Part shown: positions 1 to 43,690 of the stretch, piece after piece | How the letters are laid out: each line of letters begins with the position of its first letter | Numbering within the stretch: position 1 is the stretch's first letter | Source: Mycetocola sp. | GTDB taxonomy: Bacteria > Actinomycetota > Actinomycetes > Actinomycetales > Microbacteriaceae | Assembly: GCF_025464835.1 (NCBI RefSeq) | Contig: NZ_JAODMP010000062.1 | Coordinates: forward strand, 1-43,690 | DNA length: 43,690 bases | Reading direction: 5' to 3' | Translations under genes and position numbers: made by a program | Notes under the pieces: model-generated | What the model saw: only the letters and a program-made list of their open reading frames with translations | Told to the model about the DNA's origin: nothing | Database searches by the model: none

Positions 1-275
1 CGCAGGCTTTCGTCCAGCTGTGTAACGACGGAGATCAGCTCACTTCGGCGGTCGCTCACGTACGCATCCTGCGATGGGTCATATGCGAAGAATGCCGACG
101 CAGCCGCGATGATCAACGACAAAGTACTGGCCACAATCGGCAAGGTTCGGTTTCATCGTGGTGGCTGAACGCTCTCTTCGGTCGTGGCCTCGGGTCCGGA
201 TGGTTGAGGTGGAGACTCCTCATCGCGCGTAGAGCCCGGGTCACCCAGATCGAGCATGGAGGCGGAGTCACTCAT
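1..275 (-). pseudogene. Single-pass membrane protein with Pro/Glu-rich N-terminus, interrupted by an in-frame TGA; partial
   Basis: Reading from ATG at 275, 40 codons give a Ser/Pro/Glu-rich tail (starts MSDSASMLDLGD, ends ESVQPPR) and then hit TGA at 153-155. The same frame continues without other stops to the window edge and encodes a hydrophobic helix (LPIVASTLSLIIAAASAFFA) followed by a polar stretch. That order, acidic/proline-rich cytoplasmic tail then one membrane helix then an outer domain, is a normal membrane-protein layout, so I read this as one gene broken by a nonsense codon. Its start lies 11 bases after the stop of the kinase gene, so the two were probably one operon. Alternative: translation restarts at TTG 143 or GTG 134, though neither has a visible ribosome site. 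Function unknown; the gene runs off the window. Confidence 0.5.
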
Positions 276-286
276 GCTTCACAGCT

Positions 287-2161
287 CTATTTGAGTTGCG
301 TACTGCTGAGAACATCGGTCGCGGCGATTTTGAGGACCCCGCCTTCGTCTACCAGTCGGTAAGCCGTCGACTCGCGCACGATCCGCCCGTCACGGAAGAA
401 GTACGTGAGTGTCGCCTGCGTGCGATCGGGTGCCGAAGCGCTGACATCGGCGACCTCGACATCGGCAATGTCGCCCCAGAAGGCCGCATAACCGCGACGT
501 CCCCCGGCGTGATTCTTCTGGTAACCGGCGGTCATCAGCGGCCATGCGCTGTCGAGATCACCTGGCAGCATCGCGTAGTAGCCGGTGACCGTCTCGACAG
601 CTCGCTGCTCCGGGGTCGGCTGCCCGGGCACCGGGGTCGGCGCTGGCACCGGCTCTTCTGTCGCGGTCGGTGGCGTCGGCGCCGAAGATGCGGGTGATGT
701 CGAGCTGGGATCGGGCGAAACGGGCGGGGGCGAAGTGGCCTCTGACGTGGGCGTCTCGGTGCTCGATCCTGCCGTTGGAGCCCGGTCGGTGTCCGGTGTG
801 CCGGCCTCGATGGCGTTGGGCCCGAGGGGGGTGAAGAGCAAAACCGCGCCGAGAACAAGGGCGCCGACCAGAACCAGGATGCTGGCGATCGCGCTCGTGC
901 GATGAGGCGATGTGACCGGACGGTTGGGGGCTGCGGCATTTTTCGTCGGAGACGGCATTTGACCGGGTCGACCCCGTGCGGGATGCGACGCCCAGGCGGG
1001 CGATTCGAAGAGGTCCTCGAGGGCGACCGTCTCGGCGGTGGGGCCGTTTGCGGGTGGTGTGGGTCGGGTGGGGTCGACGGGCACCGTCCCCGCGGCAGGG
1101 TCTATCACCGGGGCCGGCTGGGCCTCGATCTCCGCGGTCGCCGGGGGAGCGGCCGCGTGCACATCGGAACCGTCGTCGGCCTCCTGCATGGGGACGGTTG
1201 GAGCGGTGCGAGCGTGCGGTTCCATCAATTCGGTAGCGACATCTCCGGCGTTCTCTGCTGGGGCGCCCTCTACTGGATCCGGCACGACGGGTATGGTCGC
1301 AGGCTCGATCGGTACGGCCGCCGGCACGGCTGCGATTCGGGTCTCTTCCTGCAACGCCGAGAGCGACTTTACGATCGACACCATGCTTGGGCGCCGCTTC
1401 GGGGTCGCAGACAGCATCTCCCGAAGCAGAGGCGCGAGCGGACCAGCGTGTTTCGGCGGCGGATAGTCGCCGCGCGCTACCTTGTGCAGCAAGGCGATCG
1501 CGTTCTTGTCTGAACCGAACGGCGGTTCGCCCTCCAGCATCGCGTAGAGGGTCGACCCGAGCGAAAAAACGTCGGACGCGAAACTGGTCGGCATCCCCTT
1601 GGCGACCTCGGGAGCGAGGTAGGCGGGAGTGCCGTGCATCATCCCCGTCGCAGTGATCGAGGCATCGCCGAGAGCATGGGAGATCCCGAAGTCACTGATC
1701 ATCGCAGAGCCGTCCTCCGTGATCAGGATGTTGCCAGGTTTGAGGTCCCGATGCACGATCCGCATCTTGTGCGCTGCTGCGAGCGCTGAGCTGACCTGCG
1801 CTCCGATCCGCGCCGTCTCGAACGGAGTCAGCGGGCCATGCTCACGCAGCAGGGCCGACAGCGGCGTCGACTCGATGAGCCGCATCACAATGCACGGCTG
1901 GCCTTCGTGCTCCACGACGTCGAACACCGTAACCGCGTGGGGGTGGTGGAGCCCGGCGGTGATCCGCGCCTCCCGCATCGCCCGGTCCGTGGCCACCTGA
2001 CGTTCGGCGTCGGTCAGCTCCGGTTGGGTGCGGAGCATCTTGAGTGCGACATCTCGGTGCAGCCGCTCATCCCAGGCGTGCCAGACGATCCCCATGCCGC
2101 CCGTGCCGAGCATCGCCACCAGCCGGTAGCGGCCAGCGACGAGGGTGGTCGGAGTACTCAT
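287..2161 (-). CDS. Transmembrane Ser/Thr protein kinase with NTF2-like outer domain
   Basis: 624 aa. The cytoplasmic N-terminal kinase domain has the glycine loop GTGGMG (19-24), catalytic lysine K41, HRDLKPGN (137-144, D139 catalytic), DFG (157-159) and a Thr-containing activation loop ending in GTPAYLAPE. A long Pro/Ala/Thr-rich linker follows, then one membrane helix at about 424-446, a second Pro/Ser/Thr-rich stretch and a C-terminal outside domain of about 105 residues. That domain (VETVTGYYAMLPGDLDSAW onward) resembles NTF2/SnoaL-like folds, not the PASTA repeats of PknB. Start chosen at ATG 2161 because AAGGAG lies 7-12 bases upstream and the kinase domain begins right after; an in-frame upstream extension to 2218 lacks such support. 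The downstream membrane gene follows within 11 bases. Role is inferred: sensing an outside signal and phosphorylating cytoplasmic targets. Confidence 0.93.
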   Translation of the reverse strand: MSTPTTLVAGRYRLVAMLGTGGMGIVWHAWDERLHRDVALKMLRTQPELTDAERQVATDRAMREARITAGLHHPHAVTVFDVVEHEGQPCIVMRLIESTPLSALLREHGPLTPFETARIGAQVSSALAAAHKMRIVHRDLKPGNILITEDGSAMISDFGISHALGDASITATGMMHGTPAYLAPEVAKGMPTSFASDVFSLGSTLYAMLEGEPPFGSDKNAIALLHKVARGDYPPPKHAGPLAPLLREMLSATPKRRPSMVSIVKSLSALQEETRIAAVPAAVPIEPATIPVVPDPVEGAPAENAGDVATELMEPHARTAPTVPMQEADDGSDVHAAAPPATAEIEAQPAPVIDPAAGTVPVDPTRPTPPANGPTAETVALEDLFESPAWASHPARGRPGQMPSPTKNAAAPNRPVTSPHRTSAIASILVLVGALVLGAVLLFTPLGPNAIEAGTPDTDRAPTAGSSTETPTSEATSPPPVSPDPSSTSPASSAPTPPTATEEPVPAPTPVPGQPTPEQRAVETVTGYYAMLPGDLDSAWPLMTAGYQKNHAGGRRGYAAFWGDIADVEVADVSASAPDRTQATLTYFFRDGRIVRESTAYRLVDEGGVLKIAATDVLSSTQLK

Positions 2162-2294
2162 GGAACGCGCTCCTTCGCAACTACGCAGAACGATACGCCC
2201 GCTGATTCGATCCCTCATGGGCTTGCGCCGGCGCTTCCGGTGTGGAACGGCTGCCTTCGCCGTTCCGTTCCTGTGGGATGTTTCTCACGCGCCG

Positions 2295-2461
2295 TCAGGA
2301 TGCAGGAGTCGTTGCCCTGGGCGTCTGACCTGGGGCGGGAGCCAGCTCTGCTCCGTCGTCGTCCTCGCCAACGATCACCGAGCCCGTCGCCGCCTGCCGC
2401 CATCGGGCGAGCGATGGGGGGTCGCGGCTGTCACGACGATCTCCTCGAGGCGAAGGGACAT
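2295..2461 (-). pseudogene. VOC/glyoxalase-like protein, 5' remnant with frameshift
   Basis: From ATG 2461 the first ten residues (MSLRLEEIVV) match the start of small actinobacterial VOC/glyoxalase-like proteins. The frame then goes wrong; one missing G near GTCGTGACAGC restores a good continuation, DSRDPPSLARWRQAATG, then VIVGEDDDGAELAPAPG, typical of that family's first beta-alpha-beta unit. The rest of the domain (about 80 residues with the second metal ligand) is absent; the restored frame ends at TGA 2295-2297. Recognition is from memory of the family pattern, so family assignment is moderate. It cannot make a working enzyme. Confidence 0.45.
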
Positions 2462-2515
2462 GCGTCAAGACTAGGCAGGGGCGCCAGCCGGGCAACGGAT
2501 GGTGGCCTGTAGGTT

Positions 2516-2924
2516 GTGGCCAGAAACCTTCTCAGTCGAGCGGCGTCGGTGGCGGTGGCCGTGGTGCTCCCCGCGGCGCTTGCGGGCTGCTCCACGGATG
2601 CGGTGATCGGGGGATCCGGCGGCGCTCGCGTCATCGAGACGACCGAGAAGCTGATTCAGGCCGCTGGCTTCTGGCGAGAACATCGCTCTTGCTTGTGCCG
2701 ACTCGAAGGCGGAGTTCGGTGAGCCGCAGGAGTGGGAGGGTCTCTCAGCTGGCGAACCCGAGCGATTCAACGACGAATACCGGCCGGAGCGGGCCGCGCG
2801 GCATCCAGTGTGGAACAACAACCTGCAACTCGGCGGCGAGGGGGCGATGTCGGGTCGGGTTTTTCCCGGGGACGTGTCCTATCGCGAGACGGACAATGGC
2901 CTCTGTGTTGTCGACGTGGTCTGA
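2516..2924 (+). pseudogene. Lipoprotein gene with a single-base frameshift
   Basis: GTG 2516 starts a lipoprotein signal peptide: charged start (ARNLLSR), hydrophobic core (AASVAVAVVLPA) and lipobox ALAGC with the modified Cys. The frame stays good to ...LIQAAGFW, then degenerates. Moving by one base at about 2673 opens a coherent frame (ENIALACADSKAEFGEPQEW ... NGLCVVDVV) that ends at TGA 2922-2924. The total length is 3n+1, so one extra base explains it. As written the product stops after 68 residues. It may be a recent pseudogene or a local sequence error. No family recognised for the mature part. The aldo/keto reductase follows 48 bases later on the same strand. Confidence 0.6.
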
Positions 2925-2972
2925 TGGACTGTCGAGAGCTGAGATGACCGGACAAAACTGCTCGAAAGGGAA

Positions 2973-3833
2973 ATGCCGATGGAATCCTTCGTCCTGAACA
3001 ACACTCACCCCATGCCTTCTCTCGGTCTCGGGGTCTACCTCGTCAGCGACGTCACCGAGTGCGAGCGTAGCGTCGAAGCGGCGCTCCGCACCGGCTACCG
3101 GCTGATCGATACCGCAGCGGTATACGGCAACGAGAGAGCCGTTGGACGCGGCATCACAGCATCCGGAGTCGACCGCAACGAGATCTTCGTCACGACAAAG
3201 GTGTGGCCAAGCGATTACGGCTACCAGCGCACCAAGAAGTCGATTGCGCGATCGCTCGAACGTCTGGGGACCGGCTACATCGACCTTCTGTTGCTTCACC
3301 AGCCATACGCGGACTATCGCGGAAGCTGGAGTGCACTGGAGGACGCCGTTACGGGAGGCCAGGTTCGCTCGATCGGCGTCAGCAATTTCCGCATTCAGGA
3401 CCTCGAAAAACTGTTGACCGTTGCGAAGATCACGCCAGCCGTCAACCAGGTGGAGCGGCATCCGTATTTCCAGCAGAAGGACCTCGCCGCGTTCCTGGCC
3501 AGGAGCGAGATCGTGCCGGAGGCATGGTACCCGCTCGGTCACGGATCGAAGGAACTACTCGGTGAAACGGTCTTCACGGAACTGGCGAAGAAGTATGGCA
3601 AAAGCGCGGTGCAGATCATCCTGCGCTGGCACATCCAGTCCGGCTTCGTCGCCATCCCGAAGTCCACCAATCCGCGCCATATCGAGCAGAACTTCGACAT
3701 CTTCGATCTCACTCTCACGGATGCCGAGATGGAAGCGATCGCTGCCATCGACCGAAACCGGCCCTCGTTCCGCGTGCCGCGCTGGCTGCTCGGCGCGGTC
3801 TCCCGCGTTCCGGCGGTCCGTGATCTGCGGTGA
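2973..3833 (+). CDS. Aldo/keto reductase (AKR5-type, diketogluconate reductase-like)
   Basis: 286 aa, the usual length of a single-domain AKR barrel. It reduces carbonyl compounds with NADPH; the physiological substrate cannot be told from sequence. The catalytic tetrad is visible: D46 and Y51 in IDTAAVYGNE, K76 in TTKVW, H109 in LLLHQPY. The cofactor-binding end reads AIPKSTNPRHIEQN. EAWYPLG and GVSNF are family signatures. ATG 2973 is preceded by AAAGGG; a second ATG six bases later is equally possible. It reads the same way as the broken lipoprotein gene upstream and faces the MFS remnant downstream. Confidence 0.93.
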   Translation: MPMESFVLNNTHPMPSLGLGVYLVSDVTECERSVEAALRTGYRLIDTAAVYGNERAVGRGITASGVDRNEIFVTTKVWPSDYGYQRTKKSIARSLERLGTGYIDLLLLHQPYADYRGSWSALEDAVTGGQVRSIGVSNFRIQDLEKLLTVAKITPAVNQVERHPYFQQKDLAAFLARSEIVPEAWYPLGHGSKELLGETVFTELAKKYGKSAVQIILRWHIQSGFVAIPKSTNPRHIEQNFDIFDLTLTDAEMEAIAAIDRNRPSFRVPRWLLGAVSRVPAVRDLR

Positions 3834-3892
3834 TCCCGCGGTGCTGGAGGGCGCACAAGCCCAAAAAGCCGTCCCGGGGAGGGGCCTTCCCG

Positions 3893-4155
3893 CTACGGTC
3901 GCTGACGCTGGTTGTGGCCGGCCTCACCTTCGACGGTCGCCTCGAGCACCGTTTCGACGTCGTGGTGCTCCGGCTCGCGAACCGCGATGATCACGAACGG
4001 AATGGCCATCAACCAGTAAGGCGTGGCTACATCCACCAGCGTCAGGATTGCGAGGCCGCCGGCCATCAGCCCGAGACCCATCGCGGCAACCGTGCGCGGG
4101 CCGATCTCCGATGTGAGAAGTGCGCCGATGGGTGCAGCTGCCGTCAGAGCTGCTC
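3893..4155 (-). pseudogene. Remnant of the C-terminal end of an MFS-type transporter
   Basis: A minus-strand frame ending at TAG 3893-3895 gives APIGALLTSEIGPRTVAAMG, a hydrophobic helix (LGLMAGGLAILTLVDVA), a second helix (PYWLMAIPFVIIAV) and a charged tail (REPEHHDVETV). The Gly/Pro-Arg loop between helices and the spacing look like the last membrane segments of drug-efflux major facilitator proteins. The expected 10-12 upstream helices are missing: upstream of about 4155 the frame has no start, no helix, and runs into the ArfB gene. I call it a truncated relic; family assignment is by pattern only. Confidence 0.45.
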
Positions 4156-4212
4156 TTCGTGGAGTCTCGGGCAGCGCGCCTTTGCTGAGCCGATTCGTGC
4201 AACGCTTGACCC

Positions 4213-4635
4213 ATGGATCTGGAGGTGTCGCCTGGGCTCACCCTCCCGGCATCCGAACTCGGCTGGCGGTTCTCCCGCTCGTCTGGCCCCGGTGGCCAGC
4301 ACGTCAATACGTCGGACAGCCGCGTGGAACTTTCCTGGAGCGTCGCCGACTCTGCGGTGCTCTCCGACGACCAGCGACAGATGTTGCTCGTGCGCCTCGG
4401 GCGGCGCCTCGTCGGGGGAGTCCTCACCGTCACCGCATCCGAACAGCGCTCTCAGCTGCGCAACCGGGGCATCGCCCGGCGCAAGCTCGCCGAGGTCGTG
4501 AGCGCGGGTCTCGCCCCCGACGGGCCCCGTCGGCGGGCGACGAAGCCCACGAGGGGGTCGGACCGGCGACGCCTCGCGGCGAAGGAACGGCGCTCCACCA
4601 CGAAACAGCAGCGACGGAGGCCGCCCGCCGAGTAG
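4213..4635 (+). CDS. arfB: Alternative ribosome-rescue factor / peptidyl-tRNA hydrolase ArfB
   Basis: 140 aa, the size of ArfB (YaeJ). The N-terminal domain carries the class-I release-factor motif GPGGQHVNT with GGQ at 27-29, which cuts the peptidyl-tRNA ester on stalled ribosomes. The C-terminal tail after about residue 100 is very basic (GSDRRRLAAKERR, KQQRRR), as needed to enter the empty mRNA channel of a stalled ribosome. The short length and absence of a codon-recognition domain separate it from RF1/RF2. No obvious Shine-Dalgarno precedes ATG 4213. It stands alone between the MFS remnant and a gene-free stretch. Confidence 0.93.
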   Translation: MDLEVSPGLTLPASELGWRFSRSSGPGGQHVNTSDSRVELSWSVADSAVLSDDQRQMLLVRLGRRLVGGVLTVTASEQRSQLRNRGIARRKLAEVVSAGLAPDGPRRRATKPTRGSDRRRLAAKERRSTTKQQRRRPPAE

Positions 4636-4951
4636 AGCGGCGGCCTACACCGTCACGCGCTGGTCGCGTCTTCAACCTCTCCCACGAGTTCCTCGATGAT
4701 GCTTGAGGAACAGGACGCCGGTTCCCTCGGAGTGGAAGACGCGACGTGCGCGCCGGTTCGGCGCATCGCCGCGGAGGCACCCTGGAGCTCGCTGTCGTGG
4801 AGCGCCGACGCGAGCCGGCGGATCCGTTTCGCCTGAATGGGTTGTTCGTCTACCTGATCGACTCGGCAACGCACCGGATCGCCTGGGTGGAGCACGCCAC
4901 GTCTCACACGCCGTCTCGCCGCGGATCCGACAGTCTCCCGCGGTGTTCGAA
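4636..4951 (+). other. Intergenic stretch, no supported gene
   Basis: This 316-base stretch separates arfB from the 3' end of the serine hydrolase. Short open frames exist on both strands (for example about 84 codons on the minus strand ending at 4653) but none has a ribosome site or a recognisable fold, and both strands show similarly mediocre third-position GC. It may be more decayed coding DNA; I cannot name it. Confidence 0.4.
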
Positions 4952-6448
4952 TCAGTTTGGGAATCCTTCTCGTGTACCTTCTGTTCCCCTACCGATCCGG
5001 GAGTCGGCAGCCGATCCTCCTGGAATCGGGTTCACGACGGTCGGTTGGCGGAGCGCCGTGACCGACGGATCGTGAAGAGGCTCGGTTTCCCAGCGAGCGG
5101 TGAACCGGGAGTTGAGCAAGTCGAGCGCGAGGTGCAGGCGGTGAGGAGTCTCGATGAAGATCACGTCGACGGCCAGGCGTGAGCCGCCGTCCGCCGAGCC
5201 GGCGCTCGCCGCTGTTGCACCATCTGCGCTCCAGATGCCGAAGGCCGCAGTGACCTCCAGGCGGCTTTCGCCTTCAAGCAACGCGACAGTCAGGTGGTCG
5301 GCGCCGCCTGGTGCGACGTCGATGCCGGTCAGCTGGGGGAGCGCGTTGTCCGGCGCCGGGAGGAACAAGCCGGCGCGGACCGAGCGGTTGAGCGGTTCGG
5401 TTGGAAGAGGGGAGATGGCGAGGGAGGCCAGTCGTGCGGCGAGCGTGTCATCCGCGTCCTTCCCGCCCCCAGCATCGCCCGACCGCCTGATCGCCGGCAA
5501 CAGGTGCTGCCAGGCAAGGTTGAGGACACCCTGCATGTCTTCGCTCTGACCGGTCATCGCCAGAACGACACCGTGTTCGGGAAGCACGACGCAGAACTGG
5601 CCGAACGCACCGTCTCCGCGGTACCCGTGCCGCGCCATCCAGAACTGGAATCCGTAGCCCTGCTCCCAGTCCGAAGCCGGATCTGAGCCGTTCGACACGT
5701 GTGACCGTGTCGCTTCTTCGACCCAGGCTGCCGGCAACAGTTGCCGGCCCTCCCACCGGCCACCTTGCAGGTACAACTGACCGAGAGCGGCGATGGCTTC
5801 CGTCTGTGCATGCAAGCCGCTGTAGCCAAGCTCCTGTCCCGCCGTATCGGTGATCCAGCCGACATCGTCGATCCCCAGCGGATCGAGCAGTCGCGGTCGC
5901 AGGTAGTCGGTCAGTGACGAACCGGAGGCGCGCTGCACGATGAGGGAGAGCGCGTAGGTGCATGGTTGGTTGTACGCGAACACTGTTCCCGGTTCATCGT
6001 CGGGCGGCAGCAGCAGGAAGCCGCGCACCAGATCGAGCGGGTCGCGGTCGAGCGCTCGCTGGAGCGTCTCCTCCCGATGCCCGCTCGCCATGGCGAGCAG
6101 GTGCCGGATCCGGATCCGCCGGCTGCGCGGGTCGGTGATCTCGGAGTCGAGTTCAGGGAAGTGGCTGAGAACTGTGTCATCCAGATCGAGCAGTCCTTCG
6201 TGGACGGCAAGGCCGACGGCGGTGGACGTGAAGCTCTTGCTGAGGGAGTAGAGCAGATGCACCCGGTCGGCGGCGTACGGCGCCCACCACCCTTCCGCGA
6301 GCACATGGCCATCGCGCAGGAGCATCAGGCTGTGGGGTTCGATGCTCGGAGCGGCCTCCAGAGCGTCAAGAAAAGCGACGACGCCCCGCGCGTCGACGGC
6401 GTGGGCGGACGGTGTGCTTCTCGGCAGTGAGCGATGCATGGGGTCCAT
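4952..6448 (-). CDS. Serine hydrolase of the class C beta-lactamase/penicillin-binding fold
   Basis: 498 aa from ATG 6448. The N-terminal ~330 residues have the family motifs: SLSK at 68-71 (nucleophile Ser68, base Lys71), a tyrosine box AYNQPCTY around 160, and a third motif region GAFGQF. The enzyme is expected to hydrolyse an ester or amide; 6-aminohexanoate-dimer hydrolases and EstB-type esterases share this layout. The C-terminal ~130 residues form a beta-rich extra domain of unknown role. No secretion signal is seen, so it is probably cytoplasmic. The upstream frame stays open to 6571, but that extension has poor composition. ATG 6439 is an equally good start. No clear ribosome site precedes either. 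Confidence 0.85.
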   Translation of the reverse strand: MDPMHRSLPRSTPSAHAVDARGVVAFLDALEAAPSIEPHSLMLLRDGHVLAEGWWAPYAADRVHLLYSLSKSFTSTAVGLAVHEGLLDLDDTVLSHFPELDSEITDPRSRRIRIRHLLAMASGHREETLQRALDRDPLDLVRGFLLLPPDDEPGTVFAYNQPCTYALSLIVQRASGSSLTDYLRPRLLDPLGIDDVGWITDTAGQELGYSGLHAQTEAIAALGQLYLQGGRWEGRQLLPAAWVEEATRSHVSNGSDPASDWEQGYGFQFWMARHGYRGDGAFGQFCVVLPEHGVVLAMTGQSEDMQGVLNLAWQHLLPAIRRSGDAGGGKDADDTLAARLASLAISPLPTEPLNRSVRAGLFLPAPDNALPQLTGIDVAPGGADHLTVALLEGESRLEVTAAFGIWSADGATAASAGSADGGSRLAVDVIFIETPHRLHLALDLLNSRFTARWETEPLHDPSVTALRQPTVVNPIPGGSAADSRIGRGTEGTREGFPN

Positions 6449-6915
6449 GCTAGGACCAGGCACCAGGCTGTCGACGAAAAAGTGACATTCACATGCCGAC
6501 GTGGGAACCGAATGGTCAGGGAATACAGTCACCTGCACCGTGCTCGGCGAGGAAAGCCTCGACATCGACACTCGGGTTCGGGATGCCGCCCTGAAATACC
6601 TGCAGGGCGGGCAGCAGCAGACCGAATCGGCTTACTGGCCATTCGCCGGCGTCGCCGAGGAACGGGGCTCCACGGGGGACCCCACTCTGGAACCGTCACC
6701 GTTCTTCACGACGATGCATGGCTACGCGACACCGTTCGCACCGCAACTTCCAAACGACGGAGAAGGAACGACCCTAGATGGCTGACGCCGCTCACCACTC
6801 GCGGTTGGTTCTGCCGTTCACGCCACAGGGGACGGCAGACATCCAGCCGAACTGAAAGCCGCCACCGGTCATGGCGTTCAGCTGGATGCTGGATGCCACG
6901 GCCCGGACATCGGCG
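6449..6915 (+). other. Gene-free stretch with one doubtful 94-codon frame
   Basis: Between the serine hydrolase start and the zinc-ribbon gene end. A plus-strand frame from GTG 6501 to 6785 (MGTEWSGNTVTCTVLGEESL...) is open for 94 codons, but the antisense frame also reads smoothly (LLLPALQVFQGGIPNPSVD), so neither can be trusted. No ribosome site, signal peptide or family hallmark is seen. Probably decayed coding DNA. Confidence 0.35.
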
Positions 6916-7173
6916 TCACGTCACCTGACGGTTGCGTGCCGCCCATTCGATGCCGTTGGTCGCCTGCTCCTTGGTCAGAGCCGTCGCACCTCCGCAGTTT
7001 GAGCACACGACGAAATAGCGTCGTGAGATCGTGAAGAGCGGAATGAAGAAGAGCGATACCTTCGTCGCGCTCTCAATGACGTCCTGGGATGCGTCTGTGC
7101 GGCAGTATTCGCAGACGAACCTGACGACCACGAGGACGCGGTCGCGCAACGTCGTGCCGAAGATGAGGAACAT
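6916..7173 (-). CDS. Small zinc-ribbon protein
   Basis: 85 aa from ATG 7173. Two CxxC pairs, C21-E-Y-C24 and C57-S-N-C60, would bind one zinc ion. Between them is a short hydrophobic segment (VSLFFIPLFTI) that could touch the membrane. The start MFLIFGTTLRDRVL and the order ribbon-hydrophobic-ribbon are characteristic of a small conserved actinobacterial zinc-ribbon family with no known function. The open frame extends upstream to 7239, but family members begin at MFLIFG. It is divergent from the large membrane hydrolase at 7320. Confidence 0.8.
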   Translation of the reverse strand: MFLIFGTTLRDRVLVVVRFVCEYCRTDASQDVIESATKVSLFFIPLFTISRRYFVVCSNCGGATALTKEQATNGIEWAARNRQVT

Positions 7174-7319
7174 CCGTCGAGTGTATGAACCGGGGCCAAC
7201 GAGCAAGAGGGGCTTGCGCAGCCACGCTCCGCATGGCACAGGAACATCGCCTCGGCAGGGCTTCCTGGCGAGTATTCGCCGGTTCTAGACTCGCGTCATC
7301 CTCGAGGAGAGGCGAGATC

Positions 7320-10300
7320 ATGGCCACCATGCGGGTGCTCGAGTTACGAATCCACGGAATCGCGAACGCGCCGCCTGCTGACATGCTGTGCACGACGACG
7401 GAGGAAGTCGAAAGAAAAGACGGCGACGAGCAGGGATCCTTCTGGCGGATCAGGCCGAAACCATCCGTCGTATCACCGGCGTCAGCCCCGACGGCGAACG
7501 CCCCGATCCAGACGGTGGCCGAAGCGTACTCCTGGGGGAACCAGGCACGCAGCGGGGCTTCCGCTCTCGCCCTGATTGGGCGCGCTGTCGTTCACGTCGG
7601 GTGGTTGTTCGTCCTGCCGTTCGGGCTGTGCAACCTCGCCTACTGGGCGAGACGCGACATCAAGGGTACGGACGAAGATCCGAAGTGGTGGGCCGGCGGC
7701 GACGGAGCCGTGAGCATTCGCGTGTTCGCGCTCCTGCAGACGCTCTTCTACACCGTCGGCTTCGTCACGGTGTGTGTGCACCTGATCGGCCTCCAGTGCT
7801 TTCAGACGTCGTCTGGAGAAGACGCACCTCGATACCATGCCTGTGCGGCGATGCCCGGCTGGCTCGACTTCCTCGCAACCTGGAACCCGATCGCCCGGGC
7901 GGCGCTGTTCAGCATCGCCCCCATCGCGGTGACCCTGCTGATCTACATCATCAGTCTGAGAGCACGAGGCATGTTCAACCCGCAGAGCTCTTTCGACGAC
8001 GACGCGAAACGCACGTCCAGCGTGGAAGAACCAGCCGAGGGGGACGCAAGTGAGGCGGATCCTCCGCGACCGGCGCTGCTCTCTTCGGCCGGTTTCTGGC
8101 ATCGTTCCCGTGTCGGGCAGACCACGGAGCGAGCCCATTTCGCTGCCGCGATAGCGCTCATCCTTTTCCTCCTGGCGGAGGACGCGCTGCTCGACGCCGT
8201 GCCGCGTCCGGTCTCCGTCCGCGGCGCCGATCTCATCGGCGTGCTCTCCGGACGGATCGACCCCGGCAGCGCCGGTCCCGTGCCGCTCGTCGCCCTCACG
8301 GTCGCCGTTGTTCTGCTCGCAGGGGCAGCCGTGATCGCTGCAGCAGCCGGGTTGAGCGGGAAAAGCTGGTCCACTCGGTCCAAGCGCGGCTGGTCCACGG
8401 CCATCCTGGTGATCGCAGCGGCGGCGTATCTGGCCTGGGTCGTCTGGGCGATCGTCGCTGTTCGTGCGCCGACGGCGGGGGAGCAGCTGGCGACTGCCGG
8501 CGGACTTCGCGGCCTCACCGTCACACCGACGGCGATAGCGGCTGGCGGCGCGCTCATCGCGGTGGCGAGTCTCACCTGGGGATACCGATGGAGGCGTCGC
8601 CTCGTGATGTGGTTCGTGTTGCCGCTCGCACTGGCCTGTGGTGCCGCATCCGCCCTGTGGGGGGTCGCCCCGACCGCTCTCGGCGGAATGCGCCCTGTTT
8701 TGGCGTGGCTGTCGGTGGGACTGGTCGTGCTAGCCATCATCGTCGGGTATCTGCCGTTCAGTGATCCGCGAGTGCGGGAAGCACGCCGCCACACCGGGTG
8801 GCACGGTAACGGAGCGGCAGTGGTGCTGTTGCTGGCGCTGCTCGCCTCTCTCATCATCACCAGCCTGCTCGTGCTCGGCACTCACGCGTGGCTCACGGCC
8901 GACACGGATGAACCGGTGGTCAGGGACAGCTGGCGGCTTCTCAATCCGCCGCCGGAGACAACGGGTATCGGTTCGATCCCCACGCCGGAGTCGATCGGGG
9001 CACCGCCGTTCCACGAGCGATTCGCCGGGATGCTCGTGGTCGGGTTGGTCGTCTTTCTCGCTTTCCTCCTGCTCACGGTGGGCGCGGCATCGCGGCGGTT
9101 TACCGCCTTCAGCCTGCCGGGGCCGGGATCCGAGGGTCTTGGAGGGACCGGCCGTCTGGTCCCGGACTCCGAGGACGTGCCCTCACGCCCAGATCCGAAG
9201 GACGGCACGCATCCTCCCCAGACGGTGCGGGAGAAGGACTACCCTCCCAGCGAGATCCGGCCGAGCGGTCGGCTGCGCGCTGTCGCAGATGCCCGCCGAG
9301 TCGCCGGCCTCCTTCACCGAGGGGAACCGCTCATGCGGGTGCTTGCGATCCTCACGGCAGTGGCCCTTGTCCCGCTCGCCATCCCGTACATCGGCGAAGT
9401 CCTGGAAGAAGCGCCATTCTGGGAGGGCCTGCTGGCCGTATCGCGATGGGCGATCGGTTTCATTGCCTTGTCGGCGGTTGCCGGGGTGGTGACCAACGCG
9501 GTCACCTCGACGGAACGGCCACTCGCCCTGGTCTGGGACATCATCTGCTTCTTTCCCCGGGCGGGGCATCCGTTCGCGCCGCCGTGTTATGCCGAACGCG
9601 CGGTCCCGGAGGTGACCAAGAGGATCAAGCGGTGGCTGGGGCAGAAAGAAGCGGGTGAAGACGGGACGGTCATCCTCTCTGCTCATTCGATGGGCGCGAC
9701 GATCGCCGTTGCCGCGATCCTCGCGCTGAAGGGCGAGGAGGAGAGCGACGCGCTCCCGCGCGTGGCCCTGCTGACCCACGGTGTGCAGTTGCGCCCATAC
9801 TTCAGCCGGTTCTTCCCTGAAGTGTTCGGCCCGCGTGTTCTGGGCGTGCGCGGAACCGAGGGGCCACGGATGCTCGCATCCGACCCGTGGAGAAGACAGG
9901 TCATCGCCGACAACCGGCCGCCGGCGTTGCCTGTGCACGTGGAGGGGGACCCGGAGTCCGTGGTTCAGCTGCTGGGCGGCGATTTCAGCGATCCGGACAC
10001 CCCGGTCCCACCGAGGTGGCGGAGTCTCTGGCGCAGAACCGACTACCTCGGCTTCCCGGTCACCGGGTTCTGGAGCAACGAGACGAACGGCGTCAATGAG
10101 AACCCGATCGACCGGCGAGCGACCGAACGGTCGCCCCGCTCATATCTGTGGGCGGTGGCGAAGCACAACGACTATCTCTCGACACCGCAGTACCGCGCAG
10201 CCCGTGACGAGCTGATCGCCATGCTCGCTGATGCAAACAACGGGCGTGCGCCGACCCACCGGCCACCGGAACCCCGAACCGGCAGGGCCCTCCCAGGGTT

Positions 10301-10349
10301 GAGCTTCTTCCGCAGGAACAGCCGGCGCCGCGGGATTTCCCCCGGATGA
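7320..10349 (+). CDS. Giant polytopic membrane protein with C-terminal alpha/beta-hydrolase domain
   Basis: 1009 aa. It opens with a short soluble block (VLELRIHGIANAPPADML) also found in actinobacterial membrane hydrolases, then about 11-13 hydrophobic helices between residues ~85 and ~730 separated by charged loops, one of them a long Pro/Asp-rich loop. The C-terminal cytosolic-looking domain has the nucleophile elbow SAHSMGA at 787-793 (Ser790 predicted), matching G/S-H-S-x-G of lipases and esterases, and a late His-containing segment (AVAKHNDYLS). So it is probably a membrane-tethered lipid or ester hydrolase; substrate unknown. ATG 7320 has GGAGAGG ending 5 bases before it; a longer open frame upstream is not supported. 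Alternative: the hydrolase fold may be non-catalytic and structural. Confidence 0.85.
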   Translation: MATMRVLELRIHGIANAPPADMLCTTTEEVERKDGDEQGSFWRIRPKPSVVSPASAPTANAPIQTVAEAYSWGNQARSGASALALIGRAVVHVGWLFVLPFGLCNLAYWARRDIKGTDEDPKWWAGGDGAVSIRVFALLQTLFYTVGFVTVCVHLIGLQCFQTSSGEDAPRYHACAAMPGWLDFLATWNPIARAALFSIAPIAVTLLIYIISLRARGMFNPQSSFDDDAKRTSSVEEPAEGDASEADPPRPALLSSAGFWHRSRVGQTTERAHFAAAIALILFLLAEDALLDAVPRPVSVRGADLIGVLSGRIDPGSAGPVPLVALTVAVVLLAGAAVIAAAAGLSGKSWSTRSKRGWSTAILVIAAAAYLAWVVWAIVAVRAPTAGEQLATAGGLRGLTVTPTAIAAGGALIAVASLTWGYRWRRRLVMWFVLPLALACGAASALWGVAPTALGGMRPVLAWLSVGLVVLAIIVGYLPFSDPRVREARRHTGWHGNGAAVVLLLALLASLIITSLLVLGTHAWLTADTDEPVVRDSWRLLNPPPETTGIGSIPTPESIGAPPFHERFAGMLVVGLVVFLAFLLLTVGAASRRFTAFSLPGPGSEGLGGTGRLVPDSEDVPSRPDPKDGTHPPQTVREKDYPPSEIRPSGRLRAVADARRVAGLLHRGEPLMRVLAILTAVALVPLAIPYIGEVLEEAPFWEGLLAVSRWAIGFIALSAVAGVVTNAVTSTERPLALVWDIICFFPRAGHPFAPPCYAERAVPEVTKRIKRWLGQKEAGEDGTVILSAHSMGATIAVAAILALKGEEESDALPRVALLTHGVQLRPYFSRFFPEVFGPRVLGVRGTEGPRMLASDPWRRQVIADNRPPALPVHVEGDPESVVQLLGGDFSDPDTPVPPRWRSLWRRTDYLGFPVTGFWSNETNGVNENPIDRRATERSPRSYLWAVAKHNDYLSTPQYRAARDELIAMLADANNGRAPTHRPPEPRTGRALPGLSFFRRNSRRRGISPG

Positions 10350-10389
10350 ACGGGCGGCGCCCGACCTGCCACGCGGCGAGAAAGAGCAT

Positions 10390-10693
10390 GGGAGGTGGGG
10401 TACCTGCTCGAAAGCTCGATTGCCCGCCGCTGAGCTGCTTCGGCTCGGTCGAGGGCGGGTGGCAAGGTGGACATGCACGCGATGCTCAGAACCGTGAGCG
10501 CGCACGCTTCGCTGAAGTCGTCGCCGGCATCCCGGACGGGTACGACGCTTTCGTTTACGGGTTCCGGATCGACCTGTGTGCCTGGTTGGCGTCACCCGGT
10601 CGAACAAATCCGAGGCGAGTTCAGCCACTTCGAGGGCGAGCCGGCTCTTGCCGATTCCGCCAGGGCCGGTCGGCGTGATCGGCTGGTTGGGTG
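10390..10693 (-). pseudogene. Fragment of a P-loop (STAND/NB-ARC-like) ATPase regulator
   Basis: A minus-strand frame near 10590-10693 reads QPITPTGPGGIGKSRLALE then VAELASDLF. GPGGIGKS is a textbook Walker A, and the surroundings (T-G-P-G-G-x-G-K-S/T-R-L-A-L-E-V-A) are the hallmark of AfsR/LuxR-type STAND ATPases. Nothing of the Walker B or downstream sensor motifs follows. In a different frame at 10390-10560 there is another helical-looking piece (PPALDRAEAAQRRAIELSS) that could come from the same gene. No start codon or full domain remains. I see this as a relic. Confidence 0.5.
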
Positions 10694-10876
10694 CCCGTGG
10701 CCCGGCCGGTAGGACACCACAGCGATACTCTGTCTCGGCATGGCGCTGACGAGTGTCACTGCTTCACCGCTGTCGAGACGAACGGCCAGCAGCCAGGTCA
10801 TGGCCAGTTCGTCCGCGATCTCCTTGAGGATCGGCAGCGCCGCCTGTTGCAGGCCATTGAAAACCGAGCTTTCCTG
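10691..10876 (-). pseudogene. Fragment of an IclR-family effector domain
   Basis: A minus-strand frame gives LQQAALPILKEIADELAMTW, LLAVRLDSGEAVTLVSA and VVSYRPG. This follows the pattern of IclR-type regulators (a helix A-x-P-x-L, a strand with D-x-x-E-x-V, then Y-R-x-G). The frame is closed 5' by TGA at 10877-10879 and switches at about 10691 directly into the P-loop fragment. The DNA-binding HTH half and the last part of the effector domain are absent. Confidence 0.4.
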
Positions 10877-11002
10877 TCAGTGACGAGGGCGGCATCCACC
10901 ATCGTCTGTTCGAGACGGGACGCAACGGTCATCCGCTGCCGCATCCGCCGGTCTCCTCGGTGGGGCGCCGGAACGGCGGGCCGGGTGACGTACGATCGGT
11001 GG

Positions 11003-11935
11003 GTGCCTCCCCGTTCGCCCCTGCCGCAACGACTCGGCCTCGATCCCGCATGGATGCGAACCCCGGATCTCGACCGTTCCCGTCCGGATCCGTGGCCGAC
11101 CATGGGTGCGTGGTTGGGGGAGCGACTGTCGGAGTTCATCGACGTCGCCGGATTTATCGCGGACGAGCGTTTCGTCTATGAGTCGGGTTCCCCGGTTTCC
11201 GGAAACGACCCGTACCGCCCGCACACCTTCGTGTGGTTTTACCGGGACCTGCGGGAGGAAGTGTTCGTTCCCGGTGCGATACACGTGGTCCACCAGGATG
11301 AGCGGATCCTGGTGGTCGACAAGCCCGCATTCCTGTCGACGATTCCGCGGGGCCGCCACGTCGCGCAGAGCGTCGTGGTGCGACTCCGCGCCGAGCTCGG
11401 GTTGCCGGAGTTGTCGCCCCTGCACCGCCTCGACCGGGTGACGTCGGGTCTTCTCCTCCTGGCGACCGAGAAACGCTGGCGAGGGCTGTATCAGTCGATG
11501 TTCCAGCGTGGTGAGGTCAATAAGGTCTATCGCGCGCTCGCTCCGCGCACAGCCGACCTCGAGTTTCCCGTCACGGTCAGGAACCATCTGGAAAAACGCC
11601 GTGGCCGAATGCAGGCCGAGGTTGTGGCGGACGCCCCGGTCAACGCGGAGTCCGTGATCGAACTGGAGTCGGAGGTCGATGAGGCTTCGGCCGTCTACCG
11701 TTTGGCACCGCGAACCGGGCGTACCCATCAACTCAGGATGCACATGTTCGGCCTGGGGATACCGATCAGCGGTGATCCGCTCTATCCGGTCGTGCGAGAC
11801 GTTTCGGTCGATGATTTCGCGCATCCGCTTCAGTTGCTCGCCAGTGAGTTGAGTTTCATCGATCCTGTCGACGGTGACCGGCGTCGATTCGCCAGTGTCC
11901 GCACATTGCCCCTGCCGGAAGAAGCCGGGCCATGA
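11003..11935 (+). CDS. RluA-family RNA pseudouridine synthase
   Basis: 310 aa. It isomerises specific uridines of rRNA or tRNA to pseudouridine. The catalytic motif HRLDRVTSG has the conserved aspartate; further family blocks are VDKPAFLSTIP, NKVYRAL and RTGRTHQLRMH. GTG 11003 (VPPRSPLPQRLGL) is chosen because actinobacterial orthologues begin with MPPRSPLPQR; another in-frame GTG at 10985 is possible. There is no S4 domain, so it is nearer the actinobacterial RluA-like group of unknown target than RluC/RluD. It overlaps no other intact gene; a degraded region lies on each side. Confidence 0.92.
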   Translation: MPPRSPLPQRLGLDPAWMRTPDLDRSRPDPWPTMGAWLGERLSEFIDVAGFIADERFVYESGSPVSGNDPYRPHTFVWFYRDLREEVFVPGAIHVVHQDERILVVDKPAFLSTIPRGRHVAQSVVVRLRAELGLPELSPLHRLDRVTSGLLLLATEKRWRGLYQSMFQRGEVNKVYRALAPRTADLEFPVTVRNHLEKRRGRMQAEVVADAPVNAESVIELESEVDEASAVYRLAPRTGRTHQLRMHMFGLGIPISGDPLYPVVRDVSVDDFAHPLQLLASELSFIDPVDGDRRRFASVRTLPLPEEAGP

Positions 11936-12069
11936 ATGCGGGTTCCTCACTCTTGCTGGTGGGGCAACGGACCGGGGAGCAGCTTGTGCCCATGATCCAG
12001 AACTTCCGTACGTTCGCCGACGCCGGTGGCCTCGCCGCGCCCATCCTCCTCGCAGGACTCCGTGTCGGG

Positions 12070-12259
12070 CCATAGCCGGGGTCGTTCACCAGTTCGCCCT
12101 GACCGGCGCCGACATCCGCTACCTCGACGTCACGACGGTTTTCGCCGGTCATGGCATCGGCAATGTCGACTTGTGGATCAACGGACCGGATCTTACGCCT
12201 TCCACCCGACCGCCGCGGGGTACGTCGTATGCACGCTGAAAATCGGGTCAGTACGCTGA
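12070..12259 (+). pseudogene. C-terminal remnant of an SGNH/GDSL hydrolase
   Basis: One frame reads HQFALTGADIRYLDVTTVFAG, HGIGNVDLWINGP; after a shift near 12190 another frame reads SYAFHPTAAGYVVC. Strand-D-V-T, G-H-G-I-G, W-I-N-G and F-H-P-T-A-A-G-Y in this order are the C-terminal part of secreted SGNH lipases/esterases, where the His of FHP is catalytic. The N-terminal block with GDS and GxND is missing. So this is a truncated and frameshifted relic. The 48-codon frame from 11932 to 12078, overlapping the pseudouridine synthase stop, is not recognisable and may be a chance frame. Confidence 0.5.
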
Positions 12260-12562
12260 GTACCCCGGCCACCGGTGGGATCGTCCTCTCGCTGCCGTTC
12301 ACCGACCGGCGGCTGGTCCAGAACAGCCCGGCGCGGCGGGTGCCCAGCCACGGAGCGGACGTACTGGGCGAACGGTACGCGATCGACTTCGGCGGCGTGG
12401 ATTTTCGCCGTCGAACCCCGAACACCCGTACCTGGCGAACCGTCACCGGCACAGCGCCGCCCGGACGATTCGTCGGCTTCGGTCGCCCGATCCTTGCCCC
12501 GGTTGATGGCAGCGTCGTCGACCGGGGCGAGGGCGAACCCGATCATGAGGCGAGAAGCATCC
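12229..12562 (+). pseudogene. N-terminal part of an M23-like peptidase, truncated
   Basis: Frame from ATG 12229: GIVLSLPFTDRRLVQNSPAR, PSHGADVLGERYAIDFGG, PPGRFVGFGRPILAPVDGSV then GEGEPDHEAR. The segment H-G-x-D-x-L-G-x-R-Y-A-I-D-F followed by V-x-A-P-x-D-G-x-V is the first half of the LytM/M23 metallopeptidase fold (first zinc His and Asp present). The homology ends at about 12560, exactly where the NYN gene ends on the other strand; the HxH half with the remaining ligands is missing. The frame runs on inside the NYN gene with no sense. Likely the scar of a deletion. Confidence 0.55.
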
Positions 12563-13639
12563 CTACCGGTCGGAGAGCGCGGGAACCAGACGCACCAGGC
12601 GCGCCGTGCTCGTCTCGTCGATTTCTGCGATGGTGTCGCGGGACTTCACGAAATCGGAGAACGATCGAAAACCAAGCGCCTTCTCGCTGAACGAGGGATC
12701 CATCCGCTTCATCTGCGTCTTGACGTTGGAGCTGTGCAGCCAGTCGGCGTCGTCCTTCTCATGCCCGAGCCGCAAGGCGCGTTCGAGGAGGCCAGTGGCA
12801 ACCTCCTGCGGGTCCGGCTCGACCTCTGACTCCTCCTCCACCTCGGGTTCCGGCGACTTGGCACGCCGCGACGCCCGTCGGCGGGGCGGAGCCGCCGACT
12901 CCGGGTCGGAGAACACAGGGGCGGCGGGGGAAGGCAGTTCCTTTGCGACGGGCTGTTCCTTCGCGGCCGGGTCCGTGGCATCCGTCATCGTCTTCTTCGA
13001 TCGGGACGGCCGGGCGGACGTGGACGCTGGTTCCGACTTCTCCTTGGCCGGCGCCGGAGGGATCGGCTTCACGCCGGGCAGCGCGTCGTATGAGGCGAAT
13101 TCATCACAGGCCGCTGCAAGCGAGCGACTCGTCGATCCCGCCACACCGATCCCGACCACGTAGCGGCCGAGTCGTTTACAGCGCTGTGCGAGGGCGATGT
13201 AGTCGGAGTCGCCACCGACGATGATGACGTGGGTGAGGTCGGGGAGCCGGAACATGTCTTCGACCGAGTCGACGGCAAGGCGGATGTCAGCACCGTTCTT
13301 CGCGTACGCGGCCGCGGGGAACAACTGCACAAGGTCCACGGCACGGCTGACGAGCTGTCCGCGGTAGTCGGCGTTCACCGGCACGGACCAGTCCGCGTAG
13401 GCGCGGGTGAGAACGAGAGTCCCGAAGGACGAGGCGAAGTCGATGATGGCTCCAACATCGACGGTCGCCCTGGCGAGTTTCTCGGTGATCTCCGGGTCGG
13501 CTTCGCGGTCGGCGGCGCTGAAACCGCGTGCCCGGTCGCGCATGAACTGGCTGCGTCCGTGTACCTGGTCGTAACGGGAGATCACGATGTTGTCGAAGTC
13601 GATGTAGACGGCGACGCGTGAATCGACGGGTTCGGGCAT
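12563..13639 (-). CDS. NYN-domain nuclease-like protein with C-terminal OST-HTH/LOTUS domain
   Basis: 358 aa. The N-terminal NYN (PIN-like) domain has the acidic residues expected for a metal-dependent ribonuclease: D14/D16/N17 in VYIDFDN, D118 in NGADI, D124 and D144/D146 in GGDSDY. A Ser/Pro/Glu-rich, disordered linker (about 185-275) follows, then an OST-HTH domain of about 75 residues (ATGLLERALRLG, SNVKTQMKRMDPSF, FSDFVKSRD), a fold that binds RNA in other proteins. Expected role: RNA cleavage or maturation; not proven. GAAGAG lies upstream of ATG 13639. It is transcribed opposite to the M23 remnant that abuts its 3' end. Confidence 0.9.
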   Translation of the reverse strand: MPEPVDSRVAVYIDFDNIVISRYDQVHGRSQFMRDRARGFSAADREADPEITEKLARATVDVGAIIDFASSFGTLVLTRAYADWSVPVNADYRGQLVSRAVDLVQLFPAAAYAKNGADIRLAVDSVEDMFRLPDLTHVIIVGGDSDYIALAQRCKRLGRYVVGIGVAGSTSRSLAAACDEFASYDALPGVKPIPPAPAKEKSEPASTSARPSRSKKTMTDATDPAAKEQPVAKELPSPAAPVFSDPESAAPPRRRASRRAKSPEPEVEEESEVEPDPQEVATGLLERALRLGHEKDDADWLHSSNVKTQMKRMDPSFSEKALGFRSFSDFVKSRDTIAEIDETSTARLVRLVPALSDR

Positions 13640-13707
13640 GGAAAGCTCTTCTCAGTCGAGGGTGTGTACTCAGTCTGGCCGCTGCTCGGCGCGCACGCCA
13701 ATTGCGT

Positions 13708-13926
13708 CTAGGCGGTCGTGGTTCTGCGACCCACGACGAACCACGCGAGGGGGCCGACAATCGGCGCGACGAGCGCGATCAGCACTCAGGTCGACTGAGC
13801 GGTCGGCCTGAGCGCCAAGGCACGGCAAATCTGCAGCAGTGCGGCGATGAGCAGCGCGAGCACAGTCACGAGGACACCACTCCGCATAACGTCGTATGCG
13901 GCCGGGATCAACGGATTGGGTGTCAT
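13708..13926 (-). pseudogene. Small PLDNc-like membrane protein with TGA at a tryptophan position
   Basis: ATG 13926 begins MTPNPLIPAAYDV, a membrane helix (GVLVTVLALLIAALLQI), a basic turn (LRPTAQST), then TGA at 13786-13788, then VLIALVAPIVGPLAWFVVGRR and TAG. Two-helix proteins of this type (PLDNc domain) have P-T-A-Q-x-x-W-V-L-I/L at this place, so the TGA replaces an expected TGG. All else fits the family for the full 72 residues. A one-base G-to-A change would explain the break. As written only the first helix is made. Confidence 0.6.
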
Positions 13927-14057
13927 GGTTTGGAGCTAGCGGAGCTGCGGATGGGGGAAGAGCGGTCGGACTCACCGTGTGACGGGCTGACGCCCCGATG
14001 GGCCGGAAGTCGCTCGACTTCTGGTCGATCCACACTCCCTCAGCATCCGCCCTGCCG

Positions 14058-14095
14058 CGCCAAAAACGGCTGGAAAGGTCCAGCCGTTTGTGGCG
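14058..14095 (-). terminator. Strong hairpin downstream of the esterase gene
   Basis: Perfect 10-bp stem AAACGGCTGG (14064-14073) and CCAGCCGTTT (14080-14089) around a 6-base loop; after one mismatch another five to six pairs extend it. Read on the minus strand the stem is followed by two more T, so it suits a factor-independent terminator for the esterase/helicase operon ending at 14147. The core AGCCGTTT recurs a third time at about 14111-14118. Confidence 0.6.
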
Positions 14096-14146
14096 TAGCA
14101 ACGTGGCGAACAGCCGTTTCTGGCACCGCAGCGCCTCGGCCAGGCG

Positions 14147-14791
14147 TCAGGCGTCGGTGGTCGGTACCGCTTCGTCGAGAAACGCCGAGATGTCGCCCAG
14201 TTCTTCCGCCGAGATCGAGTGGGCAAGTCCTGGGTACACCTTCTCGGTCAGTGTGCTGTGGGCAGGCAGCCAGGTGGTGATCCTCGCCGTCGTCTGCGGC
14301 GAGATGACACCATCGGCGTCACCGCGTCCGAAGAACACGGGCGGCCGCAGCCGGGCCAGCTCCTCGTCGCCGGGAAGCACGGCGTCGAGGCTGAACCCGG
14401 AGAGCACGACCCCTGCGGCGAAACGCGCGGGAGAGTGGCGGAGCAGCTGGGTGACCATGAGACCACCCTGCGAGAACCCGATGGGAACGACCGGAGTCGA
14501 CTCGTCAACGTTGGAATCCAGCCACTGCAGAACAGCTTCTGTTGCGTCATGAACGGGCGCCGGTTCCGGCTGACCAGGCGTCGTGATCGGGAACCACGCG
14601 AACCCGCTCGCCGAAATCCCGATGGGCGCCCGAAGCGACACCCAGTCGAACCGGTTCGGCAGGAACGAGGCGAGACCGGCGAGGTCACCCTCGTGCGAGC
14701 CGAATCCGTGCAGGAAAAGCAGCAGCGGCTGCCCAGGCTGAGCCGCCGGATCGGCTGGGCGTCGAACGGCGACCTCAATGACGACAGACAT
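14147..14791 (-). CDS. Carboxylesterase/phospholipase-family alpha/beta hydrolase
   Basis: 214 aa, the normal size of this family. It hydrolyses carboxyl esters. Nucleophile elbow GFSQGG (Ser107), oxyanion strand LLLFLHGFGSHEGD (24-35), acid in GRGDADGVI and catalytic His in GLAHSIS near the end. No signal peptide. It begins 12 bases after the stop of the DEAD-box helicase, so the two share a transcript; a functional link is not obvious. A strong hairpin follows the gene. Confidence 0.9.
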   Translation of the reverse strand: MSVVIEVAVRRPADPAAQPGQPLLLFLHGFGSHEGDLAGLASFLPNRFDWVSLRAPIGISASGFAWFPITTPGQPEPAPVHDATEAVLQWLDSNVDESTPVVPIGFSQGGLMVTQLLRHSPARFAAGVVLSGFSLDAVLPGDEELARLRPPVFFGRGDADGVISPQTTARITTWLPAHSTLTEKVYPGLAHSISAEELGDISAFLDEAVPTTDA

Positions 14792-14803
14792 GGAATAAGA
14801 CTC

Positions 14804-16597
14804 CTAGCGTCGCGGCTTGCGCGCCGAGCGGTCATCGCGGTCGTCCCGCTTGCCGGGAGCGCCACGGTCCGGGCGGAGCTCGATCAGCTTGCCGCCGATG
14901 CGCGTGCCGGTGAGTTTGGCGAGCACCTCGTCCGACAGATTCGCCGGCAGTTCGACGAGCGAGAACTCCGGCCGAATGTCGATGTGGCCGAAGTCGTTGC
15001 GGCTGAGGCCACCCTCGTTCGCGAGTGCGCCGACGATCTGGCGCGGCTCAACCTTGTGGCGCTTGCCGACCGCGATGCGGTAGGTCGAGAGCGACGAGTC
15101 GCTCGCACTCCGCGGGCGCCGTTCGACTCGGTCGCCTCGGTCGAAACGCGATGGTCCTCGGTCGTCGCGACTCGGGCGAGAACCGGATGCTTCCTTGCGC
15201 TCACGCTCGTCGCGGTCACGCTGGGCGCGCATCTCCTCGGGGGAGAGCAGAAGCGGGGTGTCGCCCTGCGACACGACGGCGAGCGCCGCCGCGACGTCAG
15301 CCTCGGGAACATCGTGGTGCTTGACGTAGTGCCCGATGATGTCGCGGAACGCATCGATCCGCTCCGGCTGGTTCAGCGCCTCGGTGATGGCGTCGTCGAA
15401 GCGGCTCAGTCGCGTGGCGTTGACGTCGTCAACGCTCGGCAGCTGCATCTGGGTCAACGGCTGGCGGGTGGCCTTTTCGATGGCGGTGAGCAGCCGTCGC
15501 TCGCGCGGCGTGACGAAGCTGATCGCCGTTCCGCTGCGTCCGGCTCGACCGGTCCGGCCGATACGGTGCACGTACGACTCGGTGTCGATCGGGATGTCGT
15601 AGTTGACCACGTGACTGATGCGGTCGACGTCGAGGCCGCGAGCCGCGACATCCGTTGCCACCAGGATGTCCAGCTTGCCGGACTTGAGCTGGTTGATCGT
15701 GCGCTCACGCTGCACCTGGGCGACGTCGCCGGAGATGGCCGCAGCGGAGTAGCCGCGCGCGCGGAGCTTCTCGGCGAGGGTCTCTGTCTCGTTCTTGGTG
15801 CGGGTGAAGACGATCATGCCCTCGAAGTTTTCGACCTCGAGGATGCGGGTGAGCGCATCCACCTTCTGCGGGTACGACACGACGAGGTACCGCTGGGTGG
15901 TGTTGACCGAGGTCGTGGTCTTGGCCTTGACCGTGATCTCTTCGGGGTCGTGGAGGTACTTCGCCGAGATGCGGCGGATCGCCGCTGGCATGGTCGCGGA
16001 GAACAGGGCGACCTGCTTGTCCTCTGGGGTGTCGGCGAGGATCGTCTCCACGTCCTCGGCGAAGCCCATCTTCAGCATCTCGTCTGCTTCGTCGAGCACG
16101 AGGTACTTGAGCTCGGACAGGTCGAGGGTGCCCTTGTCGAGGTGGTCCATGATGCGACCGGGGGTACCGACGACGACGTGCACGCCCCGGCGCAGCGCCG
16201 ACAGCTGGACGCCGTAGCCCTGGCCGCCGTAGACGGGCAGCACGTGGACACCCTTGAGGTGGGCGGCGTACTTCTCGAATGCTTCACAGACCTGGAGCGC
16301 GAGCTCACGGGTCGGTGCGAGTACGAGCGCCTGCGGGCTCTTCTGCGACATGTCCAGTCGGGAAAGGATCGGCAGGGCGAACGCGGCGGTCTTGCCGGTT
16401 CCGGTCTGCGCGAGGCCGACGACATCGCGACCGGCGAGGAGCGGGGGAATGGTAGCGGCCTGGATTGCCGACGGGGTTTCGTATCCAACGTCACGCAGTG
16501 CCTTCAGCACAGCGTCTGCGAGCCCGAGCTCGGAAAAGTTCTGGCCGGCGTCGGCGGTATCAGCGTCGCTGGGCGCGGTTGTTTCAGGGGAAGTCAT
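14804..16597 (-). CDS. deaD: DEAD-box RNA helicase (DeaD/CsdA type)
   Basis: 597 aa. It unwinds RNA duplexes with ATP, likely in ribosome assembly and cold adaptation. Visible motifs: Q motif region (FSELGLADAVLKAL, TPSAIQ), Walker A AQTGTGKT (63-70), PTREL, GTPGRI, DEAD (169-172), SAT (200-202), ARGLDVD and HRIGRTGR. After an Arg/Asp-rich linker (about 430-490) a DbpA-like RNA-binding domain follows (YRIAVGKRHKVEPRQIVGAL), then a basic tail ending RDDRDDRSARKPRR. Full length for the family. Divergent from msrA across about 170 bases; the esterase gene follows directly. Confidence 0.95.
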   Translation of the reverse strand: MTSPETTAPSDADTADAGQNFSELGLADAVLKALRDVGYETPSAIQAATIPPLLAGRDVVGLAQTGTGKTAAFALPILSRLDMSQKSPQALVLAPTRELALQVCEAFEKYAAHLKGVHVLPVYGGQGYGVQLSALRRGVHVVVGTPGRIMDHLDKGTLDLSELKYLVLDEADEMLKMGFAEDVETILADTPEDKQVALFSATMPAAIRRISAKYLHDPEEITVKAKTTTSVNTTQRYLVVSYPQKVDALTRILEVENFEGMIVFTRTKNETETLAEKLRARGYSAAAISGDVAQVQRERTINQLKSGKLDILVATDVAARGLDVDRISHVVNYDIPIDTESYVHRIGRTGRAGRSGTAISFVTPRERRLLTAIEKATRQPLTQMQLPSVDDVNATRLSRFDDAITEALNQPERIDAFRDIIGHYVKHHDVPEADVAAALAVVSQGDTPLLLSPEEMRAQRDRDERERKEASGSRPSRDDRGPSRFDRGDRVERRPRSASDSSLSTYRIAVGKRHKVEPRQIVGALANEGGLSRNDFGHIDIRPEFSLVELPANLSDEVLAKLTGTRIGGKLIELRPDRGAPGKRDDRDDRSARKPRR

Positions 16598-16768
16598 ACC
16601 CTAACGGTAGTCCTAAGTTGATGTGTATCTGTCGTGACGGATGCCGGGGGTATCGCTCGAAACTCTCGGCAGGCGTTCAGGCGCACGGGAACAGCAGCCG
16701 GTGTTCCTGTGTTCTCCTTCTTTGCAAATGCCCGACAATGGACAGTGTCCAACACGAGGAGGCCACAC

Positions 16769-17290
16769 ATGACCGGCACAACCGAGACCGCGATTCTCGC
16801 AAGCGGATGTTTCTGGGGAGCACAGGAGCTCCTCCGTAAGCGCCCGGGAGTGATCTCGACCCGCGTCGGGTACTCCGGTGGGGAGACCCCGAATGCGACG
16901 TATCGCAACCATGGCAACCACGCCGAGGCGGTCGAGATCGTGTTCGATCCTTCCCAGATCTCCTACCGGGACCTGCTGGAGTTCTTCTTCCAGATTCACG
17001 ACCCGTCGACGAAGGACCGCCAGGGCAACGACATCGGAGCGAGCTACCGGTCGGCGATTTTCTACCTCAGTGACGAGCAGAAGCGCGTCGCCGAGGACAC
17101 CATCGCCGACGTCGACGCGTCAGGGCTCTGGCCTGGCAAGGTCGTCACCGAAGTCACCCCTGCCGGGCCGTTCTGGGAGGCCGAAGAAGAGCACCAGGAT
17201 TACCTGGTGAAGTACCCGAACGGCTACACCTGCCATTTCGTGCGCCCCGGCTGGAAGCTTCCGCGCCGCGAGGCTGAAGTCGCCGGTTAG
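16769..17290 (+). CDS. msrA: Peptide-methionine (S)-S-oxide reductase MsrA
   Basis: 173 aa. It repairs oxidised methionine in proteins using thioredoxin-type reducing power. The active-site motif [10 protein letters not shown] has the catalytic Cys14; [26 protein letters not shown] and [10 protein letters not shown] are family blocks. ATG 16769 is preceded by a near-perfect GAGGAGG 6 bases upstream; an open frame upstream is not supported. It is followed by a clear hairpin and lies opposite to the next gene. Confidence 0.96.
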
Positions 17291-17300
17291 ATCTCCCCGA

Positions 17301-17336
17301 CGACAACGCCCGGAGGAGTGCTCAGGGGCGTTGTCG
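17301..17336. terminator. Hairpin between convergent msrA and 17358-18089 genes
   Basis: Perfect 11-bp inverted repeat CGACAACGCCC (17301-17311) and GGGCGTTGTCG (17326-17336), 14-base loop. It lies 10 bases after the msrA stop and 21 before the end of the opposite gene, so it could stop transcription in both directions. No U run follows. Confidence 0.7.
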
Positions 17337-17357
17337 CTCTGCGGTCAGGGAGACAGC

Positions 17358-18089
17358 TCAGGCGGTGGTGGTCGCTGCGAGATGCCTGGCTGGATCAAAC
17401 GGTTCGAATGTCGCCGAACCGAGCATGAAGATCCCGCGCTGTGGCATCCAGAAGTCGCCGAGCCTTGTCTGTTCGGCCAGCGGGCGGATGCGACCGAGAT
17501 TCGTGCCGTTGAGCACCGCAGTGCTGTCGTCAACGGCCCAGATCTTTTTGGGGCCGGCCCGGAAAACCTGGCGGTTCGGTGTCGTGCCCGTCAGGCCCAT
17601 CCGTCCAGCGCGCAGCGAAGGTCCCGCCGCTTTCCCCATGGCTTTGAGGAACGACGCGTTGTGCCACCCCGCTTCAGGGACCATCGTCATCGCGGTGGAC
17701 ATCAGACGTGTCATCGGCGTCGCAGCGGCACTGACGTTCCACGTCAGCTCAAGGGCGTCCGCGATGCTGACCGTAAAGCGGAAGTCGGCCGTCCAGGTGA
17801 TGTCGATGCGGTGCACGGAGGTCGCAGAGATGGCGCTCCCGAAATAGCGTGGGCACGACAAGGTCGCATCGACCGTCGTGTATATGGTCCAGTTCCCGGA
17901 AGGGTCGCGATGCCATACCGACGTATAGCTGGGCCCGATCGAGGTCACGATGAAGCGCCGCAGCCCCAGGACATGGCCGGAGTCGAAAGGCACGCTCATC
18001 ACGGCATAACCTGTGAATCGCTCGTCGTCACCTGGCGGAAGAACTGACCGCGACTCGGCGTCCGCGACAAGGGACCGGAGACTTTGCAT
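17358..18089 (-). CDS. Conserved actinobacterial protein of unknown function
   Basis: 243 aa, soluble, no signal peptide. Blocks such as MSVPFDSGHVLGLRRF, SVWHRDPSGNWTIYT, SCPRYFGSA and LGDFWMPQRGIFMLG look like a single beta-rich lipocalin-like fold; I have seen similar proteins in actinobacteria, all uncharacterised. Start: ATG 18089 has GGAG ten bases upstream; GTG 18098 is possible but too close to it. It converges on msrA across a hairpin. No function is proposed. Confidence 0.75.
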   Translation of the reverse strand: MQSLRSLVADAESRSVLPPGDDERFTGYAVMSVPFDSGHVLGLRRFIVTSIGPSYTSVWHRDPSGNWTIYTTVDATLSCPRYFGSAISATSVHRIDITWTADFRFTVSIADALELTWNVSAAATPMTRLMSTAMTMVPEAGWHNASFLKAMGKAAGPSLRAGRMGLTGTTPNRQVFRAGPKKIWAVDDSTAVLNGTNLGRIRPLAEQTRLGDFWMPQRGIFMLGSATFEPFDPARHLAATTTA

Positions 18090-18226
18090 AGCGACCACAC
18101 TCCACTGTCGGCGCTACTCTATGGCTGGCTGACGGAGGCGGCAAGGGTCATCGCTTGCTCAATCCCCGTTCCCGGTGGTGTGGCTCAGCCCGGCCCGCCC
18201 TCAGCTCAACTCACTGCGATCGATGC

Positions 18227-18400
18227 TCATTGGCCGGTGAGGAAGGTGTACACGAAGCCGCCGGCTCCGAGAACGGCCACGACGACTCCGATCCAGAGGG
18301 CGAGAAGTGCCGGACCAGAATGCCACCGAATCCGTCCGCGAGGTAACCGAGGCCAGCGACGGCGACGAGGATTCCGAAACGAGCTGGATCTGGATCTTCC
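18227..18400 (-). pseudogene. Remnant of a small membrane protein (DUF4386-like end)
   Basis: One minus-strand frame gives FGILVAVAGLGYLADGFGG, which resembles the penultimate helix of DUF4386 proteins. After a shift near 18320 a second frame gives PALLALWIGVVVAVLGAG then GFVYTFLTGQ and TGA at 18227-18229. Both pieces are clearly membrane segments, but no start codon or upstream helices remain. Decayed gene; the family link is tentative and the two pieces could derive from different genes. Confidence 0.35.
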
Positions 18401-18549
18401 TATTGAAAAGCGTGCCGGACCTCGTGTCGATTATTCTTTTGAATGATGTCTACCCGCGGTGACATTCCCTGCTCGTCGTCACCCGCCCGTCGCGCCGGTG
18501 TTAGTGTGACCGCCGAGCCCGATCATCAAGGGTGCTCGAGGAGGTAGCT

Positions 18550-19308
18550 GTGGAGGACGCCGGAGAAGCCTGGTCGGCCGTCGCCCTGGAGTGGTCTGAG
18601 TTGTGGGGTGGCTTCGCGGACCCGGTACGAAACGCGATCACATTAGCCGCCGGCATCCGCCCAGGCATGAGAGTCCTGGATGTCGGCTGCGGAAGCGGCG
18701 AATACCTCGCCATGCTCGCGAGCGCCGGAGCGGCTGTTGCGGGTATCGACCCAGCGCCCGGGATGATCGAGCTGGCCCGAGCGCGGGTCTCCGGCGCGGA
18801 CATCCGCGTCGGGGCCGTCGAGTCCCTGCCCTGGCCGGACGCCTCCTTCGATGCCGTCACCGCGGTCAACTGTCTGCAGTTCGCGGACGACCCGGATGCG
18901 GCGCTCGCCGAAATGACGCGAGTGACCGTCCCGGGTGGCTGCGTTGTCGTCGCCAACTGGGCCGACGCCGCCCACAATGACATTCACGTCCTCGAACAGG
19001 CGGTTGCAGCGTCCTTCGACGAAGAAGTGCCGCCCGATGACGAACTGCGGGTTCCCGGCGGACTCGAGGACTTGTTCAGCAGGGGCGGTCTCGCGCTCGT
19101 CGCATCCGGTACGGTGGCAGCCCCCTGGGTGGCACTGGATGAGAACACCCTTGTTCGCGGAGTCCTTCTCGGCGAGGACGATGACGGCCTCGCAGCCGGC
19201 GCCGCAACCGTGATTCACGCGGCGAACCCGTTCCGGGCGCCTGGCGGCGGCTACCGGCTGGTCAACGCCTTTCGTTACGCGGTCGGTCGTGCTCCGATGG
19301 CACGGTGA
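18550..19308 (+). CDS. Class I SAM-dependent methyltransferase
   Basis: 252 aa. SAM-binding motif I VLDVGCGSGEYL is followed by an acidic strand end (AGIDPAP), then FDAVTAVNCLQF (motif II) and VPGGCVVVANW (motif III), i.e. a Methyltransf_11-type fold. The substrate is unknown. The start is GTG 18550 because GAGGAGG sits 5 bases before it (18538-18544); the open frame extends to GTG 18532, which would put the ribosome site inside the coding region. It stands alone. Confidence 0.9.
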   Translation: MEDAGEAWSAVALEWSELWGGFADPVRNAITLAAGIRPGMRVLDVGCGSGEYLAMLASAGAAVAGIDPAPGMIELARARVSGADIRVGAVESLPWPDASFDAVTAVNCLQFADDPDAALAEMTRVTVPGGCVVVANWADAAHNDIHVLEQAVAASFDEEVPPDDELRVPGGLEDLFSRGGLALVASGTVAAPWVALDENTLVRGVLLGEDDDGLAAGAATVIHAANPFRAPGGGYRLVNAFRYAVGRAPMAR

Positions 19309-19404
19309 GGGCTGCCATCTACCCGACGGAGCGGTCCACAATGAAGGCAGGTTCACCACGCAGTCAGTCTCCGCGTGCGGAGAACCCGAAAGGAGATGAC
19401 CACG

Positions 19405-19839
19405 ATGACACTCATGATCCGCTCGACCGACTTCTCCGATGGCGAACCCATCCCCGAACGCTTCACCGCTGACGGCGAGAACGTTCCTCCTTTCCTCCTG
19501 ATCGAAGACGTCCCACCCGGTGCCGTCGAACTAGCCGTGATCTGCCACGATCCGGATGCCCCTGATCCAGGCGGCTTCACCCACTGGACCGTCTACGGTC
19601 TGGCGCCTTCGGCGACAAACATCGCGGATGCCGGCTACCGGGAAGGGCCGAACGACGCCGGCCGGCCCGGATGGTACGGCCCGAAGCCTCCCATCGGACA
19701 CGGCACCCATCACTACGCGTTCACGGTCTACGCGCTGTCGAGACCCGTCGACGGGGAACCGTCTCGCGACGAGTTCCTGCGGAGCAACGTGGACGCGATG
19801 CTCGGCCAGGCAACGGTCGTCGGCACCTGCTCACGCTAG
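19405..19839 (+). CDS. YbhB/YbcL-family (PEBP-like) protein
   Basis: 144 aa, the usual length. Members share the phosphatidylethanolamine-binding fold; the bacterial role is unknown. Family blocks: FTADGENVPPFL, ICHDPDAPDPGGFTHWTVYG, GYGPKPPIGHG-like loop (YGPKPPIGHGTHHYAFTVYAL) and a C-terminal DAMLGQATVVGTCSR. AGGAG at 19391-19395 fits ATG 19405; the ATG at 19396 overlaps the ribosome site. No signal peptide, so cytoplasmic. Confidence 0.92.
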   Translation: MTLMIRSTDFSDGEPIPERFTADGENVPPFLLIEDVPPGAVELAVICHDPDAPDPGGFTHWTVYGLAPSATNIADAGYREGPNDAGRPGWYGPKPPIGHGTHHYAFTVYALSRPVDGEPSRDEFLRSNVDAMLGQATVVGTCSR

Positions 19840-20000
19840 CGACCTACACGCCGCCCCGAGTTCAGCGGCGCTTTCGACGTCGGGCGCAGCAGCGGGAGTG
19901 CTCGTCATGGACCCAGAGGATGTTCGTGGCAGCTGACACCCGGTTCTAGGCGTCCGGGACGAACCGTGCTCGAATGATCCCAGCATCCAGGGAGGACACC

Positions 20001-20558
20001 ATGGGCCGACTGGTCTACACGGGCATCGTCTCACTCGACGGCTACATCAATGACGCGAGCGGCAATTTCGATTGGGCGGCACCGGATGAAGAGGTGCACG
20101 CGTTCGTCAACGGTCTCGAGCAGTCGGTGGGGACGTACCTCTACGGCCGGCGGATGTATGAGGTGATGAAGGTGTGGCAAACCGAGCCGCCGTTATCCGA
20201 CCCGTCCTCAGCGATGTTCGACTACGCAGCGCTCTGGCGAGGCGCCGACAAGGTCGTGTTCTCGACGTCGCTCCAAGCCGCCTCGACGCCCCGCACTCGG
20301 ATAGAGCGGCGCTTCGACCCGGATGCCGTCGCGCGTCTGAAGGAAGGCGAGCGCGACATTTCGATCGGCGGGCCGACCCTCGCAGCCGCTGCGATCACTG
20401 CCGGGCTCGTCGACGAGTACCGGCTGATCGTGTGTCCTGTGCTCGTCGGCGGCGGGATGGCGTTCTTCCCGGCGGGAGCGGAAGCAGAACTGGCACTCGC
20501 GGAGGTGCGCCGCTTCGCGAGTGGGGATCTCTACCTGCGATACGTCTCGCGCCTATGA
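20001..20558 (+). CDS. Dihydrofolate-reductase-family protein (RibD C-terminal-like)
   Basis: 185 aa. It has the DHFR/RibD-C fold: LVYTGIVSLDGYIND, YGRRMYEVMKVWQ, ADKVVFST, DISIGGPTLAAAAITAGLVDEYRLIVCPVLVGGG. The family uses NADPH; the substrate is unknown, and it is not a classical FolA. ATG 20001 has GGGAGG 7-12 bases upstream. It is in the same direction as the secreted protein downstream, with a 164-base gap where I see no gene. Confidence 0.88.
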   Translation: MGRLVYTGIVSLDGYINDASGNFDWAAPDEEVHAFVNGLEQSVGTYLYGRRMYEVMKVWQTEPPLSDPSSAMFDYAALWRGADKVVFSTSLQAASTPRTRIERRFDPDAVARLKEGERDISIGGPTLAAAAITAGLVDEYRLIVCPVLVGGGMAFFPAGAEAELALAEVRRFASGDLYLRYVSRL

Positions 20559-20722
20559 CCGGTGTGGTGGGGTTGACGATGCCACTGACTCGGAGCACTA
20601 TTGGCGCGTTGACACCGCTGCTGATGCCCACCCGTGGCCGGAGCGAGAATGCGACGAACGCCGCGACGGCGCACCCACACCTTCGATCCGCTGGTCACTT
20701 CACGTCTACCGGAAAGAACGTC

Positions 20723-21820
20723 ATGAAAACCTCACGAACAGCATTGTTCGGTGCCGCGCTGGCGGCACTTCTGTTGCCCCCGGTGGTCGGGCCGGGGGTC
20801 GCCCACGCGGCGCCGCCACGGCCAGCACCGACCGTGTCGGTGCTCGCCTCTGGCCTCGATGGAGCGAGTGGGAGCACCATCGGCCCGGACGGGGCCCTCT
20901 ACGTGACCGAAGCTGGGCCAGGCGAGGTCACCCGCATCGACCCGAGAACCGGCGAGACATCGCTATTCGCCAGCGGTCTTCCACCCGCGGTGATCGGCCT
21001 CGGCGGCGCAATCGACGTCGCCTTCCTCGGAGGGACCGCCTACGTTCTCGTCACCCTCGTCGGCCCCGATGTCGGAGGCACGAGCGTCAATGGTATCTAC
21101 CGCATCGACGACGCCGACAGCTTCACTTCGGTCGCCGATATCGGTGCATGGGCGGTCGCCAACCCGCCGGACACGGCGTTCGACGTGCCGAGCGGATTGC
21201 AGTTCGCACTCCAGCCCGTGCGCGGCGGGTTCCTCGTCACCGATGGACACCACAACCGTGTCCTGCGGGTGACGCTTGACGGGACAATCTCAGAAGTGGT
21301 CCAGTTCGGCAACGTTGTGCCAACCGGCCTGGACGTGGCGGGCGGAACCGTCTATCTCGCTGAAGCAGGTCCTGTGCCACACCTTCCTGCGGACGGGACG
21401 GTTGTGGCATTCTCGCTCAGAGATCCGGATCCTGCTGCTGTGCGGACGGTGGCATCCGGCTACAGTCTCCTCGTCGACGTGGAGCTCAATTCCTGCGGCA
21501 GCCTGTTCGTTCTTTCCCAGGGGGACTCACCCGGGCAGGTTCCTGCCGGATCGCCGGCGCTTTCGAACAGCGGCGAATTGCTTCGGGTCGATCGGAGTGG
21601 GACTCTCTCGGTCATCGCCGATGAGCTCAACCTGCCGACGTCTGTCGAACTCGTCAGGAACACTGCGTACGTGGTGACGTTGGGCGGCGAGGTGCTGCAG
21701 ATCACGAACGTGCCAGGTGCCGGTAAGTCCGGCAAAGGCTACTGCCTTGCCAGCGGCACGCGCGGCATGTGGATCGAAGGCAGGGGAGCCGACGGCAACG
21801 GGCACCACCACAGCAGGTGA
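20723..21820 (+). CDS. Secreted ScyD/ScyE-family beta-propeller protein
   Basis: 365 aa. A Sec signal peptide (KTSRTALFG, hydrophobic core, cleavage near AHA-AP at about 29) is followed by a repeated beta-propeller pattern: GPDGALYVTEAGPGEVTRIDP, GTAYVLVTLVGPD, GGFLVTDGHHNRVLRV, GTVYLAEAGPVP. This matches the ScyD/ScyE family of exported proteins, whose role in actinobacteria is unknown. Ends in a Gly/His-rich tail (GADGNGHHHSR). GGAAAG precedes ATG 20723. A GC-rich hairpin follows. Confidence 0.88.
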   Translation: MKTSRTALFGAALAALLLPPVVGPGVAHAAPPRPAPTVSVLASGLDGASGSTIGPDGALYVTEAGPGEVTRIDPRTGETSLFASGLPPAVIGLGGAIDVAFLGGTAYVLVTLVGPDVGGTSVNGIYRIDDADSFTSVADIGAWAVANPPDTAFDVPSGLQFALQPVRGGFLVTDGHHNRVLRVTLDGTISEVVQFGNVVPTGLDVAGGTVYLAEAGPVPHLPADGTVVAFSLRDPDPAAVRTVASGYSLLVDVELNSCGSLFVLSQGDSPGQVPAGSPALSNSGELLRVDRSGTLSVIADELNLPTSVELVRNTAYVVTLGGEVLQITNVPGAGKSGKGYCLASGTRGMWIEGRGADGNGHHHSR

Positions 21821-21870
21821 CCCTATGTCGACCCCTGAGGGGTGAACATCCCACCTCGCTCATGGTGAAC

Positions 21871-21894
21871 GGCGCCGTCGTATCCGGCGGCGCC
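21871..21894 (+). terminator. GC-rich hairpin after the ScyD-like gene
   Basis: Stem GGCGCCG (21871-21877) and CGGCGCC (21888-21894) with a 10-base loop, 50 bases past the stop. No U run, so a weak terminator candidate only. Confidence 0.35.
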
Positions 21895-21926
21895 GGGCGA
21901 TCGAAGGAGTTGCACTACCTACCGTT

Positions 21927-21949
21927 TATCGAAAGCTTTCTATCGAAAG
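21927..21949 (+). promoter_or_regulatory. Paired TATCGAAAG repeats in the DUF2975-XRE leader
   Basis: TATCGAAAG occurs at 21927-21935 and again at 21941-21949, start-to-start 14 bases; a partial third copy (CGAAAG) at 21953-21958 is part of the ribosome site. Between them lies the perfect palindrome GAAAGCTTTC (21931-21940). The block sits 16 bases before the first gene of an operon that encodes a Cro-type regulator, so an autoregulatory operator is likely; this is inference. Confidence 0.45.
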
Positions 21950-21964
21950 AAACGAAAGGCTGAG

Positions 21965-22450
21965 ATGGGAAGACTCACCATCCTCGCGTTGCGCATCGTG
22001 ATCGTGCTTGCCGTGGTCGGGTCTGTCGGCGTGCAGATTCGGATGATGCCGCTGGTGTGGGCGGATCTCGAAGGAACCGAGGATCGCATCCGTGTCCTGC
22101 TCCTCGGCATCCTGATCCTGGGCATCATGACGATGCAGGTCAGCGCCGTCTGCGTCTGGCGCCTGCTGACGATGGTGCGGAGAGGTTCCGTTTTCACACC
22201 TGCCGCGTTCCGGTACGTCGACGTCATCATCGGCGCTATCGCGATGGCGTCCCTGCTGACGTTTCTTCTCGCGATTCTCCTCGCCCCAGGCGATGTGGCG
22301 CCGGGCATCGTCGGACTTCTCTGCGGGGCCGCACTGGTCATCGCCGGCGTTGTGTTGATCGTTCTCGTCCTGAGGGCGCTTCTGACCCAGGCGGTTGCCC
22401 GCGAAATCGAGGCGCAGCAACTCCGGTCAGAGCTGAATGAGGTGATCTGA
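21965..22450 (+). CDS. DUF2975 membrane protein
   Basis: 161 aa with four helices: LTILALRIVIVLAVVGSVGV, IRVLLLGILILGIMTMQVSAV, VIIGAIAMASLLTFLLAILL and GIVGLLCGAALVIAGVVLIV. The middle block VWRLLTMVRRGSVFTPAAFRYVD is the DUF2975 hallmark, and a short amphipathic tail ends ELNEVI. Members are always found next to a short Cro-type regulator, as here. Role unknown; possibly sensing for the partner. AAAGG 5 bases before ATG 21965. The stop overlaps the next start (TGATG), so translation is coupled. Confidence 0.92.
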   Translation: MGRLTILALRIVIVLAVVGSVGVQIRMMPLVWADLEGTEDRIRVLLLGILILGIMTMQVSAVCVWRLLTMVRRGSVFTPAAFRYVDVIIGAIAMASLLTFLLAILLAPGDVAPGIVGLLCGAALVIAGVVLIVLVLRALLTQAVAREIEAQQLRSELNEVI

Positions 22451-22728
22451 TGCCCATCGTCGTCGACATCGACGTCATGCTCGCCAGACGCAAAATGGCG
22501 GTGGGCACGCTCGCCGAGCGAGTCGGCGTCACGCCCGCCAACATTGCGGTTCTCAAGAACGGACGCGCCAAGGCGGTGCGTTTCACAACCCTCGAGGCGC
22601 TGTGCGAAGTTCTCCGATGTCAGCCGGGGGACCTGCTGCGCTTTGAACCAGACACCGCCGTCGACACCGAACTCTCGAGCGACGTCGCGGTTGCGTCGCT
22701 GGACCGCGACGGGGTCCGAGAAACCTGA
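22450..22728 (+). CDS. Short Cro/XRE-family regulator (YozG-like)
   Basis: 92 aa. The helix-turn-helix covers roughly residues 19-60 (VGTLAERVGVTPANIAVLKN, FTTLEALCEVLRCQPGDLL), the standard YozG/Cro layout in DUF2975 pairs. A short acidic tail follows. Its start overlaps the DUF2975 stop by one base, so both come from one transcript. Candidate target: the TATCGAAAG repeats upstream of the operon. The 3' end is overlapped by a minus-strand frame with a signal peptide. Confidence 0.92.
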   Translation: MPIVVDIDVMLARRKMAVGTLAERVGVTPANIAVLKNGRAKAVRFTTLEALCEVLRCQPGDLLRFEPDTAVDTELSSDVAVASLDRDGVRET

Positions 22729-22964
22729 ACTGCTGCCGGACCTCGAGATTTCGATGCTTGTCGAGAGAAGGCGATCGTGGGCCCTGCCCGTGCACCTGAA
22801 CCGGTGAGTTCGGTCAGGTGCGCGGTCGAAGTCGCCGTTGTGCTCGCCCCGCCTGTTCGGAACCGAGTCCGGGCCGTGGTCAGGGCCGGGCCGGCACCGA
22901 GGGCTGCTGTGGCGATTATCGCCAAGGCTGACGCTCCGAGCGCAGCACGGGAATTCAGTTTCAC
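22620..22964 (-). CDS. Putative short secreted protein, doubtful after the signal peptide
   Basis: GTG 22964 has AAAGGAG seven bases upstream and encodes a convincing Sec signal peptide: KLNSRAALG, core ASALAIIATAALGAG, then PALTTA. The remaining ~85 residues (Ser/Thr/Arg-rich, ending GSKRSRSPG) have no family hallmark and run antisense into the last third of the Cro-type gene. So the true gene may be only an N-terminal fragment left after rearrangement, or a small real secreted protein. The start signals are clear; the body is not. Confidence 0.4.
   Translation of the reverse strand: MKLNSRAALGASALAIIATAALGAGPALTTARTRFRTGGASTTATSTAHLTELTGSGARAGPTIAFSRQASKSRGPAAVQVSRTPSRSSDATATSLESSVSTAVSGSKRSRSPG
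22792..22821 (+). terminator. Hairpin downstream of the DUF2975-XRE operon
   Basis: Inverted repeat GCACCTGA (22792-22799) and TCAGGTGC (22814-22821) around 14 bases, 63 bases after the regulator's stop and inside the opposite small frame. No U run; candidate only. Confidence 0.3.
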
Positions 22965-23107
22965 GACTCACTCCTTTGTAAAATGGCCCTCGAGCAGCTC
23001 TCGCCGGTGGGGGTGTCTTCGTAGCGGCGTCCCGTGTGATTTGGTTTTCATCTGAGCAATCTTCAACAATGCGTCGGAAGGTCATATCCGCCCGACGGGC
23101 TCGCCGT

Positions 23108-23120
23108 TAGGTTAGGTGTC
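23108..23120 (+). promoter_or_regulatory. Candidate -10 box for a leaderless LigD-type polymerase mRNA
   Basis: TAGGTT (23108-23113) fits the actinobacterial -10 pattern TANNNT. Its end is 7 bases before ATG 23121, so transcription would start at or next to the start codon, and no Shine-Dalgarno is seen. No clear -35 is visible. Confidence 0.35.
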
Positions 23121-24173
23121 ATGGCAAAAGACGCAGTGCTGCTCCCTGTTCCCGGGCCGAACGGAGCGCGGGAGGTGCGTATCTCCAGTCCGACACGGGT
23201 TCTGTGGTCCGAATCCGGCATCAGCAAACTCGACCTCGCCGGCTACCTCGTCGACGTCGGTGAAGCATTCATCCGGGCCAATGGGAACCGCCCCGTGTCA
23301 CTGCAGCGCTTCCCCGGTGGTATCGACGGTGAACAGTTCTTCTCGAAGAACCCACCGAAGGGTGCCCCCGACTACGTCCGGTCCGTGCCCGTGGTCTACC
23401 CGAGCGGTCGTTCACACCCGCAGCTGGTGCTCGACGAACCGGCGGCAGCGGTCTGGGCGGTCCAGATGAACACCGTCGTCTTCCACCCCTGGCCGTCCCG
23501 GGCCGACAACTCCGACAACCCGGACCAGCTACGCATCGACCTCGACCCGCAGCCGGGAACCGACTTCGGTGACGCCGTCCCAGCCGCGTTCGAACTCCGC
23601 TCCGTGCTCGAGGAAGCCGGCCTCACCGCCTTCGTCAAAACGAGCGGCAACCGCGGCATCCACGTGTTCGCCCCGATAGAGCCGACGCGTGAATTCCTCG
23701 ACGTCCGCCACGCGGTCATCGCCGCCGCGAGAGAACTCGAACGGCGGATGCCTGACAAGGTCACCACGAACTGGTGGAAGGAAGAACGCGGCGAGCGCAT
23801 TTTCATCGACTACAACCAGGCCAACCGGGACCGCACCATGGCCGGTGCGTACAGCCCGCGTGCCCTCGCACACGCGCCGGTGTCCTGCCCGCTCGAGTGG
23901 GACGAGCTCGAAGGTGCCGACCCTGCGGCGTTCACGATCCTGACCGTTCCTGAACGGTTACGCACCGTCGGGGACCCGTGGCAGAACCTGCACGCGAAGC
24001 CTGGCACGGTCGATGTGCTGCTCGGATGGTGGGAGCGTGACCTGTCGGATGGCCTTGGGGAGCTCCCGTTCCCGCCTGACTTCCCGAAGATGCCCGGCGA
24101 GCCCCCTCGCGTGCAGCCCAGCCGGAAGAACGCGGAAAACTGGGACGGCGACGACAACCCGAGAACTGACTGA
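23121..24173 (+). CDS. LigD-type NHEJ polymerase/primase domain protein
   Basis: 350 aa, a stand-alone archaeo-eukaryotic primase-like polymerase domain as in the LigD polymerase module. It adds nucleotides or ribonucleotides at DNA ends in non-homologous end joining. Catalytic acids in RIDLDP (D140, D142); other blocks are LQRFPGGIDGEQFFSKNPP, FVKTSGNRGIHVF, NWWKEERGERIFIDYNQ and AGAYSPRA. No ligase or nuclease domain is attached. The ligase is encoded separately on the opposite strand, 3' end to 3' end, across a structured repeat. No Ku gene is in the window. Confidence 0.93.
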   Translation: MAKDAVLLPVPGPNGAREVRISSPTRVLWSESGISKLDLAGYLVDVGEAFIRANGNRPVSLQRFPGGIDGEQFFSKNPPKGAPDYVRSVPVVYPSGRSHPQLVLDEPAAAVWAVQMNTVVFHPWPSRADNSDNPDQLRIDLDPQPGTDFGDAVPAAFELRSVLEEAGLTAFVKTSGNRGIHVFAPIEPTREFLDVRHAVIAAARELERRMPDKVTTNWWKEERGERIFIDYNQANRDRTMAGAYSPRALAHAPVSCPLEWDELEGADPAAFTILTVPERLRTVGDPWQNLHAKPGTVDVLLGWWERDLSDGLGELPFPPDFPKMPGEPPRVQPSRKNAENWDGDDNPRTD

Positions 24174-24212
24174 TCACATCCAGCAGCCCCCCTGAATTCA
24201 CCAGCCCCCCCC

Positions 24213-24262
24213 AAATTCAGCAGATCCCCAAATTCAGCAGATCCCCCCAAATTCAGCAGATC
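24213..24262. repeat. Direct repeats of a 14-base core with C-rich spacers
   Basis: AAATTCAGCAGATC occurs three times, at 24213-24226, 24230-24243 and 24249-24262, separated by runs of 3-6 C. A diverged related piece (CCTGAATTCACCAG) is at 24191-24204. The array starts about 40 bases after the polymerase stop. The AT-rich core and C-runs differ from flanking coding DNA. Confidence 0.85.
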
Positions 24263-24326
24263 CTGACGACACGCCGTACTGAGAGCGCTCCCGTACGGCG
24301 TGTCGGCACAGATCTCCTGAATTTGG
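24247..24326. repeat. Long imperfect inverted repeat / hairpin
   Basis: The outer arms are the third copy of the direct repeat, CCAAATTCAGCAGATC (24247-24262), and GATCTCCTGAATTTGG (24311-24326): 15 of 16 pairs. The inner arms GACACGCCGTAC (24268-24279) and GTACGGCGTGTC (24293-24304) pair perfectly over 12 bp. The loop (24280-24292) holds the palindrome GAGCGCTC. It could act as a two-way terminator for the convergent genes, but it is far longer than needed. Confidence 0.85.
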
Positions 24327-24420
24327 AGTCGGGGAGTCGGGGAGTCGGGGAGTTGGGAGTCGGGGAGTCGGGGAGTTGGGAGTCGGCGAGCCGGCAGTCG
24401 GGGAGATGGGAGTCGGGGAG
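24325..24420 (+). repeat. GAGTCGGG-type octamer array, G-quadruplex-prone
   Basis: About twelve 7-8-base units based on GAGTCGGG, with variants GAGTTGGG, GAGATGGG and one GAGCCGG. The plus strand has at least four runs of three or four G separated by AGTC or AGTT, which satisfies the usual G-quadruplex rule (four runs of 3 or more, loops up to 7). It ends about 20 bases before the 3' end of the ligase gene. Confidence 0.85.
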
Positions 24421-24440
24421 TGCTCTCGGACGAGCTCCGG

Positions 24441-25487
24441 TTAGTCGAGCACGTCGCTGAGGTCGTAGGCGATCGGCCGGTCGAGCTGGTCGAATCTGCA
24501 CGACGTCGCCTCGCGGTCCGGCCGCCAGCGGGAGAACTGAACGGTGTGCCGGAACCGCATGCCCTCCATCTGGTCGTACTGAACCTCGGCGACGAGCGTG
24601 GGCTCGAGCGGGACGAACGAGACGTCCTTGCTGCCGCTGAACCGGCTCCGATCCGTCTGCGCGCTCGTGACGGTCCCGTCCTCATCCCTCCGCACAAGCG
24701 GGGCGAGCTCGTCGACGAGTTCGAGTCGACGTGCGTTGCTGAACGCGGATGCCCCTCCCACGTTCCGCAGGACGCCGGCGTCGTCGTAGAGCCCCAGGAG
24801 GAGCGAACCGACCCCGTTGCCGCTCTTGTGGACGCGGTAGCCGACGATGACGACATCGGCAGTCCGGTGATGCTTGATCTTCAGCATCACCCGTTTACCC
24901 GGCGCGTACCCGGCGGCGAGCGGTTTCGCGACGACACCGTCGAGGCCAGCACCCTCGAACTCGACCAGCCAGGTCCGAGCGAGAGCCACGTCTGTCGTCG
25001 TCCTGGTGAGATGCAGCGGGTGCGCTGCCCTGCCGACAAGAGCCTCCAGCCGTTCCCGCCGTTCGGCGAACGGCACGTCGAGAAGGCTTTCGCCGCGCTG
25101 CTCGAGAAGGTCGAAAGCCACGAACATGGCCGGAGTCTCCGCCGCGAGCATCCGGACCCGGCTCTCCGCCGGGTGGATCCGAGCTGTCAGCGCCTCCCAG
25201 TCGAGGCGCTGGTTCCCCGCCTCACCCGTCGGCACGACGATCTCCCCGTCGAGGACGCAGGGTTCGGCGAGGAGCCGGCTGAGGGCATCCGTCAGCTCGG
25301 GAAAGTAGCGGGTGAGCATCTTTGCGCCGCGGCTGCCGATCTCCACGTTCTCGCCGTCGAAGGCGACAATCGCGCGGAAACCATCCCACTTGGGCTCGTA
25401 GCTCAGGCCGCCGTCGACACTGTCCGGTTCCGGGACGGCATCGACCGCTTTGGCGAGCATGGGGGAGGGGAGCGCCGAAATTTCCAT
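24441..25487 (-). CDS. ATP-dependent DNA ligase (LigC/LigD ligase type)
   Basis: 348 aa from ATG 25487. Catalytic lysine K33 in YEPKWDGFRA (motif I) attacks ATP; other blocks are LDGEIVVP (motif III), FVAFDLLE, EGAGLDGVVAKPL (motif IV) and KRVMLKIKHHRTADVVIVGY (motif V). The OB-fold ends in VQFSRWRPDR (motif VI). It seals nicks, most likely in NHEJ or base-excision repair, and would partner the LigD-type polymerase on the other strand. AGGA precedes the start; an in-frame upstream extension (MRQDRA) is less likely. Confidence 0.94.
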   Translation of the reverse strand: MEISALPSPMLAKAVDAVPEPDSVDGGLSYEPKWDGFRAIVAFDGENVEIGSRGAKMLTRYFPELTDALSRLLAEPCVLDGEIVVPTGEAGNQRLDWEALTARIHPAESRVRMLAAETPAMFVAFDLLEQRGESLLDVPFAERRERLEALVGRAAHPLHLTRTTTDVALARTWLVEFEGAGLDGVVAKPLAAGYAPGKRVMLKIKHHRTADVVIVGYRVHKSGNGVGSLLLGLYDDAGVLRNVGGASAFSNARRLELVDELAPLVRRDEDGTVTSAQTDRSRFSGSKDVSFVPLEPTLVAEVQYDQMEGMRFRHTVQFSRWRPDREATSCRFDQLDRPIAYDLSDVLD

Positions 25488-25586
25488 GGCTCGATCCTGC
25501 CGCACTCGGCGCCGCTGCGACAGCGGCGGACGGGCTCGTCAACCCATGTCGCCGCAGCAAACGCCGGTGTTAGCGTCAGAGCCACT

Positions 25587-26024
25587 GTGCAGACCTTCCT
25601 CCCTTACCCGTCCTTCGCCGAAAGCGCCCGTGTGCTCGACCGTGCTCGCCTCGGCAAGCAGCGGGTCGAGGCGCTGCAGCTTCTCAGGGCCGTCACCATC
25701 CCCACATACGGCTGGCGCAATCACCCCGCGGCGAAAATGTGGCGAGGTTACGTTCCGGCGCTCACCCGGTATGGTCTCGACATGACGGATGCATGGATCG
25801 AGCGGGGCCATTCGGACACGGTCAGGGCGCAGGTGCTGCTCTTCGCCCCGGAGGTTGATCTGCTGGCTCAGGACGACCTCGAACTGCCGCCATGGCTGGG
25901 CGATGAGGCGCTCCACCTCAGTCATCGATCCAACCTGATCCGCAAGGACCCCGCCCATTACGCGCCACTGTTCCCAGGCGTCCCCGACGATTTGCCGTAT
26001 GTCTGGCCAGCACCCACCCGGTAG
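25587..26024 (+). CDS. MSMEG_6728-family / pyrimidine-dimer glycosylase-like protein
   Basis: 145 aa. The pattern MQTFLPYPSFAESARVLDRA, RLGKQRVEALQLL, YGWRNHPAAKMWRGY belongs to the family related to T4 endonuclease V; the Thr near the N-terminus and the R-x-x-K pattern fit a base-removing enzyme, though activity is not proven for this branch. Start GTG 25587; TAGCGT 10 bases upstream could be a -10 box, so the mRNA may be nearly leaderless. It is divergent from the ligase gene, and overlaps the DUF72 gene by 26 bases, so all may act in DNA repair. Confidence 0.85.
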   Translation: MQTFLPYPSFAESARVLDRARLGKQRVEALQLLRAVTIPTYGWRNHPAAKMWRGYVPALTRYGLDMTDAWIERGHSDTVRAQVLLFAPEVDLLAQDDLELPPWLGDEALHLSHRSNLIRKDPAHYAPLFPGVPDDLPYVWPAPTR

Positions 26025-26874
26025 CGCTGGCGGGACCGTCCGTGTCGGCATCTCCGGCTGGCGTTACAAACCGTGGCGGTCGGTGTTCTACCCGAAAGGC
26101 CTCGCCCAGAAGAACGAACTGGCGTACGCGGCCGAACGATTGGACTCGGTCGAGATCAACGGGTCGTTCTATTCGTTGCAGACGCCGGCCAGCTATGCGC
26201 GATGGGCCACTGAGGTGCCAGACGACTTCGTTTTCGCGGTGAAGGGCAGCCGGTACCTCACCCACCTTCTCCGGTTGAGAAACGCCGGCACGGCGTTGCC
26301 GAACTTCTTCGCATCCGGATTGCTCGCCCTCGGGCCGAAGCTGGGCCCCATCCTCTGGCAGCTTCCACCCAACCTCGCCTTCAATCCGGAACTGGTGCGC
26401 TCGTTCCTTGGCGTGCTGCCGAGGACGACGACCGCCGCCGTCGAATTCGCCCGCGGCCACGATGAGCGTCTCGAAGGCAGGACCTGGCTCCAAACCGACG
26501 CTGACCGGCCGATCCGGCACTGTCTCGAGGTCCGGCATCCGAGTTTCGACTGTGCCGAGTTCGTCGATCTGATGCGCGAGCAGCATGTCGGCATCGTCGT
26601 CGCCGACAGCGCCGGGCACTTCCCGCAACTGTTCGACGTCTCCTCCGATTTCGTTTATGTGCGGCTGCATGGGGCGGAGGAGCTCTACGTCGGCGGTTAC
26701 CCGGAGGAATCACTGCGGGAATGGGCTGCCCGCATCGACGGCTGGCGCACCGGGACCAGCGTGCCTGACGGGCTGCCGCGTGACGTCTACGTCTATTGCG
26801 ACAACGACGTGAAGGTCAGGGCGCCCTATGACGCCATGCGACTGCGGGAATTGCTAGCCCAGCCTCGGCGCTGA
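25999..26874 (+). CDS. DUF72 protein
   Basis: 291 aa, a TIM-barrel-like family with unknown function. Hallmarks are VRVGISGWRYKPWRSVFYP, VEINGSFYSLQTPASYARWA, FVFAVKGSRYLTHLLRLR, ILWQLPPN, CLEVRHPSF and YVYCDNDVKVRAPYDA. The start overlaps the preceding coding region by 26 bases, so it is translated from the same transcript. It is convergent with the flavoprotein gene, leaving only 5 bases between their ends. Confidence 0.9.
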   Translation: MSGQHPPGSAGGTVRVGISGWRYKPWRSVFYPKGLAQKNELAYAAERLDSVEINGSFYSLQTPASYARWATEVPDDFVFAVKGSRYLTHLLRLRNAGTALPNFFASGLLALGPKLGPILWQLPPNLAFNPELVRSFLGVLPRTTTAAVEFARGHDERLEGRTWLQTDADRPIRHCLEVRHPSFDCAEFVDLMREQHVGIVVADSAGHFPQLFDVSSDFVYVRLHGAEELYVGGYPEESLREWAARIDGWRTGTSVPDGLPRDVYVYCDNDVKVRAPYDAMRLRELLAQPRR

Positions 26875-26879
26875 GCCGG

Positions 26880-28586
26880 TCAGCCCTTCTCAGCCGACTG
26901 TTCGGCGAGGAACGCATGCACCGAGGAGATCACCACCGAGCCTTCCCCAACCGCCGACGCAACACGCTTGACCGACCCACGCCGCACATCGCCGATCGCG
27001 AAGAACCCGGGTACCGACCCCTCGAGCGCACCAGGAGCACGTTCGTGCGACCAGGCCCGGCGACCACCCTCGAGCACCACGTCGCTTCCGGTCCAGACGA
27101 AGCCCCAATCGTCGCGGAGCACCGCATCCGGCAACCACCCGGTGTGCGGCGCAGCACCGATGGTGATGAACAGCGCGTGGGAGGGAACACGAGTCTCCTC
27201 CCCGGTGGTGCGGTGTCGCAGCACGAGGTGATCCAGCCGGTCGCCGTTGCCACCTCCGCCCACCACCTTCGTCTCGGTGAGCACGGCCACGCCGGCCGCG
27301 GCGAGTTCGTCGATGAGATAGGCAGACATGCTCGCGGCGAGGTTCGGGCTCCGCACGATGAGCGAGACGGATGCCGCGTAACGGGCGAGGTGCAACGCCG
27401 CCTGACCGGCGGAGTTACCGCCGCCGACGACGTGGACGATCCGCCCGGTCTGAGCTTTCGCCTCGACGGCGGATGCTCCGTAGAAGACGGCAGACCCCAC
27501 CCACGGGTCCAGCCCGGGAGTCGCGAGCCTGCGATACGACACCCCGCTGGCGAGAACGACCGCCCGTGTGCGAACGGTATCGCCGGGGGCGACCGTGAGC
27601 CGGAAGCAACGGTCGTCGACCTCCATCCCGACCACCTCACGGGTGTGGCCGAAGCGGGCGCCGAAGACCCAGGCCTGCTGGTAGGCGCGTTCGGACAATT
27701 CGGCACCGGAGACACCGCGGGAGAAGCCAAGGTAGTTGCGGATGAGAGAACTGGACCCCGCCTGCCCGCCGACCGACTCGCGTTCGAGCACGAGGGTGTC
27801 CAGACCCTCCGAGGCGGCGTAGACGGCGGCTGCCAGACCGCCAGGGCCGGCACCGATGATCGTCAGGTCGACGGTGTGCGACGGCAGGGTAGTGGTGAGG
27901 CCGACGGCGTCCGCCAGTTCGCCATCGGCGGGGTCGACAAGAAGCCTGCCGTCGGCGAGGCGCACCGCCGGAGAATCCGACGGCTCAGCGCCGACCTCCC
28001 TGGCGGTTGCTTCTGCAAGCGCTGAGCCAGGGGCGGCATAGCGGAAGCGGATACCAGCACGCGACAGAAACCGCCGGATCTCATGCACCCGGGGGAGCCC
28101 GTCCCGGCCGAAAACGATGGCGTCCGGGGGGTGGTCACCTGCCGCGCGCTCCCATTCCAGCAGGAATTCGGTCACGGTGCGGTGGAAGTATTCGTCAGGG
28201 GTGTGCCGCGGCTGAACGACGTAGTAGTCGATCAGGGTCCTGGTCATGGCGGTGAAGATCGACTGGGCCACCTCTGAGTCGGTCCAGGACCCCCATCGCA
28301 CGACGAGTCCCCTCCGCACGTCGGGGAACAGTCTGCGCGCGACGTCGAAAATGGTGCCGTCGTGCTCATCCTCGGTGAGATCATCCGAGAGGACCAGAGC
28401 CACCCGGTCGCCGTTCGCGGCCGCGCGGCGGAGCAGGTCGGCCGACTCCGCGGCGCTCGCCGAGGCGAGAATGCGGTAGTTCGCTGAGTAGCGCCGGCGA
28501 AGTTCCTCCGAGAGACGTTCCCGCGTGTCATCGGCGGCCGCGCACGCCAGGATGATCGGCTCAGGACTCGTCGATTCGTCAGCCAT
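26880..28586 (-). CDS. Fused receiver-like / thioredoxin-reductase-like flavoprotein without the CxxC pair
   Basis: 568 aa. Residues 1-145 look like a degenerate response-regulator receiver (ALVLSDDLTEDEHDGTIFDV); about 150-195 resembles a glutaredoxin-like piece (FGRDGLPRVHEIRRFLSRAG). The rest is a thioredoxin-reductase fold: FAD loop GAGPGG (245-250), GGQAGSSSLIRNYLGF, NADPH loop GGGNSAG (388-394) and C-terminal FFAIGDVRRGSVKRVASA. At the place of the redox CxxC the sequence reads VFYGASAVE (367-375). So it cannot reduce thioredoxin directly and probably reduces another acceptor. ATG 28586 with GGAGG 8 bases before is preferred to an upstream extension. Confidence 0.88.
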   Translation of the reverse strand: MADESTSPEPIILACAAADDTRERLSEELRRRYSANYRILASASAAESADLLRRAAANGDRVALVLSDDLTEDEHDGTIFDVARRLFPDVRRGLVVRWGSWTDSEVAQSIFTAMTRTLIDYYVVQPRHTPDEYFHRTVTEFLLEWERAAGDHPPDAIVFGRDGLPRVHEIRRFLSRAGIRFRYAAPGSALAEATAREVGAEPSDSPAVRLADGRLLVDPADGELADAVGLTTTLPSHTVDLTIIGAGPGGLAAAVYAASEGLDTLVLERESVGGQAGSSSLIRNYLGFSRGVSGAELSERAYQQAWVFGARFGHTREVVGMEVDDRCFRLTVAPGDTVRTRAVVLASGVSYRRLATPGLDPWVGSAVFYGASAVEAKAQTGRIVHVVGGGNSAGQAALHLARYAASVSLIVRSPNLAASMSAYLIDELAAAGVAVLTETKVVGGGGNGDRLDHLVLRHRTTGEETRVPSHALFITIGAAPHTGWLPDAVLRDDWGFVWTGSDVVLEGGRRAWSHERAPGALEGSVPGFFAIGDVRRGSVKRVASAVGEGSVVISSVHAFLAEQSAEKG

Positions 28587-28983
28587 GTCCAGACCTCCAC
28601 CCGCTCGGCCCGCGAAACCGTCGCCGGATTTCTGCGGCAAGAGTACTCCTCGGGTACGGCTCACACCACTGCGCCGGTGAAGGGTAGACGGGACAGCGGG
28701 TGTCGTTGGAAGAATCCAGTGATGAATCCCTCGCGGATCATTCGAACCCCCGACCAGCGTCTGCGCGTTTGCCCGTGATGGAGCCTCGTCGTTCGAAACG
28801 GCACGTGCGGGAGGGAGGGCACTTTCGGCAGGCGCGGCAGGGAGGAAGCGCTCCACCTGCAGCCCGCCGGCGCCACTGTGCGTTCTGCGAGCGCAGCGCT
28901 CGAACGGTCGACGACACCGAGGCATTGTGGCTGCTGCGTGATCGTGACAGTCTGAACGCTGTCCCACAAGCACCGGGAGTACC
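28587..28983. other. Divergent intergenic stretch, no supported gene
   Basis: 397 bases between the divergent flavoprotein and hydrolase genes. Short frames exist on both strands without ribosome sites or family features. The palindrome CGAGCGCAGCGCTCG (28888-28902, 7-bp arms around one A) could be an operator; nothing else is supported. Confidence 0.5.
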
Positions 28984-29766
28984 TTGACCTCGTTCACCAC
29001 TTCGGCCGACGGAACCCGTATCGCTTTCGACCGCGAGGGCAGCGGACCCGCCATCATTCTGGTCGGAAGCGCCAACCAGTTCCGTGCATTCGACACAGGA
29101 ACTGCCGAGGTCGCCCGCCTGCTGGCGGAGTCCGGCTTCACAGCGATCACCTACGACCGTCGTGGTCGGGGTGAAAGCACCGACACGCTGCCGTATGGCG
29201 TGGATCGCGAGGTGGACGACATCCGGGCGTTGCTGGATGTCGCCGGAGGGTCGGCCGCGCTCTACGGAAGTTCATCGGGGGCCGTGCTCTGCCTGTGGGC
29301 TGCTGCCGCCCTGCCAGGGGTGACCAAGCTGGTGCTCTGGGAACCACCACTCGACCTCGAGAGCGACGGCTCAGAGAACCTCGCGGGCCTGCAGCAACGC
29401 CTGGCTGCCGGTGACCGGGAGGGCGCCGTCGCCTTCTTCATGCGTGACATGCCGCCGCAGTGGTTCGAGGGCGCGAGGAACAGTGCGGCCTGGCCTACTT
29501 TGCTGTCGATCGCGCACACCCTTGCCTACGACGCCGCAGTGCTGGAGAAGGCCGAGCGGGGAAAGACGTTGCCAGGGGAGTGGGCCGCCATCACCGTTCC
29601 GGCCATCGTTCTCATCGGCGAGGAGACCCAGCCGATCTTCCCTCCCGCAGCCGACGCCATCGTCGCCGCTCTGCCACACGCCAGCCAACGGCGGATCGAT
29701 GCGCGCAATCACGGTTGGGTGCCCGAGGTCATGGCGCGGGAGATCTCGGGATTCCTCAGAACCTGA
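28984..29766 (+). CDS. Alpha/beta-fold hydrolase
   Basis: 260 aa. The nucleophile elbow is GSSSGA (Ser97), after a strand and ALYGSSSGAVLCLW; the acid lies near IGEETQPIF and the catalytic His in ARNHGW (about 246). An RRGRGES block gives the typical cap start. Family: haloperoxidase/esterase-like; substrate unknown. The start is TTG 28984, with GGGAG 3 bases upstream; no ATG nearby gives the same good N-terminus (TSFTTSADGTRIAFDREG). Maltokinase follows after 64 bases on the same strand, possibly with its own promoter. Confidence 0.88.
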   Translation: MTSFTTSADGTRIAFDREGSGPAIILVGSANQFRAFDTGTAEVARLLAESGFTAITYDRRGRGESTDTLPYGVDREVDDIRALLDVAGGSAALYGSSSGAVLCLWAAAALPGVTKLVLWEPPLDLESDGSENLAGLQQRLAAGDREGAVAFFMRDMPPQWFEGARNSAAWPTLLSIAHTLAYDAAVLEKAERGKTLPGEWAAITVPAIVLIGEETQPIFPPAADAIVAALPHASQRRIDARNHGWVPEVMAREISGFLRT

Positions 29767-29830
29767 CAACCGCTGTCAACCCCGGCCCCTCACACCGGGC
29801 CACGAACGGCAAGCGTAATAGTCTTCGTGT

Positions 29831-31192
29831 ATGTCTTTGCTGACGAGCCACCTCGATCTCATCGCCCCCTGGCTCGGATCCCAACGCTGGTTCGCCAGCA
29901 AAGGACGCCTTCCCGAGCTCGAATTGATCGGCAGCTGGCGGATTCCTGCCGCCGACGTCCGGCTGCACACCCACCTGATCATGGATCACAGTGCAACCGT
30001 GCCCGTGCTCTACCAGCTGCCTGTCACCGAGCGCGCATTCCCGCTTGACGGTGCCGACGCGTCGCTGATCGGCACGTACCCCGACGGGGACGATACCGTC
30101 TACCTGTACGACGGACCTCACGACCCCGCATACGCTGAGGCGCTGTTGCGGATGATCACCGGTAACGCCACGGCGGTGCCGGAGGGGGCGGATGCCACAG
30201 GGCGCGCCTTCGGCAGCCTGAACGTCACGTCGATCCTTGACGCGCGAGTACTCACGGGTGAACAGTCGAACACGTCGATCATCTACCGTGTTGTCACCCC
30301 TGGTGGACCGCTTCGGGTGATCTGCAAGGTGTTCCGCGCCCTGCACCATGGCGAGAACCCGGACGTCGTGCTCCAGTCCGCGCTCGCCGCTGCCGGCTCA
30401 CAGAGCGTGCCGCACTCCATCGGTTGTGTCACGGGGGAGTGGAACGACATCGGACAACCCGACGGCCGGGCCAGCGGGCACCTGGCCTTCGCCCAGGAGT
30501 TCCTGGCCGGCGCTGAGGATGCGTGGCGTTTCGCGTTGCGCGCCAGCGAGGCCGGCATCGACTTCACGGCGGATGCACACGACCTCGGTGTCGTGACCGC
30601 TGAGGTCCATCGCACCCTGGCTGCATCGTTGGGGACCCGTGCGCCAACGGCTGAGGACGTCGCCGAGACGCTCGTCAGCTGGCGCTCCCGACTCCAGGTC
30701 GCCATCGACGAGGTACCGGCCATCGCCGAGCTTCGCGAAGCGATCGACGGCCTCTACTCCGCCGTCGCCGATCTGGACTGGCCGTCGCTGCAGCGTATCC
30801 ACGGCGATTACCACCTCGGCCAGGTGCTCCTCGCCGACGGTCATTGGATCCTCCTCGATTTCGAAGGGGAACCGATGCGCCCGATGCTCGAACGTTCGCG
30901 GCCGGACTTCGCCCTGCGCGATGTCGCCGGAATGCTGCGCAGCTTCGACTACGTAGCCGGTTCGCTCGGCAGCACCGAACAGGCCGCCGCCTGGACCAGT
31001 GCCTCCCGGCGGGCTTTCCTCAACGGTTACATCGAGGAATCGGGCACTGACCTCCGTGCCCACCGCGAACTGCTCGACGCCTTCGAAGTGGATAAAGCCG
31101 TCTACGAAGCCGTCTACGAAGCTCGCAATCGGCCGGACTGGTTGCCCATCCCGCTGACCGCTTTGCGCAGGCTCGCGGCACGCAGCCGGTGA
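29831..31192 (+). CDS. mak: Maltokinase (Pep2/Mak)
   Basis: 453 aa, the family's usual length. It phosphorylates maltose with ATP to maltose-1-phosphate, feeding GlgE-dependent alpha-glucan synthesis. The N-terminal cap holds PWLGSQRWFASKGR; the kinase core has QSNTSIIYRV, HGDYHLGQ (H324-D326 region, catalytic Asp326) and the metal-binding LLDFEGEP. NGYIEESG and a C-terminal RNRPDWLPIPLTALRRL are typical. No TreS or GlgE is in the window, unlike the usual treS-pep2 neighbourhood. The trehalose operon lies 5 kb away. An AT-rich TAATAGT 8 bases before ATG and no ribosome site suggest a leaderless mRNA. Confidence 0.93.
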   Translation: MSLLTSHLDLIAPWLGSQRWFASKGRLPELELIGSWRIPAADVRLHTHLIMDHSATVPVLYQLPVTERAFPLDGADASLIGTYPDGDDTVYLYDGPHDPAYAEALLRMITGNATAVPEGADATGRAFGSLNVTSILDARVLTGEQSNTSIIYRVVTPGGPLRVICKVFRALHHGENPDVVLQSALAAAGSQSVPHSIGCVTGEWNDIGQPDGRASGHLAFAQEFLAGAEDAWRFALRASEAGIDFTADAHDLGVVTAEVHRTLAASLGTRAPTAEDVAETLVSWRSRLQVAIDEVPAIAELREAIDGLYSAVADLDWPSLQRIHGDYHLGQVLLADGHWILLDFEGEPMRPMLERSRPDFALRDVAGMLRSFDYVAGSLGSTEQAAAWTSASRRAFLNGYIEESGTDLRAHRELLDAFEVDKAVYEAVYEARNRPDWLPIPLTALRRLAARSR

Positions 31193-31212
31193 TCCGGTAG
31201 GTCGGCGATCCT

Positions 31213-31722
31213 TCAGCGGCGCTCAAGCACGCCGCGGATGAAAGCTGCCTGTCCGACGTGTTCCAGATCGTCGGCGAGCACACTCACCAGCCGGACGCCG
31301 AGCGTGACCGGCGGGGTCCAGCTCTCGTCGACGATCCTGTCCAGTTCCGCGTCAGACAGCCCGGAGACGAGATGCATGGTGCGGTCGTGGACCTCGTCGA
31401 AATAGCCGAGCAGGAGGTCGGGTGACTCAACGACGACGGCCGCGACGTCATCGCTCGAGTGAGCGTATCCGGTGTCCGCCGGCGGCAGCGGGAGACGGAA
31501 CCGGTCGACCCAGCCCGCCGAAAGCCAGATCTGATCGGTGCCGAGGATGTCGGCGATGTGGTCGTCCTGGATCCGGGTGAGATGCCAGACCAGCCAGGCG
31601 ATCGAGTTCGCGTCTGCGTCGAGCCGAGCCATCAGCATTCGTGCGTCGAGTCCCTTCACGACCCGGTGAACGCTGCCGGAGACTCTCCCGAACGCATCCG
31701 TCAACAGATCTGCACGTGTCAT
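31213..31722 (-). CDS. DinB-family protein
   Basis: 169 aa, four-helix bundle. Conserved metal His motifs: WLVWHLTRIQDDH and DDLEHVGQAAFIRG. In actinobacteria such proteins are often mycothiol-dependent transferases or isomerases; the reaction here is not known. ATG 31722 overlaps the upstream gene's stop (ATGA), and AGGAG lies 8 bases before the start within that gene. Last gene of the three-gene set with DoxX-like and catalase-like products. Confidence 0.88.
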   Translation of the reverse strand: MTRADLLTDAFGRVSGSVHRVVKGLDARMLMARLDADANSIAWLVWHLTRIQDDHIADILGTDQIWLSAGWVDRFRLPLPPADTGYAHSSDDVAAVVVESPDLLLGYFDEVHDRTMHLVSGLSDAELDRIVDESWTPPVTLGVRLVSVLADDLEHVGQAAFIRGVLERR

Positions 31723-32426
31723 GATGAGCTCTCCTGGATCTTCGAGTATGACGGTTCGCGCACCCGGCGGGCCCAGGCATACCACTCAGAGCCCGGCAGC
31801 AGGTTGCGCACGGGGTCGTAATGGTCAGGGGTGTCGACCGGGCTTCCGGCCTCGCGGCCCAGTTCGAGCACGGCGAAGGGATGCCAGCGCCCGGTGATCG
31901 TCGCTGAGTACAGGCGCAGGCGCCAGGTAGTTCTTTCGAGCGCAGCTGCGAGCTCGGGTAATCCGGTTGGGAGGTCCTCCGGTTCTATCGTGCGGGCGGC
32001 GAGGAGCACTGGGCCGCCCGCCGAGCGATACGGGAAGAAGGTGGTGAACCGGGCGCGGGAGGGGGATCGCTGCGCTGCCAGCCAGAACCGGGACGGGACA
32101 CCGAACCCTGTCGAGGCGAAGAGGACGTCAGCGGCTCCGGTCGGCACGGCCAACCGCACCGCAAGCCCGATCACGTCTGGCAGGGGAGAAGGAACGCCAA
32201 GCGATCGCGACACGCGTGCCGACACGGTGATCTCCGCGGCGGGCGGGGAATCGAGGACGGGCAGACCGGTTGTGCTGCCGGTGAGGAACCGCACGGTTCC
32301 CTCGAGCGCGACACCGTGCGGATGGATCGGCCGCGGATGCCGGATCCGCTGCAGGAGACCGAAACCCTCAGCGAGGAGCCGCCCGACGACGCCCGCCGCG
32401 GTGGGGTGCTCACTGGATCCGGTCAT
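31719..32426 (-). CDS. Catalase-like-domain protein (small, single domain)
   Basis: 235 aa. Blocks RIRHPRPIHPHGVALEGTV, ARVSRSLGVPSPLPDVIGLAVR, FASTGFGVPSRFWL and TFFPYRSAGGPVLLAARTI resemble the catalase-fold proteins often labelled phosphodiesterase or heme-catalase-like in actinobacteria. I see no complete catalase active site, so peroxide cleavage is doubtful. ATG 32426 has GGAGGAG 8 bases upstream; it overlaps the DoxX-like stop by 4 bases (ATGA) and the DinB start similarly, so all three are translationally coupled. Confidence 0.7.
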   Translation of the reverse strand: MTGSSEHPTAAGVVGRLLAEGFGLLQRIRHPRPIHPHGVALEGTVRFLTGSTTGLPVLDSPPAAEITVSARVSRSLGVPSPLPDVIGLAVRLAVPTGAADVLFASTGFGVPSRFWLAAQRSPSRARFTTFFPYRSAGGPVLLAARTIEPEDLPTGLPELAAALERTTWRLRLYSATITGRWHPFAVLELGREAGSPVDTPDHYDPVRNLLPGSEWYAWARRVREPSYSKIQESSS

Positions 32427-32836
32427 CGGGAAGCTCCTCCACTCCGACCGACTTGGAGCGCCAACGCGATCAGCGGCACCTGCAGAGGGAGCCGGGCAAC
32501 GACGAAGACCCGGACCGGCAGCGGTTGCCGGCGAACGATGCTCACCGTCCGGAGATTCGCGGGAAAGACGGCGACCAGAAAGACCGCAGCGAGAAGCCCG
32601 CCGAGGTTCCGGAAGCGATGGGATGCCACAAGAGCGGCGAGCACCAGCTCGGCCGCCCCGGACCCGTAGGTCCAGGAGCGGCTGGAACCGGGAAGACGCA
32701 GGGGCACGATCGGATCGAAGATGCCAGGGCGGAGGAAATGAAGTGTGCCCGTTGCCGCGAACATGACCGCCGTTGCCGTTGCCGTCGCGGCCGCCCCAGG
32801 CCCCGGTCGGGTGGGAGCTGTTCGCGACGCAGGCAT
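32423..32836 (-). CDS. DoxX-like membrane protein
   Basis: 137 aa with about four helices: AVMFAATGTLHFLRPGIF, GSGAAELVLAALVASHRF, GGLLAAVFLVAVFPANLRTV and VFVVARLPLQVPLIALAL. This HF/RPGIFDPIVP and FPANL pattern fits the DoxX-type family; these are uncharacterised in most bacteria but may link to quinone or thiol redox. The start at ATG 32836 has no good ribosome site; Met25 (MFAATG) is an alternative. First gene of the coupled three-gene set. It starts 50 bases after the RecQ stop. Confidence 0.75.
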   Translation of the reverse strand: MPASRTAPTRPGPGAAATATATAVMFAATGTLHFLRPGIFDPIVPLRLPGSSRSWTYGSGAAELVLAALVASHRFRNLGGLLAAVFLVAVFPANLRTVSIVRRQPLPVRVFVVARLPLQVPLIALALQVGRSGGASR

Positions 32837-32886
32837 GGAGCAACAGTATGGGCAGACACCTGCTGAGGCAATGGCCGACCAGCGGC

Positions 32887-34557
32887 TCAGCTTCGTTCGA
32901 GCAGCCGATTGGAAAGGATGGCTTCGAGGGAGAGCACCTTGTATCCCTCGCTCTCGAAGAAGACGGTGATCCGGTCCTCTTCGACGTGCATGACCACGCC
33001 GTCACCCCATTCCCTGTGGCGGACAGCCGCCTGGGCCGGGAAGATCTCCGATTCCACGTCGGCTTTTTCGTCGGATGCGGATCCTGAGCTGCACGTGTCG
33101 CAGTTGCCGCAGGGCTCGGGCAGGTCCTCGCCGAAGTAGCCGAGGAGGTACCGTCTCCTGCATCCTGTGGTCTCCGCGTACGCCCGCATCATGGCCAGGC
33201 GGGACTCCTCAATCCGCTCACGGGAATCCGCTGTGGCGACCGCGGCGGCGAGCCCCGCCTGCGCGGCCTCCTCGGGCGTTCTCGACCTCAGTGATCGGGA
33301 CAGCCGCAACCCGCGCCGGATCGCGACGAGGGCATCCGCCTCCTCCAACAGCGATATGACGCCGCTGAGCTTGCGACGGGACAGCCCGGTCGTCCGGGAC
33401 AGCCGCGCGACGGACACGGCGGTGTCCGATTCGGCCACCGTTCGCAGTACCGCGACGATGGCGTCCTCGTCCGGTGTTCTCGACGCGAAGAACGCACGGA
33501 GTCCCAGGTCCTCGGATCGGTAGTGGAGGGCGGCGAGCGCCTCGTCGCCGTTCCGGCCTGCCCGGCCGATCTCCTGGTAGTAACTATCCGGGGAATCGGT
33601 GATCGCAGCGTGAACCACGAAGCGGACGTTGGGCTTGTCGATTCCCATGCCGAACGCCGATGTCGCGACGACCACGTCGACGCTGTCGTCGAGGAACGCC
33701 TCATGAACCTCCCGCCGTTCACCCGCGCTCAGTCCCGCGTGATAGGCGCGTGCCGCCAGGCCGCGCTGCGTCAACTCGTCGGCGTACCGTTCGGTGTCGC
33801 GGCGGGTCGCCGCGTAGACGAGTCCCGGCTTCGGCAGGTCAGCGACGGCATCGACGACCGCGTGCCGTTTCGCAGCATCCGACTCGTGGCGGTTCACCTC
33901 CAGCCGGATGTTGGGCCGATCGAATCCGCGGGTCAGCACCAGCGGGTCCGTCATGTGCAGCCGTTCAACGATCTCCTCGCGGACAGGCCCAGACCCTGTC
34001 GCGGTGAGCCCCAGGGTCGTCGGTCCTGACAGCCGGTCGATGATCGCCCCAAGCCGCAGGTAGTCCGGGCGGAAATCGTGACCCCACGCCGACACGCAAT
34101 GCGCTTCATCAACCACGAAGAGCGAGACGGTGAGCTCGGTGAGACGCTCCACGACATCGTCCTTCGCGAGCTGCTCCGGCGCGAGGAAGAGGTACCCGGC
34201 CTCCCCGGAAGCGAGCGCCGCCCAGGCCCTCTCATTGGCGGAATCGGACTGCGCCGAGTTCACCGCCACGGCGTCAGGGGCGCCAGGCGCTGCGGTGATG
34301 CCTGCGACTTGGTCCGCCTGAAGTGCGATCAGGGGAGAGACAACGACGGTGACACCATCGAGAAGGAGTGACGCTACCTGGTAGATCGCCGACTTGCCAT
34401 ACCCGGTCGGCATCGTCGCGAGCACATCCTGGCCGGCGAGAAGGGCGTCGATCGCCGCCCGCTGGCCAGGGCGGAGTTCCGCCCAGCCGAACGCCGCCTC
34501 GGCCACCTCGCCGACGGCATCCGCTTGTCCGTCGCTCGGATGCCTCACCTGCGACAC
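32887..34557 (-). CDS. recQ: RecQ-family ATP-dependent DNA helicase
   Basis: 556 aa. Helicase motifs: LRPGQ, Walker A MPTGYGKS (49-56), DEAH (150-153) followed by CVSAWGHDFRPDY, ATSAFGMGIDKPNVR and QEIGRAGRNG. A zinc-binding block with four Cys (GCRRRYLLGYFGEDLPEPCGNCDTC) ends the core. There is no RQC or HRDC domain; a short C-terminal barrel-like part (VRHREWGDGVVMHVEEDRITVFFESEGYKVL) replaces it, as in shorter actinobacterial RecQ proteins. The start GTG 34557 is 18 bases after the 68-aa gene. Unwinds DNA during repair. Confidence 0.93.
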   Translation of the reverse strand: MSQVRHPSDGQADAVGEVAEAAFGWAELRPGQRAAIDALLAGQDVLATMPTGYGKSAIYQVASLLLDGVTVVVSPLIALQADQVAGITAAPGAPDAVAVNSAQSDSANERAWAALASGEAGYLFLAPEQLAKDDVVERLTELTVSLFVVDEAHCVSAWGHDFRPDYLRLGAIIDRLSGPTTLGLTATGSGPVREEIVERLHMTDPLVLTRGFDRPNIRLEVNRHESDAAKRHAVVDAVADLPKPGLVYAATRRDTERYADELTQRGLAARAYHAGLSAGERREVHEAFLDDSVDVVVATSAFGMGIDKPNVRFVVHAAITDSPDSYYQEIGRAGRNGDEALAALHYRSEDLGLRAFFASRTPDEDAIVAVLRTVAESDTAVSVARLSRTTGLSRRKLSGVISLLEEADALVAIRRGLRLSRSLRSRTPEEAAQAGLAAAVATADSRERIEESRLAMMRAYAETTGCRRRYLLGYFGEDLPEPCGNCDTCSSGSASDEKADVESEIFPAQAAVRHREWGDGVVMHVEEDRITVFFESEGYKVLSLEAILSNRLLERS

Positions 34558-34575
34558 CGTGCTGCCGTCGTTGGT

Positions 34576-34782
34576 TCAGCGCGCTGTGTCATCGCCGTAC
34601 CGGCTGGTCTTGGGAGTAAGGGCGCTCAAATCCGACACATCACCGGTGGGATCGGGCAGGTCGTTGAGCGTCACCAGCCCATCCGGGTCTTTCGGGTCCC
34701 GGATGCCGGTGATGCGCTCACCGATGGTCGACCGGGGACCGCGCGGTTCGTCAGGGTATTCGGGGTGTTTTTTCCTGTCCAT
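34576..34782 (-). CDS. Small acidic hypothetical protein
   Basis: 68 aa: MDRKKHPEYPDEPRGPR, then GERITGIRDPKDPDGLVTL, NDLPDPTGDVSDLSAL and a basic end (TPKTSRYGDDTAR). Hydrophilic, probably disordered, no known domain. It is real by context: ATG 34782 has GAGGAGAG just upstream, it starts 22 bases after the Rv2629-like stop, and ends 18 bases before recQ. The open frame extends upstream to 34869 inside the other gene, but without a ribosome site. Confidence 0.72.
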   Translation of the reverse strand: MDRKKHPEYPDEPRGPRSTIGERITGIRDPKDPDGLVTLNDLPDPTGDVSDLSALTPKTSRYGDDTAR

Positions 34783-34804
34783 GTCTCTCCTCAGAATACA
34801 TTTG

Positions 34805-35989
34805 TCACGGGATGGGCCTGGATCCACCGGGAACGGCTGGACCGGTCGGCCAGCGGAGAACCGCCGCAACCCCGGCTCGCTGAGGTAACCGCCCGGGGTC
34901 CACGAACATCAGGCCGGAGCCGGCGACGAGGGCGGCACGCGCCAGCGCGAGGGCGGCCGGGACCGAATCGAGAACGGGGACCCCCAGCGCCTCCTCCGGC
35001 GCCGACGCCACCCACGGTTCCGCCGCGAGAGCGAACAACGTGCGATCGCCGATCGAATCGAGGTCGAGAAGCATCGTCTCGACCTGCCCCTGCTGGAGGG
35101 CGTGGAGAACGGCGCCGAGCCCGACGGCACCGTTTTCGAAGTCGCCGGCGGAGAGCCTGTCGATTGCCGTGGTCTCGTCCGTCGCACGCAACTCGTCGAG
35201 CCTCGTGGCGACGTGTTCGTCGAGGGCATCCCTGGATGAACCGGCGGCCCGCACGTGCGTCGGAACGGTTGACATGATCTCACGCGACGCCGGCGTGAGC
35301 TCTTCGGAGAGCAGCTGGACGGCGCGGATGTCGCCAGCGAGGACGAGCAGCCGCGGCCGCAACTCTCGCACCAGAGCGTCGACGGCCTCGGCGAGCTGAT
35401 TCTGGTTCTGCTTCCAGATTTCCTCTGAGTGGTGCTGGTACCGGCTGTGGGACCAGCCACCGGCCTGCACCTTGTTCAGGCTGTCCGTGCGTCCCTGGAC
35501 GTCCTCATGGCGCAGGGTCCCGGTGTGGCGAGCGCGGAAGGCGTGGATCTCACCCCCCTCACGCCCTGCCTCGACGACGAGGTAGAGAGCGTCGTTGTTG
35601 CGGTCGACGAGAAGGGGGAGCGGGTTCGGGACGGTCGAGTACGCCACCATCTCGGCGGATGCCATCGGTCCGCCCAGAATCTCGTCGACGGCTGGCTCAC
35701 CGTCAGCGACGACGAGGAACCGGGAACACGGGCCGCCGACGCCGGTCGGCTCGGCGAGGATTCGATCGATGACGGCACGGTCGGCCTCCGGTGAGCCAGC
35801 TGCGGCGAGCGAATCCTGAATGACCCGCCTGTGCAGGTCGGCATCCTGACCTGAGCCGTCGAAGAGCTTGGCCGCGTCAACATGAACGATGCTCGAAGGG
35901 GCCTGGCGACGCCACAGAGCCGCCCACTGCTGGATCTGATCCGAGCGGATGTCACGAGTCGTGTTCTCGGTTGTTGGTCGATTGACCAT
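34805..35989 (-). CDS. Rv2629-like / Vms1-type eRF1-related protein
   Basis: 394 aa. The middle part carries GGWSHSRYQHHSEEIWKQNQ, the signature of the bacterial eRF1-like group to which Rv2629 and its relatives belong, and a following LLVLAGDIRAVQLL strand and C-terminal eRF1 domain-3-like half. Related proteins (Balon, Rv2629/Msmeg relatives) occupy the A site of idle ribosomes; others in the Vms1 group act on tRNA. The GGQ loop of true release factors is absent. ATG 35989 has AGGAGGA 5 bases upstream. First gene of a run with the 68-aa protein and recQ; divergent from glgX. Confidence 0.8.
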   Translation of the reverse strand: MVNRPTTENTTRDIRSDQIQQWAALWRRQAPSSIVHVDAAKLFDGSGQDADLHRRVIQDSLAAAGSPEADRAVIDRILAEPTGVGGPCSRFLVVADGEPAVDEILGGPMASAEMVAYSTVPNPLPLLVDRNNDALYLVVEAGREGGEIHAFRARHTGTLRHEDVQGRTDSLNKVQAGGWSHSRYQHHSEEIWKQNQNQLAEAVDALVRELRPRLLVLAGDIRAVQLLSEELTPASREIMSTVPTHVRAAGSSRDALDEHVATRLDELRATDETTAIDRLSAGDFENGAVGLGAVLHALQQGQVETMLLDLDSIGDRTLFALAAEPWVASAPEEALGVPVLDSVPAALALARAALVAGSGLMFVDPGRLPQRAGVAAVLRWPTGPAVPGGSRPIP

Positions 35990-36267
35990 GATCTCCTCCT
36001 CAGAAGGGCGCGAGACACGCAGGGCGTCGAACAGGCCGGCGACCGCGCCGCGATGTAACGAATGCTTCAATGAAACCCTCGCCGCAGGAGCGGCACAAGG
36101 CCTGCTTTCGCGAGTCGCCGGTATTGGCGCCGCTGACGGATCGCGTCTATCATCCAACGCCGCAAAAAGCCAGCGACAGCGGCCGAAAAGGCCCCACGGA
36201 GGTCGACAGCCTAGATTTGTACAGGCGCCGTCAGCATGTTCGCGGGCGACGTCTGACAAGGAGATCG

Positions 36268-38478
36268 ATGGAAATCTGGCCAGGAACCGCCTATCCGCTC
36301 GGTGCAACCTACGACGGAAGCGGCACGAACTTCGCCGTCTACAGCGAAGCCGCACACAAGGTCGAGCTCTGTCTCGTCAACGAGGAGGGCGGCGAGGAAA
36401 CCAGGATCGAGCTGCGCGAGGTGGAAGCCTTCATCTGGCACTGCTACCTGCCCGAGGTGCAACCGGGGCAGCGATACGGTTACCGCGTACACGGGGACTA
36501 CGACCCCAGCCAGGGCAAGCGGGCCAATCCGAACAAACTGCTTCTGGACCCGTATGCCAAGGCGACTTACGGGAAGAACGACTGGAGCCAGGCGTTGTTC
36601 GCGTACAACTTCGGGGACCCAGACTCACGCAATGACGAGGACTCCGCTTCGCACACGATGCTCAGCGTCGTGGTCAACCCGTTCTTCGACTGGGCCGGCG
36701 ACCGGCACCCCAGCACACCGTACAACCAGACGGTCATCTATGAAGCCCACGTCAAAGGTCTTACGCAGCTCAACGAGAGCATCCCGGAGGCGCAGCGCGG
36801 AACGTACTCGGGCATCGCGCACCCCTCCACAATCGAGCATCTGCAGAAGCTGGGCGTCACGGCGATCGAACTCATGCCGGTGCACCAGTTCGTGCAGGAC
36901 TCCACCTTGCTCGACAAGGGGCTGAGCAACTACTGGGGCTACAACTCGATCGGCTTCTTCGCCCCGCACAGCGACTACGCCTCCACCGGTGAAGACGGCC
37001 AGCAGGTGCAGGAGTTCAAAGGCATGGTGCGATCGCTCCACGCCGCCGGCCTCGAAGTCATCCTCGACGTGGTCTACAACCACACTGCCGAGGGGAACCA
37101 CCTCGGCCCCACTCTGTCGTTCCGCGGCCTCGACAACGAGGCCTACTACCGCCTCGAAGAAAACGACAAGCGATACTACACGGACTACACAGGCACTGGC
37201 AACACGCTCAACGTGCGGCACCCGCACTCGCTGCAGTTGATCATGGACTCGCTGCGCTACTGGGTGACTGAGATGCACGTCGACGGTTTCCGCTTCGACC
37301 TCGCGAGCGCCCTCGCGCGCGACCTGTACGCGGTCGACCGGCTCTCCACCTTCTTCGAGCTTGTGCAGCAGGACCCGATCGTCTCGCAGGTGAAGCTCAT
37401 CGCCGAGCCGTGGGACGTCGGCCCCGGCGGGTACCAGGTCGGGAACTTCCCGCCGCAATGGACGGAATGGAATGGGAAGTACCGCGACACGGTTCGCGAC
37501 TTCTGGCGCGGAGAGCCGTCTACCCTCGCGGAGTTCGCCTCCAGGATCACCGGTTCCGCGGACCTGTACGAGCACTCCGGTCGCCGCCCGGTCGCCTCGA
37601 TCAACTTCGTCACCGCTCACGACGGTTTCACCCTGCGTGACCTCGTGTCATACAACGAGAAGCACAACGACGCGAACGGTGAGGACAACAACGACGGGGA
37701 GTCACACAACCGTTCGTGGAACTCCGGCGTCGAGGGTGACACTGACGACCCGGCGGTGCTCGAACTCAGGGCTCGGCAGCAGCGCAACTTCATTGCCACG
37801 ACGCTGTTGTCGCAGGGGGTGCCGATGCTTCTGCACGGCGACGAACTCGGCAGGACCCAGAGAGGCAACAACAACGGCTACGCGCAGGACAACGAACTGA
37901 CCTGGGTGCACTGGGACCAGGCCGATGCCCCGCTCGTCGAGTTCACGGCAGCCGTGGTGCGGCTGCGGAAAGAGCACCCGGTTTTCCGGCGCAGCCGCTT
38001 CTTCGACGGACGCCCCGTGCGCCGCGGCGAAGGAGAACCGCTTCCCGACATCGTCTGGCTCAACCAGGACGGCGCGGAGATGCAGCCGGAGGACTGGGAC
38101 GAGAAGCTCGCGCGCACGGTTGGTGTGTTCTTCAACGGGCAGGGCATCCGTGAGCGTGACGCTCGCGGCCAGGCCATCACCGACGTAAACTTCCTGCTGT
38201 TCTTCAACGCGGACGCGGAGGACGCTGAGTTCACCCTGCCGCCGGAGGAATACTCCCCGGCGTGGGAGATCGTCGTCGACACGGCAGGGGAGGGCGCCGA
38301 CTCGGTTCCTCGCCCGGCCGGAGCCCAGCAGCCGGTCGTTGCACGGTCACTCATCGTGATGAGGGCGTACAGCGCGCCGGAGGTCGAGCCGGACCACTCC
38401 GTCGCGGCCTCGCTTGCCGTTCTGAGCGGGTCGCAACTCACCTCATCGACCGACGTCAAACCCGGAGCCGGCACATGA
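36268..38478 (+). CDS. glgX: Glycogen debranching enzyme GlgX/TreX
   Basis: 736 aa. It cuts alpha-1,6 branches of glycogen, giving linear maltodextrins for TreY. N-terminal CBM48 domain ([20 protein letters not shown]). GH13 barrel residues: nucleophile D344 in DGFRFDLA, acid/base E380 in LIAEPWD, D452 in [23 protein letters not shown] is a GlgX/TreX signature. AAGGAG 5 bases before ATG 36268. TAGATT at 36212-36217 may be a -10 box, without a clear -35. Its TGA overlaps the TreY ATG (ATGA), so the genes are coupled. Confidence 0.97.
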
Positions 38479-40802
38479 GACTCCCGCTCTCGACATACCG
38501 CCTTCAGATCCGGGAGAGCTTCGACCTGAACGACGCCGGCGAGGTCACCGACTACGTGACCTCGCTCGGCGCCGACTGGCTCTACCTCTCGCCGCTCCTC
38601 GTCGCGGAGCCGGGATCCGATCACGGTTACGACGTCATCGATCATTCGCGAATCGACCCCGTCCGCGGCGGCGCGGAGGGACTGGCGAAGCTTTCACGTG
38701 CCGCCCGATCCGCTGGGCGCGGCATCCTCGTCGACATCGTTCCCAATCACATGGGTGTCGCGACGCCGTCAGCCAACGGGTGGTGGTGGGATCTGCTCAC
38801 TCACGGGCAGGGTTCGCGGTACGCCGAGGCCTTCGACGTCGACTGGGCCGCGGCAGACGGAAAAATCCGCATCCCCGTGCTCGGCGACGGCGACACGGAG
38901 CTCGACGCACTCGAGGTCGTGGACGGACAGCTGCGTTATTACGACAATGCGTTCCCACTTGCTCCCGGGACGGCGGACGACGGTGCGGACGCCAGGACGG
39001 TCCACGACCGGCAGAATTACGAACTCGTGAACTGGCGCCGTGCGGACGCCGAGCTCAACTACCGCCGGTTCTTCGCCGTGAACTCCCTCGCAGGCATCCG
39101 GGTCGAAGTGCCGTGGGTCTTCGCCGAATCCCATGCGGAGATCGTGCGTTGGGCACGCGAGGGGCTGATCGACGGACTGCGGGTCGACCACCCGGACGGG
39201 CTCGCGGACCCGGGCGGATACCTCGACGCGCTGCAGGCAGCGACCGGTGGCACCTACGTTCTCGTGGAGAAGATTCTCGAGGGAGACGAACAGCTGCCGC
39301 CGAGTTGGGCAGCCGCAGGAACCACCGGATACGACGCCCTCGGCGACATCGACCGGGTTCTCGTCGACCCCGCAGGCAAACTCGTCCTCGACGAACTCGA
39401 GGGCCGGTTGCAGGGCACCCCTGCCGACATCGACACGGTCTGGCCAGAGCTGATCTATGAGAGCAAACGGCACATCGCCGACGGCATCCTGCGTTCCGAA
39501 GTGCTCCGCCTGGCTCGACTGGTTCCGCAGGTGGCTGGTGCTGACGACGCTATCGCCGAGCTCCTCGCCGCTTTTTCCGTCTACCGGTCGTACCTGCCGT
39601 TCGGTGCCGAACACCTGCACTTCGCTGCTCGGACCGCAGCCGCCAGGCGCCCTGACCTGGCGGACCGTATCGATGCCCTCGTTCTCGTCCTTGCCGACCC
39701 GGAGCATCCCGCCGCTGTGCGATTCCAGCAGACGTCTGGCATGGTCATGGCAAAGGGCGTCGAGGACACCGCGTTCTACCGGTTCTCCCGGCTCACCTCA
39801 CTCAATGAGGTCGGAGCGGAACCTGGAGAGTTTTCGATCGGCGTGGACGAGTTCCATGCCAGGCAGCAGCATCGGCAGGCGGCGCTTCCCGCGTCGATGA
39901 CCACCCTGTCCACCCACGACACCAAACGCGGTGAAGACGTTCGCGCCCGCATCTCGGTGCTGGCCGAGATGCCCGCTGAATGGTCCGCCGTCCTCGACGA
40001 GCTGCGGTCGATCGTTCCGCTCGACGACGGACCGTTCGAGAAACTGCTGTGGGAAGCCGTGATCGGCGCCTGGCCGATCACCAGGGAACGGCTCGACGCT
40101 TACGCCGAGAAGGCGGCGCGGGAAGCCGGCACGTCGACCACCTGGACCGAACCGAACGAGACGTTCGAGAAGAAAATGCACGAGCTGGTCGCTGCCGTCT
40201 TCGACGATGATCGGGTGAACGGCATCGTCACCGCCTTCGTCCGGCGGGTCGCCGAGGCCGGCTGGTCCAATTCGCTCAGTGCGAAACTCGTGCAACTCAC
40301 CGCGCCGGGCGTCCCCGACGTGTATCAGGGCAGCGAACTCTGGGAGACGTCGCTGGTCGACCCTGACAACCGCCGTCAGGTCGACTTCGCGGTCCGGCGC
40401 GACTACCTCGCCCGCATCGACCGCGGCTGGCTGCCGGAGGTCGACGAAACCGGAGCGGCGAAACTGGTCGTCACCTCACGCGCTCTCCGCCTGCGCCGGG
40501 ACAAGCCTGAACTGTTTTCCCGGTATCTTCCTGTCCCCGCTTACGGGAGCGCCGCCGGCCACGTCGTGGCCTTCGACCGGGGCGACGCAGTGACCGTGGC
40601 CACGCGACTGCCACTCCGCCTCCAGGCTGCCGGGGGCTGGGGCGACACGACGCTTGAACTCGCCGGGCGCCGCTGGTTCGATGCCCTCACCGGGGAACGC
40701 CACGATGGTGGCACGGTGCGACTGGCGGACCTGCTCCGACACTACCCGGTCGCCCTTCTGGTGGCCGACGACTTCGATGACTCGCGAGCGATGGAGGACT
40801 GA
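38475..40802 (+). CDS. treY: Maltooligosyl trehalose synthase TreY
   Basis: 775 aa. It turns the reducing end of a maltodextrin into an alpha,alpha-1,1 link, making maltooligosyl trehalose. [21 protein letters not shown] is the family's start. GH13 residues: D238 in [11 protein letters not shown]265 in LVEKIL, D482 in [17 protein letters not shown] and ETVLPDVYQG-like ([12 protein letters not shown]) are present. The start overlaps the glgX stop by 4 bases; treZ begins one base after the stop. Middle gene of the operon. Confidence 0.97.
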
Positions 40803-40803
40803 C

Positions 40804-42546
40804 ATGACCGAAGGTATCCGCGTGTGGGCACCTCGCGCCGGGCGCGTCGACCTGCGGCTGGGCGACGAGACTCTCGAGCTGACCCGCACCGGGGAGGGCT
40901 GGTGGGAACGGCCGGGACTGGAAGCGGCACCCGGCACTGATTACGGCTTCCTCCTCGACGGTGAAGGGCCTTTCCCGGACCCGCGCTCCCGGCGTCAGCC
41001 GTACGGGGTGCACGGGCTGTCCCGCACCGTCGGCACGAACCACCACCGAGAGACGAATTCGGCGTGGACCGGCCGCCAACTGGCCGGTGCGGTGATCTAT
41101 GAACTCCACATCGGCACCTTCACTCCAGAGGGCACGTTCGATGCCGCAGCAGGCAAGCTCGCCCACCTCGCCTCGATCGGCGTGGACTTCGTCGAAATTC
41201 TGCCGGTGAACGCGTTCAACGGCACTCACAACTGGGGCTACGACGGGGTGCTCTGGTACGCCGTGCACGAAGGTTACGGCGGTCCAGATGGGTACCGGCG
41301 GTTCGTCGACGCCTGTCACGCAGCCGGAATGGGTGTGATCCAGGACGTCGTCTACAACCACCTCGGTCCCAGCGGCAATTACCTGCCGAAGTTCGGGCCT
41401 TACCTCACCGACGGGCCCGGTAACACGTGGGGGTCCTCTGTCAACCTCGACGGACCCGACTCAGACACCGTCCGCCGCTACATTCTCGACAACGCCCTGA
41501 TGTGGCTCGGTGAATACCAGGTCGACGGTCTCCGCCTCGATGCGGTGCACGCCCTGGTGGACTCCCGGGCAACGCACGTGCTTGAGGAGATGGCTGTCGA
41601 GGTGGCGGCGTTGAGCGCTGCCGTCGGCCGGCCGCTCAGCCTGATCGCCGAGTCTGATCTCAACGACCCGACGCTGATCACCCCGCGAGAGGCGAACGGT
41701 TACGGCCTCGACGGGCAGTGGAGCGATGACTTTCACCATGCCGTCCACGTCGCGCTGACCGGGGAGACCACCGGGTATTACGCCGACTTCGAACCGCTCT
41801 CCGCGCTGCAGAAGGTGCTCACCCGCGGGTTCTTCCACGACGGAACATTCTCCGGCTTCCGCGGACGCGTCCACGGCCGTCCCATCGACACCGAACGGAT
41901 GCCGGCCTGGCGCCTTGTCGTCGCCAATCAAAATCACGACCAGATCGGCAACCGCGCCGTCGGTGACCGGCTGTCGGCGCAACTGAATCCCGGCCAGCTC
42001 GCCATCGCCGCCGCGATCACCGTGCTCGGCCCGTTTACTCCCATGCTGTTCATGGGGGAGGAGTGGGGCGCGTCGACACCGTGGCAGTTCTTCACGTCGC
42101 ATCCTGAACCGGAACTCGGCAAGGCGACCGCTGAGGGCCGCATCGAGGAATTCGCCCGGATGGGCTGGGACCCCGACATCGTTCCCGACCCGCAGGACCC
42201 CGCCACCTTCGAGAACTCGAAACTGGACTGGGACGAACTCGGGCGTCCGGATTCCGAGCGGATCCTCGCCTTCTATCGTGCTCTCGCCGGGCTGCGCAGG
42301 CACCGACCCGAGTTCACCGACCCGCGATTCGGGCGGACCCGGGTGACCTTCGACGAGGCGGACCGCTGGCTCGTGCTGCATCGGGGCGAGAGCGCGGTGG
42401 TGCTGAACTTCAGCGCTTCGGAGCGCGCCGTTCCCGTGCCGGAGGGCGAGGTGCTGCTGTCATTCACCGGGTCGGGGGAGGAGCTGTCTGCCGTGCTGGA
42501 GGGGAACCTCAGGGTCCCCGCTCATTCGGTGGTCGTAATCGGCTGA
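40804..42546 (+). CDS. treZ: Maltooligosyl trehalose trehalohydrolase TreZ
   Basis: 580 aa. It releases free trehalose from maltooligosyl trehalose. N-terminal CBM48 ([18 protein letters not shown]); GH13 residues D246 in [12 protein letters not shown]283 in [11 protein letters not shown]379 in [22 protein letters not shown] and [14 protein letters not shown] are TreZ hallmarks. ATG 40804 is one base after the treY stop; the ribosome site is inside treY. No otsA/otsB or treS is seen. Together with glgX and treY it supplies trehalose from glycogen under stress. Confidence 0.97.
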
Positions 42547-42550
42547 CCGG

Positions 42551-43057
42551 TCACGGCGCAAGTGCAGCGTGGAACGCCTCAGCCGCGGGCCGGTTGAACA
42601 TCACGAATCGCACAGGGAATGGCGGCGCTGCGTCGCGCACCGTGCGAACCGCGATTCTTGCGGCATCCGCCAGCGGCCAGCCGTAGACGCCAGCCGAGAT
42701 CGCGGGGAACGCGATCGAACCGACGCCGAGCGAGACGGCGACCCGGATGCTGTTGCGGTAGGCGGAGATGAGCAACCCCGATCGATCCTCGGCCGGGTCC
42801 CAGACCGGACCCGCCGTGTGGATGACGTAGCGTGCGTTCAGCGTGCCGCCGGTTGTGGCGACCGCTTCTCCGGTCGCGAGGCCGTTCGGGAGGGTCGTCG
42901 CGCGCAGGTGACGGCAAGCGGCGAGGATTTCGGGCCCTCCCGCCCGGTGGATGGCACCGTCGACACCTCCACCGCCGAGCAGCGAATTGTTCGCGGCGTT
43001 GACGATCGCGTCCACGTCCTGCGTCGTGATGTCCCCTTCGACCAGTTCGAGTTCCAC
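42551..43057 (-). CDS. Macrodomain protein (O-acetyl-ADP-ribose deacetylase-like)
   Basis: 168 aa, a single macrodomain. It binds ADP-ribose and probably removes acetyl or ADP-ribosyl groups. Loop 1 is VNAANNSLLGGGGVDGAIHRAGG, with the typical N-A-A-N and GGGGVDGAIH; IHTAGPVWDP and IAFPAISAGVYGWP follow. GTG 43057 has AAGGAGA 5 bases upstream. Convergent with treZ; only 4 bases separate the ends. Nearest relatives are YmdB-like; role in this species unknown. Confidence 0.92.
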   Translation of the reverse strand: MELELVEGDITTQDVDAIVNAANNSLLGGGGVDGAIHRAGGPEILAACRHLRATTLPNGLATGEAVATTGGTLNARYVIHTAGPVWDPAEDRSGLLISAYRNSIRVAVSLGVGSIAFPAISAGVYGWPLADAARIAVRTVRDAAPPFPVRFVMFNRPAAEAFHAALAP

Positions 43058-43147
43058 GGTTCTCCTTCGCCCGGTCGTCAGGATAACCGCCGGTGACGGC
43101 GTGAACCACCGGTTGCCTGCGTACTCTGGTAGCGGTAGATCGGAAAC

Positions 43148-43499
43148 ATGAGCGATCTCACCTCGTGGATGCAGGCATACGAGCGCGCCTGGGACTCGAA
43201 CGATCCGGATGACATCCGTGCCCTGTTCACCGGGCCTCGTATTACACGGAACCGTGAATCGAGCCCTGGCGCGGAGTCAGTGCGATCGTCGACGGCTGGC
43301 TGGAACGAAGGACGAACCCGAAAACCACACGTTCGAGTGGTTGACGCTCGTCGCCACCGGCGACATCTGGATCGCCCAGGGCACAGCGGCCTACACCGGC
43401 GGCCGGACCTACAGTAATCTCTGGGTGGTCCGTCCAGGGCAGGACGGCTGAGCGGCAGCGTTCACCGCGTGCTGGATGGATCAGTCAAGGCCGTCCTGA
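43148..43499 (+). pseudogene. SnoaL/NTF2-like gene with several breaks
   Basis: ATG 43148 starts MSDLTSWMQAYERAWDSNDP, then DDIRALFTG. A base change of frame at about 43233 leads to ASYYTEP, TGA at 43255-43257, then IEPWRGVSAIVDGWLER. Another shift near 43315 gives KDEPENHTFEWLTLVATGDI, WIAQGTAAYTGGRTYSNLWV, VRPGQDG, TGA (43449-43451) and finally AAAFTACWMDQS. Put together this is a normal SnoaL-like small protein with TEPW...PWRG and the C-terminal G-R-A-x-x-F-x-x-W-W motif. Two shifts and two TGA codons mean it is dead. Confidence 0.65.
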
Positions 43500-43547
43500 A
43501 GGCAGCGGCGACGACGCAGCCTGGCGGGGAACCCGCGGTGGACCGGG

Positions 43548-43690
43548 CTCAGAGGGAACGAAGCCGTTCCAGCAACGGACCTGCGGCCTCGGCGAGGAAG
43601 TCGTCCTGCCCGTCGTCGCCGACCTGGACGAGGGCGATGTCGGTGAATCCGGCCTCGAGGAACGGGCGCACGCTTTCGGCCAGCTCGTCG
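43548..43690 (-). CDS. C-terminal end of an LLM-class (probably F420-dependent) oxidoreductase; partial
   Basis: 47 codons to TGA 43548-43550, running off the right edge. The end DELAESVRPFLEAGFTDIALVQVGDD then LAEAAGPLLERLRSL matches the last helices of the G6PDH-like F420-dependent LLM family of actinobacteria. The barrel and catalytic parts lie outside the window, so the cofactor is inferred from family recall. Confidence 0.7.

Follow-up and report, generated by a model that had tools for sequence, protein, structure and literature searches.

REP sequences with their RAYT partners provide the standard example of short repeats that are linked to one domesticated enzyme; at species level the RAYT gene tree is described as largely congruent with the species (excerpts of PMC3116915). 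Proteins of other kinds also bear on the locus reported here. The EDxHD homing endonuclease I-Bth0305I forms dimers on a target site just under 60 bp long (excerpts of PMC3943268), AbiEi-family proteins bind inverted repeats, several at once (excerpts of PMC7319586), and in MTES_1575 a REase of the Vsr family is combined with HEPN, transglutaminase and wHTH domains (excerpts of PMC3710099). Nothing in the excerpted open-access publications links DUF559/AbiEi nucleases, MTES_1575 included, to dispersed palindromic repeats.

Here we analysed a window of 43,690 nucleotides from the 2.66 Mb genome of a Mycetocola sp. (Microbacteriaceae; G000, the host genome), in which a palindromic element occupies the gap between two convergent genes. 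We consider it likely that this element belongs, as a solo copy that is not autonomous, to a dispersed and mobile family of palindromic DNA elements, and that the partner of this family is a single-gene homing-type nuclease.

Results

Architecture of the window element

The element and its surroundings comprise the following features (window positions):

23121 to 24173, + strand: neighbouring LigD-type primase-polymerase gene (PF21686, E 2.6e-91)
24176 to 24326: whole element, upstream boxes included
24176 to 24203, + strand: two degenerate outer boxes, the outermost of the array (ACATCCAGCA at 24176, GAATTCACCA at 24194; 2 mismatches each)
24213 to 24226, + strand: extra outer box AAATTCAGCAGATC, offset 36
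24230 to 24243, + strand: extra outer box AAATTCAGCAGATC, offset 19
24249 to 24324: element proper, made of outer box AAATTCAGCAGATC, inner box CGACACGCCG, a 19-nt variable centre and the mirror image
24249 to 24262, + strand: left outer box O1 AAATTCAGCAGATC, left-right outer-box distance 62
24267 to 24276, + strand: left inner box CGACACGCCG, which recurs across Microbacteriaceae
24277 to 24295, no strand: variable centre, 19 nt, with near-palindrome GAGAGCGCTCCC
24296 to 24305, - strand: right inner box, CGGCGTGTCG on the + strand
24311 to 24324, - strand: right outer box O1', GATCTCCTGAATTT on the + strand
24325 to 24421, no strand: tandem array of period 8, GGAGTCGG, outside the element
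24441 to 25505, - strand: neighbouring convergent ATP-dependent DNA ligase gene (PF01068 and PF04679)

The general architecture consists of outer boxes AAATTCAGCA(GATC), with extras in steps of about 19 bp, followed by the inner box CGACACGCCG, the variable centre and the mirror image. Outer boxes stand at 0, 19, 36, 55 and 73 in the window, where the degenerate pair supplies the offsets 73 and 55 from the innermost box, and at 0, 19, 38 and 57 at another locus (L014).

The initial annotation, made from the letters alone, had described three direct repeats and a long inverted repeat, and this description held. The copies of AAATTCAGCAGATC begin at 24213, 24230 and 24249, and the third lies, as proposed, within the left arm of the inverted repeat. 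The outer inverted repeat measures 16 nt at 94% complementarity, with its partner arm at 24311 to 24326, and the inner arms, given as 12 pairs, form 13 consecutive ones (24267 to 24279 with 24293 to 24305). Folding of the 84 nt from 24245 to 24328 gave z = -9.66 on the + strand and -10.67 on the - strand, with 0 of 200 shuffles as good on each. The octamer array noted next to the hairpin is real; it is not part of the element family, because the other 24 distinct copies, examined out to 300 bp, have between them a single lone GGGGAGTC (L013). As for the placement between two NHEJ-type genes, the convergent polymerase/ligase pair is genuine but incidental, other copies adjoining other genes.

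Copies in the host genome

A search for AAATTCAGNAGATC with at most 1 mismatch, of the kind that the annotation had recommended, returned 41 matches in the host genome and 0 for the backwards control. The whole element was found at 26 places, the window included. Two copies, one at the end of contig C87 and the other at the end of C88, share an overlap of 98-99% identity and, judged from this, are probably one locus, leaving 25 distinct copies. Beside the element these two ends (L017, L020), otherwise near-identical, are separated by a gap of more than 100 bp, a strain mixture or an assembly effect.

The distance between outer boxes is 62 bp in 25 of the 26 places and 61 bp in the remaining one. 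An extra outer box with at most 2 mismatches accompanies 16 arms of the 25 distinct copies, the nearest always at offset 19, and the reversed-box control yielded two scattered matches. According to a simple ORF caller, the gene context is convergent at 12 places, tandem at 8, divergent at 4 and undetermined at 2; by a simple GC3 rule, 4 of the 26 overlap a called ORF and 22 do not. These comparisons show the element as a mirror-symmetric set of putative half-sites with about 25 copies in the host. The annotation had reserved the verdict of a chance or local expansion for a sequence unique in the genome and absent from relatives; the element is repeated in this genome and present in relatives, although plain DNA similarity matches only 3 of 40 genomes, host included.

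Locus L271, on host contig C37, carries two further repeats of other kinds. At L271 4733-4803 about 71 bp are self-complementary, and the five congeners have matches at the equivalent position. At L271 3741-3780 lies a dispersed repeat of 40 bp, which is also present on C13, C17, C26 and C47 and in the congener G005.

A nuclease gene bracketed by elements

In an all-against-all ORF comparison of 140 loci, the largest cluster (19 loci) had no fixed place relative to the element, and the second largest (8 loci) corresponded to the gene directly beside the element each time. This partner gene encodes a protein of about 270-300 residues that combines an AbiEi-like N-terminal part with a DUF559 nuclease part. 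At L097, L107, L119, L123, L158, L197 and L066, two elements with a spacing of about 1.0-1.3 kb enclose the gene, which at L153 (partial gene) and at the host locus L010 has the element on one side. The host gene is C37:31-909; its element is at 962, 50 bp downstream, and on the upstream side the contig ends. Among 33 loci fetched with a profile, elements were present on both sides in 7 (one being L066 again), on one side in 1 (the host gene at the contig end) and on neither side in 25, and the reversed-pattern control on the same loci found none.

Comparing the left with the right 410 bp of flank (E<=1e-4) gave a match for 38 of 76 nuclease genes and no bracket for 38, these genes being profile hits in genomes largely picked for carrying the element; three further nuclease genes were too near contig ends for the test. 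Subtracting the seven named loci that were found via the element leaves 35 of 69. Matches were seen in 2 of 224 swapped flank pairs and for 5 of 289 other genes, one of them the antisense shadow of a nuclease gene. A second gene set gave 15 brackets among 29 genes, or 15 of 26 after removal of three repeats of earlier loci (two genomes). Clear palindromes on both sides (at least 28 of 45 self-complementary positions, where random windows have mean 22.3, sd 2.5 and maximum 37) characterise 12 of the 35 brackets not scored as core; in the rest the palindrome is not clear, and by eye a handful of the 35 look core-like. In the brackets of L224, L225, L226 and L234 a repeated box again recurs 19 bp apart. 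In many Microbacteriaceae, two copies are thus shown to bracket a gene predicted to encode an AbiEi-like winged-helix plus EDxHD/Vsr-type nuclease.

Pfam detected DUF559 above cut-off together with MTES_1575 below cut-off in 5 of 5 partner proteins, and AbiEi_4 above cut-off in 1 of the 5 and below it in 4. The AlphaFold model of the host nuclease (pLDDT 95.9, pTM 0.91) was matched by Foldseek to AbiEi (6y8q, E 1.3e-5), Rv2827c (1zel, 3.2e-4), 3hrl (1.4e-3) and the catalytic domain of I-Bth0305I (3r3p, E 2.8e-3, TM-score by target 0.74), and the sequence profile found 3hrl at 4e-11 and 3r3p at 6.1e-5. Residues E195, D222 and D247 are conserved in 56 of 56 cases and H239 in 54 of 56, in the order E-D-H-D; position 234 is N in the host nuclease and D in 53 of 56. 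The protein contains the Vsr-like catalytic domain with E, D, H and D that marks EDxHD homing endonucleases, and its model carries a predicted AbiEi-like two-domain DNA-binding fold, as in AbiE type IV systems. For nine pairs of nuclease genes dN/dS was 0.08-0.34, with dS near saturation in several. A search for Y1_Tnp (PF01797, RAYT) found none in the host genome and one genome with it among 20 searched; RAYT was rejected as the partner on its absence from the host genome.

Distribution in the family and beyond

The inner-box pair with an 18-bp gap and at most 1 mismatch occurs in 53 of 299 family genomes (host included), at 0 to 21 matches per genome, and the backwards pattern in 2 of 299. 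An exact scan of GTDB gave at least 119 stretches; among the matches listed, most are Microbacteriaceae or other Micrococcales by title, and those in Streptomyces, Pantoea, Undibacterium and Stenotrophomonas may be due to chance. Among 80 of the loci compared, the centres differ and the outer inverted arms differ by lineage, and the outer box likewise differs between lineages.

The inner-box pattern had no match in viral contigs, and the window element none in phages and plasmids at E 1e-3, on which grounds a phage or plasmid origin was rejected. For the nuclease, matches among plasmids reach only 30-32% identity and are on three from Tsukamurella. Outside the family, 9 of 296 phylum genomes have a nuclease match at E<=1e-30 (8 candidates scored per genome); the bracket test was applied to 16 of 27 matches, of which 4 pass E<=1e-4, including 1 of 9 outside the family.

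Four of 20 core-bearing genomes (two Isoptericola, two Micrococcus) contain no nuclease relative at E<=1e-20. G006 likewise has none, though it has four inner-box pattern matches, and in G204 the one nuclease was found without a core bracket. The core elements in Isoptericola (L116, L139, L149, L161, L144), which share the outer arm GTGGGTGCA, and in Micrococcus (L157, L205), all without a nuclease relative at E 1e-20 in the four genomes searched, may have another partner. Haematomicrobium sanguinis has core elements (L113, L129, L132, L134, L151, L168) with near-identical long arms around CTATGTAGCG.

History of individual sites

At the window site the element is absent from all five congeners. 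The two genes abut in G001, G002 and G004, G003 carries 622 bp of inserted DNA that includes a 192-codon ORF, and G005 has a 619-bp insert with a different repeat. The boundary of the window insertion is not readable because the last codons of the neighbouring genes have diverged. The repeat in the polymerase/ligase gap of G005 (G005:C8:134189-134807, L243) is about 100 bp long, with three copies by eye; the gap seems to collect repeats.

Two copies on host contig C5 were also compared. The first is absent from G005 and G001. The second is absent from G001, and at its place G005 has an inner-box pair with 3 mismatches and an 18-bp gap, without an outer box, which from its sequence may be a relic. 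No target-site duplication was readable at these two sites. Since 3 of the 4 G005 elements compared occupy positions common with G000, and given the possible C5 relic, element turnover is slow.

A second nuclease gene on host contig C41, with a different palindrome, has the same flanking DNA in G001, G002, G003 and G005, the four congeners compared, and its counterpart in G002 has no detected bracket. Solo copies of the C41-type palindrome numbered none in 275 kb of host DNA scanned (overlaps included), with one candidate each in G005 and G002. With the first profile the best score in G005 was 236 bits against 372 for the host C37 gene, a difference that is suggestive only, because this profile contains the C37 protein. 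Next to the matching gene of the C37 region in the five congeners, 5.5-6.2 kb contained no core element, the upstream side being missing in the host. By analogy, a history in which elements persist slowly and mostly by vertical descent, with some gains confined to single lineages, resembles reports on REPINs and RAYTs (excerpts of PMC3116915).

It is unlikely, in our judgement, that nothing here is mobile and that the elements are operators or decoys of a resident regulator or toxin-antitoxin-like nuclease, the gene being controlled by AbiEi-type autoregulation and the solo copies titrating its product or forming a regulon. AbiEi-family proteins do autoregulate via inverted repeats (excerpts of PMC7319586), the nuclease genes are under purifying selection, and units and some solos are inherited in place, all as such a scheme would have it. 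It sits poorly, however, with elements that flank the gene on both sides, downstream included; with 12 convergent and 4 divergent places among 26, a poor layout for a regulon; and with a number of matches that ranges from 0 to 21 per genome and a window site that is lineage-specific.

DNA half-sites rather than an RNA stem

Across the 25 distinct copies, variation in the left outer arm is independent of that in the right one (lowest Fisher p 0.06 among 14 positions, in the sense opposite to covariation). In three host copies (L030, L032, L033) the inner boxes are in direct orientation, 21 bp apart, and both elements of the unit in G152 also have direct inner boxes, with one mismatch per element (by eye). 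Because the arms vary independently and the inner boxes are sometimes direct, the element is, at the level of sequence, a set of putative DNA half-sites rather than an RNA stem. An Rfam scan of the window gave no match at gathering score, and a terminator search returned no terminator-like match. An RNA element was rejected on the missing Rfam match and the arms without covariation; neither the T-tract stem of an intrinsic terminator nor the covarying stem of a structured RNA was found.

Very improbable, then, is a bidirectional transcription terminator or RNA hairpin, multiplied as a dispersed terminator repeat. The strong folding and the 12 of 26 places between convergent genes are what such a repeat would show, but it leaves unexplained the lack of terminator-like and Rfam matches, the absence of arm covariation across 25 copies, the direct inner boxes 21 bp apart in three host copies and the G152 unit, and the extra outer boxes, which contribute nothing to a stem. 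Of the three suggestions in the initial annotation, those of a mobile repeat and of a protein-binding site gain joint support from the dispersed family, its presence or absence by lineage, the half-sites and the link to a nuclease gene; that of a small structured RNA is not supported, for want of an Rfam match, arm covariation or a terminator-like match and in view of the direct inner boxes.

Pairing of elements with nucleases

We compared the outer arms of solo copies with brackets in the 24 genomes that have both solo copies and a core-bracketed gene. On average, solos agreed with the bracket of their own genome at 15.4 of 18 positions and with those of other genomes at 9.2. The own bracket ranked first or tied first in 19 of the 24 (two ties), and 0 of 10,000 label permutations reached the mean; the five misses are G059 (rank 6), M. 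kyungheense (3) and G020, G131 and G295 (2 each). From the host, 17 of 24 distinct solos were used; those left out were the window copy and six in which the inner boxes are altered. The last six genomes to be included, all of which rank first, were chosen by a single rule, a core on each side of the gene, after their arms had already been seen. Solo copies are thus shown mostly to share their outer box with the gene-bracketing copies of their own genome.

Once nuclease identity exceeds about 45%, element similarity climbs with it (mean scores of 21, 30 and 50 in the higher bins, against 12-14 at lower identity), with a Mantel r of 0.50 (0 of 2000) and a weak Spearman coefficient of 0.08 over all 1326 pairs. 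The host nuclease is sister to that of G152, from another genus (support 100/97); the brackets of both have TTCAGCA in the outer box, and their outer boxes are nearly the same. Core-type nucleases cluster on the tree, with 8 changes against a shuffled mean of 19.4 (0 of 500), some labels having been set by eye. It is barely credible that the elements are ordinary MITEs, belonging to a DDE transposase or an insertion sequence and carrying the nuclease gene as a passenger: they are dispersed and non-coding and have short inverted repeats, as MITEs do, but the gene cluster directly beside them is that of the AbiEi-DUF559 gene (8 of 140 loci), and the outer box tracks the nuclease of the same genome.

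Discussion

Our preferred reading, in which the window element is a solo copy mobilised by a homing-type nuclease, implies the following mechanism, with binding, cutting and movement by the nuclease as inferred steps. The AbiEi-like part would read the half-sites, that is, the stepped outer boxes and the inner boxes, and two or more molecules would meet across the 62-bp palindrome. The nuclease domain would then cut DNA, and copies would spread by a cut-and-repair or homing-like route, in which repair copies or moves the element, in trans for solo copies. After loss of the gene, solos would decay in place. In the host, the partner nuclease would be the product of the C37 gene (31-909).

On a broader proposal our judgement is evenly balanced: that homing-type EDxHD nucleases with an AbiEi-like reader have become trans-acting mobilisers of 19-bp-stepped palindromes, with an outer-box code for each lineage and an Actinobacterial origin independent of REPIN/RAYT, and so form a separate class. 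That the system described here deserves a class of its own has a fair chance. An unrelated class of enzyme that does the same job as RAYT in another phylum would open the principle to comparative tests. A role would also be suggested for a protein group, AbiEi/DUF559, that is common in Microbacteriaceae, and the pairs of outer box and nuclease would constitute a natural table of DNA-recognition codes.

Each half of the partner protein has described relatives. Like the AbiEi antitoxins (S. agalactiae AbiEi, Rv2827c), whose structures 6y8q and 1zel its model matches, it has an AbiEi-like fold, which here, unlike in those antitoxins, is joined to a nuclease domain. With DUF559/MTES_1575-type nucleases it shares the Pfam matches in all five proteins (DUF559 above and MTES_1575 below cut-off). 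The catalytic domain is related in sequence and fold to that of I-Bth0305I (3r3p), the target of which, just under 60 bp, is comparable with the 62-bp arm distance here (excerpts of PMC3943268); in contrast to I-Bth0305I, the gene is bracketed by palindromes and includes an AbiEi-like DNA-binding part.

The comparison with REP/REPIN sequences and RAYT (TnpA-REP) shows both likeness and difference. As in that system, there are dispersed, mostly extragenic short palindromes in several versions and a cognate gene with adjoining palindrome copies, though here not in every genome (excerpts of PMC3116915). The enzyme, however, is an AbiEi-like wHTH joined to an EDxHD/Vsr nuclease, whereas RAYT is a Y1 tyrosine transposase; the elements are stepped half-sites with an inner box; and they number about 25 copies, against usually more than 100 for REPs (excerpts of PMC2817692). 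Because the defining Y1 transposase is absent from the host genome, the system is not a member of REPIN/RAYT, and the best reading is that it functions like REPIN/RAYT with an unrelated enzyme.
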